Origin: Candidatus Accumulibacter sp. ACC003
GTDB taxonomy: Bacteria > Pseudomonadota > Gammaproteobacteria > Burkholderiales > Rhodocyclaceae
Assembly (NCBI RefSeq): GCF_907163085.1
Contig: NZ_CAJQTX010000011.1
Location: forward strand, 124,001-188,000
Direction: 5' to 3'
DNA: 64,000 nucleotides
Shown here: piece by piece, positions 1-64,000 of the stretch
How the letters are laid out: the number at the start of each line of letters is the position of its first letter
How positions within the stretch are numbered: position 1 is the first letter of the stretch
Program-made: the position numbers and the translations under genes
Notes under the pieces: generated by a model
What the model was told of the DNA's origin: nothing
The model's input: the letters and a program-made list of their open reading frames with translations, nothing else
Database searches by the model: none

Positions 1-1680
1 TTCCCGCCAGCGGGGGTTAACGACCTGGTGAGTGCCGGGAAGAGATTCGTCTCCGTACTCGATAAGCCCATCAATATCATAATGTTCCATCATGTACGCG
101 AAGTAGTTTTCCTGGCACCAACGGGCGAACATCCGCCCAGCGATGGTGGTGTTTCCGAGTTGCCGGGCGGTCGTGATCACGGCTGTTTGATGTCCCGTCT
201 GGGTCAGCCGACGAACTTCGCTCACGGCCAGGCTGCCATCGCCTGTGCCGAGTCGGGTTTCGCGCATGGCGAGTTTCATCCCGGTGCTGCCGCCTGCCGG
301 CAGATGGACTTCCTGTTCCTGAAACACCTCTTCGGACCAGAGGTCCTTGACGTTCTTGCGGTAGGTCAGTGCGCCGATGCGCTGTTTCCAGAGTCTGCCG
401 AGGAGACTCTGGGTGGCCCCTTCCCGATCGAAGACCATGACAAACCGGTGCAGGGTCGGGTCGGCGTCCAGTTCGGCCGGCGTCGGCTGTCCCGGGACAA
501 TCTCCAGCAGTTGGGGGACGATGTCCTTGAGCAGGGTCTCGGCGAGTCCGTCATTGAGCGGCTGCGAAACCACAAAGAACGGGCGACCCAGGGCATCGTT
601 AACCCAGTAGTCGGTGGTGCCCCGCAGGCACAGGCGTTCGCGCGAGACGTAGCGCTTCGACAGCCTGGCCTGCTCGCCGTGATACACCCGAACATGACCA
701 TCGACATACAGGTAACCCGCTTCTTCTGGCTCGCTTTCCATCCAGAGCTTCGCGAGATCCCGCATCCAGGCTGCCGGGTCACCCGTCTTGGCCAGCAGAT
801 GGACCTTTTCCCGCAGGGTGCGGACTTCCGGTACCCGGTCCAGGCCGATGACTTTGCCGAGTTCTCCGGGCGAGGTTTGTCGCAGATGTTCCGGCCGCTT
901 GATTCGCCCCAGGGCCATGAAGCCGAGGACGAGAAGGATGTGCAAGGCGCTGTAGAATCCCCGGGGCAGCTTGAGATGGCGATCCAGGCCGGTCAGTAGC
1001 CCGTTCGCGCACAAGGCCGGCAAGCCGGCCAACAGCCCCCCCATCGCCACATCGTGGCTCGCTTCGAAGCGCGTCGTCGCACCGGTCGCCAATCCCAGCG
1101 CCGTTTGGATCCGCTCGTCGGCGCGCGTGCAGGCGGTGCCCATCCCCGCGGCGGCTTCCGCATCCGCCCGGCTGCGCTCACTCTTGGTGCTCGCCGCTTC
1201 CAACTCCCCTGCCTCTTGCGGCAAGGCGGCCAACTGCGGCACGCCCTGGCGCCGGATCGCCTTGCGCAGCGTCGACTCTTGGACGCCCACCTGCCGTGCC
1301 ACTTCGGCAGGACGCTTTCCCTCGCTCAACAGCCGCGCGCATTCGGCACTCTTGTCCGGCGTCATGATCCGCGGCCGGCTCGCCGCCGCCGGTCGAAAGA
1401 AAGACGATGGCCCGGCTTTGCGGCTTTGTCCCACCCAGTTCATCAGCGTGCGGTGCGGGATGCACAGCGGTGGCCTTTCCAGTTCGACCGCCTTGACGTG
1501 CCCGTTCTCCATCAGGCTGGTCAGAGCGAACCTGCGGCCAGCGTCGTCTCCTACGGGGTGCGAGAAGTAATTGTCTCCCCCAACAAAGTAGATCGCTTGG
1601 CCATCCTTCTCCAGAATCGCCAACCCTTCTCCCACTTTCTGCGCACCATCCGGAAACCCTGGAAGCCACGATTGCCTCAA
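1..1680 (-). CDS. Large DDE-type transposase, 3' end outside the window
   Basis: An uninterrupted minus-strand frame of 560 codons runs from a TTG start at 1680 (AAGGAGG eight bases upstream) to the window edge with no stop. An early helix-turn-helix-like stretch contains PAEVARQVGVQESTLRKAI. Later come YLYVDGHVRVYHG and MVFDREG, which look like the first two acidic positions of a DDE nuclease, and RGTTDYWVNDALGRPFFVV. The gene resembles long putative transposases common in IS-rich proteobacteria, but I cannot assign an IS family. The left end and catalytic glutamate region lie partly outside, so the element ends are undefined. Several shorter frames over this stretch are shadows. Confidence 0.72.
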   Translation of the reverse strand, partial: MRQSWLPGFPDGAQKVGEGLAILEKDGQAIYFVGGDNYFSHPVGDDAGRRFALTSLMENGHVKAVELERPPLCIPHRTLMNWVGQSRKAGPSSFFRPAAASRPRIMTPDKSAECARLLSEGKRPAEVARQVGVQESTLRKAIRRQGVPQLAALPQEAGELEAASTKSERSRADAEAAAGMGTACTRADERIQTALGLATGATTRFEASHDVAMGGLLAGLPALCANGLLTGLDRHLKLPRGFYSALHILLVLGFMALGRIKRPEHLRQTSPGELGKVIGLDRVPEVRTLREKVHLLAKTGDPAAWMRDLAKLWMESEPEEAGYLYVDGHVRVYHGEQARLSKRYVSRERLCLRGTTDYWVNDALGRPFFVVSQPLNDGLAETLLKDIVPQLLEIVPGQPTPAELDADPTLHRFVMVFDREGATQSLLGRLWKQRIGALTYRKNVKDLWSEEVFQEQEVHLPAGGSTGMKLAMRETRLGTGDGSLAVSEVRRLTQTGHQTAVITTARQLGNTTIAGRMFARWCQENYFAYMMEHYDIDGLIEYGDESLPGTHQVVNPRWRE

Positions 1681-1929
1681 CGTCTGCTCCTCCTTGCACT
1701 CCTAGCGAAGCTTGGTTTATGCCATAAGAAAATCATGGCCGTCAAAATAAAGTGCCACGTGCAATTCCGGAATTCTACCTACATTCCCGGCCGGGATCAG
1801 GAAATCTGAACTTGCGTGTAAGTATTCGGTGAACCCGTAGCCCCCGCTTTTTTGGTCGGCGTGGTTCAGTCAGCGATTGGCGGGTAGACCGGAAATCTGG
1901 ACTGGACACAGCAGCGGAAATCCGGCACC

Positions 1930-3630
1930 ATGCGGCGCATGGACACGGGTGCGGACATCATTGGCGGAGGATCGGCGGCAAGTCACCGCCAAGTGGCGCC
2001 GTTCGCCGAGGTGTTGGTGACGTTGACCAAGGAGCAGGAAATCAAGCTCCGCTGGGAGGCCAGCTTCTGGCGGAGCCAACATCGACAAGCGCTGGTTCGG
2101 TTGGCGCAATCGGAGGCCGCTCATCGGGTGGAAATGGCGCAAGCGGCGGCGCGCGAGGCGGCCTTGCGCAGCGAACTGGAGCAGGCCAAGGGCAAGATCC
2201 GCGATCTGCAAAAACGCCTGTTTGGTCGCAAGTCAGAACGCTCTTCGGGAGCCGAGAAGAACCCGGCGGCGGACCAAAAATCGTCGCGAGCTCGAGGTCA
2301 GCAACCGGGAGCAGCGGGTCACGGGCGGAACCCGGAAAGTCACTTGCCGACGCAGATCGAGGTCATCGACATCGACTGCCCGCATTGCCCGGACTGTGGT
2401 CTGGGCTACGTCGACTTTCCCGGCACGGAAGACAGTGAAGTCCTCGAGATCGAGGTCAAGGCCTACCGCCGGAAGATCTGCCGGCGGCGCTACCGGCGGA
2501 CCTGTCAGTGTTCGGGCGCGCGGGGTATTCTGACCGCGCCACCGCCGGCACGATTGATCCCGCGTGGAAAGTACGGCGTGTCGATCTGGGTGCACCTGCT
2601 GCTGTCGAAGTTCTTGTACGGCCAGCCGACGCATCGGCTTCTGCGAGACTTGTCCGACCACGGACTGACGCTCTCGGCAGGAACGGTGGCCGGCGGACTG
2701 CGTGCCTTGGCACCGCTGTTCGAGCCGCTTGAAGAAGCACTGCTTGGCCAACTACGCAGCGAGAAACAGTGGCACGCAGACGAGACCCGCTGGCGGGTCT
2801 TTGCCGAGACCGAAGGGAAGGTCGGACATCGCTGGTATTTCTGGGTGTTCCACGGCCCATCGGTCATCCACTTCGTGCTCGACCCGAGCCGCTCGGCGGC
2901 GGTGCCGATCCGGGAGCTCTCCGGTAGCGCCGGAGGAGTCATCATCTGTGATCGCTATTCGGCCTACAAGAAGCTCGCGCGAGTCCTTGACCACTTCATT
3001 CTGGCTTTCTGCTGGGCACATCAGCGGCGTGATTTCCTGGAACTGGCCAACGCCCATCCGGAGCTCGCGGACTGGGCACTGGCCTGGGTCGAGCAGATCG
3101 CTCAGCTCTACCACTTGAATGGACGGCGCCTGGAAGTCCGTAGCGACCCAGTACAGTGGGCCGAACGCGACCGCGCCTTGCGGCAGGCGATCACGCAAAT
3201 GGCCAGTCAACGGGAAAGCGAACTGGCGAACCCGGCGCTCAAAATGCCGGCGAGCAAGGTGCTGCGAAGCATGCGCAAACATTGGTCCGGCCTGACCGTC
3301 TTTGTCGACCGCCCCGAGGTGGCGATGGACAATAATGCCGCCGAGCGCGCACAGCGCACGCCGGTGGTCGCACGCAAGAACTTCTATGGGTCGGGCAGTC
3401 TCTGGTCCGGCGCACTCGCCGCGACGATGTTCAGCTTGCTGCTGACGCTGCGCTTGTGGGGAATCAACCCGCGCACCTGGCTGACGGCGTATCTGGAGGC
3501 CTGCGCCGCCAACGGCAACCTGCCGCCGACGGACTTGAGTGCCTTTCTGCCCTGGGCGATGGCGACCGATCGACTGGCTCAGATGCGTGGCATCCCGGTC
3601 GATCAGAGCCGTCCCATCGATAGCTCGTGA
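1930..3630 (+). CDS. IS66 family transposase (TnpC type)
   Basis: This 566-residue protein is the DDE transposase of the surrounding element. A coiled-coil N-terminal part (about 60-105, ending in LQKRLFGRKSER) is the IS66 leucine-zipper-like region. A cysteine cluster CPHCPDCGLGY near 150 is the zinc-finger-like segment. The catalytic core shows WHADETRW, ICDRYSAY and DNNAAERAQR, matching the D, D and E positions of IS66 TnpC. The last four bases overlap the start of the DUF4338 gene (ATGA-like coupling), so the two are probably co-translated. The start is uncertain: an ATG at 1939 or an internal site near LTKEQEIKLRW is also possible. Confidence 0.9.
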   Translation: MRRMDTGADIIGGGSAASHRQVAPFAEVLVTLTKEQEIKLRWEASFWRSQHRQALVRLAQSEAAHRVEMAQAAAREAALRSELEQAKGKIRDLQKRLFGRKSERSSGAEKNPAADQKSSRARGQQPGAAGHGRNPESHLPTQIEVIDIDCPHCPDCGLGYVDFPGTEDSEVLEIEVKAYRRKICRRRYRRTCQCSGARGILTAPPPARLIPRGKYGVSIWVHLLLSKFLYGQPTHRLLRDLSDHGLTLSAGTVAGGLRALAPLFEPLEEALLGQLRSEKQWHADETRWRVFAETEGKVGHRWYFWVFHGPSVIHFVLDPSRSAAVPIRELSGSAGGVIICDRYSAYKKLARVLDHFILAFCWAHQRRDFLELANAHPELADWALAWVEQIAQLYHLNGRRLEVRSDPVQWAERDRALRQAITQMASQRESELANPALKMPASKVLRSMRKHWSGLTVFVDRPEVAMDNNAAERAQRTPVVARKNFYGSGSLWSGALAATMFSLLLTLRLWGINPRTWLTAYLEACAANGNLPPTDLSAFLPWAMATDRLAQMRGIPVDQSRPIDSS

Positions 3631-4484
3631 AGCCTTATTGCGGGCGTCACTTTACCGACGACGAACTGCAGGCCCTCTGCCGCCTGATCGAAGCCCATCC
3701 TGGCAGCAGCCGCGCGCAACTGTCGCGCCAGGTGTGTGAGCTCTTCGACTGGCGTAAGCCCAATGGCGAGCTGAAGGATATGACCTGCCGGGTGGCCATG
3801 CTGCGTATGCAGGCCGACGGCCTGCTCACCCTGCCGGCGGCACGACGGGCCGCTCCTCGCCAACCCGAGTATCTGCCTACTCACGCCACCGATCCACAAC
3901 CGTTGCTCACCCAGCCGGTGCATGAACTGCCGCCGCTGCGTCTGCATCAGGTCGTCGGTTCGGCGAACTCGCGTCTGTGGAACGAGTACATCGCCCGCTA
4001 CCACTATCTCGGCCACACGCCCATGGCGGGCAGTCAGAGCCGCTACTTCGTCTTCGCCGGCGAGACCCTGGTCGCCTTGCTCAGCTTCGGCGCCAGCGCC
4101 TGGAAACTCGCCGCGCGCGAGCAATTCATCGGTTGGCACGATGAGCAGCGACAAAGGAACCTGCAACTGGTGGTGAACAATGCCCGCTTTCTGATCCTGC
4201 CCTGGATCCAGTGCAAGGGCCTGGCCTCCAAGATCCTCTCGCTTATGCAGCGGCAATTGCCCAAGGACTGGCTGGCGCGCTACGGCTACCGCCCCGTACT
4301 ACTCGAAACCTTCGTCGAGACGCCCCGCCATCGCGGCACCTGCTACCAGGCCGCCAACTGGATCAAGGTCGGCCAAACCGCCGGCCGAGGCAAGAAGTGC
4401 CCCACCCGCAAGTCGATCCTCCCGATCAAGGATATCTGGCTCTATCCCCTTCACCGATCCTTCCGATCAGTCCTCTGCCGCTAA
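3627..4484 (+). CDS. DUF4338 (DruA-like) protein encoded in the IS66-like element
   Basis: This 285-residue protein belongs to DUF4338, the domain of DruA from the Druantia anti-phage system. The N-terminal ~90 residues look helical and DNA-binding-like. The domain itself begins near 115 and shows YHYLGH, ALLSFGASAWK, EQFIGWHD, LVVNNARFLILP, SKILSLMQRQLPKDW, VLLETFVETPRHRGTCYQ and AANWIKVGQTAGRGKK. The same motif series occurs in the N-terminal half of the ISAs1 transposase at 20549 and 38033. It is translationally coupled to the transposase and lies inside the inverted repeats, so it is a passenger or accessory factor of the element. Its biochemical role is unknown; no other Druantia genes are present here. 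Confidence 0.85.
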   Translation: MKPYCGRHFTDDELQALCRLIEAHPGSSRAQLSRQVCELFDWRKPNGELKDMTCRVAMLRMQADGLLTLPAARRAAPRQPEYLPTHATDPQPLLTQPVHELPPLRLHQVVGSANSRLWNEYIARYHYLGHTPMAGSQSRYFVFAGETLVALLSFGASAWKLAAREQFIGWHDEQRQRNLQLVVNNARFLILPWIQCKGLASKILSLMQRQLPKDWLARYGYRPVLLETFVETPRHRGTCYQAANWIKVGQTAGRGKKCPTRKSILPIKDIWLYPLHRSFRSVLCR

Positions 4485-4510
4485 CCCGCCTCGGCAATGG
4501 CGCTGGCGCG

Positions 4511-5180
<670 letters not shown>

Positions 5181-5185
5181 CCACG

Positions 5186-5554
5186 TCAGTCGGCGTTGCG
5201 CAGGATCTGCTTGACGACGATGCCGCCCATGCTGTGGCTGATGAAGGCGAGCGGACGCTGGCCCAGTCCCTCGATGCTCAGCAGGTCCAGCACTTGATTG
5301 CCGCGATCGGCGAGCGGCATGGATTCTTCCTTCCACTTCGACCCGCTCGCCGCGTAGCCGAGCGTCCAGATGCCGAGGCCCGGCACATCCTCGGCGAGCC
5401 AGTTGGGCCAGAAGCTGCCGATGTTGTCTTTGTCGGCCATCCAGGTGGTCCACGAATCGCCGCCCAGGCCGTGCACGAACACCACATCCATGGCGCGCCG
5501 GGGATCGTCGCAACCGGCGATCTTCTGGAGATCGGGCCGGCGGTTGATCAGCAT
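5186..5554 (-). pseudogene. Alpha/beta-hydrolase gene truncated by the IS3 element
   Basis: The 122-residue fragment starts at an ATG with GGGAG upstream, 21 bp after the TIR gene. It carries DVVFVHGLGGD (oxyanion-hole region) and FISHSMGGIVVKQIL (the nucleophile elbow around the catalytic serine). The reading frame then stops at RNAD where IS3 sequence begins, so the catalytic acid and histidine are lost. Lipase-like hydrolases of this type often sit beside TIR, EAD and STAND genes in bacterial conflict loci. The intact ancestor was probably an effector or effector-processing enzyme co-transcribed with the TIR gene. The visible remnant should be inactive. Confidence 0.75.
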
Positions 5555-5575
5555 TGGTGACTCCCTTGTTATTTT

Positions 5576-6442
5576 TCACCTTGTCGTCGCTGCCGGCGGA
5601 TACGATGCTGCGGGCGCAGCCGCTGCCGGCTTTTGCTGCGCCGTTGCCAGGGGTGCCGCTAACACCATTCCCAGGTGCTGCAGGACGGCGTGGTAAACCT
5701 TGACCAGTGTGGCATGCTGCGCCTCGGGCGAGAGCGTCGCCAGCGGCACGGCGCCCGCACCGCTCGCGGCCATGAGGTGTGCGACCGGCGAACCGGCAAT
5801 CGACATCGGGCGAAGCGGCAACCACAGGATGAGCATCTCGCCCTTGCGCTGTGCTGCCAGCGCCGGTTTGATTTCGCATTCGGCTGCGCCGCAGGTGGGC
5901 CCGAAGTAGTCGTCGCTGGCGAGCATGATCATGATGCGGGCGCGCGCCAGGTGTTCGTCGATTTGTCTTTGAAAGTCGCTGCCGCTCGGAATCTTTGTGT
6001 CGTCCCAGATCAGCTCGTGCAGCCGGGAATCGGCGTCGAGCACCTGCCGCAGCTGCGTGTGCCATTGGCGATCGCGGTGACGGTAGCTAATGTAGACGAG
6101 ATCGCGCACCGGCGAGGCGGCGTTCGAAGACATCGCCGTGGCTTGGCCACATCGCTGGTCGAGCGCGTCGATCAACGCCTGGAATTCGGCCTGGCGCTCA
6201 TCGCCCGCCGCGCCGCGTACGGTTTCGAGCAGAAGCGCTAACGCATGCCGCGAGCCGAGGCAGCCTCGATCGAGCAGAGTGCGTACGCAGGTGACCACGA
6301 AATCCGCTGTTGCGCCGCGCTGCGGGATGCTGTCGTAGACCTTGCGCCGCTCGCCACTGAATGCCAGCGTCAGCCAGGTGTCACGACGCTCCTCGGCCAT
6401 GTGGGGTGTGAGCAACTGCGCGGCGAGCTTGAAGATGTCCAC
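5576..6442 (-). CDS. TIR-domain protein with N-terminal effector-associated-like domain
   Basis: This 288-residue soluble protein has a small helical N-terminal module (about 1-95, ending RQAEFQALIDALD) resembling the effector-associated domains described in NTP-dependent bacterial conflict systems. A TIR domain follows (about 112-235): VRDLVYISYRHRDRQW, IWDDTKIPSGSDFQRQIDEHLARARIMIMLASDDYF and CGAAECEI, where the glutamate is placed like the catalytic residue of NAD-cleaving TIRs. The C-terminus is Ala/Pro-rich. The start is a GTG without a clear ribosome site, so it could be further in. The partner hydrolase downstream is broken, so the module may be only half functional. No STAND NTPase or adaptor is adjacent. 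Confidence 0.8.
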   Translation of the reverse strand: MDIFKLAAQLLTPHMAEERRDTWLTLAFSGERRKVYDSIPQRGATADFVVTCVRTLLDRGCLGSRHALALLLETVRGAAGDERQAEFQALIDALDQRCGQATAMSSNAASPVRDLVYISYRHRDRQWHTQLRQVLDADSRLHELIWDDTKIPSGSDFQRQIDEHLARARIMIMLASDDYFGPTCGAAECEIKPALAAQRKGEMLILWLPLRPMSIAGSPVAHLMAASGAGAVPLATLSPEAQHATLVKVYHAVLQHLGMVLAAPLATAQQKPAAAAPAASYPPAATTR

Positions 6443-6902
6443 GATTTTTTTTGTAGCTTGGGGTATGCAATCGGACTGGCAAGCATATTACCGCACTCTG
6501 CGGCGGCTTAGTCACGCCTGGATTCTGCTGAGGATGCCGGCGGAGAGCCGCTGTCGTTCCCGTTTCATCGCGGCGGCTTTTTTCTAGCGCATCCCGAACG
6601 CTTTCACTATCCCGCTCTGACGCCGATAACCGACTGCTGATTTCCGCTCCGGACACGCTCAGCCCCCGAGTCATCGTTACGGCAAGAGTACGAACGCAAC
6701 TTGAGAGGCATGACCACCGAGCCGGTGAAACTGGCTGCACTACTGGCGCGACACGCTCGCGGGAAACACGGCCCGCGACCGCATGCACGTCCGGTGGCTA
6801 TAAAGCCGCCAACTGGATCAAGGTCGGGATACTCGGCAGTGCGCCTCGGCCACGCGCTCGCCGAATAGTTACCGATGCCTCATGCCCGCGAAGTGGGTCG
6901 AA
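6443..6902. other. Non-coding gap between the TIR gene and guaA
   Basis: No convincing gene. The left part is AT-poorer spacer with a T-run at 6443-6450 next to the TIR start. The right part contains the decayed DUF4338-element end annotated separately at 6805-6872. Short frames here show no recognisable domain. Confidence 0.5.
6805..6872 (+). pseudogene. Relic of a DUF4338-bearing IS66-like element (3' end)
   Basis: The 23 bases at 6805-6827 are identical to bases within the DUF4338 gene at about 4349-4371, encoding the AANWIKVG motif. After a deletion, the sequence ends in CGCCGAATAGTTAC at 6859-6872, close to the right terminus of the IS66-like element (GGCCGAATACTTAC). Gene interior and element end keep the same order and orientation, so this is an internally deleted remnant of a related insertion immediately downstream of guaA. 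It is only 68 bp, and the terminal part is an approximate match. Confidence 0.6.
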
Positions 6903-8468
6903 TCATTCCCACTCGATCGTCGCCGGTGGCTTGCCCGAGATGTCGTAGACCACCCGGTTGATGCCGCGGACTTCGTTGATGATCCGGTTCGAGACTTTGC
7001 CGAGCAGGCTGTGCGGCAGTTCGGCCCATTGTGCGGTCATGAAGTCCTGTGTTTCGACGGCGCGCAGGGCGACGACGTATTCGTAGGTGCGGCCGTCGCC
7101 CATCACCCCCACCGACTTGACCGGCAGGAAGACGGCGAAGGCCTGACTGGTCTTTTCGTACCAGCCTGACGCGCGCAGCTCGTCGATGAAAATGGCGTCG
7201 GCGCGACGCAGCAGGTCGGCGAACTCGGGCTTCACCTCGCCGAGAATCCTGACACCGAGGCCGGGGCCGGGGAAGGGGTGGCGATAGACCATGTCGTGGG
7301 GCAGGCCGAGCGCGACGCCGAGTTCGCGTACTTCGTCCTTGAACAGTTCGCGCAGCGGCTCAAGTAGCTTCAGATTGAGTTCTTCCGGCAGGCCGCCGAC
7401 GTTGTGATGGCTCTTGATGGTGTGCGCCTTCTTGGTCTTGGCGCCGGCCGATTCGATCACGTCGGGGTAGATCGTTCCCTGCGCCAGCCATTTGGCGTTG
7501 GCGAGCTTGTTGGCCTCGGCCTGGAAGACCTCGACGAACTCGCGGCCGATGATCTTGCGCTTCTGTTCAGGATCGGTCACCCCCTGCAGATGGCCCATGA
7601 ACTGCGCGGCGGCGTCGACATGCACCACCTTGAGACCGAGATTGCGGGCGAAGGTCTGCATCACCTGCTCGGTTTCGTTGAGACGCAGCAGGCCGTTGTC
7701 GACGAAAACACACGTGAGTTGGTCACCGATAGCGCGCTGGATCAGCGCTGCCGCAACCGACGAATCGACGCCGCCGGAGAGGCCGAGGATGACTTCCTCG
7801 TCGCCGACCTGCGAACGGATTCTGGCGACCGCTTCGTCGACATAGTCGGGCATGTTCCAGTCGTGGCCGCAGCCGCAGATGTCGCGCACGAAGCGGCCGA
7901 GGATGTCCTTGCCCTTGATGGTGTGCGTGACCTCGGGATGAAATTGCACCGCGTAGAATTTGCGCTCCTCGTCGGCCATCGCCGCGATCGCCGTCGATTC
8001 ATTGCTGCCGATCAACTTGAATCCCGGGGGCAGGGCGGTGACCTTGTCGCCGTGGCTCATCCACACGTCGAGTAGCCCGTGGCCCTCGCCGTTGCGTCTA
8101 TCCTCGATTCCCTTGAACAGTTCGGAGTGGCCGCGGGCGCGCATTTCGGCGTAGCCGAATTCGCGTTTGTTCGAGCTCTCGACGCTGCCGCCCAACTGCG
8201 TGGCCATCAGCTGCATGCCGTAGCAGATGCCGAGGACCGGCACACCGAGTTCGAAGACCACCTGCGGGGCTTTGAACTCGGCGACGTCGTAGACCGAATT
8301 GGGGCCGCCGGAAAGGATGATTCCCTGCGGCTGGAAGTCGCGGATGAAGTCCTCGGAGACGTCGTACGGATGCAGCTCGCAATAGACCTGTTGTTCGCGG
8401 ACGCGGCGGGCGATCAACTGCGCGACCTGCGAGCCGAAGTCGAGAATCAGGATCTTTTGATGGGACAT
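6903..8468 (-). CDS. guaA: GMP synthase (glutamine-hydrolysing)
   Basis: GuaA converts XMP to GMP using ATP and glutamine, the last step of de novo guanylate synthesis in the cytosol. The 521-residue length is normal. The N-terminal class-I glutamine amidotransferase shows the nucleophile motif GICYGMQLM and the histidine in QFHPEVTHT. The ATP pyrophosphatase domain has the P-loop [11 protein letters not shown]. The C-terminal dimerisation domain ends in PPATIEWE, a strongly conserved terminus. It follows guaB by 58 bp in the same direction, the common guaBA operon order. Confidence 0.98.
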
Positions 8469-8487
8469 GGCGACGCCTCAAATGAAG

Positions 8488-8508
8488 CGGGCGGCCTGCA
8501 GCCGCCCG
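8488..8508. other. Stem-loop in the guaB-guaA gap
   Basis: An 8-bp perfect stem CGGGCGGC / GCCGCCCG closes a 5-base loop between the guaB stop and the guaA start. No T tract follows on the transcribed strand, so it is not a standard terminator. It could tune guaA expression or mRNA stability. Confidence 0.5.
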
Positions 8509-8526
8509 GTGGTCATCGATCGATGC

Positions 8527-10490
<1,964 letters not shown>

Positions 10491-10496
10491 GCGTCG

Positions 10497-10805
10497 TTAC
10501 TCGCTGTCGCCCTTTTTCATGAGCTTGCCGGCGGCGGCGCGTTGTTTGCGTACCTCCTTGGGGTCGGCAATCAAGGGCCGGTAGATTTCAACGCGCTCCT
10601 GGTCGCGCAAGGCGGCGTCGGCCTTGGCGAGCTTGGCAAAGACGCCGAACTTGTTCTTGCTCAGGTCGATTTCCGGATGCTTCTGCAGCAGGCCAGACGC
10701 TTCAATCGCTTGCCGCACGGTAGACCCCGCAGGCAGTTGCAGGCGGACGATCTGCTGCTTGCCGGGCAAGGCATAGACGACTTCGACGTTGAGCGTTTCA
10801 GGCAT
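10497..10805 (-). CDS. rnfH: RnfH / UPF0125 ubiquitin-like protein
   Basis: A 102-residue beta-grasp protein of the RnfH family: LNVEVVYALPGKQQIVRLQLPAGSTVRQAIEASGLL, then FAKLAKADAALRDQERVEIYRPLIADPKEVRKQRA, the family's most conserved block. The ATG used here overlaps the ratA stop codon, which favours it over a start four codons upstream. The RatA-RnfH pair is a conserved unit. Despite proposals of toxin-antitoxin behaviour, the molecular role of RnfH is unclear. Confidence 0.92.
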   Translation of the reverse strand: MPETLNVEVVYALPGKQQIVRLQLPAGSTVRQAIEASGLLQKHPEIDLSKNKFGVFAKLAKADAALRDQERVEIYRPLIADPKEVRKQRAAAGKLMKKGDSE

Positions 10806-11241
10806 TCGGCACGCCATGAATTTCGTTGGCGCGTTTGACGAAGGCGTCGACGAAGGTGTTGGCGATCTGGCTGAACACCGGGCCGATCATTTTTTCGAGC
10901 ATCTTGCTGGAGAACTCGTACGACAGCTGGAACTCGATCTTGCACGCGTAGTCAGCCAGTGGCTTGAAGTGCCAGAAACCATCGAGCCGCCGGAAGGGCC
11001 CGTCGACCAGCCGGATTTTCATCGACAGCGGCGATTCCTTGTCGTTCTCGGTGGTGAAGTGCGAGCTGACCCGACGGTAGTTGATGTGCAGCGTGGCGAC
11101 CGTCTTGCGGTCGTCGCGGAACTCGCAGTGCGTCGCGCTGCACCATGGCAGGAATTGCGGATAGTCCTCGACACGGTCGACGAGGTCGAACATCTGTTGC
11201 GATGAGCGCTCGATCAGAACCGATTTCTTGACTGTGGCCAT
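10798..11241 (-). CDS. ratA: RatA-type START/Coq10-like protein
   Basis: A 147-residue member of the polyketide cyclase / Coq10-like START family. [24 protein letters not shown] is the hallmark N-terminal segment, and [13 protein letters not shown] and [16 protein letters not shown] follow. RatA of E. coli binds 50S subunits and blocks 70S association; Coq10 relatives bind ubiquinone, so either role is possible. I use the ATG at 11241, though a GTG four codons earlier is in frame. Divergent from smpB and coupled to rnfH, as in many Betaproteobacteria. Confidence 0.9.
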
Positions 11242-11319
11242 CCGCTGCCGCACCCTGTGAATCCTGTAGAATCGCGCATTCTAGCACCGCAGACCCCTAA
11301 TCTCCCGAGAAAAAGCACC

Positions 11320-11766
11320 ATGAGCATCATCGCCAACAAGAAGGCTTTTCATGACTACTTCATAGAAGAGAAGGTCGAGGCCGGCATGGCTCTGGAGGGC
11401 TGGGAGGTCAAGGCGATCCGCTCTGGACGCGCGAACATCAAAGAAGCCTATGTTCTCGTCCGCAACGGCGAAGTCTTTATTTTCGGCATGCACATCACGC
11501 CGCTGATGGCTGCGTCGACGCACGTCTCGCCCGATCCGACGCGCACCCGCAAGCTGCTGCTGCACGCCAAACAGATCAGCAAGCTGATCGGACAGGTCGA
11601 ACGTGCCGGCTATACCTTGCTGCCGCTGGACCTGCATTTTCAGCGCGGCCGGATCAAGGTCGAAATCGGCCTCGGCAAGGGCAAGAAGCAATTCGACAAA
11701 CGCGACGCCGAGAAAGACCGCGACTGGGTGCGTGAGAAAGCGCGCCTGATGCGCGCCAAGGTCTGA
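11320..11766 (+). CDS. smpB: SsrA-binding protein SmpB
   Basis: SmpB binds tmRNA and delivers it to stalled ribosomes for trans-translation. The 148-residue protein contains [40 protein letters not shown], the OB-fold tmRNA-binding core, and the basic tail [17 protein letters not shown] that mimics codon-anticodon pairing in the decoding centre. The start at MSIIANKK matches the usual family length; the longer in-frame extension upstream is not typical. Convergent with the regulator gene, nine bases apart. Confidence 0.97.
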
Positions 11767-11775
11767 GCGACGGCG

Positions 11776-12528
11776 TTAGCTGAAGTGCCGCAAGGAGCGC
11801 TGTTGCCTTTGTTCTGACTCGGCGGCGTCGCCCAGGCGCTGCCGGACGAAGCCGATGTGCGCCTGCGCCGCCAGCCGCGCGCTAGCGGCCTGGCGGCTAC
11901 GAATCGCCTCGAAGATCTGCCGGTGTTGCGCCATCAGCTGTTGGCCGGTCTCGGGGCTGACGGCGATCTCGCGCAGGCTGCGCCGCACGTGCTCGTGCAG
12001 CAGGCGCAGAACGCTGGCCAGCACGTGACCGAATAGCGCGTTGTGCGCCGACTCGGCAATCGTCAGATGAAAAGCGACGTCGGCCGCGACCTGCGCGCTA
12101 CGATCGCCGCCAAGGTAAGCCGCATCAAGGCGGGCATACGCTTGTTCAAGCCTTTGCAGGTCGGCGTCGGTGGCGCGTTGCGCGGCGAGTTCGGCGGCCG
12201 AAGCTTCGAGTAGATGGCGGAATTCGAGGACATCGTCCTGGAGCAGGGGGTGTTGTTCGAGCAGCTTTTGCCAGGGGTCGACGAAACTTGCCTCGAGTCG
12301 GTCGGTCACGAAAGTGCCGCCGCCATGGCGACTGACCAGCAGCTCCTGCGAGACCAGTTTCTTGATCGCTTCGCGCAAGGAGGGGCGCGAAACACCCAGT
12401 TCGACGGCCAGATCGCGCTCGGCAGGCAGGCGATCGCCGGGCTTCAGCGAGCCTTCGAGGATGCGCGTCTCGAGCTGATGAGCGATCACGTCGGGAATCC
12501 GCGGCAGGTTGAGCTTGTGGTAAGTCAT
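11776..12528 (-). CDS. FadR/LldR-type GntR regulator of the lactate operon
   Basis: The 250-residue protein has an N-terminal winged helix (about 10-75: LETRILEGSLKPGDRLPAERDLAVELGVSRPSLREAIKKL, then HGGGTFV) and a helical FCD ligand-binding domain (about 95-230) with LLEASAAELAAQRAT and HLTIAESAHNALFGHVL. Family members such as LldR and PdhR respond to lactate or pyruvate. It is divergent from lutA-lutC-lutB, and two operator-like repeats ATTGGTCTTACCA lie between them, so it very likely represses both directions until lactate is present. Confidence 0.9.
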   Translation of the reverse strand: MTYHKLNLPRIPDVIAHQLETRILEGSLKPGDRLPAERDLAVELGVSRPSLREAIKKLVSQELLVSRHGGGTFVTDRLEASFVDPWQKLLEQHPLLQDDVLEFRHLLEASAAELAAQRATDADLQRLEQAYARLDAAYLGGDRSAQVAADVAFHLTIAESAHNALFGHVLASVLRLLHEHVRRSLREIAVSPETGQQLMAQHRQIFEAIRSRQAASARLAAQAHIGFVRQRLGDAAESEQRQQRSLRHFS

Positions 12529-12576
12529 GCTGATTGAGCGGCTCCAGGGAGGGTCGGCGGATTATTGCAGGTATCC

Positions 12577-12591
12577 ATTGGTCTTACCAGT
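12577..12591. promoter_or_regulatory. LldR-type operator, regulator-proximal copy
   Basis: ATTGGTCTTACCAGT contains the GntR/FadR-class inverted half sites TGGT-N3-ACCA. It lies 49 bp upstream of the regulator gene's start codon. The same 13-base core recurs at 12709. It probably mediates autoregulation. Confidence 0.7.
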
Positions 12592-12670
12592 TCTGGCGTC
12601 GCTGGCCGGCGATCGCCTCAATCCGTGCAGCCGCAGAACCGTGCGCCCATACGGGCATTCGTTCAGGTGA

Positions 12671-12699
12671 TTGACAAAGGGCAGGCGCGCAATTAGTGT
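12671..12699 (+). promoter_or_regulatory. Probable lut operon promoter
   Basis: A perfect TTGACA at 12671-12676 is followed after 17 bases by TAGTGT at 12694-12699, a weak -10. The predicted start of transcription (about 12706) falls just before the second operator, a repressing position. Confidence 0.5.
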
Positions 12700-12708
12700 A
12701 CGCGGAAA

Positions 12709-12723
12709 ATTGGTCTTACCACT
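12709..12723. promoter_or_regulatory. LldR-type operator, lut-proximal copy
   Basis: ATTGGTCTTACCACT shares its first 13 bases with the copy at 12577, 132 bp away. It overlaps the expected transcription start of lutA. Paired sites allow looping by a dimeric FCD regulator. Confidence 0.7.
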
Positions 12724-12767
12724 TGCGCCCAAGCCTTCCTCTACCCCTCGGAAAACAGGAGACAGTC

Positions 12768-13550
12768 ATGGATCAAGCCGGCAGCCGCCACTACCCCGAC
12801 AAGCCCACGAAGGTTTACCTCTTCGGCACTTGCCTGATCGATCTTTTCTGTCCGGACGCCGGCATCGACGCTGTGCAGCTGCTTGAGCGCGAGGGCATCG
12901 AGGTCCATTTCCCCGCCGATCAGACATGCTGCGGGCAACCCGCGCACAGCAGCGGCTTCCCCGAGCAGGCGCGCGCCGTCGCGCTGGCGCAGCTGCGGCT
13001 GTTTCCCGAGCCGTGGCCGGTGATCGTTCCCTCGGGTTCGTGCGCCGGCACCATGCGCCATCACTATCCGGAGATGTTCGCCGACGATCCACAGTTGCAC
13101 GCCGAGGTCAGCGCGCTGGCCGAACGCGTTTTCGAACTCAGCGAATTTCTGGTGCATGTGGCGAGGGTCGAACTCAGCGACCGCGGCGCGCCAACGCGCG
13201 TCGCGCTGCACACCTCGTGCGCCGCGCGCCGCGAGATGGGGACGCTCGAGCACGGGCGTTCCTTGTTGGCGCAGCTGGCGGCTGTCGAAGTCGTCATGCA
13301 CGAGCACGAATCGGAATGCTGCGGCTTTGGTGGCACGTTTTCGCTCAAGCACCCGGCGATCTCGTCGGCGATGGCCGGCGACAAGGTCGACGCGCTGCGC
13401 GAGACCGGTGCGCGCTCCTTCGTGTCGGCCGACTGCGGCTGCATGCTGAGCCTCAACCATACCCTGCAGAAACGCGGTGACGACTTTCAGGGGCAGCACC
13501 TGGCGAGCTTTCTCTGGCAGCGCACCAACGACGGCGGAGAGCCGCGATGA
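12768..13550 (+). CDS. lutA: L-lactate utilisation protein LutA (LldE)
   Basis: A 260-residue CCG-domain protein of the LutABC complex, which oxidises L-lactate to pyruvate using iron-sulfur clusters. Two cysteine-rich CCG repeats are visible: DQTCCGQPAHSSG (about 54) with SGSCAGTMRHHYP, and HESECCGFGGTFS (about 180) with SADCGCML. The ATG at 12768 has AGGAGA eight bases upstream; a longer frame starting at 12696 would place coding sequence over the operator and is rejected. It overlaps lutC by four bases. Confidence 0.95.
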   Translation: MDQAGSRHYPDKPTKVYLFGTCLIDLFCPDAGIDAVQLLEREGIEVHFPADQTCCGQPAHSSGFPEQARAVALAQLRLFPEPWPVIVPSGSCAGTMRHHYPEMFADDPQLHAEVSALAERVFELSEFLVHVARVELSDRGAPTRVALHTSCAARREMGTLEHGRSLLAQLAAVEVVMHEHESECCGFGGTFSLKHPAISSAMAGDKVDALRETGARSFVSADCGCMLSLNHTLQKRGDDFQGQHLASFLWQRTNDGGEPR

Positions 13551-14224
13551 GCGCGCGGCAGAACATTTTGCGGCGCTTGCGCGAGGCGCCGCAGGGGCCG
13601 CTGCCGCTGCCGCCCGACGTCGGAGCTTTCCATGCGGCGCAGGCCGCCGGCACGGCCGCCAGCACGCGTCACTCGCGAATCGAGCTGTTCTGCGAAAAAA
13701 TGGCTTTCTGGCACGGCGAAGTGGTGCGCGTGACGCGCGCCAACTGGCCGCAGACGCTGCGCGAGCTGTGCGCCGCCAAGGGCGTTCGCTCGCTGCTCTA
13801 CGGCGAACAGAGCGCGCACGCCGCGGCGCTCGCGGCCGCCGGCATCACCGGGCTGAAGCCCTATGATCGACCGGTCGACGAATGGAAGAAGGAACTGTTC
13901 GAAGACACCGACGCCGGCCTGACGTCGACGCGCGGTGGCATCGCCGAGACCGGCACGCTGATCGTCTGGCCCGACGTCGCCGAACCGCGACTGCTGTCGC
14001 TGGTGCCGCCGATCCACTTCGCGCTGCTCGACGCCGACCAGCTCTACGACAGCTTCCTCGACGCGCTGCGCGAGCAGCGCTGGAGCGAGGGCATGCCGAC
14101 CAACGCCTTGCTCGTTTCCGGCCCATCGAAGACCGCCGACATCCAGGTGACATTGGCCTACGGCGCGCACGGCCCGAAAGAGCTGGTCGTCTTGCTGCTG
14201 GTCAACGAGGAGGAACTGGTATGA
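13547..14224 (+). CDS. lutC: L-lactate utilisation protein LutC (LldG)
   Basis: A 225-residue LUD-domain protein, the small partner of LutA and LutB. The conserved block AGLTSTRGGIAETGTLIVWPD and the C-terminal SGPSKTADIQVTLAYGAHGPKELVVLLL are diagnostic. It is the middle gene in an A-C-B order, linked on both sides by ATGA overlaps, so all three products should be made in step. No separate regulation is visible. Confidence 0.94.
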   Translation: MSARQNILRRLREAPQGPLPLPPDVGAFHAAQAAGTAASTRHSRIELFCEKMAFWHGEVVRVTRANWPQTLRELCAAKGVRSLLYGEQSAHAAALAAAGITGLKPYDRPVDEWKKELFEDTDAGLTSTRGGIAETGTLIVWPDVAEPRLLSLVPPIHFALLDADQLYDSFLDALREQRWSEGMPTNALLVSGPSKTADIQVTLAYGAHGPKELVVLLLVNEEELV

Positions 14225-15666
14225 ACGCACAACCAATGAAGTTCGTCCCGGCCAGCGAATTCAAGCAGCGTGCTGCCGTCGCCGTCGCCGACCAGCACCT
14301 GCGCAAGAGCTTTCGCGGCGCGATGGATTTCCTGATCACCAAGCGCGCGGCGCAGTTCCCCGACGCGGCGGCGCTCGAAAGCCAGCGCTTGCTCGCCGAG
14401 CATATCCGCAAGTACAGCCTGGCACGCCTGCCCGAGCTGCTCGAACAACTCGAGCGCAAGCTCACCGACAACGGCGTCAAGGTGCATTGGGCCGAGACCG
14501 CCGAGGAAGCGTGCGCGATCATCATCGGCATCGCGCAGAGCCACTCGACGAAACTGATGGTCAAGGGCAAGTCGATGGTCAGCGAGGAGGTCGAGCTCAA
14601 CCACGCGATGGCCGACGTTGGCATCGACGCGCTGGAGAGCGACATGGGCGAATACATCGTCCAGCTCGACGGCGAGAAGCCCTCGCACATCATCATGCCG
14701 GCGATCCACAAGACCAAGGAGCAGATCTCGCGCTTGTTCGCCGACAAGGTGCCGGGTGCCCGCTATACCGACTCGGTCGACGAACTGATCGGCATTGGCC
14801 GCGCGGTGCTGCGCGAGAAGTTCATGAGCGCCGAGGTCGGGATGTCGGGCGTCAACTTCGCCGTCGCCGAAACCGGCACCCTGTGCCTGGTCGAGAACGA
14901 GGGCAACGGCCGCATGTGCACTACCGTGCCCAATGTTCATATCGCGATCACCGGCATCGAGAAAGTCGTCGAGAAGCTCGAACATGTGCCGCCGCTGTTT
15001 GGCCTGTTGACGCGCTCGGCGACCGGTCAGGCGATCACCACCTACTTGAACATGATCAGCGGCCCACGTCGGCCAGGCGAGAAGGACGGCCCGCGCGAGC
15101 TGCATCTGGTGCTGGTCGACAACGGCCGTACGCAGGCCTACGCCGATCAACAGCTGCGCTCGACGCTGCAGTGCATCCGCTGCGGCGCGTGCATGAACCA
15201 TTGCCCGGTCTATACGCGCATCGGCGGGCACGCCTACGGCACCACCTATCCGGGACCGATCGGCGAAATCATCTCGCCACATATGCTGGGCCTGGCGGCG
15301 ACGCACGTCCTGCCGACCGCTTCCAGCCTGTGCGGCGCCTGCGGCGAGGTCTGCCCGGTGCGCATCCCGATTCCCGAACTGCTGGTCCGCCTGCGCGAGG
15401 AAGCGCAACACGACGCGCGCCCCGGCCATGCGCCGCTGCTCGGTCAGGGCGCCGCCAAGAGCCGCCTGGTCGATGCGGTCTGGGCGGGCTGGGCGGCGCT
15501 CTACACGCGGCCGGCGCTCTATCGTGCTTTCGGCTGGCTGGCGACGCGCTTGCGCGTCCTGACGCCGCCGTTCCAGGGTGGTTGGACGGTCAGCCGGACG
15601 CCGATGAAGCCGGCGGCGCGGACGCTGCACGAGCGGATGGCGGCCAGAAAAAGCCGTTGGCAATAG
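14221..15666 (+). CDS. lutB: L-lactate utilisation iron-sulfur protein LutB (LldF)
   Basis: The 481-residue subunit has an N-terminal LUD domain (MVKGKSMVSEEVELN, FAVAETGTLCLVENEGNGRM) and a ferredoxin-like part with two 4Fe-4S motifs, CIRCGACMNHCPVY (about 318) and LCGACGEVCPVRIP (about 372). The C-terminal LutB domain ends in TLHERMAARKSRWQ. The start is set by the ATGA overlap with lutC; a longer frame upstream reads out of frame through lutC. No lactate permease gene is adjacent, so uptake must be encoded elsewhere. Convergent with a sensor kinase gene. Confidence 0.95.
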   Translation: MNAQPMKFVPASEFKQRAAVAVADQHLRKSFRGAMDFLITKRAAQFPDAAALESQRLLAEHIRKYSLARLPELLEQLERKLTDNGVKVHWAETAEEACAIIIGIAQSHSTKLMVKGKSMVSEEVELNHAMADVGIDALESDMGEYIVQLDGEKPSHIIMPAIHKTKEQISRLFADKVPGARYTDSVDELIGIGRAVLREKFMSAEVGMSGVNFAVAETGTLCLVENEGNGRMCTTVPNVHIAITGIEKVVEKLEHVPPLFGLLTRSATGQAITTYLNMISGPRRPGEKDGPRELHLVLVDNGRTQAYADQQLRSTLQCIRCGACMNHCPVYTRIGGHAYGTTYPGPIGEIISPHMLGLAATHVLPTASSLCGACGEVCPVRIPIPELLVRLREEAQHDARPGHAPLLGQGAAKSRLVDAVWAGWAALYTRPALYRAFGWLATRLRVLTPPFQGGWTVSRTPMKPAARTLHERMAARKSRWQ

Positions 15667-15792
15667 CGCTCGGCGACGTCTCGCACGCTGTGGGCCGTCG
15701 CCGAGGTGGCGGTGGATCGCTCACGCCGATTCGCGAAAGCGGCGCTGCAGCGGCCGCTGCCAGCGGCAAGCCGTCGCGCTCGCGGCGCGAAC

Positions 15793-17535
15793 TCAAGATC
15801 TCTCCGGGGCTGGCTCCCGGTTGCGCGGCAAGGTGACGCGAAAGACGCTGCCCTTGCCAGGTTTGCTGCGCGCCTCGAGCTGCCCGCGATGCCGCTGCAC
15901 GATGTTTTTCGCCAGTGACAGGCCAAGGCCGGTTCCTTTGCCGGCTGGCTTGGTGGTGAAGAAGGGGTCGAAAACCTTGTCCAGGTGTTCAGGCTCGATA
16001 CCCTTGCCGCTATCGGCAACTTCAAGCCATACCGCCTGCTCGTCAAAGCCGGTACGCAGGGTAATCGTGCCGCGTTCGTCGATGGCCTGCACAGCGTTGA
16101 TCAGCAGGTTCAGGAAGACCTGCTTCAGTTGCGGCTCAAGACACTCGATTTCGGGAATCCCGGCATAGTCCTTCTTGATCTTGGCCTTGTATTTGATTTC
16201 GTTCCAGACGATGTTGAGCGTGCTCTCCAGGCCTTTCTCGAGATTCGCCGGCAGCCACTCGACGGTATCGACTTGCGAGAAATCCTTGAGGCAGTCGACG
16301 ATCGTCCTGGCGCGCTGGACGCCGTCCAGCGATTCGCTGATCAGGTTGAGAATGTCGTGCTGCAGGAAGTCGAGATTGGCCGCCGATTTGGCCTGCTTGA
16401 TGGCGATCAGGAGTTCGCCCTGCGCGGCCAGAGCCGGTTCGGCCTTCTGGTAGGCGTCGACGACGTTCAACAAATCCTGAACGTGCCCCTTGAGCGCCAT
16501 CAGATGCGAGCTGATAAAGGCGAAGGGATTGTCGATCTCACGCGCGACGCCTGCCGCCAGCTGGCCCACGGACGCCATTTTTACCGAGCGCAGCATCTGG
16601 TTCTGCGCTTCGATCAGCATCGTATTGAGCGCCGTCAACTCGGCGACATGCACCCGATTATCGGCTTCGATACGCCGGTATTCGGTGATGTCTTCGTAAA
16701 TACCCAGGACGCCGAAGGTCTGCTGGTCGTCGTTGATCAGGGGAACCTTCGAGGTCCGTAGCCAGACCGTTTCACCACCGGCGGTGGCTTGCTGTTCTTC
16801 GAAGAACAGTCTGGGGGCGCCCGATTCCATCACCGCCCGGTCGTCGGCGCGGTAGAAGTCAGCCTGTTCGGCCCAGACCATCTGATAGTCGTCCTTGCCG
16901 ATCATCTCGGCGCTGCTGTGCATCCCGGCATCGCTGGCAAACGCCGCGTTGCAGCCGAGAAAGCGCAACTCGCTATCCTTCCAGAAGACCCGCGCCGGTA
17001 CCGTATCGATGATCTTCAGAAGCAGGTTTCGCGATTCGGCGATCGCCGCTTCAGCCTGTCTTTGCTCGCTAATATCCTCGCCGGAGCTCAGGGTGCCGAC
17101 GATTTTCCCGGTCGCGTCGGTTAACAGGCCGATGTGCCAGATCATCAAACGTGCGTGGCCGCTGCCGTCGGAGATTGCATATTCAGCCAGTTTTCCCTTG
17201 GCGCCCGTGTCGCCGGCGAGCAATTGGCGAAACAGGGGCAGCAGGACCGATTCGCCATTGGGCTGTGGCAGGCAACGCTCAAACCAGGCTTGCCCGAGCA
17301 GCGCGCTCGCTGGCTGACCGAGCAGTGCGCAGCCCGCCTGGTTGATCATCGAGATTCGCGCGTCGCTGTCGAGCGCGACGACGATGCACGGCAGGCAGTC
17401 GACATGGCGCTGTAGCTGTTGGTTGGCAAGAGTCAGTTCGCTGATTTTTTCCTCGAACAGTCGCTCGGCTTCCTTGCGGGCCGTCCGCTCGCTCTCGAGC
17501 TGTCTCTGCAACGGCGCGAGATCGTTTTGGCTCAT
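15793..17535 (-). CDS. Cytoplasmic PAS-PAS histidine kinase-like protein lacking the H-box histidine
   Basis: The 580-residue protein has no membrane segments. In order: a coiled-coil start (1-42), PAS 1 (about 45-160, ending SGEDISEQRQAEAAI), PAS 2 (about 170-290, ending YEDITEYRRIEADN), a dimerisation region, and a HATPase domain with NLLINAVQAI, VADSGKGIEPEHL and GKGTGLGLSLAKN. The dimerisation motif reads GQLAAGVAREIDNPF, where homologues have GVAHEINNP. The phospho-accepting His is Arg (codon at 16540-16542; His would need one base change). The ATP site looks intact. It may be a phosphatase, a pseudokinase, or recently inactivated. No response regulator is adjacent. Confidence 0.88.
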   Translation of the reverse strand: MSQNDLAPLQRQLESERTARKEAERLFEEKISELTLANQQLQRHVDCLPCIVVALDSDARISMINQAGCALLGQPASALLGQAWFERCLPQPNGESVLLPLFRQLLAGDTGAKGKLAEYAISDGSGHARLMIWHIGLLTDATGKIVGTLSSGEDISEQRQAEAAIAESRNLLLKIIDTVPARVFWKDSELRFLGCNAAFASDAGMHSSAEMIGKDDYQMVWAEQADFYRADDRAVMESGAPRLFFEEQQATAGGETVWLRTSKVPLINDDQQTFGVLGIYEDITEYRRIEADNRVHVAELTALNTMLIEAQNQMLRSVKMASVGQLAAGVAREIDNPFAFISSHLMALKGHVQDLLNVVDAYQKAEPALAAQGELLIAIKQAKSAANLDFLQHDILNLISESLDGVQRARTIVDCLKDFSQVDTVEWLPANLEKGLESTLNIVWNEIKYKAKIKKDYAGIPEIECLEPQLKQVFLNLLINAVQAIDERGTITLRTGFDEQAVWLEVADSGKGIEPEHLDKVFDPFFTTKPAGKGTGLGLSLAKNIVQRHRGQLEARSKPGKGSVFRVTLPRNREPAPERS

Positions 17536-17900
17536 CTTCTATTACTCCGGGTGAAGCGCAGCGCTGCTCCGCGTTCGGTCGGACGCGCTCTGCGCGGATT
17601 GCCGTAAAAGTCGCATCTGCTACGCGAATCTCCCTTCTTGCCGCGAGCGGGCGAAGGGTCGTGGACGACGAAAAACGGCCATGATTTTCATGATCGGCGA
17701 CGTCTGGGCGGGTCATGATCGTTTGCCGGGAGATCGATCGACGGTGTTTGCTCCGCCAAGGAGCAGCCGACCAGCCGAAGAATTTGCCTGGCGACAACAA
17801 GGCTAATATTATCAGCGACGGCAGGCGATAAGTTGTCGAGATGAATGCATGCCGTGGGTCCCGCTGTGCGCGCCGGCAAACACTTGCCGGCGGTGGCTGT
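17536..17900. other. Non-coding gap upstream of the kinase gene
   Basis: No gene is supported. An AT-rich dyad CTAATATTAT at about 17802-17811 stands out in otherwise GC-rich DNA and could be part of a minus-strand promoter for the kinase, about 270 bp from its start codon. No terminator is obvious. Confidence 0.4.
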
Positions 17901-19358
17901 TCAGCTGGCCAGATCCGTCGCCACGTCCTTGACGGCGGCCTGCAGCAGGGCAACGTCGTCGAGCGTCGTCTGCCAGTTGTCGAAGGCCGCGCGAATCGCC
18001 GCGCGGCCACCCCAGACGGTGCCGGTGACGAAGGCGCGGCCATCGCGCTGAATGAGGCCAACCGCCGTGCGATTGAGCTGATCGTTGGCCGCTTCGTTGC
18101 CACCCTGGCCGACGACGCGAAAGCAGACGATGTTGAGCGCGGCCGGATTCATCAGCTCGACGCCGGGCGTCGCCTCGACCCAGCGGGCGAAGGCCGCGGC
18201 GTGCTCGACACAGCGTTCGACGAGCGCGCGATAGCCTTGTCGACCAAAGGCCTTCAGCGCGCACCAGGCAGCCAGCGCGCGAAAGCGGCGCGAGACCTCG
18301 GGGACGTGCGTGAACGGGTCCCAGCCGGAGCCGCCGACGACGTAGGCGCCGTCGGCGGCGAAGGCCTCGCGGAGGATGGCCGCGTCGCGCACAAAGGCAA
18401 AGCCGCTGTCGTAGGGGACGTTCAGCCACTTGTGCGCGTCCGAAGCCACCGAGTCGGCGCGGTCGATACCGCGGCACAGATGGGCGAAGCGCGGCGACGC
18501 GCTGGCGAACAGTCCAAAGGCGCCATCGACGTGCAGCCAGGCGCCGCCCGGGTGCGCGTCGCGGAGGTCGGCGAGCGCCGCGATATCGTCGAAATGGCCG
18601 CTGTTCACCTCGGCGGCGTTGCCGACGATGATTACCGGTCCGGCGATCCCGCGCAGCAGCGTTGCCATCGCCGCGACGTCGACCGAGCCTCCCGGAGCAG
18701 CGACCTGACGCAGCTGCCTGCGGCCCAGGCCGAGGGTGCCCAGACACTTGACGGCGCTGAGGTGGATCGCGCTGCTCGAGATGACGCAGATCGCTGGTTG
18801 ACCCGCCAGGCCATCGGCGGCGGCGTCGAAGCCGAGTCGTCGGCCGGCCCACTGCCGCGCCGAGATCAGGCCAACCAGGTTGGCCATTGTCGCGCCGCTG
18901 GTCAGCGCGCCAGCCCAATGTTCCGGCAGGCCAAAGAGCTCCTTCAGCCAGCGCAGGACGACCAGCTCGGTTTGCGCTGCCGCCGGGCTGCTGGCCCACA
19001 TGCCGGCGTTCTGGTCGATGGCCGATGCCAGCCAATCGCCGGCGAGCGCCGCCGGCGTCACGCCGCCGGCGAGCGCCGCCGGCGTCACGCCGCCGGTGAC
19101 GAAGCCGAAAAAGCGGGGGCCCGGCGACGCGGTGATGCCGCGTTCGGCACGCGCGAACCACTGATCAAGCACGGCCGCTGGATCGCTGCCGGACTCGGGC
19201 AGCGCTTCGTCGAGAGCCGCCGCCATTTCTTCCGCCGACGGTAGCCGAGCGACCGGACGCTCCGGCAGCGACGCCAGAAAAGCGCTCGCCAGCGCGTGCG
19301 CGCGGCTGAGCGCCTGTTCGGTCACCGTGGCGGCCGTCGAATCGATTTCGGCACTCAT
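17901..19358 (-). CDS. PLP-dependent group II decarboxylase family protein
   Basis: A 485-residue fold-type I PLP enzyme of the aromatic/glutamate decarboxylase-like family. GALTSGATMANLVGL binds the cofactor phosphate, WLHVDGAFG holds the PLP-pairing aspartate, and SDAHKWLNVPYDSG holds the Schiff-base lysine. The substrate cannot be told from sequence; aromatic amino acids or related amines are typical. The ATG at 19358 has GAGGAA upstream and is preferred over one 24 codons earlier. Residues GGVTPAALA occur twice in tandem in a segment usually present once (27-bp duplication at 19037-19090), close to the active-site entrance loop. Confidence 0.88.
   Translation of the reverse strand: MSAEIDSTAATVTEQALSRAHALASAFLASLPERPVARLPSAEEMAAALDEALPESGSDPAAVLDQWFARAERGITASPGPRFFGFVTGGVTPAALAGGVTPAALAGDWLASAIDQNAGMWASSPAAAQTELVVLRWLKELFGLPEHWAGALTSGATMANLVGLISARQWAGRRLGFDAAADGLAGQPAICVISSSAIHLSAVKCLGTLGLGRRQLRQVAAPGGSVDVAAMATLLRGIAGPVIIVGNAAEVNSGHFDDIAALADLRDAHPGGAWLHVDGAFGLFASASPRFAHLCRGIDRADSVASDAHKWLNVPYDSGFAFVRDAAILREAFAADGAYVVGGSGWDPFTHVPEVSRRFRALAAWCALKAFGRQGYRALVERCVEHAAAFARWVEATPGVELMNPAALNIVCFRVVGQGGNEAANDQLNRTAVGLIQRDGRAFVTGTVWGGRAAIRAAFDNWQTTLDDVALLQAAVKDVATDLAS
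19037..19090. repeat. Perfect 27-bp tandem duplication inside the decarboxylase gene
   Basis: Two identical 27-base units (19037-19063, 19064-19090), followed by a partial third (CGCCGG), add nine residues in frame. Slippage during replication is the likely origin. Confidence 0.9.
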
Positions 19359-19452
19359 GCTGGTCGTTCCTCGGAGAGCTGATAAGCGGTCATCGATGCC
19401 ACGGCCGTCTCCCTCACGGGCGGTGCGCATGTCGGCGACAATGGCTTGCCGG

Positions 19453-20340
19453 TCAGTAAGCGATCGCCTGGCTGCGGTTTGTCGCGTTGCCTTCCAGCTG
19501 CGGGCTTTGCGCGAAGCTGCTCTTCATCTGCTTGCGCATCTCGCTAATCACCGCTTTGCGCGACAGCTTGTTCTGCGTGTCGCGCATCACCTTGACCAAA
19601 TAATACGTGAAAGCGCCGTTGTAGCGACCGCTGAAGAAAGCGTCAGCGCTGGTCTGGTTGGCCTTGCAGCCGGTCCACAGCAGGTGATGGGCGCCGAGCA
19701 CGGCGGCTTTGCTGGCGCTGGCCGATTTTTTCTTTTTTTCCTTTTTCTTCTTGCCAGCGTCGGGGAGTGCGGCGTCGAGCGTGAAGCCGCGCATCCTGGC
19801 GGGCTTGTCGTCGAATTCATGGTCGGGCGGTGCGACGAAGCGCGGCCGCGGTGCGTGCAGACCGAATTCGGCGCCACGCAGTCCGCTACCGCTGTGGCAG
19901 GTGTCGAGATAGACCTCGAGCAGGACATTGGCGGGCAGTTGCGCAAAAAGATCGTGCAACTCGTCGTCGCAGATAATGTGCGCGGCGTCCCAACTACCGT
20001 CTTTTTCGGCAATATCGTAGGGCACGAAGGCTTCGTCCTTGCCGTCGGGCTCGTCACCACTGGTGTCGTTCATCTGCGTGCCGTGCGACGACAGGCTGAA
20101 GACCAGATAGTCGAGCTTGCCGGCCCTGGCGTCGGCAACCATCGCCGCCAGCCTGGCCATGATGTTGGCCTTGGTCGCCTGGGCGTCGGTGAGGCTGCTC
20201 ATTTCGCTGCTGGTGAAACCCAGCAGATCCTTGTACAGCGCCGCCATGTCCCTGGCGTCGTTAACGCAGCCGTTGAGTGCGAACTGCGGGTAGTTCGCGA
20301 ATTTATTGATGCCGACAAAAAGCGCTTTTCTTCCAGCCAT
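19453..20340 (-). CDS. Metacaspase-like C14 peptidase
   Basis: A 295-residue caspase-fold cysteine peptidase. KALFVGINKFANYPQFALNGCVNDARDMAAL is the typical p20 start. SLSSHGTQ carries the catalytic histidine and YLDTCHSGSGLRG the catalytic cysteine. A lysine-rich insert (KKKKEKKKKSAS, about 205-216) precedes the C-terminal part. The ATG at 20340 has AGGAGG seven bases upstream, better than the TTG six codons earlier. Bacterial metacaspases cleave after Arg or Lys and are linked to stress responses and conflict systems. It stands alone here; an ISAs1 element sits 115 bp upstream and may have altered its promoter. Confidence 0.9.
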   Translation of the reverse strand: MAGRKALFVGINKFANYPQFALNGCVNDARDMAALYKDLLGFTSSEMSSLTDAQATKANIMARLAAMVADARAGKLDYLVFSLSSHGTQMNDTSGDEPDGKDEAFVPYDIAEKDGSWDAAHIICDDELHDLFAQLPANVLLEVYLDTCHSGSGLRGAEFGLHAPRPRFVAPPDHEFDDKPARMRGFTLDAALPDAGKKKKEKKKKSASASKAAVLGAHHLLWTGCKANQTSADAFFSGRYNGAFTYYLVKVMRDTQNKLSRKAVISEMRKQMKSSFAQSPQLEGNATNRSQAIAY

Positions 20341-20513
20341 GGCGAACCCTCCTAGCAAAGCCGCGAAAACAATGATCGGCGAAAGCGCGGCATCAGTCGC
20401 CTGCGCATTGTGCGGCGATCATTCGCTGGCCGCAATGGCTGGCTGCCGGCGGCACAGGGTGGATTTGTCCTCTCAGGCAACGCACGGGCAATCAAGCAGT
20501 TAGTTCTTCCCCC

Positions 20514-20542
20514 TGGACATCTGCGCCGGAAGTCCGTATAAA
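20514..20542 (+). promoter_or_regulatory. ISAs1 transposase promoter, copy 1
   Basis: TGGACA (20514-20519), 17 bases, TATAAA (20537-20542) is a near-consensus sigma-70 promoter inside the left end. The expected transcription start coincides with the ATG at 20549, and no ribosome site precedes that codon, so the mRNA may be leaderless. Confidence 0.6.
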
Positions 20543-20548
20543 TGGCGC

Positions 20549-21622
20549 ATGGAAAGCGTTCTTGGTGCATTGCGTGTTCGCTTGGTGGGCAAGAGCGAAG
20601 AGGCTCGCTATCGGGAGTTGATGGCAGAGCATCACTACCTGGGCGACCTGGCGAAGATCGGGCACACGCTTTGGTACGTGGCCACCTACGGCGAAAAGTG
20701 GACGGCCCTGCTGAGTTTCTCTGCGGCGGCCTGGAAATGCGGCGTTCGTGACCGCTGGATCGGCTGGGACTATCGGCATCAGTACGATCGCTTGGGCCTG
20801 GTCGCCAACAACAGTCGCTTTCTGATCCTTCCCGATTGGCATTACCCCAATCTCGGCTCCAAGGTGCTCTCGCTGTGCGAGCGACGGGTCGCCGAGGATT
20901 GGCAGGCGCATTTCGGGAAGCCGCTGTTACTGCTGGAGACCTTTGTGGACCCCTCGCGCTTCCAGGGGACCGTCTATCGCGCCGCGAACTGGACGCCTCT
21001 GGGGCTGACGCAAGGCTTTCGCCGCACCCGAGAAGGCTACAGCGCCCACCCGACGTCGCCCAAAGTTGTCTTTGTTCGCCCCTTGCAGGCGGACGCTCGC
21101 GGCCAACTTTCCCGCTCGATACTCAACCCCCGCTATCGCACAGGAGCGCCCAGGATGATGCTCACCGCCGAACAGATGCGCACGCTTCCCGATTTCTTTG
21201 CCGGCATCGCCGACCCGCGGCGCGCGCAAGGAAGGCGTCACCCCCTTCCTGCCGTTCTGGCCATCGCCACGGCGGCGGTCTTGTGCGGAATGCGGGGCTA
21301 CAAAGCCATCGCCGGGTGGGCCAAAGACCTCACACCGAAAGCACGCGAGCGTTTCCGCTGTCGTCGCGAGAAGGGCGTTTACCGCGTACCCAGCGAGTTC
21401 ATCATTCGTGACGTCCTGATCCGTGTCGATCCCATGGCGCTCGATCAAGCGTGTCAGCAGTGGAACAAGGCCTATGCTCAAGACGACCCCAGTCTGGCGG
21501 TCGACGGCAAGACCATGCGCAATGCCCATGACGAGCACGGTCAGCAAGCACACATCATGAGCGTGGTCGGGCATCAGACCGGCGTGTGTCACACCCAAAA
21601 AAAGTCGGCACCTTGCCCGTAA
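20549..21622 (+). CDS. DUF4338-ISAs1 transposase fusion, first frame (copy 1)
   Basis: Residues 1-185 form a DUF4338 (DruA-like) domain: EHHYLGDLAKIG, ALLSFSAAAWK, RDRWIGWDYRHQYDRL, LVANNSRFLILPDW, LLLETFVDPSRFQGTVYRAANW. Residues about 200-357 begin an ISAs1 transposase: LPDFFAGIADPRRAQGRRHPLPAVLAI, KAIAGWAKDL and SLAVDGKTMRNA with the first catalytic Asp. The frame ends at 21622, past an A_AAA_AAG slippery heptamer at 21598-21604. A -1 slip there joins it exactly to the second frame, giving a protein near 600 residues. Ordinary ISAs1 transposases lack the N-terminal domain. Confidence 0.9.
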   Translation: MESVLGALRVRLVGKSEEARYRELMAEHHYLGDLAKIGHTLWYVATYGEKWTALLSFSAAAWKCGVRDRWIGWDYRHQYDRLGLVANNSRFLILPDWHYPNLGSKVLSLCERRVAEDWQAHFGKPLLLLETFVDPSRFQGTVYRAANWTPLGLTQGFRRTREGYSAHPTSPKVVFVRPLQADARGQLSRSILNPRYRTGAPRMMLTAEQMRTLPDFFAGIADPRRAQGRRHPLPAVLAIATAAVLCGMRGYKAIAGWAKDLTPKARERFRCRREKGVYRVPSEFIIRDVLIRVDPMALDQACQQWNKAYAQDDPSLAVDGKTMRNAHDEHGQQAHIMSVVGHQTGVCHTQKKSAPCP

Positions 21623-22335
21623 ATGGCGGGGACGAGCTCAAGCAGACCAATGAAATCGGGATGTTCATACCCCTGCTCGATGCGATCGATATTCAGGGCA
21701 AGGACATCACCGCCGACGCGCTACTGACACAGCGCAAGCTGGCGACCTACCTGGTGGAGCGCAAGGCGCACTATCACTTCACGGTCAAAGGCAATCAGCC
21801 AACACTGCAAGCCGATATCGCGCTCCTCTTCCAGGATCGGAAGGGGGCAGACTTCGTGGCGGTTTCGCCACCTGACCATGGTCGGATCGAGACTCGGCGT
21901 ATTTGGTGCAGCAATGCCCTCAACGCCTATCTCGACTTCCCGTATGTCGGCCAGGTGTTCTTGATCGAGCGCGAAGTGCTGCACAAGAAGAGCGGCAAGC
22001 GGACGCACGAAATCGCTCTCGGGATCACCAGTCGCCCTCCAGAACAGGCCAGCCCACAGCAAATCCTCGCCATCAATCGCGGCCATTGGTCGATAGAGAA
22101 CCGCTGTCACTACGTCATCGACTGGAACTACGACGAGGACCGTAGCCGTATTCGGACTGGTTACGGACCCGAGAACATGTCACGCCTGCGCCGCTTTGCC
22201 GTCGGAATCCTGCACCACTTCTCCGACGGCAAAACCAGCATTTCCGAAAAAATGCGCCACCTCAACCGCAACATCCGATTGGTCTTCGACTACCTGCGCA
22301 TGACCAAAAATTCTACAGGCCACGTATCACCTTGA
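21586..22335 (+). CDS. ISAs1 transposase, second frame (copy 1)
   Basis: This frame continues the transposase after the -1 slip: TQKKVGTLPVNGGDELKQTNEIGMFIPLL, DITADALLTQ (second catalytic Asp), FTVKGNQPTLQ, and GHWSIENRCHYVIDWNYDEDRSRIR (catalytic Glu). The listed GTG start at 21586 overlaps the first frame and is probably not the natural start; translation most likely arrives by frameshifting. The C-terminus ends normally with the FDYLRMTKN segment. Confidence 0.88.
   Translation: MSHPKKVGTLPVNGGDELKQTNEIGMFIPLLDAIDIQGKDITADALLTQRKLATYLVERKAHYHFTVKGNQPTLQADIALLFQDRKGADFVAVSPPDHGRIETRRIWCSNALNAYLDFPYVGQVFLIEREVLHKKSGKRTHEIALGITSRPPEQASPQQILAINRGHWSIENRCHYVIDWNYDEDRSRIRTGYGPENMSRLRRFAVGILHHFSDGKTSISEKMRHLNRNIRLVFDYLRMTKNSTGHVSP
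21598..21604 (+). promoter_or_regulatory. Programmed -1 frameshift heptamer A_AAA_AAG (copy 1)
   Basis: In the zero frame the codons CAA AAA AAG form the canonical slippery heptamer used by dnaX and many IS elements. The -1 frame then reads AAA AAA GTC GGC, restoring a normal ISAs1 sequence. The twin element has the same site at 36978-36984. Confidence 0.75.
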
Positions 22336-22477
22336 TCCCGGCACGAGAACAAATTTACCGTGGCCGGCGGCATCTTCCCGTGGCGCAAAATCCCGGACGG
22401 AATGGTGCTGCTCGGGGCTCGCCGGCGCTAATTGCTGCCCCCTGACCATCGCTGCGGCGCCTGGTGCAGGCTTAGGC

Positions 22478-24829
22478 TCACTTTTTCTTGCCGCGCCCGA
22501 GCAGCCCGCGGAGGAATCCTTCCGCCTCTTCGATGACCGCCTCGCCGACACCCCGGCCGCGACGGGCGATGGCGTCGGTCGCCACGTCGGTCAGTTTGAT
22601 CGAATAGCGCAAGTCGTCTGGCGGGCCGCTGAAATGTACCGGAACCGAGATGCCGGCCAGCGCCGTCAGCAGCTTCGAGCTTTCAATCGGGTTGGCGGTA
22701 ACGGTGACGCGCAAGGTGTAATCCAGCTGCTTCGATCGCAGGTCGAACTGGCCACGTCCCTGTAGCCCGAGTTGTGGCGCGGCGCCGTCGAGGTCGTCAT
22801 TACGCGCGATGCCGTCAGCGAGCTTGACGGTGCCGCTCAGGCGCGACAGCACTGTGCGCTTGCTGCGGTCGAACTGGCCGGTTTGCGTGCCGCTGCCAGT
22901 CAAGGCGCGCGTCAGCTGGCCGAGAACGGCCGGCAGATCGACGCCGACCAGCGCAAAGTCGCGCAGCGCGAAACGCCCGCTACCCTGCGCGGCGCGCGTC
23001 ATTTCGGCCACCGAGTGGCCGGCGGTGGACAGCGCCAGGTCGATATCGCCACGGCCGCTCAGATCGCCGCGGCGCAGGGCGTCGCGCGCCAGCGCGCCAA
23101 TATCGACGTGCTGCAGCGACAGCTTCAGCGATGCCCGCTGGGCAGCGGCGTCGAGAGCCAGCTCAGCGCTCGCCTGACCGCCATAGAGCCGTGCGCTCAG
23201 CGGCGAAACCGCCGTCCGCCCGGCGGCGCTGTGCACGGCGGCACGCACCTCCGTCGCCGTGACGCCGCGGACCTGTAGCTGCCCGATTCGCAGCTTGCCG
23301 TCGAGCCGCAGATCGCGCCAGGGTGTCCAGTCGACGATCCGATCACCTGCTCCCGAACTGGCCTTTGAACCCGAACCCGAACCCGAACCCGAACCCGAAC
23401 CCGAACCCGAACCCGAACCCGAACCCGAACCCGAACCCGAATCCGTCGCCGTAGCGGCAGCCCTGGTGGCTTCCGTTGCCGTCGCCGAGCCCGTCTCCGC
23501 CTGCCCGGCCCGTCGCAGATAAGGATCGACGTTCAGCCGATCCGCATCGATCTCGAAGGCGATCTCGGGTTGGCCAAAATTCTTCACCGTGATCGCCGCG
23601 TTCAAGCGCGTATCCGCGGCGCTGGCGGCCAGCTTCAGATCGAGCCGTTCGCTGCGGCCATCGAGCTGCATGGCACCGCTGAGCGTGGCTGTCGCGCGTC
23701 CATCAGGCAAGCGCGGGTCGTCGATCGAGATCGCGCAGTCGAACTGCGGCATGGTCAGCGTCCGGCTCTGCAGACTGGCGCTGAGCGGGCCGCTGAGCCG
23801 CGCCTGCCGCGTCGCCGGGCCATCGCGCTGGCTGGCCGTGAGCACCAGATTCTCGGCGTGTAGCGACGCGGCCGCGCCGCTGACCCCCTCGATTGCCATC
23901 TGTGCGGCGTTGGCGGTGATGCTCCACGCGTCGGCAGCACGCTGGCCAGCGGCCTGCACGACGACCTCCGTGGCGCTGCTGGCATCGCCGTGCAGCGACC
24001 AGCGGCTGGCGCTAAGCGACGCGCGCAAGGGCTGCTGATGGTGCGTGCCGGCGAAGCCAAACTTGACGTCGCTGGCGGCAAAAGCGGCGGCGGCGAGATC
24101 AAGGTCCACGCTCGCCGTGAGCGCGATATCGCCGGCCAGTGCGGCTGCGGTCGAGCTCAGACGAGCGTTCAGTTCGAGCGGCATGTTCGTTTTCGGCGCC
24201 AGTCGGCCGGTCGTAAGCGCGATCGCCGAGAGCGTTGTCGTTTGCCCGCTGACCTCGTCGCGCAGGTTGATCGTCGCGTCGCTGAGTCGCAGCTGGGCGA
24301 CTTCCCAGGCCGCCGTGGTCGCCGGCGCTGCTTGTTCCGGTGCGTCTGGCGATGGTCCAGCTGCGGCGCTGCCGGGCGCTGCGGCTGGGGCGGGCGCCGC
24401 CACCAGGGGTGCGCCGACGTCAAGGTCGGCGTCGTCGGTGATGCGGCCATCGCGGCGGCGGATCAGCGTCGCCTGTGTGTCCTGGACGTCGAGCGAATCG
24501 ACGACGATCTTTCGCCGTAGCAAGGGCAGCAGGGCGATCGTCACGCGTGCCGACGCAAAGCTGACGAACTCTGCTTCGCTGCGTTTCGCCGACAAGCTGC
24601 TCGCCGGCAGTGTGATGGCCAGCGACGGGAAGATCGAAAGCCCGAGATCGCCCTTGAGTTTCAGCGTTCGGCCGGTGTTGGTCCTGACCGCTTCTTCGAT
24701 CTGCCCTTTGTACTTATTGATGTCGAACAGCGCCAACGCGATGACTACGGCGAGCACCAGGAGCGCTACCAGGGTGGCGCCGACGAGGTAGATACGGCGG
24801 CGTCCGGCAGTCATCGCCAGACGTGCCAA
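22478..24829 (-). CDS. AsmA family protein
   Basis: A 783-residue inner-membrane-anchored periplasmic protein. One N-terminal transmembrane helix (about 12-35) is followed by DINKYKGQIEEAVRTNTGRTLKLKGDLGLSIFPSLAI, the AsmA N-terminal signature. A long beta-rich body leads to the AsmA_2 region with GRGDIDLALSTAGHS and the end LDYTLRVTVTANPIESSKL...VPVHFSGPPDDLRYSIKL. AsmA-like proteins belong to the repeating-beta-groove group implicated in lipid transport and outer-membrane homeostasis. A Gly-Ser linker of about 24 residues encoded by a hexanucleotide repeat lies mid-protein (about 463-488). Confidence 0.88.
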   Translation of the reverse strand: MARLAMTAGRRRIYLVGATLVALLVLAVVIALALFDINKYKGQIEEAVRTNTGRTLKLKGDLGLSIFPSLAITLPASSLSAKRSEAEFVSFASARVTIALLPLLRRKIVVDSLDVQDTQATLIRRRDGRITDDADLDVGAPLVAAPAPAAAPGSAAAGPSPDAPEQAAPATTAAWEVAQLRLSDATINLRDEVSGQTTTLSAIALTTGRLAPKTNMPLELNARLSSTAAALAGDIALTASVDLDLAAAAFAASDVKFGFAGTHHQQPLRASLSASRWSLHGDASSATEVVVQAAGQRAADAWSITANAAQMAIEGVSGAAASLHAENLVLTASQRDGPATRQARLSGPLSASLQSRTLTMPQFDCAISIDDPRLPDGRATATLSGAMQLDGRSERLDLKLAASAADTRLNAAITVKNFGQPEIAFEIDADRLNVDPYLRRAGQAETGSATATEATRAAATATDSGSGSGSGSGSGSGSGSGSGSGSGSKASSGAGDRIVDWTPWRDLRLDGKLRIGQLQVRGVTATEVRAAVHSAAGRTAVSPLSARLYGGQASAELALDAAAQRASLKLSLQHVDIGALARDALRRGDLSGRGDIDLALSTAGHSVAEMTRAAQGSGRFALRDFALVGVDLPAVLGQLTRALTGSGTQTGQFDRSKRTVLSRLSGTVKLADGIARNDDLDGAAPQLGLQGRGQFDLRSKQLDYTLRVTVTANPIESSKLLTALAGISVPVHFSGPPDDLRYSIKLTDVATDAIARRGRGVGEAVIEEAEGFLRGLLGRGKKK
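23367..23444. repeat. Hexanucleotide microsatellite (GAACCC)12 within asmA
   Basis: Twelve perfect GAACCC units (23367-23438) and one imperfect unit (23439-23444) encode an alternating Gly-Ser linker on the coding strand. Unit gain or loss keeps the frame and only changes linker length. Confidence 0.93.
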
Positions 24830-25324
24830 GGCGAGTTCAGAATGCTGCCGCGAGCGCTGCTGGCACCGACTGAGCAGCCGGCGTGCGCGGCACGGTGCTC
24901 AGCCGGGTTTGCCGGGCAGGGGCCAGGTAAAGCCTTCGCCAAGGCAGTCAAGCGACGACTGGCGCCGCGCTCGCGGACAATTTGGCCTTGCAAAGTTATT
25001 GACAGTTTTCGCGCACGCTCGGCAAAATGCCCGGCGTCACTGTGCCGGGAGCATAAGCATGGCGCTCTTTCAGGGCCTGGCAGTGATCGCTTGCTAGCTC
25101 TCCGTAAGGCGTGCATGGCTTGCTCCGGGTGTTGGTTCGATAGCTGATGATAAGCGTCCGGGACGAACACGAGAAGCCGACGAGCTTCGCCGAGGCCCGA
25201 GCGAGCAGCGTCGCGGTGGCGTTTGCCGTTCGCGGCAGCCGCCACGAGAGCCACGAGGCGGTGGCGAACGTTTCCTGAACCGATGTTCGGAATGGTCGCC
25301 GTCAGCCAACTACATTGGATTGCC
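24830..25324. other. Non-coding gap between asmA and the toxin-antitoxin pair
   Basis: No gene is supported over about 495 bp. A plus-strand TTGACA at about 24999-25004 lies in an AT-richer patch, but the -10 (GCAAAAT region) is poor. Frames crossing this stretch show composition typical of shadows. The asmA promoter should lie near the left side. Confidence 0.4.
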
Positions 25325-25642
25325 ATGAGCACGACTTTCTGCAGCAAACCGACCCCCAGGCAAGCCATGGAGTGGGTCAAGGAGACTGGCAATGGTCAGC
25401 GCCGGCTGCTGTTCAGCGAGTCGGCCGAAGCGCGCCTGAAACAGCGCCATATCGCTCGCCGGCAGGTGCTGGAAGCCCTGCGCCACGGCCTCGTCAGCGA
25501 ACCTCTGCACGCCGATGCGCGCGGTGACTGGCGATGCAGCGTCAGCTGGTTCCATGCCGGCGCGCGGCTGACCGTCGGCGTCGTCTTCAAAAGTGGCGAC
25601 GGCGGCGATCTGTCGGTCGTGGCGACGCTGGTCGAGGGCTGA
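25325..25642 (+). CDS. DUF4258 domain protein, probable toxin
   Basis: A 105-residue protein with the DUF4258 core: LLFSESAEARLKQRHIARRQVLEALRHG, then RGDWRCSVSWFHAGARLTVGVVF and the final beta strand LSVVATLV. DUF4258 is related to the RelE/BrnT-like small toxin fold and is often paired with an HTH antitoxin. The XRE-type gene starts two bases after this stop codon, a normal toxin-first HigBA-like layout. RNase activity is presumed from the fold class only. Confidence 0.75.
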   Translation: MSTTFCSKPTPRQAMEWVKETGNGQRRLLFSESAEARLKQRHIARRQVLEALRHGLVSEPLHADARGDWRCSVSWFHAGARLTVGVVFKSGDGGDLSVVATLVEG

Positions 25643-25643
25643 A

Positions 25644-26096
25644 ATGGGCGACTCTCTGAAGTATGACGACTGCGGTCTGAAGAATATCTGCCTGGCCAAC
25701 GGCTTTCAGTACCAGAACCTGGAAGGGCTCGGCCGCTGCCTCGAGATCGACGACGTCGACGGGCTGCACCGGGCCATCGGTCATCACCTGGTCGACTACA
25801 AGAGACGCTTGACGGGTGCCGAAATCCGTTTTCTGCGGGTCGAAATGGGCGTTTCGCAGAAGCGCCTGGGTGACTGTCTCGGGGTAGACGAGCAGAGCGT
25901 TTCGTCGTGGGAACGTAGCAAGCGTCGGCCGACGGTCGCTGCCGAGCGAATGCTGCGCCTGATGTATCTCGAACAGGTGGACGGCGCAACGCGCGTCGTC
26001 GAGGTGATCGCCCAGTGGAGTGACAGCGACCGCCAGAAAGACGACGGACGGCAGCTCTTCGAAAAAAGCGCGAGCGGCTGGCGGCCGGCGGTTTGA
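25644..26096 (+). CDS. XRE-family antitoxin
   Basis: This 150-residue protein has an N-terminal domain (YDDCGLKNICLANGFQ, about 6-21, with DDVDGLHRAIGHHLV) found in antitoxins of this pairing. An HTH follows (about 60-115): LTGAEIRFLRVEMGVSQKRLGDCLGVDEQSVSSWERSKRRP. The ATG sits two bases after the toxin stop, so the genes are co-translated. It should neutralise the DUF4258 protein and repress the operon; no operator is evident upstream. Confidence 0.82.
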   Translation: MGDSLKYDDCGLKNICLANGFQYQNLEGLGRCLEIDDVDGLHRAIGHHLVDYKRRLTGAEIRFLRVEMGVSQKRLGDCLGVDEQSVSSWERSKRRPTVAAERMLRLMYLEQVDGATRVVEVIAQWSDSDRQKDDGRQLFEKSASGWRPAV

Positions 26097-26525
26097 GCGT
26101 TTCCTTCGGTACCTGTGGCGAGCCGCAGAGTAAGACAACGCGAGCGTCGGTCGCCGCAAGGCCGGCCCTTGAAACCGCCACGGGGCGGCGATGACGGGCC
26201 TGCGCGGCACGTTTGCCCGCTGCGTAGCGAGCACCCGAAGAGGGCCGCGCCGCCCGATAGCGGCGACGGGTCGGCCAGCGCCGGAGTTCGCCCGACCGCC
26301 TTTTCGCTGGCGCCGTCGAACAGTCGCGTGCGCGCTGGGTCATACCTACGGCTAGCGGCTGCGCAAAGCCCACCTGCAGGGTACGTACGCTAGCGCCTGT
26401 ACGGCACCCTAAAACAAGCGCAGACTGGCCCGGCGAACGCTCAGCATTGGTTTAATGGTGAGTGGGGCGCTTGTTCCGTGCTCCTGCCGCGATCGTTGAC
26501 GCGTGATCGGCTCTGCAATCATTCC
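26097..26525. other. Non-coding gap upstream of the signalling operon
   Basis: About 430 bp without a supported gene. It must contain the promoter of the binding-protein operon, but no clear -35/-10 pair stands out. A small AT-richer stretch at 26448-26458 (TGGTTTAATGG) is the best candidate for a -10 region. Confidence 0.4.
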
Positions 26526-27593
26526 ATGTCCACCGGGAGGCCGCAGGTGTTGGCGAGCGATGCGAAGATGTCAGGTGCTCTGCAAGGCCGACTACGCCAG
26601 GCCAGCGCTGGCGTGCTTCTGCTGGCGCTGCTGCTCGCTCTCGGCTACCTGGGCTGGAAAGCCTCGCCTCCGACGCCGGCAGCGACCGTCGAAAACCTGC
26701 GCATCGCGCTATCCACGGTGCCGCAAAGCAGCCTCTTTCCGATCGCCGCGGCAAAGGGATATTTCGCTGCGGAGGGGCTGGCGGTGACGCTCATTCCGGT
26801 CAGTCATGGCAAGGTCGCCATCGAGCGCGTGCTGGCCGGCGAGGCTGAGCTTGCGCTGGCCGCGGAGGTGCCGTTCGTGATCGCGGTGATGAAGGGCGAG
26901 GCGCTCTCGGTCGCGGCAAATCTGCTCGACATCGATGGCGGTCACGCGCTGGTCGCACGGCGCGACCGAGGCATCGCCGCGGCGGCCGATCTGGCCGGCA
27001 AAAGGGTCGGCGTCAGCTTTGGCGCCAGCGGCGAGTACTTCCTCTGGGCCTTCCTGATCCGCAACATGCTGGCGCCCGATTCGCTTACCCTGGTCGATCT
27101 GCTGCCCGCGCAAATGGCGTCGGCGCTCGCCGGCGGAACCGTGGACGCGGTCGCCACCTGGGAGCCGTTTGTGCTTGACGCCCAGCTTGTCCTGGGCGAT
27201 CAGGCGCTGACCCTCACAGACCCCGGAGTGTATGCGCAAAGTGTCGTGATCGTCGCCGGCACGGGCTTTCTCAGCGGCCATCGCGGCACGATCGAGAAGC
27301 TGCTGCGCGCCTTGATCAAGGCCGAACGGCTGACGCGCGAGCAACCGGAAGAGTCGCTGGCCATCGTCGCCGCGTGGCTGCAGCGCGACGCCAAGGTCCT
27401 GCGGCCATTGTGGAACACGCTGAACTTCAGGGTCGAGCTGGCGCAGTCGAGTCTGATCACCTTCGAGGCCGAGGCGCGCTGGGCGATGGCGCGCGGCTAC
27501 GTGGCCAGCGCTCCGGTCCCCAATTTCCTTCCCAACGTCTATCTCGACGCGCTGCTGGCGGTAGGGCGCGAGCGCGTGAGCGTGCTGCACTAG
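26526..27593 (+). CDS. Periplasmic NMT1/THI5-like substrate-binding protein in a signalling operon
   Basis: A 355-residue ABC-type binding protein of the NrtA/SsuA/TauA fold. An N-terminal hydrophobic helix (SAGVLLLALLLALGYLGW) has no lipobox cysteine, so it is a membrane anchor or signal peptide. LRIALSTVPQSSLFPIAAAKGYFAAEGLAV and LAGKRVGVSFGASGEYFLWAFL are family landmarks, and VDAVATWEPF is the hinge motif of nitrate/taurine-type proteins. No ABC permease or ATPase is adjacent. A kinase gene follows 14 bp later, so it probably presents a ligand to the sensor. The start is uncertain: GTG 26478 and ATG 26568 are also in frame. Confidence 0.82.
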   Translation: MSTGRPQVLASDAKMSGALQGRLRQASAGVLLLALLLALGYLGWKASPPTPAATVENLRIALSTVPQSSLFPIAAAKGYFAAEGLAVTLIPVSHGKVAIERVLAGEAELALAAEVPFVIAVMKGEALSVAANLLDIDGGHALVARRDRGIAAAADLAGKRVGVSFGASGEYFLWAFLIRNMLAPDSLTLVDLLPAQMASALAGGTVDAVATWEPFVLDAQLVLGDQALTLTDPGVYAQSVVIVAGTGFLSGHRGTIEKLLRALIKAERLTREQPEESLAIVAAWLQRDAKVLRPLWNTLNFRVELAQSSLITFEAEARWAMARGYVASAPVPNFLPNVYLDALLAVGRERVSVLH

Positions 27594-27607
27594 CGCCAGG
27601 CCGACAG

Positions 27608-29089
27608 ATGAAAATCCGGCTCAAGGAAAGGTTGGCAACCGGCAGCACGCTGGTGGTGATCGGCCTGCTGGCGCTGGCTATCGGCTGGGCTTACCTCGAA
27701 GTGGGCGACGCCAACCGTCAGCGCCAGCAAGCCAGCGAGATTTCTCTCGGGCTCACGCAGGTGCGGTTGGTGACTTTCGAATACCGCCAGTACCGCCTGG
27801 AGCGTGCGCGTGTGCAGTGGTTCACCGCTACGGATCATCTCGATCGCCTGATCGCCAGCAGCACCTACTCGGGAAGCGCGCAAAGGGAAATCATCGGCCG
27901 CTTGCGCGCCAGCCGAGTGCTGGTGCGCAACATCTTCACGGCGCTTTCGGCGGTGCCGGTCGCTGAAGCCGGCGCGGCCGTCAGCGACGAATCGCGGCGA
28001 AGATTCGAACTCCAGCTCGACAGCCGGCTACTGGTCGTTCAGCAGGACAGTCTCAACGATGCCTTCCGCCTGACCGAGCTGGCGACCGAGCGCATCAACA
28101 GGGCGCAGGAACGTGTGCTGGTCGTTATCGGCATCGGCTTGACGTCGATTGCCCTGGTTACCCTTGGCACCTCCTGGCTGATCCGGCGCAGCATCCTGGG
28201 GCCGGTGGTCAGTCTGCAGCAGGCAACGGAGGAAATCGCCGCCGGCAACTGGGAGCACCGGCTGGGCTTAGCCGGCGACGACGAGATCGGCGCCCTGGCG
28301 GGGAATTTCGACGCCATGGTGCGCAAGCTGCGCGACGCGCACGCGGAGCTGGCGCGCCGCAACCGGGCGCTGATCGCGTCGAACGAGGAGCTGGAGGCCT
28401 TCAGCTATTCCGTGTCGCACGACCTGCGCGCACCGCTGCGCAGCATGGACGGTTTTTCTCTGATGTTGCTCGAGGACTACAGCGAACAGCTCGACGAAGA
28501 GGGCAAGGACGCGCTGCAGCGCATACGTGGCGCCAGCCAGCGCATGGGCGCAATCATCGACGACCTGCTGCGCTTGTCACACGTGACTCGCGTCGAACTT
28601 GCCGTGAAGCCGCTCGATCTGAGCGCCATGGCGCGCGACATCGCCGACGAGATCGACCGCGAGCACTCCGACCGCGCGCTGGCATGGGTCATCGAAGCCG
28701 GCCTGCGCTTGTCCGCCGACCCGGCGCTGATGCGCATCGCTCTGGACAACCTGCTGCGGAATGCCTGCAAGTTCAGCGCCCACAGCGAGCGGCCGCTGAT
28801 TCGCGTCGGCGCGCTGCCGGGCGACGCCAGAAACACCTATTTCGTCGCCGACAACGGCGTCGGCTTCGATATGGCGTACTCTGACAAGTTGTTCGGCGCC
28901 TTCCAGCGCCTGCATCACGCCAGCGATTTCCCCGGTAGCGGCATCGGCCTGGCGATCGTGCAGCGGATCATTCGCCGGCACCACGGGCGCGTCTGGGCCG
29001 AGTCGACCCAAGGCCGAGGGGCCACCTTCTTCTTCGATTTGAAGGAAGCGAACAATGGACCAGATGAACAAGACCATCCTGCTGGTTGA
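27608..29089 (+). CDS. Membrane sensor histidine kinase (HAMP, phytochrome-like kinase core)
   Basis: The 493-residue protein has two transmembrane helices (about 12-31 and 173-195) around a ~140-residue helical periplasmic sensor. A HAMP domain (about 195-250) and an intact H-box FSYSVSHDLRAPLRSMDGF follow. The HATPase shows DNLLRNACKFS, VADNGVGFDMAYSDKLFGAFQRLH and GSGIGLAIVQRII. The FSYSVSHDLR form is typical of phytochrome-class kinases that pair with Rcp1-like receivers, matching the next gene. It overlaps that gene by 35 bp. Confidence 0.92.
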   Translation: MKIRLKERLATGSTLVVIGLLALAIGWAYLEVGDANRQRQQASEISLGLTQVRLVTFEYRQYRLERARVQWFTATDHLDRLIASSTYSGSAQREIIGRLRASRVLVRNIFTALSAVPVAEAGAAVSDESRRRFELQLDSRLLVVQQDSLNDAFRLTELATERINRAQERVLVVIGIGLTSIALVTLGTSWLIRRSILGPVVSLQQATEEIAAGNWEHRLGLAGDDEIGALAGNFDAMVRKLRDAHAELARRNRALIASNEELEAFSYSVSHDLRAPLRSMDGFSLMLLEDYSEQLDEEGKDALQRIRGASQRMGAIIDDLLRLSHVTRVELAVKPLDLSAMARDIADEIDREHSDRALAWVIEAGLRLSADPALMRIALDNLLRNACKFSAHSERPLIRVGALPGDARNTYFVADNGVGFDMAYSDKLFGAFQRLHHASDFPGSGIGLAIVQRIIRRHHGRVWAESTQGRGATFFFDLKEANNGPDEQDHPAG

Positions 29090-29510
29090 AGACAATCCCG
29101 ACGACGTCAAGCTGACGCTGCGGGCATTCAAGCGCAACAACGTCGCCAACCCGATCGTCGTCGCCCGCGACGGTGTCGAAGCGCTCGACTACCTGTTTGC
29201 CCGCGGCGCCTACGCCGGGCGCCGCGGCAAGGCGCTGCCGGCGCTGATTCTTCTCGACCTGAAACTGCCCAGGCTCGACGGCCTGGCGGTGCTCAAAGCG
29301 GTTCGTGCCGAAGAGTTGACGCGGCTGATCCCGCTGGTCGTGCTGACCTCGTCCAAAGAGGAGCAGGACATGGTTCAGAGCTATACGCTGGGCGCCAACA
29401 GTTACGTGCGCAAGCCGGTCAACTTCAGCGAATTCCTGGAGGCGGCGCGGGTCCTCGGCATCTACTGGTTGATGATCAATCAAGCGCCGCCGGAGCCCCT
29501 GCAAGCGTGA
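29055..29510 (+). CDS. Rcp1-like single-domain response regulator
   Basis: A 151-residue CheY-like receiver without an output domain. ILLVEDNPDDVKLTLRAFKRN gives the acidic pocket, LILLDLKLPRLDGL the phospho-acceptor aspartate, and VVLTSSKEEQDM and YVRKPVNFSEF the conserved Thr/Ser and Lys. The PDD after EDN and the long 60s loop (FARGAYAGRRGKALP) are Rcp1 features. It likely relays phosphate from the overlapping kinase to the large c-di-GMP protein downstream, whose start overlaps this stop. Confidence 0.93.
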   Translation: MDQMNKTILLVEDNPDDVKLTLRAFKRNNVANPIVVARDGVEALDYLFARGAYAGRRGKALPALILLDLKLPRLDGLAVLKAVRAEELTRLIPLVVLTSSKEEQDMVQSYTLGANSYVRKPVNFSEFLEAARVLGIYWLMINQAPPEPLQA

Positions 29511-32500
29511 ACCAGCCGATCAAGATCCTGCTGGTCGAGGACTCCGAGGACGACGCCAGGCTGACCCTGCGCGCGCTGCGCCAGGGTGGCTTCGAGCCGC
29601 TCTCGCGGCGCGTGCAGAGCGCCGTGGAAGTGCACGACGCGCTGGCGCAGGAGCCCTGGGACGCGGTCATCGCCGATTTCAAGATGCCGAGCTTTACGGG
29701 CCTGGAGGCGCTGACGATCGTTCGCGCCAGCGGCCTCGACATCCCGTTCATCCTCGTTTCCGGCAAGATCGGCGAAGAAACCGCCGTCGCGGCGATGAAG
29801 GCCGGCGCCAACGACTACCTGATGAAAGAGAACCTGGCGCGGCTGGCGCCGGCGCTGCTGCGTGAGCTGAAAGAGACGGCAATGCGTGCCGCCCATCGCC
29901 ACTCCCGGGAGCAACTGGTGCAGAGCGAACAGCGCTTGCGGACGATCATCGACACCGAGCCCGAGTGCATCAAGATCGTCAGCCAGGACGGCAGGATCCT
30001 GGAAATGAATGCCGCCGGCCTGGCCATGCTGGAGGCCGATTCGCTGCCCGAGGTATGGTCGAAAGCGCTGCTCGATTTCCTCGTGCCCGAGCACTGCGCG
30101 GCATTCACCGCGCTGCATCGGCGGGTCATGGGCGGTGCCAGCGGCATTTTGGAGTTCGAGGTGATCGGCCTCAAGGGCGGCCGACGCTGGCTGGAAACGC
30201 ACGCCACGCCGCTGCCCGCTGGCGACGGCGAAGCTCCCCTGCTGCTCGGCGTGACCCGCGACATCAGCGAGCGTAAGGCCTTGATGGTGAAGCTGGCCGA
30301 GCGGCAGGCGCACCTGCATGCGGTGCTGCAAGCCATTCCCGACCTGATCTGGCTGAAGGATGCGGCAGGCGTTTATCTGACCTGCAATGCCAGTTTCCAG
30401 CGTTTTTTTGGCGCCAGCGAAGCGGACATCGTCGGCAAGACCGACTACGACTTCCTGGACCGCGCGCAGGCTGACTTCTTCCGAAGCCACGACCGCAAGG
30501 CGATGGCGGCGGGCAAGCCGAGCATGAACGAGGAATGGCTGACCTTCGCCGACGACAGTTACCGGGGCTTGTTTGAAACCATCAAGACGCCGGTGTATGC
30601 CGCCGATGGCGCGCTGATCGGTGTGCTGGGCGTCGCTCGCGACATCACCGCACGCAAGAAAGCGGCCGACAGAATCGCCTACCTCAACCGCGTCTATGCC
30701 GTGCTCAGCGGCATCAATACGCTGATCGTGCACGTACGCGACCGTGGCGAGCTGACCATGCGAGCGTGCCAGATCGCGGTCGAGCAAGGCGGCTTTCACA
30801 TGAGTTTGATGCTGGTCGTCGATCCCGGCGTAAGCGAACTGCTTACGCTTGGCGAGGCGAGCAGAGACGAGAATCTTCTGAGTGCTGTCAAAGGCCTCAC
30901 TGCGGCGCGTGAGCAGGGGCCGGTGTCCTTGAGTGCGCGGGTGATCGAGGACAGCAGGGCGATTGTGGCCAACGATCTGCAGAACACCCCGGCGGCTTTT
31001 TTGCGCGAGGCGTACGCCGCATCGGGTGCCCGCTCGATGGCCATCGTGCCGCTGCTGGTCGCCGAGAAGACACTGGGTGCGCTCGTGCTGTACGCCAGCG
31101 AAATCGATTTCTTCCATGCCGAAGAGATGAGGCTGCTGAGCGAGCTGGCCGGCAACATCGGCTTCGCGATCGATTTTCTCGACAAGCAGAAGCGCCTCGA
31201 CTATCTCGCCTACTACGATCCGCTGACCGACCTGGCAAACCGCAACCTGCTGGCCGACCGCCTGCAGCAGGCGCTGACGCATGCCCGTCGCGCCGGGCGC
31301 CTGGTGGCCGTGATGTTGCTGGACCTGGACCGCTTCAAGGTGATCAACGACAGCCTCGGCCATGGCACCGGCGATGCCCTGCTGCAAGTCGTCGCGCAGC
31401 GCCTGACGGCCTGCGTCCGCGCCGGCGATACGGTTGCCCGTCTGGGCGGCGACGAGTTCGTGGTCGTGATGGGCGACGTCGCCAGCGAGAACGACATCGC
31501 GCCGCTGGCGCGCAAGGTGCTCGATGCGATCGCCAAGGACATCACCGTTGGCGGGCACGACGTGGTGGCGACCGCCAGCGTCGGCATCGCGGTCTCGCCC
31601 AGGGACGGCGAGCAGATGGAGATCCTGCTGAAGAACGCCGACGGGGCGATGTACCGGGCCAAGGATCTCGGGCGTAACAGCTTCCAGTTCTACACGCCGG
31701 AAATGAATTCGCGCACGCTGCAGCGCCTCGAACTCGAAGCGGGTCTGCGCCGTGCGCTGGAGCGCGACGAGCTGCTGCTGTTCTATCAACCCAAAGTGGA
31801 ACTGCAGCGCGGCCAGGTGGTGGGCGCCGAGGCCTTGATTCGCTGGCGCCATCCGGTGCTCGGGATGGTCTCGCCGGCCGACTTCATTCCCCTGGCCGAG
31901 GAAACCGGGCTGATTGTGGCGATCGGCGAATGGGTGATCACGACCGCCTGCGAGCAGCTCAAGGCCTGGCAGAACGAAGGCCTGGCCGAGATCAGCGTGG
32001 CGGTGAACCTGTCGGCGCGCCAGTTCATGCAGGAAAAATTGGCGCAGGTGGTGACTGAGGCCTTGCGTTCGAGTGACGTCAAGGCGCGCTGCCTGGAACT
32101 GGAAGTGACTGAAAGCGCGGTGATGCAGGATCCCGAGCGGACCGTGGCCACCCTGCGCGAACTGAAGCAAATTGGCGTGCGCTTGTCGCTGGATGATTTC
32201 GGCACCGGCTATTCCAGTCTCAACTGTCTGAAACGCTTCCCTATCGATACCTTGAAGATCGATCAATCCTTCGTCCGCGATATCACCACCGACCCGGACG
32301 ACGCGGCCATCGCGGTAGCGATCATTTCCCTGGCCCACAGCCTGCGGCGCCACGTCGTCGCCGAAGGCGTGGAAACCGAGGCGCAGCTCAATTATCTGCG
32401 CCGGCATCGCTGCGACGAGATGCAGGGCTATTACTTCAGCCGTCCGCTGCCCGCCGAGGAGTTTGCCGCGCTGCTGCGCGCCGGCCGTTCATTGGCGCTT

Positions 32501-32908
32501 GGCGCGGCGCGCGTTGACGAAGCGCGATGCTTGTTGCTGGTCGATGACGAGCCCAGCATCGTCGCGGCGCTGCGGCGCGTGTTACGCCGCGACGGCTATC
32601 ATATCCTGACCGCCGCGAGCGCCGCCGAGGGCCTGGAATTGCTGGCGCTGAACGATGTGCAGGTGATCGTCTCCGATCAGCGCATGCCGGTAATGAACGG
32701 CACCGAATTTCTCGGCCGGGTCAAGGAAATGCACCCCGATACCATTCGCATCGTGCTGAGCGGCTATACCGATCTGAAGTCGGTCACCGACGCCGTCAAT
32801 CGCGGGGCGATCTACAAGTTCCTGACCAAACCCTGGGATGACGATCTGCTGCGCGAACACATTCGCGAGGCCTTTATTCATTACGAAGCACGGAAGGGCA
32901 GGGCCTGA
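29507..32908 (+). CDS. REC-PAS-PAS-GAF-GGDEF-EAL-REC c-di-GMP signalling protein
   Basis: A 1,133-residue cytoplasmic protein. N-terminal receiver (about 5-120: ILLVEDSEDDARL, VIADFKMPSFTG), PAS (about 145-260), PAS (about 270-385), GAF (about 400-550), GGDEF (about 560-725) with intact ARLGGDEFVVVMGD and an RAGD inhibitory site five residues before it, and EAL (about 740-990) with GAEALIRWRHP and DDFGTGYSSL. A second receiver (about 1005-1130) has LLLVDDEPSIV, VIVSDQRMPVMNG and FLTKPW. Both turnover motifs look intact, so cyclase and phosphodiesterase activities are possible. The GTG start overlaps the Rcp1-like stop. The C-terminal receiver is RpfG-like. Confidence 0.93.
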   Translation: MNQPIKILLVEDSEDDARLTLRALRQGGFEPLSRRVQSAVEVHDALAQEPWDAVIADFKMPSFTGLEALTIVRASGLDIPFILVSGKIGEETAVAAMKAGANDYLMKENLARLAPALLRELKETAMRAAHRHSREQLVQSEQRLRTIIDTEPECIKIVSQDGRILEMNAAGLAMLEADSLPEVWSKALLDFLVPEHCAAFTALHRRVMGGASGILEFEVIGLKGGRRWLETHATPLPAGDGEAPLLLGVTRDISERKALMVKLAERQAHLHAVLQAIPDLIWLKDAAGVYLTCNASFQRFFGASEADIVGKTDYDFLDRAQADFFRSHDRKAMAAGKPSMNEEWLTFADDSYRGLFETIKTPVYAADGALIGVLGVARDITARKKAADRIAYLNRVYAVLSGINTLIVHVRDRGELTMRACQIAVEQGGFHMSLMLVVDPGVSELLTLGEASRDENLLSAVKGLTAAREQGPVSLSARVIEDSRAIVANDLQNTPAAFLREAYAASGARSMAIVPLLVAEKTLGALVLYASEIDFFHAEEMRLLSELAGNIGFAIDFLDKQKRLDYLAYYDPLTDLANRNLLADRLQQALTHARRAGRLVAVMLLDLDRFKVINDSLGHGTGDALLQVVAQRLTACVRAGDTVARLGGDEFVVVMGDVASENDIAPLARKVLDAIAKDITVGGHDVVATASVGIAVSPRDGEQMEILLKNADGAMYRAKDLGRNSFQFYTPEMNSRTLQRLELEAGLRRALERDELLLFYQPKVELQRGQVVGAEALIRWRHPVLGMVSPADFIPLAEETGLIVAIGEWVITTACEQLKAWQNEGLAEISVAVNLSARQFMQEKLAQVVTEALRSSDVKARCLELEVTESAVMQDPERTVATLRELKQIGVRLSLDDFGTGYSSLNCLKRFPIDTLKIDQSFVRDITTDPDDAAIAVAIISLAHSLRRHVVAEGVETEAQLNYLRRHRCDEMQGYYFSRPLPAEEFAALLRAGRSLALGAARVDEARCLLLVDDEPSIVAALRRVLRRDGYHILTAASAAEGLELLALNDVQVIVSDQRMPVMNGTEFLGRVKEMHPDTIRIVLSGYTDLKSVTDAVNRGAIYKFLTKPWDDDLLREHIREAFIHYEARKGRA

Positions 32909-32917
32909 TGCGTAAGT

Positions 32918-32948
32918 CGTCAGCGATGGCTGGCGCGGCATTTTTTTT
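32918..32948 (+). terminator. Rho-independent-like terminator after the c-di-GMP gene
   Basis: Stem CGTCAGC / GCTGGCG (one G-T pair) with loop GATG at 32918-32935, then five bases and eight T residues. It lies ten bases after the stop codon at 32908. The gap before the T run is longer than ideal. Confidence 0.55.
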
Positions 32949-33004
32949 GCCCCTAAGATTCGGGCTGATCACTGATTCCGCAGTCCCACCACCGGAGATG
33001 ACCC

Positions 33005-33625
33005 ATGAAACTGTACGCTTTCGATCGCGCCCCAAACCCCCGTCGCCTGGCCATGTTCATGAAGTACAAGGGAATCGTGTTGGATACGCAGCAGGTGGAC
33101 CTGATGAAAGGCGAGCAACTTACCGACGCGTATCGGGCGATCAACCCGGAGCTGACGGTACCGGCTCTGCTACTCGATGACGGTACCGTGCTCAGCGAAG
33201 TGATCGGTATTTGCACCTACCTGGAGGGGCTCTACCCGGATCGACCGCTGCTGGGCAGCAGTGCTCTGGAAAAAGCGCAGGTCATCAGCTGGGATCATCG
33301 CTTGTTCGCGGCGATGGTCATGCCCATCGCCGACATGCTGAGGAACAGCTCCGCGGCCTTCCGTAACCGCGCCCTGCCTGGTCCCTACGATGTTCCGCAG
33401 CTTCCCGAAATGGTCGAGCGTGGACGCTTGCAACTGCACTGTTTGCTGCCTGACCTCGACGCTCATCTGGCGCGCCACGCGTGGCTCACTGGCGATAATT
33501 TTACTTTTGCGGATATCGACCTGCTGGCCGCCGTCGATTTCATGGCCTGGGTGAAGGAGTCGGTACCGGAGGAATGCGTCAATCTCAAGGCCTGGTACGA
33601 GCGGGCGAAAGCGGAAGTTGCCTGA
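33005..33625 (+). CDS. Glutathione S-transferase family protein
   Basis: A 206-residue cytosolic GST-like protein. The thioredoxin-fold half (about 1-80) has LYAFDRAPNPRRLAMFMKYKGI, NPELTVPALLLDDGTVLSEVIGICTYLE; the cis-Pro in TVPAL and the SE motif bind glutathione. The all-helical half follows, with TGDNFTFADIDLLAAVDF, the GST N-capping box region. Substrate is unknown. The ATG at 33005 is preceded by GGAGATG. It stands alone between a terminator and the convergent PII operon. Confidence 0.88.
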   Translation: MKLYAFDRAPNPRRLAMFMKYKGIVLDTQQVDLMKGEQLTDAYRAINPELTVPALLLDDGTVLSEVIGICTYLEGLYPDRPLLGSSALEKAQVISWDHRLFAAMVMPIADMLRNSSAAFRNRALPGPYDVPQLPEMVERGRLQLHCLLPDLDAHLARHAWLTGDNFTFADIDLLAAVDFMAWVKESVPEECVNLKAWYERAKAEVA

Positions 33626-33737
33626 CGCCAGCTCGCCGGCTGCGGGCTCCGCTCGTAGCCTGAGGCAGAGCGAACGCCGATAATGGCAGTCGATCGCCGG
33701 GGGCCGCGCCCCGGGCGATCGGCTAGCGGGGACCGGA

Positions 33738-34073
33738 TCAGACGTCGAAAGGCATCATCGGGTGGCCGCGAGACACCGTTTCCATGAAGATCACGCCCTG
33801 CTGCGGTTCGCCGATCTCGCCGGCCTTGAAAACCTGCGCAAAGACCTCGTCGGACTGGGGGGCTTCGACCAGTACCATCACCACGTCGCATTCCCGCCAG
33901 CGCAGCGCTCCGGGTTGCCGGCGACCCGTGCCACGCGCGTGGTGATGCGAGACCGAAAGGACACCTGCTGCGTTTTCGAGGAGTTTCGTCAGCTTCAAGC
34001 CGTAGCCACTGATGACAATCGCCGTGATAAGTTTCTTTTCGACGCCGTAACCGATGTGCGCCAGGACGCTCAT
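33738..34073 (-). CDS. PII-like protein, distal gene of the DUF1538 operon
   Basis: A 111-residue protein of PII-like size and strand-helix pattern: KKLITAIVISGYGLKLTKLLENAAGVLSVSHHHARG, CDVVMVLVEAPQSDEVFAQVFKAGEIGEPQQGVIFME. The early basic-hydrophobic strand, the variable loop where PII has the T-loop, and the late GEPQQGVIF segment parallel GlnB topology, but the uridylylated Tyr region is not recognisable. It overlaps the second PII-like gene by four bases. A regulator of the membrane protein in the same operon is the natural inference. Confidence 0.7.
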   Translation of the reverse strand: MSVLAHIGYGVEKKLITAIVISGYGLKLTKLLENAAGVLSVSHHHARGTGRRQPGALRWRECDVVMVLVEAPQSDEVFAQVFKAGEIGEPQQGVIFMETVSRGHPMMPFDV

Positions 34074-34453
34074 CGGGGGTGCTCGGTGTGTACGCCAAAG
34101 CGGGCAGCGACTTCGTGCGGCACGTAGGTGGCCATCTTGTCGAGTCGGCTCATCCACAGGATGCCCATCCCCGGGGTGTCCATTTTAGCCGACACGAAGA
34201 TCCGTTCGAACATGCTGTCGGCCTGCTCCGACGGAACCACGATGTAGATGATTTCCTTCTCGGTGTTGACCGTCAGGCCGAGGATGCCGAGGTGTTTCTG
34301 GCGGACGCCGGTACCGTGCGCATGGAACACCGTCGCTCCCTGCGCGCCGGCTTCAACAGCCACCTGGACGACCAGGTCGGCGACGCCGCGCTGGACGACG
34401 ACGGTGATCAGCATGACGTCGGTCAGCACGATTAGTTCATTGGTTTTGCTCAT
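34070..34453 (-). CDS. PII-like protein, middle gene of the DUF1538 operon
   Basis: A 127-residue PII-family-like protein: MLITVVVQRGVADLVVQVAVEAGAQGATVFHAHGTGVRQ, EKEIIYIVVPSEQADSMFERIFVSAKMDTPGMGILWM. The double pattern of hydrophobic strand, helix, Gly-rich loop and the late MDTPGMGILWM (where PII has the GDGKIFV-type strand) supports the fold. It is joined by ATGA overlaps to the DUF1538 gene before it and the other PII-like gene after it. The ligand is unknown; PII relatives bind ATP, ADP, 2-oxoglutarate, bicarbonate or cyclic nucleotides. Confidence 0.75.
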   Translation of the reverse strand: MSKTNELIVLTDVMLITVVVQRGVADLVVQVAVEAGAQGATVFHAHGTGVRQKHLGILGLTVNTEKEIIYIVVPSEQADSMFERIFVSAKMDTPGMGILWMSRLDKMATYVPHEVAARFGVHTEHPR

Positions 34454-36153
34454 GGCTTCTTGCTCCTCCTTTTTCGTCCGCGGGTCTTCATGTCGATCCA
34501 CAGGCCGGTGCTGAGCACCGAAATGATCGGGCCGACCGAACACATGGCGAGAATGCCGAAGCCTTCGGCGGCGCCGACGACTTCGCCAAGGCCGATGCCG
34601 AGCGCCAGCAAGAGCGGCACGGTGACCGGACCGGTGGTTACGCCCGCGCTGTCCCAGGCCAGGTTGACGATCTCTTCACGCGAGACGATGGTCAATACCA
34701 GCGCGATCGTATAGCCGCTCAGCAGCAGCACCCATAGCGGCAGGTCGAAGAGGATCCGGGCAACTCCCAGCGCGGCGCCGACCCCGACGCCGGTAGCGAC
34801 GGCATGGATCAGCATCCGTTTGCGGAAGGCGCCGTCGGTAAGGTTCTCGACGGTCATTCCCATGGCGTTGAGCGCCGGCTCGGCGACGGTCGCGCCAAAG
34901 CCGATCGCAAAAGCGAAGGCCAGGGTCATGGCGATCCCCAGGGCGTAAGGATAGAGCGGCGGCGCGCCGGTTTCCCGGTGTGGCGAGAAGGCCCAGGGCA
35001 CGTTGTTGCCGGCCTGCTCGCCGAGCGCCACGAGGCCGGCGGTGAGGCCCAGATTGAACAGTACCATGCCTGCCACGGCCATCCCGATGCCATAGAAGAA
35101 GATGTTGCGACGGCGGATCTTCTGGCCCAGCAGCTGGGTCTGCACGAGTACCAGCAGCAAGACCAGCGGCACGATGGCGCGAAAGGCGCCAAGAATCTCG
35201 GCAAAAGGCGTCGTTTCGTACCAGCCGGTGGTGCTGGGTGGAAGGATCGGCAGCATCGCGCCGGCTCCCTGGCTGGTCAGGTGGATCGCCGTGCCGAGGA
35301 CGGCGAGAATCGGGAAGATCGACGCCAGCGTGACGATACCGAAGCCCGACAGCGGGTTGTCGCTACGCCCCGTCGACGCGGCGACGCCAACGCCGACTGC
35401 CAGCACCAGTGGCACGGTGACCGGACCCGTCGTGACCGCGCCGCAGTCCCACGCCAGACCGATAATCGGCGCCAGCTCGGGCTGTTGCGCGCACCAGGCG
35501 GTCAGGCCGAGCGCCAGCGGCACGATCAGTAGCACCATCGTCTTCAGCCGCCAGCCGAACATCGTCCGCAACATGCCGACACTGACCGCCAGACCGACGC
35601 CGCCGGCGACCGCCAGCACCAGCCACAGGACATAGGGGCCGAGCAGTTGTCGCAGCCACGGTGAGCGCTCGGGTGAAATGGAACTGGCGGCCGCCTGCAG
35701 TGCCCCCAGAGCAGGTTCGGCAAAAGTCGCCGCGGCGCCGAGCAGCACGCTGAAAGCGAGCAGGACCGTCGGGTGCGTCTTGCCCGGCATCTGGAAACCA
35801 ACGTTTTCGGCGAATGGCATCAAGCCGAGCTTGACGCCTTCCATGAAGAACATCAGGCCGATGATCACCGCCAGGACGCCCAGCGCGACCGATTCGGCGT
35901 CGAGCAGCGAGGTGCGCAGCGCGAGCGCCTGAAAGCCGATCAACAACAACGCCAGCGGCAGGACGGCGCGCAGTTGCTCGCTGAAGCGGATCGAAACGTA
36001 GGGGGTCAGCAAGCGGTGCAGATCGACGGCGCGTAGCGCTGGACGCTTGGGCTGCAGGCGCTCGGCTTCAAGCAGCGCGGCAAAACTGATCTGTCGTCGA
36101 TGGCGCTGGATGGCGCCGAGAAAGATGCCGTAACGTAGCTTGCGTTCTGCCAA
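34450..36153 (-). CDS. DUF1538 family membrane protein (duplicated transporter-like)
   Basis: A 567-residue polytopic inner-membrane protein made of two similar halves. IIGLAWDCGAVTTGPVTVPLVLAVGVG in the first half mirrors IVNLAWDSAGVTTGPVTVPLLLALGIGLG in the second, and ATFAEPALGAL mirrors ATVAEPALNAM. Such inverted or tandem halves are typical of transporters. The TTG at 36153 follows an excellent AGGAGG (36161-36166 complement) and fits homologous N-termini; the frame runs further upstream without a good start. It heads an operon with two PII-like genes. The transported substrate is unknown. An ISAs1 element sits 66 bp upstream of the start. Confidence 0.87.
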   Translation of the reverse strand: MAERKLRYGIFLGAIQRHRRQISFAALLEAERLQPKRPALRAVDLHRLLTPYVSIRFSEQLRAVLPLALLLIGFQALALRTSLLDAESVALGVLAVIIGLMFFMEGVKLGLMPFAENVGFQMPGKTHPTVLLAFSVLLGAAATFAEPALGALQAAASSISPERSPWLRQLLGPYVLWLVLAVAGGVGLAVSVGMLRTMFGWRLKTMVLLIVPLALGLTAWCAQQPELAPIIGLAWDCGAVTTGPVTVPLVLAVGVGVAASTGRSDNPLSGFGIVTLASIFPILAVLGTAIHLTSQGAGAMLPILPPSTTGWYETTPFAEILGAFRAIVPLVLLLVLVQTQLLGQKIRRRNIFFYGIGMAVAGMVLFNLGLTAGLVALGEQAGNNVPWAFSPHRETGAPPLYPYALGIAMTLAFAFAIGFGATVAEPALNAMGMTVENLTDGAFRKRMLIHAVATGVGVGAALGVARILFDLPLWVLLLSGYTIALVLTIVSREEIVNLAWDSAGVTTGPVTVPLLLALGIGLGEVVGAAEGFGILAMCSVGPIISVLSTGLWIDMKTRGRKRRSKKP

Positions 36154-36246
36154 TGTTTTTCCTCCTGGCGGAAATCTAACACAGAAGAATGAATCTCGTT
36201 CGCCGCTGCCACCCGCCTTCACGGTAAATTTGTTCTCGTGCCGGGA

Positions 36247-36996
36247 TCAAGGTGATACGTGGCCTGTAGAATTTTTGGTCATGCGCAGGTAGTCGAAGAC
36301 CAATCGGATGTTGCGGTTGAGGTGGCGCATTTTTTCGGAAATGCTGGTTTTGCCGTCGGAGAAGTGGTGCAGGATTCCGACGGCAAAGCGGCGCAGGCGT
36401 GACATGTTCTCGGGTCCGTAACCAGTCCGAATACGGCTACGGTCCTCGTCGTAGTTCCAGTCGATGACGTAGTGACAGCGGTTCTCTATCGACCAATGGC
36501 CGCGATTGATGGCGAGGATTTGCTGTGGGCTGGCCTGTTCTGGAGGGCGACTGGTGATCCCGAGAGCGATTTCGTGCGTCCGCTTGCCGCTCTTCTTGTG
36601 CAGCACTTCGCGCTCGATCAAGAACACCTGGCCGACATACGGGAAGTCGAGATAGGCGTTGAGGGCATTGCTGCACCAAATACGCCGAGTCTCGATCCGA
36701 CCATGGTCAGGTGGCGAAACCGCCACGAAGTCTGCCCCCTTCCGATCCTGGAAGAGGAGCGCGATATCGGCTTGCAGTGTTGGCTGATTGCCTTTGACCG
36801 TGAAGTGATAGTGCGCCTTGCGCTCCACCAGGTAGGTCGCCAGCTTGCGCTGTGTCAGTAGCGCGTCGGCGGTGATGTCCTTGCCCTGAATATCGATCGC
36901 ATCGAGCAGGGGTATGAACATCCCGATTTCATTGGTCTGCTTGAGCTCGTCCCCGCCATTTACGGGCAAGGTGCCGACTTTTTTTGGGTGTGACAC
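36247..36996 (-). CDS. ISAs1 transposase, second frame (copy 2)
   Basis: Translation is identical to the copy 1 second frame: DITADALLTQ and GHWSIENRCHYVIDW supply the second Asp and the Glu of the DDE triad. It is reached by -1 frameshifting at 36978-36984. The stop codon lies 27 bp inside the element end. Confidence 0.88.
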   Translation of the reverse strand: MSHPKKVGTLPVNGGDELKQTNEIGMFIPLLDAIDIQGKDITADALLTQRKLATYLVERKAHYHFTVKGNQPTLQADIALLFQDRKGADFVAVSPPDHGRIETRRIWCSNALNAYLDFPYVGQVFLIEREVLHKKSGKRTHEIALGITSRPPEQASPQQILAINRGHWSIENRCHYVIDWNYDEDRSRIRTGYGPENMSRLRRFAVGILHHFSDGKTSISEKMRHLNRNIRLVFDYLRMTKNSTGHVSP

Positions 36997-38033
36997 ACGC
37001 CGGTCTGATGCCCGACCACGCTCATGATGTGTGCTTGCTGACCGTGCTCGTCATGGGCATTGCGCATGGTCTTGCCGTCGACCGCCAGACTGGGGTCGTC
37101 TTGAGCATAGGCCTTGTTCCACTGCTGACACGCTTGATCGAGCGCCATGGGATCGACACGGATCAGGACGTCACGAATGATGAACTCGCTGGGTACGCGG
37201 TAAACGCCCTTCTCGCGACGACAGCGGAAACGCTCGCGTGCTTTCGGTGTGAGGTCTTTGGCCCACCCGGCGATGGCTTTGTAGCCCCGCATTCCGCACA
37301 AGACCGCCGCCGTGGCGATGGCCAGAACGGCAGGAAGGGGGTGACGCCTTCCTTGCGCGCGCCGCGGGTCGGCGATGCCGGCAAAGAAATCGGGAAGCGT
37401 GCGCATCTGTTCGGCGGTGAGCATCATCCTGGGCGCTCCTGTGCGATAGCGGGGGTTGAGTATCGAGCGGGAAAGTTGGCCGCGAGCGTCCGCCTGCAAG
37501 GGGCGAACAAAGACAACTTTGGGCGACGTCGGGTGGGCGCTGTAGCCTTCTCGGGTGCGGCGAAAGCCTTGCGTCAGCCCCAGAGGCGTCCAGTTCGCGG
37601 CGCGATAGACGGTCCCCTGGAAGCGCGAGGGGTCCACAAAGGTCTCCAGCAGTAACAGCGGCTTCCCGAAATGCGCCTGCCAATCCTCGGCGACCCGTCG
37701 CTCGCACAGCGAGAGCACCTTGGAGCCGAGATTGGGGTAATGCCAATCGGGAAGGATCAGAAAGCGACTGTTGTTGGCGACCAGGCCCAAGCGATCGTAC
37801 TGATGCCGATAGTCCCAGCCGATCCAGCGGTCACGAACGCCGCATTTCCAGGCCGCCGCAGAGAAACTCAGCAGGGCCGTCCACTTTTCGCCGTAGGTGG
37901 CCACGTACCAAAGCGTGTGCCCGATCTTCGCCAGGTCGCCCAGGTAGTGATGCTCTGCCATCAACTCCCGATAGCGAGCCTCTTCGCTCTTGCCCACCAA
38001 GCGAACACGCAATGCACCAAGAACGCTTTCCAT
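36960..38033 (-). CDS. DUF4338-ISAs1 transposase fusion, first frame (copy 2)
   Basis: A 357-residue product identical to copy 1: N-terminal DUF4338 domain (EHHYLGDL to YRAANWTPLG), then the start of the ISAs1 transposase with SLAVDGKTMRN. Identity of both frames, including the shift site, between two independently inserted copies argues that the frameshift is part of the functional element and not a late mutation in one copy. Confidence 0.9.
   Translation of the reverse strand: MESVLGALRVRLVGKSEEARYRELMAEHHYLGDLAKIGHTLWYVATYGEKWTALLSFSAAAWKCGVRDRWIGWDYRHQYDRLGLVANNSRFLILPDWHYPNLGSKVLSLCERRVAEDWQAHFGKPLLLLETFVDPSRFQGTVYRAANWTPLGLTQGFRRTREGYSAHPTSPKVVFVRPLQADARGQLSRSILNPRYRTGAPRMMLTAEQMRTLPDFFAGIADPRRAQGRRHPLPAVLAIATAAVLCGMRGYKAIAGWAKDLTPKARERFRCRREKGVYRVPSEFIIRDVLIRVDPMALDQACQQWNKAYAQDDPSLAVDGKTMRNAHDEHGQQAHIMSVVGHQTGVCHTQKKSAPCP
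36978..36984 (-). promoter_or_regulatory. Programmed -1 frameshift heptamer A_AAA_AAG (copy 2)
   Basis: Same slippery heptamer and codon phase as in copy 1, read on the minus strand. Confidence 0.75.
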
Positions 38034-38039
38034 GCGCCA

Positions 38040-38068
38040 TTTATACGGACTTCCGGCGCAGATGTCCA
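38040..38068 (-). promoter_or_regulatory. ISAs1 transposase promoter, copy 2
   Basis: TGGACA (38063-38068) and TATAAA (38040-38045), 17 bases apart on the minus strand, identical to copy 1. Confidence 0.6.
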
Positions 38069-38137
38069 GGGGGAAGAACTAACTGCTTGATTGCCCGTGC
38101 GTTGCCTGAGAGGACAAATCCACCCTGCACCCGCCTT

Positions 38138-38602
38138 CGTCTCGCCGGTCGAAGCCAGGCCCCGGTCGATCCTGGCGGTGATCGCGACGGTGGACGACTC
38201 GATGATTTTTGCCGAGGCGTGGATGCATTTGCTGCCGGTCACGGTTCGCACTTTGCCGTGCTCCGGACGCGCGGCAGTCACTGCCACTCCGCTCGCCGCT
38301 TGGCGGTTTTTGCGGAGCACGGCTGGCCGCCGTTCGATCTGCCTGGCGGCGACGTGGTGAGTGTTTTCGACGCTGCCAAGGGGTACGGCGTGCGGGCGGT
38401 AAAAAAAGACCTGGATTTCGCTTTCGTCATGGGCAGAATTGGCGATTGACGACTCCTGTCAGGGCGCCGATACTCTCGCCCCTGGCGTTGCCCCCTAGAT
38501 GGCCTCTATTGTCGAGAAACAGGCTACTTGCGGTGGCGCCGACAAGGCCTTCCTGTGCGGCAGTGACTTTTCGCCGCCCCCCACCATTGCCGGAGATGCG
38601 AC
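38138..38602. other. Non-coding gap between ISAs1 copy 2 and the channel gene
   Basis: No supported gene in 465 bp. The left part is the DNA that lay upstream of the DUF1538 operon before the IS insertion and may hold its former promoter. The right part carries a plus-strand promoter candidate at 38446-38474. Frames through here show no domain. Confidence 0.4.
38446..38474 (+). promoter_or_regulatory. Promoter candidate for the potassium channel gene
   Basis: TTGACG (38446-38451), 17 bases, GATACT (38469-38474), leaving a leader of about 120 bases before the GTG start at 38603. Confidence 0.4.
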
Positions 38603-40285
38603 GTGGCTGGCTATTTCAAGCGTTCGACAAGACGCCTTTTCGTTCTGATCGCCAGCATTCCGCTGGTGATCCTGGTCGGTGGGTTGCTTTACATGGTCGG
38701 CATGGCGAATCTGGAGCAGGCACCGCGCGACTTCTGGTCGAGCATTGAGTGGGCCGCCGAGACCCTGACGACGACCGGCTACGGACACGACTCGCACTGG
38801 ACGCATCCGGGAATGATCCTGTTCGTGATCTTCTTCGAGCTGGTCGGGATGTCTTTCTATGTGTTGATCTTCCCGGTGTTCTTTCTGCCTTTCTTCGAGG
38901 AACGCTTCGAGGCGCGCCTACCCGGAACGCTGCCGGAGATGGCCGGGCGGGTGCTCATCCATCGCTACGGCGCGGCGGTCGATTCGCTGGTCGACGAGTT
39001 GCGTCGGGTCGGCACGCCCTTCGTCATCCTGGAGCAGGACGAACGCCAGGCGCGCCGCCTGCGCGATCGTGGCTACAACGTGATCTTCGGCTCGCTCGAC
39101 GAGCAACCCGGGATACTGGCCGGCGTCGAGACGGCGCAGGCGCTGATTACCAATGCCGACGACCACGCCGACGCGACCTTCATCATGATGGCCAGAGAAC
39201 GCGGCTATCAGGGAACGATCCTGGCCCTGGCCGAGGACCCGCTGCACCGTCCGCCGATGGAGAAGATCGGCGCCACCGCCGTTTTTACGCCTTCGCACGT
39301 GCTCGGCGCGGCGCTGGCGGCGCGCGCCAGCGCGCGCATCAGCCCCAAGGTCGAAGGCGTGCAACTGCTCGGCGAACGGATCGGCATCGCCGACTTCCGG
39401 GTGCAGGCCAGCAGCCCGCTGGCCAACAAGCGTCTCGGCAATCTGCGGATGCGCGCGCGCTACGGGGTGACCGTGATCGGTCAATGGAACGGTGGCCGCT
39501 TCGCACCGGCCGAAGGCCCCGACACACTGATCGCCGCCGGAGCGATTCTGGTCGCGGCGGGAGCGCACGCCAATCTGGCCCGGGTCGAGCGTATGGCGAC
39601 GCCCTTGCGCCGCCACGGTCCGATCGTCGTCGCCGGCTATGGCGCGGTCGGCCGCAAGGTGGTGGAAATGTTACATGACGCCGGCGAGACGACGATCGTC
39701 ATCGACATTAGCCCGGACCCGGCCGTCGACGTCGTCGGCAACGTTCTCGAGCACGCCACCCTGGAACGTGCCCGGGTGCGTGAAGCCAGCGCTGTCGTCC
39801 TGGCGCTCAGCAACGATAGCGCCGGGGTATTTGCGACCGCCGTGATGCGCGATTTTGCCCCCGAGGTGCGCCTGATTGCGCGCGTCAATCTGGCACCGAA
39901 CGTGGCCCGCCTGTACCAGGCAGGGGCCGATTTCGCACTGTCGGTAGGCCAGGTCGCCGGCCAGATCCTCGCGCACCACCTGCTTGGCGAGGACGCGGTG
40001 ACCGTCGAACAACGCTTGAAGCTGGCCCGCGTGGCGCCGGGCACGCTGGTCGGCGGGCACCCCTGGCAGGTGGGTATCCGGGAGAAAACGGCGACGGCGG
40101 TGGTCGCCGTCGAACGTGGCGCCGAGGTCTTCGTCGAGTTCGACCAGGCATTCAAGGTGCTCGCCGATGACGTCCTGTTCGTCTGCGGTACGACCGCCAG
40201 CCTGGACAAGTACATGCGCGAATACCGAGCCAAGCCGGCTGAACGGCCAGCACCGCCAGCACCGCCAGCACCGCCGGCGGCATGA
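38603..40285 (+). CDS. Two-helix potassium channel with tandem RCK (TrkA-N/TrkA-C) domains
   Basis: A 560-residue MthK/Kch-like protein. TM1 (about 11-33), pore loop with selectivity filter TLTTTGYGHDS (about 54-64), TM2 (about 70-97), then two cytosolic RCK modules. The first (about 110-315) includes VILEQDERQARRLRDRGY and VFTPSHVLGAAL. The second (about 330-545) has the Rossmann motif VVAGYGAVGRKVVEM and a TrkA-C-like end. The filter is potassium-type. The Rossmann glycines in the first RCK look less regular. The C-terminus is a short APP repeat. The GTG start has GGAG eight bases upstream. Confidence 0.9.
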   Translation: MAGYFKRSTRRLFVLIASIPLVILVGGLLYMVGMANLEQAPRDFWSSIEWAAETLTTTGYGHDSHWTHPGMILFVIFFELVGMSFYVLIFPVFFLPFFEERFEARLPGTLPEMAGRVLIHRYGAAVDSLVDELRRVGTPFVILEQDERQARRLRDRGYNVIFGSLDEQPGILAGVETAQALITNADDHADATFIMMARERGYQGTILALAEDPLHRPPMEKIGATAVFTPSHVLGAALAARASARISPKVEGVQLLGERIGIADFRVQASSPLANKRLGNLRMRARYGVTVIGQWNGGRFAPAEGPDTLIAAGAILVAAGAHANLARVERMATPLRRHGPIVVAGYGAVGRKVVEMLHDAGETTIVIDISPDPAVDVVGNVLEHATLERARVREASAVVLALSNDSAGVFATAVMRDFAPEVRLIARVNLAPNVARLYQAGADFALSVGQVAGQILAHHLLGEDAVTVEQRLKLARVAPGTLVGGHPWQVGIREKTATAVVAVERGAEVFVEFDQAFKVLADDVLFVCGTTASLDKYMREYRAKPAERPAPPAPPAPPAA

Positions 40286-40465
40286 TCAAGGTCGAGCGGA
40301 TGCCAGCCTGGCACCGCTGCGGCCACTTGACCGCACGCCAATATCAAGCCTCGGTGGGCCTGACAGCGCGCTGGCGCGTTATAGTGTGCGGCGCGTCGCC
40401 GGCGACCGCTCGAATGAGGTCGCGGCGGCGCGCTTTTGCGATGCTTCGGAGCGGATGAGGTAGCT

Positions 40466-41239
40466 ATGACTAGTGAACTAGACCCCCAGGAACCAAGTCT
40501 GCCGTCGGTCGACGAGCAGCCCACGAAGCGCATCGGCAACTTCCTTGCCGACGGGCGCTGCGTGCCGGTCGGCCATGGTTACCGGTGGTTGCTCCGAGGC
40601 TGGACGATTTTCCGCATGGCGCCGCTGACCTGGATGGGCATCGCCGTGACCTTCATGGCCTTGATGCTGGCGGTCAGCGCGATTCCCATCCCGATCGTCA
40701 ATCTTCTGGGGAACCTGCTGGTGCCGGTGTTCATTGGCGGCATCAGCATCGGCTGCCAGGCGATCGACGACGGCGAGGAGATCCGCTTTGCGCACCTGTT
40801 CGCCGGCTTCAAGAGCAATCCGGGTGGCCTGCTGCTGCTCGGGCTGCTGTATTTTGTGGCGATGCTGGTGTTGGCGACGGTCGTCGGCGTCGTCGGAGCG
40901 CTGATCGCCTGGATCGCCGGCTCGGGCTACGAGGCGGCTTCCGTGCCGCTGCTGTCGCTGGGTTTTCTAACGACGCTGCTGCTCTTCGTCCCGATGGCCA
41001 TGGCCATCTGGCTGGCGCCGCCGCTGCTTGTTTTTCACCGCCTGTCGGCGGTGCAGGCGATCAAGACCAGTTTCTTGGTTGCCTGGCGCAACTTTGCCCC
41101 GTTCTGCCTGTATGGCCTGCTGGTTCTGCTCGCCGCGGTGTTTGCCAGCTTGCCGCTGCTGCTCGGCTGGCTGGTCTTGCTGCCGGTGCTCTATGCGTCG
41201 CTGTACGCTTTCTATCGGGACGTCTTCTTCGAGCCATGA
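40466..41239 (+). CDS. BPSS1780-like polytopic membrane protein
   Basis: A 257-residue protein with about six transmembrane segments. It resembles the betaproteobacterial BPSS1780/DUF2189-like group: GRCVPVGHGYRWLLRGWTIFRMAPLTWMGIAV is the recognisable N-terminal block, followed by FIGGISIGCQAIDDGEEIRFAHLFAGF and the final FYRDVFFEP. No catalytic or ligand residues are evident. The function is unknown. The ATG at 40466 is preferred over one ten codons earlier because GAGGT precedes it. Confidence 0.78.
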   Translation: MTSELDPQEPSLPSVDEQPTKRIGNFLADGRCVPVGHGYRWLLRGWTIFRMAPLTWMGIAVTFMALMLAVSAIPIPIVNLLGNLLVPVFIGGISIGCQAIDDGEEIRFAHLFAGFKSNPGGLLLLGLLYFVAMLVLATVVGVVGALIAWIAGSGYEAASVPLLSLGFLTTLLLFVPMAMAIWLAPPLLVFHRLSAVQAIKTSFLVAWRNFAPFCLYGLLVLLAAVFASLPLLLGWLVLLPVLYASLYAFYRDVFFEP

Positions 41240-41321
41240 GCGGCGCAACGGCGGCCGGCTACGGGCGCCAGGGGCACGCCTTCCCTGGCCCGAGTGTTGA
41301 CCCAATTTTCGGATCGCGACA

Positions 41322-41717
41322 ATGAATGCCTACCCTGGACCCGCCCTGCTGACGCTGGCCAGCTCGCTGCTGCTTTTCGCTTGCGCCGCCTACGTCGGCC
41401 GCTGCCGCATCAAACTGGGTATCCAGGCGCCGGCGACAACGGGTCACCCACAGTTCGAGATCGCCTACCGGATCCAGATGAATACCCTCGAAAACACCGT
41501 CGCCTTTCTGCCGGTGCTGTGGGTCTTCGCCCTCACCCTTTCAAGCCTGTGGGCGACCATTTTCGGCGGCGGCTGGTTGGCGGCGCGGATCTGGTACGCG
41601 CTGGCTTACGCGCGCGATCCGAAAGCGCGTAGCGGCGGCTTCGGCGTTTCGATGCTGTGCTTTGCGGCGCTCGGGCTGGGTGGCGCCTGGGGCGTTCTGC
41701 GCGGGCTGCTCGTCTGA
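41322..41717 (+). CDS. MAPEG family membrane protein
   Basis: A 131-residue protein with four transmembrane helices. The FEIAYRIQMNTLENTVAFLPVLWVFA segment is the MAPEG signature (E-x-x-x-R-x-x-x-N-x-x-E), and ARIWYALAYARDPKARSGGF follows. MAPEG proteins include microsomal glutathione transferases; bacterial members are mostly uncharacterised. Its 3' end overlaps the frame of the ABC exporter gene. A second MAPEG gene is at 54222. Confidence 0.88.
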   Translation: MNAYPGPALLTLASSLLLFACAAYVGRCRIKLGIQAPATTGHPQFEIAYRIQMNTLENTVAFLPVLWVFALTLSSLWATIFGGGWLAARIWYALAYARDPKARSGGFGVSMLCFAALGLGGAWGVLRGLLV

Positions 41718-43555
41718 ACTCGCCGGCAGCCGGCGAGCCGTCGGCGGCGCTTGCCGACGGCCAGGGCGGGGTCGCGTCGCGGCGTGCGGCGGCGGGCAAG
41801 TTGCGGCCCTTGCGGGCGCTGTTGCCTTACGTGGCGCCGTACGGCCGGCAGGTCGCCCTGGCCTTGTTGCTCTTGCTGGTCGCCGCGTCGGCGACGCTGA
41901 CGCTCCCCTACGCCGTCAAACTGCTGGTAGACGGCGGCCTGGCGATGCCGCCCGGCAGCGAACTCGACGAACGCATGCGCTCGATTGGCGAACACTTCCT
42001 GCTGCTCTTCGCGGTCGCTGTTGTCCTCGGCGTGGCGACCGCAGCGCGCTTCTACATGGTCAGCTGGATCGGCGAGCGGGTGACCACCGACCTGCGGCAG
42101 GCGGTGTACGCACACGTCCTGCGGCAGAGCCCGCAATTCTTCGAGACCCTGAAAACCGGCGAGGTGTTGTCGCGCCTGACCACCGACACCACGGTGATCC
42201 AGAGTGCGGTCGGTTCGAGCGTCAGCATGGGTCTGCGCAACATGGTCCTGTTCGCCGGCGGCCTGACGATGCTGGTGAGCACGACGCCGCGGCTGATGCT
42301 CAGCGTCGCCGGGATCATCGTCCTGTTCGTCCTGCCGGCGGTGCTTATCGGCCGCCGCGTGCGCAAGCTGTCGCGCGCCAGCCAGGACCGCCTGGCCGAC
42401 ACCAGCGGCATCGCCGGCGAGATCCTCAACGCCATCCCGATCGTCCAGAGCTATACGCACGAGGACGGCGAAGCGGCACGCTTCTCGGTCGCCAACGAAG
42501 AAGCCTTCGCCACGTCGATTCGGCGCAGCGGCACGCGTTCGGCGTTTACCGCCTTCGTCATCATCGGTGTCTTCGGGTCGCTGCTATACGGTCTGTACGG
42601 TGGTGTGCAGGCGGTGCTGCTCGGCGAGATGAGCGCTGGCCAATTGAGCCAGACGGCGCTGTACGTGATGCTCGTCGCCGGCAGCGTCGCGGTGCTGGCC
42701 GAGGTCTGGGGCGACTTGTTACGCGCGGCGGGGGCGACCGAGCGGCTGCTCGAACTGCTGAGCTCGCGCTCGCCGATCGAGGAACCGGCGCAGCCGGTCG
42801 TGTTGCCGCTGCCGACCGGCGGTCTGCGCGTGCTTTTCGAGAAGGTCGCTTTCGCCTACCCGGCGCGCCCCGAACAGGCCGTGCTGCAGGGCCTCGACCT
42901 GACGATCGACGCCGGCCAGACGGTCGCTCTGGTCGGGCCGTCGGGCGCCGGCAAGACGACCGTTTTCCAGTTGCTGCAGCGTTTCTACGACGTCAGCGAC
43001 GGCGCCATCCGGATCGATGGCGTCGACCTGCGTCAGCCGCGCCTGGCCGAACTGCGCGCGCGCATCGCGGTGGTACCGCAGGAAGCGGTGATCTTCTCGG
43101 GCAGCATTGCCGACAACATCCGCTACGGCCGACCCGGCGCCAGCGATCAGGAAACGCGGGCCGCGGCGACGGCCGCCTTCGTCGATGAATTCGTCCAGCG
43201 CCTTCCCGAGGGCTACGCCACGCTGGTCGGCGAGCGCGGCGTTCGTCTGTCCGGCGGCCAGCGGCAGCGGATCGCCATCGCGCGGGCGATCCTGAAGGAT
43301 GCCCCCTTGCTGTTGCTCGACGAAGCGACCAGCAGCCTCGACGCGGAGAGCGAACGCGTCGTGCAGGCGGCGCTGCAAGCGGCGATGCGCGGCCGCACGA
43401 CGATCGTCATCGCCCACCGCCTGGCGACCGTGCAGCGCGCCGACCGGATCATCGTCCTCGAACACGGGCAGCTGCTCGACGCCGGGACGCACCTGCAACT
43501 CGTCGAGCGCGGCGGCTTGTACGCGCGCCTGGCGGCGCTGCAGTTCAGTTTGTGA
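41657..43555 (+). CDS. ABC exporter, fused permease and ATPase (MsbA-like)
   Basis: A half-transporter of up to 632 residues that would work as a homodimer. Transmembrane domain (about 60-345, six helices, first at QVALALLLLLVAASATL). The nucleotide-binding domain has Walker A VGPSGAGKTT, Q-loop VVPQEAVIF, signature VRLSGGQRQRIAIARA, Walker B LLLLDEATSSLD and the H-loop VIAHRLATV. Substrate cannot be read from sequence; lipids or hydrophobic compounds are usual. The start is uncertain: the GTG at 41657 lies inside the MAPEG gene, and translation could begin later, since conserved sequence starts near KLRPLRALLPYV. Confidence 0.9.
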   Translation: MLCGARAGWRLGRSARAARLNSPAAGEPSAALADGQGGVASRRAAAGKLRPLRALLPYVAPYGRQVALALLLLLVAASATLTLPYAVKLLVDGGLAMPPGSELDERMRSIGEHFLLLFAVAVVLGVATAARFYMVSWIGERVTTDLRQAVYAHVLRQSPQFFETLKTGEVLSRLTTDTTVIQSAVGSSVSMGLRNMVLFAGGLTMLVSTTPRLMLSVAGIIVLFVLPAVLIGRRVRKLSRASQDRLADTSGIAGEILNAIPIVQSYTHEDGEAARFSVANEEAFATSIRRSGTRSAFTAFVIIGVFGSLLYGLYGGVQAVLLGEMSAGQLSQTALYVMLVAGSVAVLAEVWGDLLRAAGATERLLELLSSRSPIEEPAQPVVLPLPTGGLRVLFEKVAFAYPARPEQAVLQGLDLTIDAGQTVALVGPSGAGKTTVFQLLQRFYDVSDGAIRIDGVDLRQPRLAELRARIAVVPQEAVIFSGSIADNIRYGRPGASDQETRAAATAAFVDEFVQRLPEGYATLVGERGVRLSGGQRQRIAIARAILKDAPLLLLDEATSSLDAESERVVQAALQAAMRGRTTIVIAHRLATVQRADRIIVLEHGQLLDAGTHLQLVERGGLYARLAALQFSL

Positions 43556-43589
43556 GAGTTGCCGATGCCCGGGCCGCGGCGGCGCCGAG

Positions 43590-45200
43590 CTAGCCGCGTT
43601 CGGCGCTGATCGAAGAAACCAGCTCGCGCTCGTCGAGTTCGCTTTCAATCAGCCGCAGGGTCTCGTCGTTGATCGTGTCATTGGCGCGCAACTCGCGCAG
43701 GCGCTGGCGCTCGGCGCCGATTGCCGCCAGTCGCAGCCTTCGGCGCAGCGCGATATGCGTCGCGCGCAGCGAGGCATCCTGCGGATCGCCCTCGAGCAGT
43801 TCGACCTTGCCCGCGTAGCGGCGGCTCAGTTGCTCGGCAAAAGCGCGATCCTCGGCGTCGGCAAGCTCGCTGGCGACGAGCGCCACGGCGGCGATTGCCG
43901 CGCGGGCCACTTCGGCGCGTGCCGTGCGTTCCTCCTCCACGTCGTCCTGATCGCTGTTCATCCCCAGCTTGCGGATCAGCCAGGGTAGCGGAATGCCGTT
44001 CAGCGTCAGCGTCAGGATGATTGTCGCCGCCGCCAGAAAGACCAGCAGATCGCGTTCCGGGAAAGGCGTTCCGGCGGCGACCATCGCCGGCACGGACAAG
44101 GCTGTGGCCAGCGTGATCGAGCCGCGCACCGCGGCCCAACTGACCAGCAACAGGCGTTTCGGATCGGGACCTGCGGCGCTACCGCTCCAGCCCCAACCGA
44201 GGCGGAAGCGCAGATGTGCGGAGATCCACACCCAGACGATTCGCAAGACCATCAACAGCGCCCACAAGGCGACGGCGTACAGTGCCAGAGCGAGCGGCGC
44301 GTAATGGTCGACGCCGGTCAACATCCGCCGCAGCTGCAGACCGAGCAGGACGAAGACCAGGCCGTTGAGCACGTAGGAAAGCATTCGCCACACCTCGCGG
44401 GCGTGCCGGCGGGCGTCGGCGGTCAGGCCCTTGACTTCCTGGCCGCTGGCCCACAGTCCGGCGGCGACGACCGCCAGGATTCCCGAAACGTGCAGCGCCT
44501 CGGCCGCCAGGTACGCGCCGTAGGGCATCAGGACCGTCAGCAGCGTCTGCAAGACCGGGTCGCCAGCACGCAGACGGATCAGATTCTGCCGCAACTCGCG
44601 GCCTAGCCATTCGAAGAGGATGCCGATGATGACGCCGCCACCGGCCAGATGCAGGAAGTCTTCGGCGACCGTCGCTGACGAGAACAGCCCCGACGCCGCG
44701 GCGGCGACGGCGAGCTTGAAGGCGACCAGCCCCGAGGCGTCGTTGAGCAGGCTTTCGGCATTGACGATGTGGACGATGCGCGCCGGCAGGGGCAGCGTCT
44801 GGGTGGTCGCCACAGTGGCTACGGCGTCGGTCGGCGAGACGATCGCGCCGAGCGTGAAGGCGACCGCCAGCGGCATCGCCGGGATCAGCCAGTGCATCAC
44901 ATAGCCGACCGCGACGACGGTCAGGACGACCAGTCCGAGCGCCAGCAGCAGCACCGGTTTCAGCGTGCTGACGAAGTCGCGGCGTGGCAAGACCCAGGCG
45001 TCGGCAAAGAGAATTGGCGGGATGAACAACAGCAGGAACAGCTCCGGGTCGATCACGATGCCGTTCAGACCCGGTAGCAGAGACGCCAGCACGCCGACCA
45101 CCACCAGCAGGATCGGCAAGGGTAGTGGCGTCCAATGGACGAGTGCGCCGCCGACGGCGACAGCAAGAAGAAGGAGTAGGCTCAGGTCGATAGGTGGCAT
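43590..45200 (-). CDS. CPA1-type Na+/H+ antiporter
   Basis: A 536-residue monovalent cation/proton antiporter with about 12 transmembrane helices (4-400) and a helical cytosolic tail (400-536). AFTLGAIVSPTDAVATVA and NAESLLNDASGLVAFKLAV contain the transport-site aspartates (the ND motif) of the NhaP/NHE branch, and LLLVSWAAVRGSITLATAL is the conserved arginine-bearing helix. It should expel Na+ in exchange for protons. The ATG at 45200 is the more likely start than one 11 codons earlier. Convergent with the ABC gene, 34 bp apart. Confidence 0.93.
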   Translation of the reverse strand: MPPIDLSLLLLLAVAVGGALVHWTPLPLPILLVVVGVLASLLPGLNGIVIDPELFLLLFIPPILFADAWVLPRRDFVSTLKPVLLLALGLVVLTVVAVGYVMHWLIPAMPLAVAFTLGAIVSPTDAVATVATTQTLPLPARIVHIVNAESLLNDASGLVAFKLAVAAAASGLFSSATVAEDFLHLAGGGVIIGILFEWLGRELRQNLIRLRAGDPVLQTLLTVLMPYGAYLAAEALHVSGILAVVAAGLWASGQEVKGLTADARRHAREVWRMLSYVLNGLVFVLLGLQLRRMLTGVDHYAPLALALYAVALWALLMVLRIVWVWISAHLRFRLGWGWSGSAAGPDPKRLLLVSWAAVRGSITLATALSVPAMVAAGTPFPERDLLVFLAAATIILTLTLNGIPLPWLIRKLGMNSDQDDVEEERTARAEVARAAIAAVALVASELADAEDRAFAEQLSRRYAGKVELLEGDPQDASLRATHIALRRRLRLAAIGAERQRLRELRANDTINDETLRLIESELDERELVSSISAERG

Positions 45201-45405
45201 GGTGGCCGCGATTCTAGACTGTGCCGATGACAAATGCCAGGGTCCGCGCGGGGTTTTTTTCCTCGCCGTCGAGCAGTCGCCAAAATCTCGCGTTCGCGAC
45301 GATTAGGCGTCATCATTCCTGCGCCGCGCACGCGCTGCCGCGCCACCGGCGATCTGAAATTCCGGCCAGCGACGATGCCTGGCCGCCCGACGATAGGAGA
45401 CAAGC

Positions 45406-46065
45406 ATGGCAGACACAGCCAGCAGTAGCCGGTACCAGCTTCTCGGCCTCTACGATTCGCCCTTCACCCGGCGCGTCGCGATCACCATGACCCACTACGG
45501 AATCGCCTTCGAGCATCTTTCGCTGTCGGTGTTTCGCGAGATGGACGCGATGCGTCCGCTCAACCCCTTGTTCAAGGTGCCGATGCTGACGCTTGCCGAC
45601 GGTGAGAAGCTCTACGAGAGCGCGTATCAGCTCGATTACCTCGACGAACTCGCCGCCGATCGCGGCCTGACGCCGCTGACGCCGCGCTCCGGGCCGCTAC
45701 GACGGCAGGTGCTGCAAGCAACGGCGCTGGCCCTCGTGGCCACCGAAAAAGCCGTGGCCATCGCCTACGAAGGCCAGCGGCCGTCGGAACTGCAGTGGCC
45801 CGATTGGCGTAGCCGTCTGCGTGGCCAGATGCGGCAAGCGCTGGCCATGCTCGAACAGCAGCTGGCGGCAAGCGGCGGCGCGGGCGGCGGCTTCCTGGTC
45901 GGCGAGCGGCTGACGCAAGCCGACATCAGTACCGTCGTCGGGATTGCTTTTGTGCGATATGTCCTGCCGCACGAGTGGCCAGCCGGCGACTACCCGACGC
46001 TCGAAGCGCTGGCCGCCAGACTGGAGGCCAGCGACGCCTTCATAGCCGTGCCGATCAACGAGTGA
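45406..46065 (+). CDS. Glutathione S-transferase family protein
   Basis: A 219-residue GST. The N-terminal thioredoxin-like half contains LLGLYDSPFTRRVAITMTHYGI with the SPF motif, NPLFKVPMLTLADGEKLYESAYQLDYLDEL with cis-Pro and the glutathione-gamma-glutamyl site. The helical half ends with LVGERLTQADISTVVGIAFVRYV. A GGAGAC ribosome site precedes the ATG. Substrate unknown. It is convergent with the MocR gene and unrelated in sequence detail to the GST at 33005. Confidence 0.9.
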   Translation: MADTASSSRYQLLGLYDSPFTRRVAITMTHYGIAFEHLSLSVFREMDAMRPLNPLFKVPMLTLADGEKLYESAYQLDYLDELAADRGLTPLTPRSGPLRRQVLQATALALVATEKAVAIAYEGQRPSELQWPDWRSRLRGQMRQALAMLEQQLAASGGAGGGFLVGERLTQADISTVVGIAFVRYVLPHEWPAGDYPTLEALAARLEASDAFIAVPINE

Positions 46066-46098
46066 CGGTGGTCGCTGCGCGGCACCGGGCGCGCCGGC

Positions 46099-47517
46099 TC
46101 ACGACGCCATCAGGGCGCCGAGGCGGCGGACGGCATCTTCGATCTCGGGCGTATGCGGGTTGCCGCAGTTCAGCCGCAGGCAGTTGCGATACATGCCGCT
46201 GGCCGAAAACAGCTCGCCCGGAACATAGGCGACACCGGCGGCGATCGCCCGGTCGTAGAGCGCGCTGGTATCGACCTCGTCGGGCAGTTCGACCCACAGC
46301 ACGAAGCCTCCTTGCGGCTGCGTGATTCGCGTCGCCGGCGGGAAGTGGCGGGCGACCGCCGCGCGCATGGCGTCGACCTGGTGCTCGTAGGCCCGCCGCA
46401 GGCCGCGCATGTGGCGATCGTACGACCCCGATTCGAGGTACTCGGCGAGGACGTGCTGGGTGACCGGGTTGGTGCCGCCGCTGGTGACGGTCTTCTGCAG
46501 GGCGACCTGCCGACGGTAGCGGCCGGCGGCGACGAAACCGATGCGCAGCGCCGGCGACAGGCACTTGGAAAAGGACGAGCAGAGCATCACATTGCCGACC
46601 TTGTCGAAGGCCTTGATGGTTCGCGGCGGCGTGTTGCCAAAGTACAGGTCGCCGTAGATGTCGTCCTCGATCACCGCCACGCCACGTTCGGCGGTCAAAT
46701 GGGCGAGCCGACGCTTGTGCTCGTCGGGCATGATGCTGCCGAGTGGATTGCTGGCGTTGGCCACCAGCAGGCAGGCAGCGACCCCACCGTCGCGGGTCGC
46801 CAGGTCGAGCGCCTCGATCGATAGCCCGGTGCACGGATCGGTCGGGATTTCCAGCGCTTTCAGCCCCAGGAGCTCGAGCAATTGCAGCATCAGGTAGTAC
46901 GCCGGCGATTCGACCGCGACGGTGTCGCCCGGCTTGGTGACCGCCCGCAGACAGAGCGCGAGCGCCTCGGTGCACGAGTTGGTGATCACGAACTCGCGCG
47001 CCGCCAGAGGACCGGCCCAGCCGACCGAGCGCAGGACCAACTGGCGGACCAGCGCCGCTTCGTCGATATTGATGTGGCTACCACCTTCGAGCAGCTGCGG
47101 ATGACGCCGTATCACGCCGCCATAGAGTCTCTGCAGTGCTGCCAGCGGTAGCAGTGACGACGAGGGCAGGGCGGCACCCAGCGGTGCGACGCCCGGCTTG
47201 ATGCCGGTCTGCAGGACCTGCATCAGGCGCTGGCTGACGTCGACCGGTACGGCTTCGTCGGGAGTCGAGCGGACGTTCGGTTGCGCCAATCGCGCCGACG
47301 CATGGCGGACGAAATAGCCCGACTGCGGCCGTGCCTCGACCAGACCGCGGTCCTCGAGCTGGCGTAGCGCCTGCAGCACGGTGGACACCGACAGCCGTCG
47401 CTCGCGCGCCAGGCGGCGCACCGAGGGTAGTCGCTCGCCCGGCCGCAGATTGCCGGCGACGATGATGCCACTCAAATCCGAAGCCAGTCGCTCGTAAAGC
47501 ATCAGTTCGTTTTCCAT
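46099..47517 (-). CDS. MocR-type GntR/aminotransferase-fold regulator
   Basis: A 472-residue fusion. The N-terminal GntR winged helix (about 5-70: LRPGERLPSVRRLARERRLSVSTVLQALRQLEDRG) is joined to a fold-type I aminotransferase domain (about 105-470) with EDDIYGDLYFG and SSFSKCLSPALRIGFV, where the lysine would bind PLP. MocR proteins act as transcription factors sensing PLP or amino compounds, usually without catalysis. Divergent from a DUF2917 gene; this pairing recurs in Betaproteobacteria, so the MocR protein probably controls DUF2917 and itself. The ATG at 47517 is favoured over one 19 codons upstream that would overlap the repeats. Confidence 0.9.
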   Translation of the reverse strand: MENELMLYERLASDLSGIIVAGNLRPGERLPSVRRLARERRLSVSTVLQALRQLEDRGLVEARPQSGYFVRHASARLAQPNVRSTPDEAVPVDVSQRLMQVLQTGIKPGVAPLGAALPSSSLLPLAALQRLYGGVIRRHPQLLEGGSHINIDEAALVRQLVLRSVGWAGPLAAREFVITNSCTEALALCLRAVTKPGDTVAVESPAYYLMLQLLELLGLKALEIPTDPCTGLSIEALDLATRDGGVAACLLVANASNPLGSIMPDEHKRRLAHLTAERGVAVIEDDIYGDLYFGNTPPRTIKAFDKVGNVMLCSSFSKCLSPALRIGFVAAGRYRRQVALQKTVTSGGTNPVTQHVLAEYLESGSYDRHMRGLRRAYEHQVDAMRAAVARHFPPATRITQPQGGFVLWVELPDEVDTSALYDRAIAAGVAYVPGELFSASGMYRNCLRLNCGNPHTPEIEDAVRRLGALMAS

Positions 47518-47528
47518 CGGCCCCACCA

Positions 47529-47579
47529 ATACAGTTGTTGTTGATTTCGATCGATACAGTTGCGTATGCCGCAAACTGT
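47529..47579. promoter_or_regulatory. Repeated ATACAGTTG boxes, likely MocR operator
   Basis: Two direct ATACAGTTG boxes at 47529-47537 and 47554-47562, 25 bp start to start, plus an inverted looser box CAAACTGT at 47572-47579. MocR dimers are known to bind spaced direct repeats plus an inverted site. The array abuts the MocR start codon and faces the DUF2917 gene. Confidence 0.6.
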
Positions 47580-47583
47580 GCTG

Positions 47584-47607
47584 GTCACAATTCTGTCATT
47601 TTGTGAC
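47584..47607. promoter_or_regulatory. Dyad GTCACAA-N10-TTGTGAC upstream of the DUF2917 gene
   Basis: Perfect 7-bp inverted repeats separated by ten bases, between the MocR boxes and the DUF2917 gene. It does not match CRP or FNR spacing; it could be a site for another dimeric regulator or a hairpin. Confidence 0.45.
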
Positions 47608-47674
47608 TGTTTTATCAACCGGCGCGGGTCTAGACTGCTCTGCATCGAAACAAGCAACGTAAGGAGAGAACGCC

Positions 47675-48061
47675 ATGAACTTCGACCTGTACAACAGCGA
47701 GCTATGTCTTGCCGACAACGCGCCGGTGCGCCTGATGTCGGCCAGCGGCGTGCGCATCGTCTGCACGGCCGGGAAAGTCTGGCTGACCGTCGAAGGCGAA
47801 GCCGGCGATTTTTTCCTGGCGGCCGGCGACAGCCACCTCGTTTGTGGTCGCGGCCTGGCCTTGCTGGAAGGCATCGGCAGTGGGCGGGTGCGCTTCCTGA
47901 AAGCGGCGAATCCCTTGAGCAGCGCGCTTGGGAGTCTTTTTCGGGAGTCGCTCCTGGCGACGCTGCCGCGGCTCTGGCGCAATCGCCGCGACTTGCCGCT
48001 GCGCGAGCCGCGGCCGACACCGTCGCTGCCGGCGTGTTCGCCGCCGGTCGGCGCCGCGTAG
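47675..48061 (+). CDS. DUF2917 protein
   Basis: A 128-residue protein. The conserved part is residues 12-75: LADNAPVRLMSASGVRIVCTAGKVWLTVEGEAGDFFLAAGDSH, a cupin-like run of short strands, as in the DUF2917 family. The C-terminal 50 residues are basic and proline-rich, without signal or membrane segments. AAGGAG precedes the ATG. The function is unknown; its consistent divergence from MocR regulators suggests a PLP- or amine-responsive role. Confidence 0.82.
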   Translation: MNFDLYNSELCLADNAPVRLMSASGVRIVCTAGKVWLTVEGEAGDFFLAAGDSHLVCGRGLALLEGIGSGRVRFLKAANPLSSALGSLFRESLLATLPRLWRNRRDLPLREPRPTPSLPACSPPVGAA

Positions 48062-48220
48062 CGGCTGTAAAACCGCTGCCAAGACGCCGGCTTCGCCGAC
48101 GAGTGCTGTTCGCCGCTCGGCGGCGGCGACCGAGCGGCTAGTCAAGGCTGCAAAACACGCCAGCGCAGCCGATCTACGTTCATAATTGCCGTCTGTTCAT
48201 AACGACGATGGTGCGCAGCG

Positions 48221-49276
48221 ATGGACGAGGAGCAGCAAAGCACTCTTCTGGAGAGCGTCGCGCAAGCGCTGCGCGCGCATGGACTGTTGCTCAGCGTCCA
48301 GGACGCAAGCGCGGCTGACGGGCAGCGGCCGTCGCCTGCCTTGCTGCGCGTGTGCCGAGACGGGGCCGATCTCGACTACGCCGCGGTGGTCAAACGCCGG
48401 CTGTCGTCGACTTCCATCGGCGCCGTTCTGGCGTCGCTACGCCAGCCGCTGGACATCGGCGAACCGCCGCCGCTGCTGCTCACCGACTACGTGGCGTCGC
48501 CGCTGGCCGCGCAACTGCGCGAACGCCGGCAGCAATTCGCCGATGCGGCGGGCAATACCTACCTGGAAGGCCGCGGCCTTTTTGTCTATGTGAGTGGCCG
48601 CAAGCTGCAGCCAAGACAGCTCGCGCGGCGTGCCAGCCGTGGCTTCACCGCGACCCGGCTGAAGGTGCTGTTCGCACTGATCTGCGATCCTGATCTGGCC
48701 GGCGCGCCGTACCGCACGATCGCCGCCGCGGCGAACGTCGCGCTCGGCGCCATGCCGGCGGTGATCGCCGACCTCCAGCAACACGGGTCGCTCATCGTCT
48801 CTGCGAAGAGCCGGTCGCTGTTTGCCCGCAAGCGAGTGCTCGACGAATGGGCGCAGGCCTATGCTCTCGGTCTGCGCGGCAAGGCGCTGATCGGTCGCTT
48901 CCTGGCGCCGCGCTTCGACGACTGGCCGGACTGGCAGCTCAACCCGGCCAACGCTCGCTGGGGTGGCGAAACGGCGGCGGCTCTTCTGCTCGTTGACCAA
49001 CTGACGCCGACGGCGTTGACGATTTACGGTGATAAGTTGCCGGCGCGGCTGATTGCCGAGCAGCAGCTCGAAACGGCGTCGCCGGCGGCCTACCAACACC
49101 TGCTCGAACTGCGCAAGCCTTTCTGGGGTGCGTCGCTGCAGGACGGCGGGCGGCCCGATACGGTTGCTCCGGCGCTGGTCTATGCCGACCTGCTGGCGAC
49201 TGGCAGCGCCCGCTGCATCGAAGCCGCGGAGATGCTCTATATCGCGCAGCTGGCCGCTCGCTTCCCGCCCGACTGA
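48221..49276 (+). CDS. AbiEi-like type IV antitoxin family protein, no partner toxin visible
   Basis: A 351-residue protein resembling the long AbiEi-family antitoxins. The N-terminal half has DIGEPPPLLLTDYVASPLAAQLRERRQQFADAAGNTYLEGRGLFVYVSGRK, a nuclease-like alpha/beta pattern. A winged helix follows (about 145-200: YRTIAAAANVALGAMPAVIADLQQHG), then a C-terminal part with RWGGETAAALLLV, LTIYGD and APALVYADLLAT. In abortive-infection operons AbiEi represses and counters the nucleotidyltransferase AbiEii. The next gene here is an unrelated DUF2788 gene on the opposite strand, so this one is an orphan or has another role. Confidence 0.72.
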   Translation: MDEEQQSTLLESVAQALRAHGLLLSVQDASAADGQRPSPALLRVCRDGADLDYAAVVKRRLSSTSIGAVLASLRQPLDIGEPPPLLLTDYVASPLAAQLRERRQQFADAAGNTYLEGRGLFVYVSGRKLQPRQLARRASRGFTATRLKVLFALICDPDLAGAPYRTIAAAANVALGAMPAVIADLQQHGSLIVSAKSRSLFARKRVLDEWAQAYALGLRGKALIGRFLAPRFDDWPDWQLNPANARWGGETAAALLLVDQLTPTALTIYGDKLPARLIAEQQLETASPAAYQHLLELRKPFWGASLQDGGRPDTVAPALVYADLLATGSARCIEAAEMLYIAQLAARFPPD

Positions 49277-49370
49277 GCGCTGCTGGCCGCATAACGTGGC
49301 GCTCGCCGGAGCCTGGCGCGTTCGGCTTGGGCGAGCTGGCCGCCCGGTCTGCCGCTTGAGCGGTGGCCGC

Positions 49371-49583
49371 TCAAGAAATATCGAGCAGCCACTGAATCAG
49401 GTATTTGGCGACGAAGCCGAGCATGCCGAAGGCCAGCCCCAGGAAGATCACGAAAGTCCCAAACTTGCCGGCCTTGGACTCCCACGCCAGTTGTCCGATG
49501 ATGAACAACATGTAGAGCATGAAGCCGCCAATCCCGAAGGTGAGGCCAAAGCCGGCGATTTGTTCCTCGGAAAAACCAAACAT
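49371..49583 (-). CDS. DUF2788 small membrane protein
   Basis: A 70-residue protein with two transmembrane helices (FGLTFGIGGFMLYMLFIIGQLAW and FGTFVIFLGLAFGMLGFVAKYLIQWLL) and the conserved WESKAGKFGT turn of DUF2788. The ATG at 49583 starts FGFSEEQIAGFG, the usual family N-terminus. It follows the DUF2189 gene by eight bases in the same direction. Function unknown. Confidence 0.85.
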   Translation of the reverse strand: MFGFSEEQIAGFGLTFGIGGFMLYMLFIIGQLAWESKAGKFGTFVIFLGLAFGMLGFVAKYLIQWLLDIS

Positions 49584-49591
49584 GGGCTCGC

Positions 49592-50419
49592 TCAATGACC
49601 CCGCGGACGTTCCGGAAGTTCGCTGGCATCGACCAGCGCGCGATAGGCGTGCCAGCTGGCGTGGCCGAGGATCGGTATAAACACGATCAGGCCCAGCAAG
49701 GCCGTCGCAAAACCGATCAGCACCAGCGACATGATCAGTGCCGCCCACAGTGCCATCGCGCCGGGGTTGGCGAGAACCACTCGCCAGCTGGTCAGGACAG
49801 CCGTCAGCAGGTTGGCGCGGCGGTCGAGGAGCAGCGGCATGGCGACGATGCTGGAGGCAAAGATCGGCGCGGCGAGCACGCCGCCCATCGCCAGCCACGC
49901 CTCGAACAGGAAGTTGTCGTGTGCCGCTACGACGTGGCGCAGGAAGTCCACCGGCGAGTTGACGGGGGCCGGCGCGAGCAGCGTGATCAGCGCCGCCGAG
50001 GTCATTACCCAGCCGGTTCCGGCCAGCGCCAGGAGCAGACCGAAACGCACCAGGCACCAGTAGCCGCCCGCTTCCATGAATCGCGATTGCTGCCAGCTCA
50101 GCCAGGTGTCGCGCAGCAGCTGCCAGCCGATCGTGCGCCCGTGCTCGATGGCGCGACTCATCGCGTACAAGCTGGTGGCCAATACCGGCGCGACCACCAG
50201 GAAGCCCGAAAACGCACCCGCCAGCAACCAGAACTGCCGCGCTGCCATGGCCATCAGGGCCAGGCCGAAAGCCGCCAGCAATGCCCCATGCGCCAGACTC
50301 AGGCCGCCGCAACGCCGCAGGTCGCGCCACCCGAGTGCCAGCCATTGCAGGGGCGCAGAAAGGGGAACGACGTTTACCGTCGGGATTGGCGTCGACGATG
50401 CGGTCGGGGGAGGGCTCAT
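49592..50419 (-). CDS. DUF2189 polytopic membrane protein
   Basis: A 275-residue protein with about six transmembrane helices. QWLALGWRDLRRCGGLSLAHGALLAAFG and GFLVVAPVLATSLYAMSRAIEHG are the family landmarks, with SSIVAMPLLLDRRANLLTAVLTSWRVVLANPGAMALWAALI in the second half. Function unknown. It leads a two-gene operon with the DUF2788 gene. Confidence 0.85.
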   Translation of the reverse strand: MSPPPTASSTPIPTVNVVPLSAPLQWLALGWRDLRRCGGLSLAHGALLAAFGLALMAMAARQFWLLAGAFSGFLVVAPVLATSLYAMSRAIEHGRTIGWQLLRDTWLSWQQSRFMEAGGYWCLVRFGLLLALAGTGWVMTSAALITLLAPAPVNSPVDFLRHVVAAHDNFLFEAWLAMGGVLAAPIFASSIVAMPLLLDRRANLLTAVLTSWRVVLANPGAMALWAALIMSLVLIGFATALLGLIVFIPILGHASWHAYRALVDASELPERPRGH

Positions 50420-50624
50420 GGGTTTCGCGGGTCGCTCATAGCAGGCGTGAGTCTATTGCAGTGCTGCTGTTCTGGCGAGTCCCGTGCCGGGCTGCTGACG
50501 GTAAAGTACTGACCATGAGAGACGAAACCACCGATGATAGAGCGGCCGCCGCCCGCCTGTTCCGTCGCCGCGCCCGCCGAGGGCGCCTGATCGCCGCGCC
50601 ACTTGCCGTGCAGGCGGCCAGCGA

Positions 50625-51347
50625 ATGAAGCGAGTGACGCCCGCCTTGCTGGTCTTCGACTGCGATGGCGTACTGGTCGACAGTGAGCCGATCGCCAGCC
50701 GGGTGCTTGCCGAAACGCTGACTGAGCTTGGTTTTTCCCTGACGCCGCGGCAGGCGATCGATCGCTATACCGGTATCAGCCTGCCGGCGGTGCTGGCACA
50801 GGTGGCGGCCGAGTGGGGGCGTGCGCTGCCGACAGATTTTGCTGCCCGCCTGCGCGATCGCCAGGCTTTCGCCGCCGAACTGCAAGCGATGGCTGGAGCG
50901 GCCGCTATGCTGGCCGGCCTGGCTTTGCCGAAGTGCGTGGCGTCTTCGGGAAAGCTCGACAAGATCCGCGGCAATCTTGCCCTGACCGGTCTGCTGCCGT
51001 ACTTCGCAGCACATCTGTTTAGCGCCGAGATGGTCGCCCGCGGCAAGCCGGCGCCCGACCTGTTTCTGCTCGCGGCCGAGCGCATGGCGGTGTCGCCGGC
51101 GCGCTGCCTGGTGATCGAGGACAGCATCGCCGGCGTACAGGCAGCGCGAGCGGCGGGAATGCGCGTCGTCGGCTTTACCGGCGGTGCTCACATGCGGTCC
51201 GGCGATGCCGAAGCGCTGCTCGCCGCTGGCGCCAGTGCGGTCTTCAGCCGGATGCACGATCTGCCGCGATTGCTCGACGGCCAAGCGCGCTCGCGTCGGC
51301 ACACGCGCCTGGTCGGCCGGCCGTGTGCCGCTACGGCTGGCGCTTGA
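50625..51347 (+). CDS. HAD-IA family hydrolase (phosphoglycolate-phosphatase-like)
   Basis: A 240-residue haloacid-dehalogenase phosphatase. Motif [16 protein letters not shown] carries the nucleophile and acid/base aspartates. [20 protein letters not shown] is motif [16 protein letters not shown] motif III, and [19 protein letters not shown] motif IV. A helical cap (about 20-85) fits beta-phosphoglucomutase-like subtype IA. The substrate, probably a small sugar phosphate or phosphoglycolate, cannot be fixed. Its 3' end overlaps the convergent hydrolase gene by 17 bp. Confidence 0.9.
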
Positions 51348-52134
51348 TCCAGTCGGCAATGCTCGCCGCCGCGGCCTGCCAGTGGGCGTCGAGCATCAAG
51401 GTGTGGCCGGCGCCAGGAATGACTTCCACCTCGGCCCGCCAACGGCTGGCGGTGAAGCTCAGCAGATTCGGCTGGAACACGGCGTCGGCTTCGCCGCCGA
51501 CGACGAGAACGGGAAGCTCGGGTCGGCGTCGGCCGATGCGCATCGCCAGCATCGTCAGATCAATGATCGCGCGCCGGGATTCGGACTGGAACAGGTGCCC
51601 GAAGCGAATCAGATCGTCGGTCTTCGTTTCGCGCGAGTAATAGACGTCACGGATGGTCTGCAGCGTTTGCGGCGTGGCCGTGGATGCGTCCTGCGTGGCG
51701 CGCGCTTGTTCGCCGAAGAACGACGGCTGCCTGAAGGCGATGTTCATCGTCGCGCCAAGGATGCCGCCGGGCGGCACGGGCGCCATCAGGATCGCCGCCT
51801 GCGTTGGCTTTTGTTCGAGAACGCGCTCGACGACGAGGCTGCCCATCGAATGCCCGATCAGCATCAGCGGCCCGGCGATGCCCTGCATGACCTGCAGCAC
51901 GTCGTCGACGTAGTCGTCGATCCCGAACGAGTCGAGACGGTCGCGGCCGTCACTGGCGCCGTGACCGGCGAGGTCGACCGCCCGGCAGTCGAAGCCGAGG
52001 CGGCTGAAGTAAGGCAGAAAATAGACGTCCCAGCAGCCGGCCGTGGCGTAACCGCCGTGGACAAAAAGCAGTTGTGGCGAACGCGCGGGGCCGACGGCTG
52101 CTCGGTGTAGGGTATGAATTCGTCTGGTTTCCAT
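51331..52134 (-). CDS. Alpha/beta-hydrolase
   Basis: A 267-residue serine hydrolase: [15 protein letters not shown] (oxyanion hole), [30 protein letters not shown] (nucleophile elbow around Ser), [14 protein letters not shown] (catalytic Asp region) and [15 protein letters not shown] (catalytic His). It is a typical lysophospholipase-like esterase of unknown substrate, with no signal peptide. The ATG at 52134 begins [13 protein letters not shown]; the frame extends 44 codons further upstream without family similarity. Confidence 0.88.
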
Positions 52135-52414
52135 GGCGGCTTCGACTTTAGCACGGCACTGCCGGTCGCCGGCCGACGAGAGGCAGGAAAAGAGCGAGTC
52201 GGCTCCTGTTACGCACCGTCTGCCGAGTCCGCCCGATGGAACGTTGCCTGCTGGCGTTGCGTCCAAGCAATTGTAAGGTGCTACTTCCCGTGAAAGCCGC
52301 GGCAGCGACTCACCGATGTCCCCATCAGCGCTGTCGGCCAGGCTTCGCTACCGCGGGGAGCGCTCGTGTCACGACCGTCAGGGGATCTTTGCCCGGGCGG
52401 CGAGGAGAAGAATA

Positions 52415-52852
52415 ATGACCGTAGCCGATCCTGTTGCGCGTTCCTTCATGCGTCACCCAGCCGATATTCCGATCGAAATCGACGCCGAGCAAGCGTCCGT
52501 CAGCGGCTCCGGGCAGCGCTTGTCTGATGTCGGCGTTGGCGGTCTGGCGTTTGCATGCGAACACTCACTGCCCTTGGGGTCAATCGTGCGTGTGCGGATC
52601 ACCATCGTGCGGCCGCCGTTCGAGACCCGTGGGCGCGTCGTCTGGTGCCAGGGCTGCGAGCGGCATTTCGACGTCGGCGTGCAGTTCGTCAGCGCCGAGG
52701 CGGCGTTTACGGTGCGTATGGTCGAGCAGATCTGCCATATCGAGCACTATCGGCAGGAGGTGCGGCAGCTCGAAGGCCGCCAGCTCGGCCCCGAAGAAGC
52801 CGCGCTGGAATGGGTTGGCAAGTACGCGGCCGATTTCGCCAATCCACAGTAG
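52415..52852 (+). CDS. PilZ domain protein
   Basis: A 145-residue single-domain c-di-GMP receptor-like protein. RSFMRHPADIPIEI supplies an RxxxR-like motif. LSDVGVGGLAFACEHSLPLGSIVRVRI is the second motif, where the usual (D/N)xSxxG serine is replaced by glycine. GRVVWCQGCERHFDVGVQF completes the barrel. Ligand affinity may therefore be altered. GAGGAGA precedes the ATG. A c-di-GMP enzyme is encoded at 29507, but no direct link is shown. Confidence 0.8.
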   Translation: MTVADPVARSFMRHPADIPIEIDAEQASVSGSGQRLSDVGVGGLAFACEHSLPLGSIVRVRITIVRPPFETRGRVVWCQGCERHFDVGVQFVSAEAAFTVRMVEQICHIEHYRQEVRQLEGRQLGPEEAALEWVGKYAADFANPQ

Positions 52853-52880
52853 GTGCCGGTGGGTGGGCTGGCGTGCCGCG

Positions 52881-53960
52881 TCACTGCCCGGCGTCGCGCA
52901 CGTGCTGCCGCTGCCGCCAGGCGAGTACGATCAGGGTGATCGTCGTCAGCGGTAGCGCGAAGCCGCTCATCAGCAGCGAGAAGCCGCTTTGCGCGGCGTG
53001 ACCGGCGGCGTCAAGAATCAGGTAGGTGGTATAGGCGGCGTAGTAGGCCAGGAACAGCGTGCCTTCCCAGCGCGCGATGAGGTGGCCGGTGAAAAAGATC
53101 GGCAGGCAGGCGACGGCGACGGCGACCATCACCGGCAGGTCAAAAGCGAGAATCGACGGCGCGACGACCAGGTCACCGGGAGCGATGCTGGCCGAGATTC
53201 CCAGTACAGCGAGGATATTGAAGATGTTGCTGCCGACGACGTTGCCGACGGCAATATCGCGCTCGCCGCGGACGGCGGCCATGATCGACGTGGCTACTTC
53301 GGGTAGCGAGGTGCCGGCGGCGACGATGGTCAGGCCGACGACCGCTTCGCTCATTCCCAGCCGCCGGGCGAGCGTGACGGCCGCGTCGACCAGCCAGTGG
53401 GCGCCGAGCACCAGTAAGTCCATCCCGGCAACAACCAGCAGCGCCTGCACCAGCCAATGGGCGTCCCAGGCCTTGCCGCCAGCGGCATCGGCCGCCAACG
53501 CTGGCTCGCTTGCCGCCGCGTTTTCGCGGCGGCTCTGGCGGATGATCACGAAATTGTAGGCGAGCAGCAGGCCGACCAGCAGTAGGCCATCGCCACGGCT
53601 GATGCCGCCGTCGGCGACCAGCGCCCAGAGCAGCAGCGAGACGCCGATCATCACCGGCACTTCCTGCTGGATCAACTGCCGATGCACCAGCAGCGGCGCG
53701 ATCAACGCCGAAATACCGAGGATGAACAGGACGTTGAGGATGTTGCTGCCGACGACATTGCCGAGCGCGATGTCCACCTGGCCGGACCACGCCGACTGCA
53801 CCGACACCGCCAGCTCGGGTGAGCTGGTGCCGAAGGCGACGACCGTCAGCCCGACCACCAGCGGCGAGAGGCCGAACGAGAGAGCAAGTTTCGAGGCACC
53901 GCGGACCAGCAGTTCGGCGCCGACGATCAGGGCCAGGAGGCCGGGGATGAACCAGAGCAT
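52881..53960 (-). CDS. Sodium/calcium exchanger family protein (CaxA/YrbG type)
   Basis: A 359-residue inner-membrane antiporter with two homologous five-helix halves. Alpha-1 repeat VVAFGTSSPELAVS with ALGNVVGSNILNVLFILGISAL, and alpha-2 repeat IVAAGTSLPEVATS with AVGNVVGSNIFNILAVLGISA. These acidic alpha repeats coordinate the cation in the NCX/NCKX superfamily. It probably exchanges Na+ or H+ for Ca2+. The central cytosolic loop (AASEPALAADAAGGK) is short. Convergent with the PilZ gene, 28 bp apart. Confidence 0.92.
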   Translation of the reverse strand: MLWFIPGLLALIVGAELLVRGASKLALSFGLSPLVVGLTVVAFGTSSPELAVSVQSAWSGQVDIALGNVVGSNILNVLFILGISALIAPLLVHRQLIQQEVPVMIGVSLLLWALVADGGISRGDGLLLVGLLLAYNFVIIRQSRRENAAASEPALAADAAGGKAWDAHWLVQALLVVAGMDLLVLGAHWLVDAAVTLARRLGMSEAVVGLTIVAAGTSLPEVATSIMAAVRGERDIAVGNVVGSNIFNILAVLGISASIAPGDLVVAPSILAFDLPVMVAVAVACLPIFFTGHLIARWEGTLFLAYYAAYTTYLILDAAGHAAQSGFSLLMSGFALPLTTITLIVLAWRQRQHVRDAGQ

Positions 53961-54221
53961 GCGCTAGGAGTCCTGCGGTTGGATGGGTCGGCAAGCGTGT
54001 TCGCCGCTGTCGCTGCGTACAGCGCGCGTGCTTGTCGTCGGCACGGCCGGAATTGGCGAGAGCCGGCCGCTGTTACCGCCGGCGGCGCGGCGATCATCGC
54101 ACGACCGTCGCTGGCACTCAAGCGCGCTGCTCCGACCACCGCGTGGTCAGCGAGTTTGTGCTTCTTGCGTGCTTGTTGAGTGCTTCTTGGGTGCGTCTTG
54201 AAGCGCGGCGCCAGTCAGGGA

Positions 54222-54662
54222 TCAGGCGCTGCCGTTCAGCCTGGCGACGATGATCCCGGTCAAGCCGAGAAAGCCGACCAGTTGCACGAAAAAGAAAGCG
54301 AATCGGATCGATGTCACGGCGTTGCTCTGGGCAAAACATACATGCACCAGCGACTGCAGCATGCGGGCCACAAGAATCGCCACGGCAAGCGTATCGACCA
54401 GCGCACCGGTGACCTTGCCGATGTGCAGCGCGATCACAATGGCGGCAAAAACCGGAAGATTCTCGATGCAGTTTGCGTGCGCTCGCAGCGCGCGTTTGTA
54501 GCGGTCTGCGCCTTCGGGCTGATCAGCCCGGAAGCTGGCTATCGGCACACCTCGCGTCAGAATCAGGCTCCAGCGGTAGACGCCAACCGTCGCCACCAAC
54601 AACAACACGGTCCAGGCCGCAAATCCCAGCAACATCCAGACGGGTACGGGCATTGTCGTCAC
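54222..54662 (-). CDS. MAPEG family membrane protein
   Basis: A 146-residue protein with four predicted transmembrane helices. RYKRALRAHANCIENLPVFAAIVIALH holds the MAPEG pattern with the Arg, Asn and Glu residues, and LVARMLQSLVHVCFAQSNAVTSIRFAFFFVQLVG the second half. The GTG at 54662 overlaps the stop of the small upstream gene; an ATG three codons later is the alternative. It is the last gene of the OsmC-methyltransferase group. A glutathione-linked role is possible but unproven. Confidence 0.87.
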   Translation of the reverse strand: MTTMPVPVWMLLGFAAWTVLLLVATVGVYRWSLILTRGVPIASFRADQPEGADRYKRALRAHANCIENLPVFAAIVIALHIGKVTGALVDTLAVAILVARMLQSLVHVCFAQSNAVTSIRFAFFFVQLVGFLGLTGIIVARLNGSA

Positions 54663-54859
54663 CTCTCAGTGCTTCGGCTGGTCAGCTTGGAGAGCCGCAT
54701 CGCGGCGCCTTGCAGCCCATCCCGATAGATCATTGGTCGTCCGAACAGGCCCCGGCGAATCTCCCGGGCGCTGCGCAGCTCCTCGTGCTCGGCCGCGCGG
54801 CCTGCAATCGTCTTGGCTCGCATGGCGTTGCTCGTGTTCAGCGTGTGTTCAGCGTTCAT
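54659..54859 (-). CDS. Small hypothetical protein between the methyltransferase and MAPEG genes
   Basis: A 66-residue, basic, soluble frame (AAEHEELRSAREIRRGLFGRPMIYRDGL). I recognise no family. It lies in the right direction between the methyltransferase stop (15 bp away) and the MAPEG start, and its stop overlaps the MAPEG GTG, consistent with translational coupling. No strong ribosome site precedes it. It could be a spurious frame or a decayed gene end. Confidence 0.35.
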   Translation of the reverse strand: MNAEHTLNTSNAMRAKTIAGRAAEHEELRSAREIRRGLFGRPMIYRDGLQGAAMRLSKLTSRSTER

Positions 54860-54874
54860 CCGGGCTGGATGACT

Positions 54875-55705
54875 TCAGGCGGCTGCCGGTTTGACACCGT
54901 AGCCGATCAGGAACTCGCCCGGAATGGCGTAGGCATTGCCGATTCTGCAGGGTTCAACAGCTTGCAGATACGCCGCACGTACGGCAGTTCGCGTCGCTTC
55001 ATCGAAGTGCGAGTAGGCGAGCGCGACCGGTCCGCCGAGGAAGGCCGCATCGCAGGCGTCGGCCGCGCTGTCATAACGCAGAGTGACCGCCATACGCTCC
55101 GTCGCGACGCCGCTCAGGCCGGCGCTATCGAGAGCCTGGTGCAGCGTATCGCCGGTGCCGGTGCGAAAGAACAGCGGGCAAACCTCGGATTCGACGCGGG
55201 CGTCGACGATCGGGAATATTGCCGCCCACGCGCAGCGACTGCGCTGCCCCCAGACCGATACCGCCAGGCGAGCACCCGGCACGAGCTTTGTCGCGATCAC
55301 GGCGAGCGCGCGCTCCGGGTCGGGCATGTACATCAGCCCGAGGCCGCACAAGGCGACGTCAAAAACGCCTTCGAGATCGGCCAGCGCCTCGGCGTCGTCG
55401 CGTTCGAAGCGACAGTTGTCGAGGCCGAGAGCCGAAGCGGCGGCACGCGCCGCGTCGACCATCTTCCCCGAGAGATCGATGCCGACCACCGATCCTTCCT
55501 TGCCGACGGTGGTTGCCGCCGCAATCGCCAGGACGCCGGTGCCGCAGGCGACGTCAAGAACGCTTTCTCCTGGCCCGATGGCGGCGCGCTCGAGGACGCT
55601 TTGCGTCGCCGGCAGGAGTTGCTTCAGCCACAGCTGGTCATAGAAATCGACGGCGCGGTCCCAGCCGTAGCGCTGGATGCGTCTTTGCAGTCGCGCGTCC
55701 ATCAC
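54875..55705 (-). CDS. SAM-dependent class I methyltransferase
   Basis: A 276-residue Rossmann-fold methyltransferase: VLDVACGTGVLAIAAATTVG is motif I (SAM binding), VVGIDLSGKMVDAARAAA motif post-I, FERDDAEALADLEGVFDVALCGLGLMYMPDPERAL motifs II-III. It resembles UbiE/type 11 enzymes acting on small molecules. The specific substrate is unknown. It overlaps the OsmC gene by four bases (ATGA), so the two are co-translated and likely under the repeats-containing promoter at 56279. Confidence 0.9.
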   Translation of the reverse strand: MMDARLQRRIQRYGWDRAVDFYDQLWLKQLLPATQSVLERAAIGPGESVLDVACGTGVLAIAAATTVGKEGSVVGIDLSGKMVDAARAAASALGLDNCRFERDDAEALADLEGVFDVALCGLGLMYMPDPERALAVIATKLVPGARLAVSVWGQRSRCAWAAIFPIVDARVESEVCPLFFRTGTGDTLHQALDSAGLSGVATERMAVTLRYDSAADACDAAFLGGPVALAYSHFDEATRTAVRAAYLQAVEPCRIGNAYAIPGEFLIGYGVKPAAA

Positions 55706-56220
55706 GCGGCCGCTGTTCTGATGACGCGCATTTCGCGGCTCAGGCTCTGTGGTTTCGTGAACAGCTGCAAGTCCGGGCTACGCTCGTCGGCCTCGTCGAG
55801 GACGCGCTGCAGTTCGCTGTCGGACGCGTCACTGTCGAAGGTCACCAGGTAGGCGAGCGAGCGGTAGTTGGGCACTTCAGCCTGGCCGCAGAACAGGCCG
55901 CGAAGGTCGGCTTCGGCGCGCAGCTCGACCTCGACGCCGCGAATCGCGACGCCGAGGTAGGCCGCCCGCATCGCATAGCCGATCGCCAGGCAGGTGCTGA
56001 GCGCCGCCCGCGCCAGGGTGCTCGGCGTCGCTCCAGTAGCGCTGCCGCCAATGGCCTCCGGCATGTCGGCGACGAAGCGCCACTGGTCTTCGCTGAATTC
56101 ACAGCGCATGCCGTCGCGGACGCTCGCCCGCGCAATCGTGCGCCTCTGCGCCGCTTCCGGACGCTGCAAAAAAATATGCTCGGCGCGTTGCAGCGCGGCT
56201 TGCATGGTCTGCTGCTTCAT
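55702..56220 (-). CDS. OsmC family peroxiredoxin-like protein
   Basis: A 172-residue OsmC/Ohr-fold protein. ATGATPSTLARAALSTCLAIGYAMRAAYLGV contains one conserved cysteine region, and VEVELRAEADLRGLFC the second strand-helix; the two catalytic-type cysteines are approximate (Cys in STCLA and in GLFCG). OsmC proteins reduce organic hydroperoxides. The ATG at 56220 has AAGGAG seven bases upstream; the frame extends 29 codons further but overlaps the promoter. First gene of the operon with the methyltransferase and MAPEG genes. Confidence 0.85.
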   Translation of the reverse strand: MKQQTMQAALQRAEHIFLQRPEAAQRRTIARASVRDGMRCEFSEDQWRFVADMPEAIGGSATGATPSTLARAALSTCLAIGYAMRAAYLGVAIRGVEVELRAEADLRGLFCGQAEVPNYRSLAYLVTFDSDASDSELQRVLDEADERSPDLQLFTKPQSLSREMRVIRTAAA

Positions 56221-56278
56221 CTGCTTTCTCCTTACGGCCTCTAGATCGTCCGGCGAGCGTTTGCTGTCGGTCTGCGGC

Positions 56279-56307
56279 TCGTAAGGAGTTTCATGCACGG
56301 GCGTCAA
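56279..56307 (-). promoter_or_regulatory. Promoter of the OsmC-methyltransferase operon
   Basis: On the minus strand TTGACG (56302-56307), 17 bases, TTACGA (56279-56284). The -35 box is the last of four phased TTGACGC repeats. The expected start leaves a 5' leader of about 50 bases before osmC. Confidence 0.55.
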
Positions 56308-56344
56308 TCGAGCGTCAATCCAGCGTCAATCCAGCGTCAAGCGC
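56301..56344 (-). repeat. Four 11-bp-phased TTGACGC direct repeats (SARP-type operator candidate)
   Basis: Read on the minus strand, TTGACGC occurs four times with exactly 11-bp spacing. SARP regulators (AfsR/ActII-ORF4 class) bind heptamer direct repeats at 11-bp periodicity that end at the -35 region. The next gene upstream encodes a SARP-type regulator, and the array ends at the osmC operon -35 box. Confidence 0.65.
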
Positions 56345-56355
56345 TGGGCAATTTT

Positions 56356-58263
56356 CTAAAAGCCGGCAGACGCGCCGAGACGGTCGAGGGCGCTGCCGAC
56401 AAAGCGCCGCATTTCCGCTAGCGTCAGCTGCGGGCGAAGGCGCGTCGCGTCGGCGAGCGCCTTGCGCGCCTCGCCATCGCGCTCGAGCTTCGCCAGGACC
56501 ATCGCCAGGACAATTCGCGCCGGATAGAACTTTGCATCCGACCGGCAAGCTCCCTGCGCCGCATCGAGCGCTTCGTCGAGCCGGTTCAGGCGCACCAGGC
56601 CACTGGCCAGCGCCGTCAGCCAGACCGAACGGCGGTAGTCGGTCGGGCTGGTGCGCAGGCCGCGGCGCAGCGCCTCGACGGCCGCCGCGAACTGCATCTG
56701 CAGCAAGCGCGTGGCGCCGAGCGCCGCCCAGGCTTGCGCATTGTTTGGATTCTCCTCGATCGCCCGCTCGAGCAGCGGCACCGCGCGCGCCGGATCGCCG
56801 AGGTGGGCAATCGCGCAAGCGGCCATGCCGAGGACTTCGGAGCGGCTTGGTGCCAGCTCCAGCGCCTTTTCGGCGTCGGCGCGCGCCTCGTCCCGGGCCG
56901 GGTCGCGGTGCAGCAGCCCCCAGTCCTGGGCAAAGGCGATGATCATCGCCTTGTGCGCGTACGCCAGCGCGAGGTCGGGATCGAGCGCGATGGCTTCGCG
57001 ATAGCGCTGCACGGCGGTGGCCACGGCGGTTTCGGACCAGCCGGCCGAAAACAGCGCGCTGGCGGCCTGGTGCGTCTTGTGCCAGGCATCGTGCCGGTCG
57101 TCGTGCGCATCGCCGGCGGTGGCCTCGGCGACGCTCAGTTGCTGTTCGATCCTGGCCGCGCTGCCGGCAACGAAGTCGTCGACCGCGGCCTTGCCGCCGC
57201 GCAACAGATCTTGTTGCAGGCTCCACAGGTACTGGGCCTTTTCGCCGTCGACGATCTGCAGGGCGATGCGCAGGCAGCCGCTTTCGGGCTGACGCAGGCT
57301 GCCGGTGACCAGATAAGTGGCGCCCAGGACGCGCGCGAGCTGCCTCAAATCGTCGGGATTCGGCTGCATCGCGGCAAGGACCGCGGGCTGTACGACGACC
57401 CGGAAGCCGGGTGCGTGCGCGAGCTGTCGGCTGATCTCATCGGCGATCGAGGTCGCCAGCGAGTCGATTTCAGGCGCGCGCGCGACGTTGGCGAAGGGCA
57501 CGACGGCGACGACGGGCCGTCCGCCTCCTTCGCTTCTGCGCGGCGTGCCGCTTGCCGCTCGCAGCGAATCGTGGAGCGCCCGCGTCGCCGCGTCGGGTTC
57601 GACCTGGAGCTCCTTCAGGAGCAGTTCTCGGCACAGCTGATACTGCTGCAGCGCATCGCTGCGCCGGCCGAGGGTGTCGAGTGAGCGCATCAAGGCGCGG
57701 TGCGCACCTTCGTTCAGGGCGTCGCCGGCCAGTATGAGCTGCAGCAGCTGCACGGCGGCTTGATGCTCTGCACGCCCGGCGTGGAATGCGGCCAGCTGCA
57801 ACATTATTGTCACTGCCGCTTTCGCCAGCCGCGTGCGCTCGGCGCTTAGCCACTCAGCGAACGCTTCCTCTTTGCTCGCCAGCCCGTCGAGAAAATCGCC
57901 GCCGTGGAGAGTCAGCGCACGCGCCAGTTCAGCGGCCTCGGTGTTCGCGGCGAGCGCGGCAAATTCGCTCACGTCGGACGTGCAAGCGTCGCTATCCAGA
58001 CACAAGGTCTCACTGCTGGCCTCGACAATGGCGGCCTCACGCCGCAAGGCCGTAAGTACCTGCCGTAGGCTGTGGCGGGCGCGCTCGTCGGCAAGATCGC
58101 CCCAGAGCAGCCCGGCGATGCGCTCGCGCGTGACCGCGGCGGGGCTGTGCACGGCGAGAACGGCGAGCATGGCCTGCGTCTTGCGCGACGCGACGGCCAC
58201 TTCGCGGCCGTTCTCGTCGTCGAGGCGGAAGCGGCCGAGCAGCGTCAGACGGAATTGCGGCAT
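56356..58263 (-). CDS. SARP-type transcriptional activator with TPR region
   Basis: A 635-residue regulator. The N-terminal OmpR-like winged helix (about 1-90: FRLTLLGRFRLDDENGREVAVASRKTQAMLAVLAVH, RERIAGLLWGDLADERARHSLRQVLTALRRE) is followed by a bacterial transcription activation domain (about 95-240: HLGDFLDGL-like HGGDFLDGLASKEEAF, RALMRSLDTLGRRSDALQQYQLCRELLLKELQVEPDAAT). An adenylate-cyclase-associated-like segment (AVVPFANVARAPEIDSLATSIADEISRQLA) and C-terminal TPR repeats (about 410-620) complete it. SARPs are best known in Streptomyces; this longer BTAD-TPR form occurs in Proteobacteria. It probably acts on the phased repeats just downstream. Confidence 0.88.
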   Translation of the reverse strand: MPQFRLTLLGRFRLDDENGREVAVASRKTQAMLAVLAVHSPAAVTRERIAGLLWGDLADERARHSLRQVLTALRREAAIVEASSETLCLDSDACTSDVSEFAALAANTEAAELARALTLHGGDFLDGLASKEEAFAEWLSAERTRLAKAAVTIMLQLAAFHAGRAEHQAAVQLLQLILAGDALNEGAHRALMRSLDTLGRRSDALQQYQLCRELLLKELQVEPDAATRALHDSLRAASGTPRRSEGGGRPVVAVVPFANVARAPEIDSLATSIADEISRQLAHAPGFRVVVQPAVLAAMQPNPDDLRQLARVLGATYLVTGSLRQPESGCLRIALQIVDGEKAQYLWSLQQDLLRGGKAAVDDFVAGSAARIEQQLSVAEATAGDAHDDRHDAWHKTHQAASALFSAGWSETAVATAVQRYREAIALDPDLALAYAHKAMIIAFAQDWGLLHRDPARDEARADAEKALELAPSRSEVLGMAACAIAHLGDPARAVPLLERAIEENPNNAQAWAALGATRLLQMQFAAAVEALRRGLRTSPTDYRRSVWLTALASGLVRLNRLDEALDAAQGACRSDAKFYPARIVLAMVLAKLERDGEARKALADATRLRPQLTLAEMRRFVGSALDRLGASAGF

Positions 58264-58373
58264 GGCTTTGGCTGACCTTCGCGATGGCATGGGAGTCTTG
58301 CAATGATAGGACAAGGCCCGGCGTCAGCAGGAAATCCACTCGCCCGCTGGTGTTGACCTGCCGGCTGATCAAG

Positions 58374-59096
58374 CTAAGGCAGTAGCCACGGTATCAGAAC
58401 GGGTAGCAGCAGTGCCGTGGTCAGGCCATTGAGACCCATCGCCAGCGCGGCAAAAGCGCCCATTTGTTCGCTCTCCTCGAAAGCGCGTGCTGTCCCGATT
58501 CCGTGCGCAGCGATGCCCAGCGCGAAGCCGCGCACGACGTCGTCTTCGATGTGCAGGGCGCGATAGACGTAGCGCGCGCCAATGGCACCGACAACGCCGG
58601 TGCAGATCACCAGCACCGCGGTTAGCGACGGTAGACCACCGATCCGTTCGGCGATGCCCATGGCGATCGGCGTGGTGACCGACTTCGGCGCCATCGACAG
58701 CAGCGTCGCCCTGCTGGCACCAAGAACGCCGCCAATCGCCACGGCCGACAGCGCGGCGGTCAGCGAGCCGACGAGCAGTGCGCCGAGCAGCGGCACAGCC
58801 AGGCGCTTCAGGCGCTCGAACTGGGCATAGAGCGGAATCGCCAGCGCGACGGTCGCCGGTCCGAGCAGGAAGTGCACGAACTGCGCGCCGTCGAAGTAGG
58901 TGGCGTACGGTGTGTCGGTAAGCCACAGCAGCCCGACCAGCGCGGCGACGGCGAGCAACACCGGATTGGCCAGCGGATGCCCACGACAGCGCCGGTTTAC
59001 GTAAACCGCGCCCTGGTAGGCGAGCAGCGTGAGCGTTAGTCCGAGCAGTGGCGACGCGGACAGGTAGACCCAGATTTCGTCGAAGCGCGCGTTCAT
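58374..59096 (-). CDS. lrgB: LrgB/CidB-family protein
   Basis: A 240-residue inner-membrane protein with about seven helices. VHFLLGPATVALAIPLYAQFERLKR and SMAPKSVTTPIAMGIAERIGGLPSLTAVLVICTGVVGAIG are the diagnostic LrgB segments, and GFALGIAAHGIGTARAFEESEQMGAFAALAMGLNGL the C-terminal one. Together with LrgA it forms a holin/antiholin-like pair that influences murein hydrolase activity or exports small molecules. It starts four bases after the lrgA stop. Confidence 0.94.
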   Translation of the reverse strand: MNARFDEIWVYLSASPLLGLTLTLLAYQGAVYVNRRCRGHPLANPVLLAVAALVGLLWLTDTPYATYFDGAQFVHFLLGPATVALAIPLYAQFERLKRLAVPLLGALLVGSLTAALSAVAIGGVLGASRATLLSMAPKSVTTPIAMGIAERIGGLPSLTAVLVICTGVVGAIGARYVYRALHIEDDVVRGFALGIAAHGIGTARAFEESEQMGAFAALAMGLNGLTTALLLPVLIPWLLP

Positions 59097-59100
59097 GGCC

Positions 59101-59460
59101 TCACGGCGGGTCGCTCCGGACGTCCCGCCGTCGGGCCAGAAAGCGCAAGGCCAGGGCGGTCACGGCGATGGTCAGCAGGGTACTGCCGAACAAGGAAAGC
59201 GCGAGCGCCAGCCACTCGTCGGACAGCCGCTGAAAGTGCAGCATGACGCCGGTGCCGGCGGGAATGAAGAGCAGCGAGAGGTGCTGCAAAAGCCCCTGCG
59301 CGGTCTGGCGCAAGTTGGCTGTGGGGCCGCCGCGCGCAGCCAGGGCAGCGAACAGCAGCGCCATGCCGATCACCGGACCCGGAATCGGCAAGGCCAGCGT
59401 CTTGGCGATGACCTCGCCGAGCAGCTGAAAAAGCAGGAGCAGGGTAATGGCAGCGATCAT
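59101..59460 (-). CDS. lrgA: LrgA/CidA-family protein
   Basis: A 119-residue protein with four transmembrane helices. LLLLFQLLGEVIAKTLALPIPGPVIGMALLFAAL is the CidA/LrgA signature, and LRQTAQGLLQHLSLLFIPAGTGVMLHFQRL follows. Holin-like partner of LrgB. The ATG at 59460 fits the normal family length; the longer frame upstream is not conserved. No LytTR or LysR regulator lies next to the pair. Confidence 0.92.
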   Translation of the reverse strand: MIAAITLLLLFQLLGEVIAKTLALPIPGPVIGMALLFAALAARGGPTANLRQTAQGLLQHLSLLFIPAGTGVMLHFQRLSDEWLALALSLFGSTLLTIAVTALALRFLARRRDVRSDPP

Positions 59461-59722
59461 TCGTCGACTCGCGATCCTGGCCTGGAGGTGAACTGGCGGC
59501 CAGTATAGCCGATGCTCAAGAAAAGCGATTCTGTCTGCCGTAGCGGCAAGCGGCAAAGCCGCGTCTGCGACGCCCCCATCGCCCCATCGTCGCTGGCGAG
59601 CATCGAGGAAACGGCCCAGCGATGTCACCGCGCAAGCTGGAATGCTCGCCGCCAGGGGCGGAAAACGGTCATGCCCGGGAGGGCAGGGGTCTTGCTGAAG
59701 CATGTACGCCTGACCACAGCAG

Positions 59723-59890
59723 TCACTCGCCATCGTCCTCGCGATCGGATTTCAGTGTTTCCCGCAGGCTGTCGAGATCCTGGCGGTTATGCCGTAGAAA
59801 GAAGACGAAGCCCCATACGATGGCCACGGCGATAATTGTCAGCAGTGCCATGGCACGCCAATCGGCGCTGGCCAGTGCTTCCAAAGTCAT
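59723..59890 (-). CDS. Small single-helix membrane protein, possibly DUF3149
   Basis: A 55-residue protein: short soluble start (MTLEALASADWRA), one transmembrane helix (MALLTIIAVAIVWGFVFFL) and an acidic, charged tail. A strong GAGGAG sits upstream of the ATG. Length, helix position and the RHNRQDLD tail recall DUF3149-type small membrane proteins. No partner gene is evident. Function unknown. Confidence 0.6.
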   Translation of the reverse strand: MTLEALASADWRAMALLTIIAVAIVWGFVFFLRHNRQDLDSLRETLKSDREDDGE

Positions 59891-60262
59891 TGATTGCTCC
59901 TCGCTGCCTACCGTGAAAGGCGCCTTTGCGACTGACGAATTATCTTCGTTTTTGCCGATGCGCGAGCCGCATCGGCGCCAGGTCGCCTGCCCTGCGGTCC
60001 GAAATCGTCGCCGTCTGCTGAGTGCGGCGAGCATCTGCGACGGCCGGGCGTTGCCCCGGTGCTGGCCTTGATATGGCAAACGAGAAGAAAATCAATTATG
60101 CTGGTCTCTCGAAAACGGCCCCTGGCTCGCCAAGATCTTCGCGCTGACGATCGCTTTGACCGTTTCCATCACCCCGACCACTCTTCCGCATGCGGGAGAG
60201 GCGAATTGTCAATCGCGGAAGCGATTTTCACGATAAACATGACTAGAGATGGAGTTCCAAGG
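59891..60262. other. hfq upstream region with a leader hairpin
   Basis: No gene supported in 372 bp. A perfect stem AATCGC / GCGATT with GGAA tetraloop lies at 60211-60226, 37 bases before the hfq start, followed by TTTT. This could form in the hfq leader. Hfq autoregulates its mRNA in E. coli, so a leader structure is plausible. No clean -35/-10 pair was found; GATAAA at 60232-60237 is a weak -10 candidate. Confidence 0.45.
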
Positions 60263-60502
60263 ATGACTAACAAAGGGCAACTATTACAAGACCCGTTCCT
60301 CAATACGCTGCGGCGCGAACGCGTTCCGGTTTCGATCTATCTGGTCAACGGTATCAAGCTCCAGGGTCAGGTGGAATCGTTCGATCAGTACGTTGTTTTG
60401 CTCAAGAATACCGTTACCCAGATGGTCTATAAGCACGCGATTTCAACGGTGGTGCCGTCGCGTCCAATTACGATTCAGCAGGATGCCAACAGCGAGGCCT
60501 GA
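60263..60502 (+). CDS. hfq: RNA chaperone Hfq
   Basis: A 79-residue Sm-like protein forming a hexamer that pairs small RNAs with mRNAs. [41 protein letters not shown] is Sm1 with the proximal-site Q and F, and [16 protein letters not shown] is Sm2 with the YKHA motif. The C-terminal tail is short, as usual in Betaproteobacteria. AAGGATG start context. First of hfq-hflX-hflK-hflC. Confidence 0.98.
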
Positions 60503-60622
60503 TCCGTCGCCCCACCGTTTTTGCTGCGCCAGCCAGCAGGTATTGCGGAGCGCTTTCGCCCAGCGCTGCCTTGAGCGGCTCTTACGGCGCACGCTGGCGT
60601 CAACTCTTCCAGGATCATCACT

Positions 60623-61795
60623 ATGCATGAGCGGCCATCGGCCGACGAGCGGGCGATCATCGTCCAGCTCGACTTTGGGCGTGACGACCTCACCGAACAG
60701 CTTGAAGAGGTTCGTCTGCTGACTCGATCGGCGGGCGCAGCGGTGTGTGCCGTGGTCCATGGACGCCGCCACAGCCCCGACGCGGCGACCTATGCCGGCA
60801 AAGGCAAGGTCCAGGAGGTGGCTGCCGAAGTGCTGGCCCACGAAGCCACTCTGGTGATCTTCAATCACGAACTCAGTCCCGGCCAGGAGCGCAATCTGGA
60901 GCGTGTGCTGCAGTGTCGCGTGATCGACCGGACCAGCCTGATCCTCGACATCTTTGCGCAGCGCGCGCAGAGTTCGGAAGGCAAGCTGCAGGTCGAACTG
61001 GCTCAACTCGAACACTTGGCGACGCGACTGGTGCGCGGCTGGACGCACCTCGAAAGGCAGAAAGGTGGTATTGGTCTGCGTGGTCCGGGCGAAACGCAGC
61101 TCGAAACCGACCGTCGCTTGCTGGGGATCCGCGTCAAGCTGCTCAAGGAACGGCTGCTGCGCGTCGAGCGTCAACGCGGTGTTCAGCGGCAGGCACGCGG
61201 GCGCGGCGACTTGCTGAACGTCTCGCTGGTCGGCTATACCAACGCCGGCAAGTCGACCCTGTTCAATGCCCTGACGCATGCCGGCGTCTTCGCTGCCGAC
61301 CAGTTGTTTGCGACGCTCGATACCACGACGCGCAAGCTGTGGTTGCCCGAGGCCGGTCATATCGTGCTTTCCGATACCGTCGGCTTCATCCGCGATCTGC
61401 CGCACACGCTGGTCGCCGCTTTCCATGCGACGCTTGAAGCGACGGCCGAGGCCGACCTCTTGCTGCACGTCGTCGACTCGGCCAGCCCGGCGCGCGACGA
61501 GCAGGTGGCCGACGTCAACAAGGTGCTGACCGAGATCGGCGCTGCCGCCGTGCCGCAGTTGCTGGTTCTCAACAAGCTCGATCTGAGCGGCCTGCCGCCG
61601 ACCGTCGAGCGGGACGAATATGGTACAATCCTGCGGGTTCGCGTCAGCGCCCGATGTGGCGACGGTCTGTCTCTGCTGCGCGAGGCGCTGGCCGAAATGG
61701 CCATGGCGAAGGCCCAGAACAAGCGCCATTGGGCGCTTCGTGCTGACGCATTACAGGATATTGATATGCTTTCTGATTCAGATGGTTGTGCATGA
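60623..61795 (+). CDS. hflX: Ribosome-splitting GTPase HflX
   Basis: A 390-residue GTPase that rescues stalled or heat-damaged ribosomes by splitting 70S. The N-terminal HflX domain (about 10-190) has DAATYAGKGKVQEV, and GGIGLRGPGETQLETDRR. The G domain shows G1 VGYTNAGKST, G2 ATLDTT, G3 DTVGFIRDLP and G4 NKLDL. The C-terminus is short. It is slightly shorter than the E. coli enzyme. It lies 120 bp after hfq and 20 bp before hflK. Confidence 0.97.
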   Translation: MHERPSADERAIIVQLDFGRDDLTEQLEEVRLLTRSAGAAVCAVVHGRRHSPDAATYAGKGKVQEVAAEVLAHEATLVIFNHELSPGQERNLERVLQCRVIDRTSLILDIFAQRAQSSEGKLQVELAQLEHLATRLVRGWTHLERQKGGIGLRGPGETQLETDRRLLGIRVKLLKERLLRVERQRGVQRQARGRGDLLNVSLVGYTNAGKSTLFNALTHAGVFAADQLFATLDTTTRKLWLPEAGHIVLSDTVGFIRDLPHTLVAAFHATLEATAEADLLLHVVDSASPARDEQVADVNKVLTEIGAAAVPQLLVLNKLDLSGLPPTVERDEYGTILRVRVSARCGDGLSLLREALAEMAMAKAQNKRHWALRADALQDIDMLSDSDGCA

Positions 61796-61815
61796 TGGCG
61801 AGCCTTGGAGTACTT

Positions 61816-63078
61816 ATGTCGTTGAATGATCCGCAGTGGGGGAATCGCGGCAATGAGGGTGGCGGTGGACGGCGCCCCAATCAGGGGCCACCAGACCTCG
61901 AGCAGTTGTGGCGTGACCTCAACCGCCGCTTGTCGGGGATCTTCGACAAGAAGCGCGGTGGCGGCAACGGCAGTGGCGATGGTGGTGACGAGCGCCCGCC
62001 GGTGCAATTCAGTCCGAAGTTTCTCGGTGGCGGCATCGGCCTACTGCTGGTTCTGGTGGTGATCGTCTGGCTGGCCAGCGGTTTCTACATTGTGGACGCC
62101 GGGCAAAGGGGTCTGGTGCTGCAGTTCGGCCGCTACAAGGAGAGCTCTGATCCGGGACTGCGTTGGCGACTGCCTTATCCGATCCAGTCGCACGAGCTGG
62201 TCAATATTTCCGGCGTCCGCACTCTCGAGGTTGGTTACCGCGGCAGCGAGCGGAACAAGGTTCTCAAGGAAGCGCTGATGCTCACCGATGATGAAAACAT
62301 CATCAATATTCAGTTTGCCGTGCAATACATCCTCAAGGACCCGGTCGACTACGTCTTCGCCAACCGGGATCCCGACGAGGCGGTGATGCAGATTGCCGAA
62401 ACCGCCATCCGTCAGATCGTCGGCAAGAACAAGATGGACTTCGTCCTCTACGAAGGTCGTGAGCAGGTCGCCGTCAATGCTTCGCAGCTGATGCAGGAGA
62501 TTCTCGATCGCTACAAGACCGGCATTCTGATCTCCAAGGTGACGATGCAGAATGCGCAGCCGCCGGAGCAGGTTCAGGCCGCGTTCGACGACGCGGTCAA
62601 GGCATCGCAGGACCGCGCGCGTCAGAAGAACGAAGGTCAGGCCTACGCCAATGACGTCATCCCGAGGGCGCAAGGTACGGCGGCGCGCCTGAACGAGGAA
62701 GCGCAGGGTTACAAGCAGCGGGTGATTGCCACCGCCGAGGGTGATGCCAGCCGCTTCTCGCAGATCAATACCGAATACGCCAAGGCGCCGGAAGTAACGC
62801 GTACGCGGATGTACCTGGACACCATGCAGCAGGTCTATTCGAATACCAGCAAGGTGATGGTTGATACCAAAGGGCAGGGTAATCTGCTCTACCTGCCGCT
62901 CGACAAGCTGATCCAGGCTGCTGGCGCAGTCGCTGCGTCGCCTGGTGGCGCCAGCGGCAGCCCGGAGATGGCGGCGGCTGGTCGCTCGTCGCCGCCGATT
63001 TCCAACGAGGTGCCGCCGCAACTGAACGAATCGCGTTCGCGCGACACCTTGCGGCAGCGTGATCGGGAGGCCCGCTGA
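61816..63078 (+). CDS. hflK: FtsH protease modulator HflK
   Basis: A 420-residue SPFH protein. A Gly-rich cytosolic start (DPQWGNRGNEGGGG) precedes one transmembrane helix (GGGIGLLLVLVVIVWLASGFY, about 74-94). The periplasmic SPFH/Band-7 domain follows: VDAGQRGLVLQFGRYKESSDPGLRWRLPYPIQ, then RQIVGKNKMDFVLYEGR. A long helical segment (about 265-345) assembles with HflC into the cage around FtsH. GGAG precedes the ATG; the stop overlaps hflC by one base. Confidence 0.97.
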   Translation: MSLNDPQWGNRGNEGGGGRRPNQGPPDLEQLWRDLNRRLSGIFDKKRGGGNGSGDGGDERPPVQFSPKFLGGGIGLLLVLVVIVWLASGFYIVDAGQRGLVLQFGRYKESSDPGLRWRLPYPIQSHELVNISGVRTLEVGYRGSERNKVLKEALMLTDDENIINIQFAVQYILKDPVDYVFANRDPDEAVMQIAETAIRQIVGKNKMDFVLYEGREQVAVNASQLMQEILDRYKTGILISKVTMQNAQPPEQVQAAFDDAVKASQDRARQKNEGQAYANDVIPRAQGTAARLNEEAQGYKQRVIATAEGDASRFSQINTEYAKAPEVTRTRMYLDTMQQVYSNTSKVMVDTKGQGNLLYLPLDKLIQAAGAVAASPGGASGSPEMAAAGRSSPPISNEVPPQLNESRSRDTLRQRDREAR

Positions 63079-63968
63079 TGAAAGCCGGCATGAATATCCT
63101 GGCGGCGCTTTTCGTGACCGTCCTGGTGGTCCTCGGGGCGACCATTTTCACCGTCGATCAGCGGCAGCACGCGCTCGTCTTCCAGCTTGGTGAGGTGCGG
63201 CGCGTGATCGAGGAGCCGGGACTGTATTTCAAGTGGCCGATGATCCAGAACGTGCGCTATTTCGACAAGCGTATCCTCACCCTCGACGCCGCCGAGCCCG
63301 AACGCTTCATTACCTCCGAAAAGACCAACGTCCTGGTGGACTCGTTCACCAAGTGGCGGATCGTCGATCCCAAGCTCTACTACGTCTCGGTTGCCGGTGA
63401 TGAATCACGCGCCAAGACGCGTCTCTCGCAGACCGTCAATGCCGGCCTGCGTGAGGAGTTCGGCAAGCGGACCGTGCATGACGTCGTGTCGGGTGAGCGC
63501 GACCAGCTGATGGAGTTGATGCGCGAAAAGGCCGACCTGGATGCGCGCAAGATTGGCGTGCAGATCGTCGACGTGCGCGTCAAGCGTGTCGAGCTGCCCA
63601 CTGACGTCAGCGAATCGGTGTATCGCCGGATGGATGCTGAACGCAAGCGCGTCGCCAACGAGCTGCGTTCGCAGGGTGCTGCCGAAGCCGAGAAGATTCG
63701 CGCCGACGCGGACAAGCAGCGTGAGGTGATCGTTGCCGAGGCGTATCGTGACGCGCAGAAGATGAAGGGCGAGGGCGACGCCAAAGCGGCCGCCACCTAC
63801 GCCCAGGCCTTCGAAAAGAATCCCGAGTTCTACGCCTTCTATCGCAGCCTCGAAGCCTACCGCAACAGCTTCAGCGGCAAGAACGACGTGATCGTTGTCG
63901 AACCCAGTTCGGACTTCTTCAAGTACATGAAGAGCGGCGGCCGAGGCGGCGAAAAAGCCCCGAAGTGA
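63078..63968 (+). CDS. hflC: FtsH protease modulator HflC
   Basis: A 296-residue partner of HflK. One N-terminal transmembrane helix (NILAALFVTVLVVLGATIFTV) is followed by the Band-7 domain (VDQRQHALVFQLGEVRRVIEEPGLYFKWPMIQNV) and VDVRVKRVELPTDVSESVYRRMDAERKRVANELRSQGAAEA, the diagnostic HflC helix. It controls FtsH access to membrane substrates. Start codon overlaps the hflK stop. Confidence 0.97.
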   Translation: MKAGMNILAALFVTVLVVLGATIFTVDQRQHALVFQLGEVRRVIEEPGLYFKWPMIQNVRYFDKRILTLDAAEPERFITSEKTNVLVDSFTKWRIVDPKLYYVSVAGDESRAKTRLSQTVNAGLREEFGKRTVHDVVSGERDQLMELMREKADLDARKIGVQIVDVRVKRVELPTDVSESVYRRMDAERKRVANELRSQGAAEAEKIRADADKQREVIVAEAYRDAQKMKGEGDAKAAATYAQAFEKNPEFYAFYRSLEAYRNSFSGKNDVIVVEPSSDFFKYMKSGGRGGEKAPK

Positions 63969-63978
63969 TTGGCCGGCT

Positions 63979-64000
63979 GTGACCGACAATCTGTTGCTGG
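63979..64000 (+). CDS. Start of a probable DUF2065 gene, cut by the window edge
   Basis: A GTG ten bases after the hflC stop opens a frame reading MTDNLLL before the window ends. DUF2065 small membrane proteins beginning in this way commonly follow hflC in Betaproteobacteria. Only seven codons are visible, so this is a context-based guess. Confidence 0.35.

What the first reader, a model, noticed from the sequence alone, without database searches (positions are those of the whole stretch)
3627..4484. DruA-like DUF4338 domain is paired with two unrelated transposase families in one window
The same motif series (HYLG, ALLSF-x-A-x-AWK, WIGW, NN-x-RFLILP, LLETFV, AANW) occurs as a separate gene coupled to an IS66-like TnpC (3627-4484) and as an N-terminal fusion to an ISAs1 transposase (20549, 38033), plus a relic at 6805. 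DUF4338 is known from the Druantia defence protein DruA, but here it lies inside inverted repeats with no other Druantia genes. A shared accessory function for transposition, target choice or element-encoded interference is a reasonable hypothesis. Recruitment by two distinct transposases suggests a portable activity.
Basis: partly seen in the sequence, partly recalled or inferred. Interest (0 to 1): 0.82.

Follow-up and report, generated by a model that had tools for sequence, protein, structure and literature searches.

The report
Portable DruA/Mom-like enzyme in transposons
Many unrelated bacterial jumping genes carry the same extra enzyme-like domain, which resembles a phage enzyme that chemically marks DNA, suggesting that these elements may mark DNA as part of how they move.

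Summary
The window gene 3627-4484 and the N-terminal part of the ISAs1-type protein (20549; identical copy at 38033) both belong to Pfam PF14236 (6e-41, 2.7e-25). Both lie inside complete elements flanked by target duplications of 8 and 10 bp.

The host genome holds 83 such domains, with four transposase types: IS66, ISAs1, Tn5-like IS4, and a DDE_Tnp_1_assoc type. In other bacteria 68 of 80 relatives sit beside or fused to a transposase, against 26 of 695 control windows. I grouped the partners into eight types; parsimony on one tree needs at least 12 partner changes.

It is not Druantia: PADLOC's DruA model gives 16-26 bits for five transposon-borne proteins and nothing for the ISAs1 fusion, against 309-652 for three stand-alone DruA; no DUF1998 domain is found in the genome. 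The predicted structure is a GNAT fold. Profile comparison ties it to the phage Mu DNA-modification enzyme Mom (E 1e-7; reversed control 0.023), with aligned active-site residues.

Best reading: a portable, Mom-type, probably DNA-modifying accessory enzyme of insertion sequences. Activity is untested.

The parts
1810..1817 (.). left 8-bp target duplication ACTTGCGT of the IS66-type element
1818..1841 (+). left inverted end (GTAAGTATTCGGTGAACCCGTAGC)
1930..3630 (+). IS66 family transposase TnpC (no further conserved gene fits between the ends by the ORF list)
   Evidence: PF03050 3.6e-59; NF033517 5.9e-90
3627..4484 (+). DruA/Mom-like GNAT gene, start overlapping the tnpC stop; N-terminal three-helix HTH-like part (residues 11-63) and GNAT part (104-284)
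   Evidence: PF14236 6e-41; AlphaFold2 mean pLDDT 92.3
4510..4533 (-). right inverted end
4534..4541 (.). right 8-bp target duplication ACTTGCGT
6772..6827 (+). relic of the DruA-like gene (around the AANW motif)
20445..20454 (.). 10-bp target duplication, left, of ISAs1-type copy 1
20455..22362 (+). ISAs1-type element with DruA-like fusion, copy 1
   Evidence: ends and 10-bp duplication GCCGGCGGCA
20549..21622 (+). ORF A: DruA-like domain (residues 8-157) followed by the DDE_Tnp_1_assoc domain and the N-terminal part of the transposase
21586..22335 (+). ORF B: rest of the ISAs1 transposase in the -1 frame
   Evidence: NF033564 1.8e-39, PF01609
21598..21604 (+). slippery heptamer A_AAA_AAG where ORF A would shift into ORF B
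   Evidence: same in 8 of 8 copies with an exact anchor and in five loci of two other genomes
22363..22372 (.). 10-bp target duplication, right, of copy 1
36220..38127 (-). ISAs1-type element with DruA-like fusion, copy 2 (ORF A 38033-36960, ORF B 36996-36247), identical proteins; duplication AAGGCGGGTG

Best explanation
The domain is a GNAT-fold enzyme of a branch lying between phage Mu Mom and Druantia DruA. Many DDE-transposase insertion sequences carry it as an accessory module, either as a coupled gene or fused to the N-terminus of the transposase. The most likely action is Mom-type: acyl modification of a DNA base, probably adenine, on the element's own DNA or at its ends. The helix-turn-helix-like part or the fused transposase would bring it to that DNA. 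The mark would regulate transposition, or protect excised or newly inserted element DNA from restriction and nucleases. Shown here by computation: homology, predicted fold, location inside mobile elements, repeated partner exchange, purifying selection, and conservation of residues that align with Mom's. Inferred: catalysis, DNA as substrate, and the benefit to the element.
For: GNAT topology at mean pLDDT 92.3. In Foldseek against PDB, phage Mu Mom (8bv8) ranks 2nd at 4.1e-5; in BFVD the third hit is a phage Mom at 1.2e-7. Pfam Mom (PF25680) matches 29 of 49 aligned members at E<=0.1, best 2e-4; no other acetyltransferase family is among the five families listed. Profile-profile against 11 Mom proteins: E 1.3e-7, 9.7e-8 without the one stand-alone DruA row; controls: reversed 0.023, best of 20 column shuffles 0.1, five stand-alone DruA against Mom 0.24. 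In that alignment H126-Y127, R187, S201, E231 (D or E in 47 of 48), G237, Y240, A242 and N244 meet Mom H48-Y49, R101, S114, D139, G146, Y149, A151 and N153. S114 is the serine that is alanine in the chain titled 'inactive mutant' (numbered S124 there). H126, S201, E227 and Y240 are present in 48 of 48 rows. 68 of 80 relatives are transposase-linked against 26 of 695 control windows. At least twelve partner changes by parsimony. DruA-part dN/dS 0.12-0.34 in 18 pairs, pN/pS below the transposase's in 13 of 18. In this genome every IS66 TnpC of this type (30 of 30) and every DDE_Tnp_1_assoc-type transposase of the third type (20 of 20) has the partner.
Against: No activity, substrate or modified base was observed. 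Foldseek alone does not single out Mom: FeeM (3.5e-5) and spermidine acetyltransferase (5.5e-5) score alike. The Pfam Mom match is below Pfam's own cut-off (18 against 27 bits for P0001), and Mom-Pfam misses 20 of 49 members at E<=0.1. No profile-profile control with other GNAT families was run. The ends of the different elements share no motif that I could see by eye. Other ISAs1, IS66 and Tn5-like elements live in the same genome without the domain (0 of 11, 1 of 10 and 4 of 11 have it; the one of 10 is a broken copy of the same element), so it is not essential for transposition in general. 12 of 80 relatives show no transposase within reach.
Confidence: 0.45

Rival explanations
1. The domain is a GNAT acyltransferase, but its substrate is a protein (transposase, replication clamp, nucleoid protein) or an RNA, and acylation tunes transposition or host physiology.
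For: The fold matches protein, polyamine and RNA acetyltransferases about as well as Mom. GNATs that act on protein and RNA are common (general knowledge).
Against: No Pfam acetyltransferase family other than Mom is among those that match any of 49 members at E<=0.1, and Mom-type residues are conserved.
Confidence: 0.22
2. It is a non-catalytic module: the GNAT fold and the helix-turn-helix-like part serve as a DNA-binding or targeting adaptor for transposases.
For: N-terminal three-helix part, position next to or fused ahead of transposase DNA-binding domains.
Against: Residues that align with Mom's active site stay invariant over very diverse partners. The ISAs1 fusion lacks the helix-turn-helix part and keeps only the GNAT part, which argues that the GNAT part matters.
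Confidence: 0.18
3. It is a defence or interference gene (Druantia-like) carried as cargo by insertion sequences.
For: Pfam family name; PF14236 is shared with DruA.
Against: PADLOC's DruA model gives only 16-26 bits for five transposon-borne proteins and nothing for the ISAs1 fusion, against 309-652 bits for three stand-alone DruA. No DUF1998 domain in the genome. Fusion to transposases and partner exchange fit an accessory better than cargo.
Confidence: 0.06
4. It is a passive or addiction-type passenger, for example a GNAT toxin, with no part in transposition.
For: GNAT toxins paired with small DNA-binding antitoxins are known (general knowledge). A DruA-like gene alone between perfect 19-bp inverted repeats exists (L164).
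Against: Repeated direct fusion to the transposase (ISAs1 and Tn5-like) is not how passengers behave. No further gene was recognised in the 2.7-kb or 1.9-kb elements from the ORF lists; no antitoxin model was searched.
Confidence: 0.09

Closest known systems
Phage Mu Mom (PF25680; PDB 8bv8)
   Same: GNAT fold; aligned HY, R, S, D/E, Y and A-x-N-F/W positions; profile-profile E 1e-7. Mu is itself a transposable phage (general knowledge).
   Different: Mom is a late phage gene beside com and is not fused to a transposase. The transposon-borne form has an invariant E227 and W170 and usually an N-terminal HTH-like part, and P0001 scores below Pfam's Mom cut-off.
DruA of Druantia type I (PF14236; PADLOC PDLC00002)
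   Same: Same Pfam family; profile-profile E 7.5e-9 with five stand-alone DruA-model proteins. Whether those five lie in Druantia operons was not checked.
   Different: The five stand-alone proteins cover nearly the whole 297-position model; the transposon-borne form matches about positions 32-222. In the alignment the serine (S201) is glycine and AANW is absent in 5 of 5; HY is absent in 4 of 5, and L071 has H-W one column off.
IS66 elements
   Same: TnpC with DDE_Tnp_IS66 and 8-bp duplications.
   Different: Only tnpC and the DruA/Mom-like gene are seen between the ends; no tnpA or tnpB model was searched.
ISAs1 elements
   Same: DDE_Tnp_1_assoc and ISAs1 transposase model, 10-bp duplications.
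   Different: N-terminal DruA/Mom-like fusion, and the frame is split at A_AAA_AAG. The ISAs1 copies of the same genome without the domain read as one frame (10 with 393 codons, one of 376).
DUF4338 domain of some DndF proteins (PMC10853773)
   Same: That paper calls the DUF4338 domain GNAT-like (passage read).
   Different: There it is fused to a DNA-phosphorothioate restriction protein; the two passages that I read do not tie it to transposons or Mom.

Membership tests
PF14236 (DruA domain family) | score over the Pfam cut-off | tested here: met
   141 and 89.6 bits against 27; 49 of 49 in A2 match
PF14236 (DruA domain family) | full-length match (297 positions) | tested here: not met
   positions 32-222 and 50-220 only; five stand-alone proteins 2-4 to 293-297
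Druantia type I system | DruE helicase with DUF1998 (PF09369) | tested here: not met
   0 matches in the whole genome
Druantia type I system | PADLOC DruA model | tested here: not met
   18.2 bits for P0001 and none for P0002, against 309-652 bits for three stand-alone DruA
Druantia type I system | DruB, DruC, DruD genes | not tested
   no search with their models was made
Mom family (PF25680) | score over the Pfam cut-off | tested here: not met
   18.3 bits against 27.1 for P0001, 13.3 for P0002
Mom family (PF25680) | GNAT fold with HY, R, S, D/E and Y positions | tested here: met
   (Y127 in 43 of 48, the other named positions in 47-48 of 48)
Mom family (PF25680) | modifies adenine in DNA | not testable with these tools
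   needs LC-MS or restriction assay
GNAT superfamily | GNAT fold | tested here: met
   49 PDB matches at E<=0.001; the 50 listed are acyltransferases by title; predicted model only
IS66 family element | TnpC with DDE_Tnp_IS66, inverted ends, 8-bp duplication | tested here: met
ISAs1 family element | ISAs1 transposase model over its cut-off | tested here: met
   ORF B alone 135.8 bits against 70; ORF A part 50.8

The most novel reading that the evidence does not exclude
Insertion sequences of many unrelated transposase families carry an exchangeable Mom-like DNA-modification module: the element (or its transposase, by fusion) writes a bulky base modification on its own DNA. This would be an element-encoded epigenetic layer that controls or protects transposition, as Mom protects phage Mu. 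Druantia DruA would be a domesticated offshoot of this branch in which Mom-type active-site residues have changed.
Probability: 0.35. Interest if true: 0.9.

Novelty: new variant of a known kind. Interest (0 to 1): 0.72.

Why it matters
Insertion sequences are usually seen as a transposase plus ends. A single enzyme-like domain that has moved between many transposase families, both as a gene and as a fusion, points to a shared need of DDE transposition that I have not found named. If it modifies DNA, it would be a chemical mark encoded by the transposons themselves. It also gives a concrete, testable active-site hypothesis for DruA-family proteins, and warns that annotation by the DruA Pfam name will label transposon parts as Druantia.

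Tried and rejected
Rejected: Druantia membership. Viral origin: no match of P0001 in 50,697 phage records at E<=0.01 and only 3 loci from 2 contigs in one scan of IMG/VR. Plasmid spread: 2 records in PLSDB. No solved structure by sequence. A common motif in the ends of the different elements: none seen by eye. Finding more IS66 relatives of the same type in the family: 51 of 150 genomes matched the TnpC, but apart from the own genome only one (G801, 59% over a part) was close among those listed; most of the others were about 24-38% identical, with one short match each at 60% or less, so no with/without comparison came of it there; I used the window's own genome instead. Literature: seven searches showed no paper that links DUF4338/DruA to insertion sequences in their listings; three more were on Mom. 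I read passages only, of PMC10853773, PMC13316683, PMC12774648, PMC7824862 and PMC7251935. PMC12774648 reports DruA-like proteins by structure in six Synechococcus phages, which my sequence search of phages did not find. ISfinder and TnPedia could not be consulted.

Cautions on my own counts: transposase group names (ISNCYa, IS4b, DDE158, IS1634) are my labels; some models were seeded with neighbours of the gene itself, and the DDE158 group was seeded with L129 and L158 together, L158 having no Pfam match, so their kinship was judged by eye. By Pfam and NCBIfam alone the partners fall into IS66 (PF03050), Tn5-like (PF14706/PF02281), DDE_Tnp_1_assoc with ISAs1 (PF13808/NF033564), DUF4277 (PF14104), other DDE_Tnp_1 (PF01609) and rve_3 (PF13683). 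The 80 loci are the best-scoring of 531, itself a capped list, so they lean towards the IS66-linked form. The tree holds 92 rows, with 70 of those 80 loci; ten near-copies, truncated or broken loci were left out; 12 of 89 inner branches are open. The 18 dN/dS pairs were chosen by me, are not independent, and several have dS above 1. In one search two printed hhalign lines (full-length DruA) were stale output of a failed run; one search replaces them.
Full report
WHAT IS THERE. Window 1818-4533 is one complete insertion sequence: 24-bp inverted ends with 2 mismatches, an 8-bp target duplication, an IS66 TnpC (1930-3630) and, overlapping its stop by 4 bp, the gene of the finding (3627-4484). Further copies in the genome end at the same bases and have different flanks with 8-bp duplications, for example CTAAAAGC (L057), CCGGATGG (L060) and GACACTGC (L061). 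Window 20455-22362 and 36220-38127 are two copies of an ISAs1-type element with 10-bp duplications (a further copy, L045, shows 9); their first frame starts with the DruA-like domain and runs into the transposase.

ONE FAMILY. Both proteins match PF14236 over the cut-off and align at 40% identity, E 4e-37. The host genome has 83 matches. Reading representatives showed two more transposase types with the domain. One is a separate gene upstream of a DDE_Tnp_1_assoc transposase, with 9-bp duplications in, for example, L041 and L042. The other is an N-terminal fusion to Tn5-like IS4 transposases with a Tnp_DNA_bind domain (and, in L031, Dimer_Tnp_Tn5). So four transposase types carry it in one genome.

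WITH AND WITHOUT. In that genome the domain lies within 1.5 kb on the same strand of 30 of 30 IS66 TnpC of this type (200-204 bits) and 1 of 10 other IS66 matches, that one being a broken copy of the same element. It accompanies 23 of 25 split-frame ISAs1 (the two misses have a domain about 3 kb away) and 0 of 11 long single-frame ISAs1; these 36 rows were picked from the 72, the rest being ORF A parts or fragments. It accompanies 4 of 11 Tn5-like matches and 20 of 20 DDE_Tnp_1_assoc transposases of the third type. The copies are near-identical, so this shows recent spread of intact units more than long-term selection.

BEYOND THIS GENOME. 68 of 80 have a transposase within 900 bp on the same strand or fused, against 26 of 695 random windows at least 2 kb away in the same loci. 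Partners are IS66 (gene before, after, and rarely fused), Tn5-like IS4 (before, after, fused), a DDE_Tnp_1_assoc type, a DUF4277 type, DDE_Tnp_1 types, and an rve integrase-like one; the ISAs1 fusions, and one Tn5-like form with the gene ahead, come from the genome searches. Inverted repeats of 18-20 matches in 20 enclose both genes in 8 of 12 loci tried (L097, L113, L121, L129, L142, L145, L158, L166); L115 and L175 gave weaker ones and L143 and L165 none, the contig of L143 starting too near. In genomes drawn evenly, 17 of 369 of the class and, with a different query, 20 of 398 of the phylum have matches, the own genome counted in both.

TREE. On 92 rows (15 without partner) the partner type changes at least 12 times for eight groups (minimum 7) and the arrangement 20 times. 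The five Tn5 fusions (88/79), the four Tn5-before forms (100/99) and the four ISAs1 fusions (100/100) each form one group. The nearest group to the ISAs1 fusions is an IS66-linked one with the gene ahead of tnpC (92/92), which includes a degraded unit of this same genome; the window's IS66-linked gene is elsewhere. The domain has therefore been exchanged between transposons repeatedly, in directions that the tree cannot give.

SELECTION. In 18 pairs the DruA-like part has dN/dS 0.12-0.34, and its pN/pS is below that of the transposase in 13 of 18; one transposase pair is saturated and several pairs have dS above 1. It is kept about as strictly as the transposase.

FOLD AND KIN. The AlphaFold2 model (49 sequences) has mean pLDDT 92.3 and pTM 0.76: three helices (11-63), then a GNAT fold. 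Foldseek in PDB: FeeM 3.5e-5, Mom 4.1e-5, spermidine acetyltransferase 5.5e-5 and other GNATs, so fold alone does not choose. Sequence does: the Mom Pfam matches 29 of 49 at E<=0.1, and no other acetyltransferase model is listed. Profile-profile against 11 Mom proteins gives 1.3e-7, or 9.7e-8 without the one stand-alone DruA row; reversed control 0.023; best of 20 shuffles 0.1. The aligned residues include HY, R, the serine that is alanine in the inactive Mom crystal, D/E, Y and A-x-N; H126, S201, E227 and Y240 are invariant in 48 rows. Five stand-alone full-length proteins show no Mom match at E<=0.1 (0 of 5; profile 0.24). In their alignment the serine is glycine and AANW is absent in 5 of 5, the tyrosine is kept, and HY is absent in 4 of 5, L071 having H-W one column off. 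By these E-values the transposon-borne branch is not much further from Mom (1e-7, 11 sequences) than from DruA (7.5e-9, 5 sequences).

FRAMESHIFT. In the window's ISAs1 type, ORF A ends five codons after A_AAA_AAG and ORF B continues in the -1 frame. Of 13 ISAs1 loci looked at, the same heptamer and break are in 6: one own copy (L045) and five loci of two other genomes with diverged elements (G249: L080, L088, L093; G247: L083, L090). The other seven gave no such site. On a second look at six of these, a third G247 copy, itself broken, has one A fewer (L095); L182, L180, L185 and L188 show no such junction, some being cut or degraded; and the fusion on a Thiodictyon plasmid (L209) passes the junction in one frame and breaks later. 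The ISAs1 copies without the domain in the own genome, and four others with long frames looked at (377-392 codons), read as one frame. Programmed -1 frameshifting in this one lineage, giving a DruA-like protein with the transposase's N-terminal part and, by shift, the full fusion, is the natural reading; it is not shown by experiment and is not general to the fusions.

A DOMAIN-ONLY ELEMENT. In an Ignavibacteria contig (L164) the gene stands alone between perfect 19-bp inverted repeats. They match the IS50 outside end (recalled sequence) with 4 mismatches; the control, 20 shuffles of the locus, gave 52 hits at up to 6 mismatches and was not counted at 4, so the likeness to IS50 is weak evidence. 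The tree joins the gene to a Tn5-partnered one (L076, 100/69). No target duplication is seen, and within 1 mismatch there is no other such end in that genome. It may be a non-autonomous derivative that kept this gene and lost the transposase.

HOW IT MAY WORK. I commit to a Mom-type DNA-modifying accessory (0.45). Protection of transposition intermediates and control of transposition timing are both possible; the data do not separate them. What would decide is nucleoside analysis of DNA from cells expressing wild-type and mutant protein.

NOVELTY. That DUF4338 is GNAT-like is in print (PMC10853773, passage). I found no paper on its tie to insertion sequences or to Mom in seven searches of the held library (listings); the library lacks most subscription journals, and ISfinder was not available. 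One public plasmid record labels a gene under such a match plainly as 'ISAs1 family transposase'.

Noticed in passing
21598-21604 and 36984-36978: A_AAA_AAG heptamer splitting the DruA-fused ISAs1 transposase into two frames; kept in three genomes, not in a more distant fusion (L209), and the ISAs1 copies without the domain in the same genome read as one frame.
   Followed up: yes
L164:3838-4984: DruA-like gene alone between perfect 19-bp inverted repeats somewhat like IS50 ends; no transposase, no target duplication seen.
   Followed up: partly
4511-5127: IS3-type orfA/orfB-like reading frames on the minus strand directly beside the right end of the IS66-type element; judged by eye from the translation only.
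   Followed up: no
L034:14981-16621: A degraded second IS66-type unit with the DruA-like gene ahead of a TnpC-like N-terminal fragment (the fragment judged by eye; no Pfam match), a different arrangement from the window's.
   Followed up: partly
L152, L154, L155: DruA-like genes without a neighbouring transposase in Desulfosarcina and a deltaproteobacterium; they group together (100/97) and may be domesticated.
   Followed up: partly
5124-6442: Frames on the minus strand that by eye resemble a TIR-domain protein and an alpha/beta-hydrolase-like protein, between the IS66-type element and a GMP-synthase-like gene (6903-8468); not analysed.
   Followed up: no
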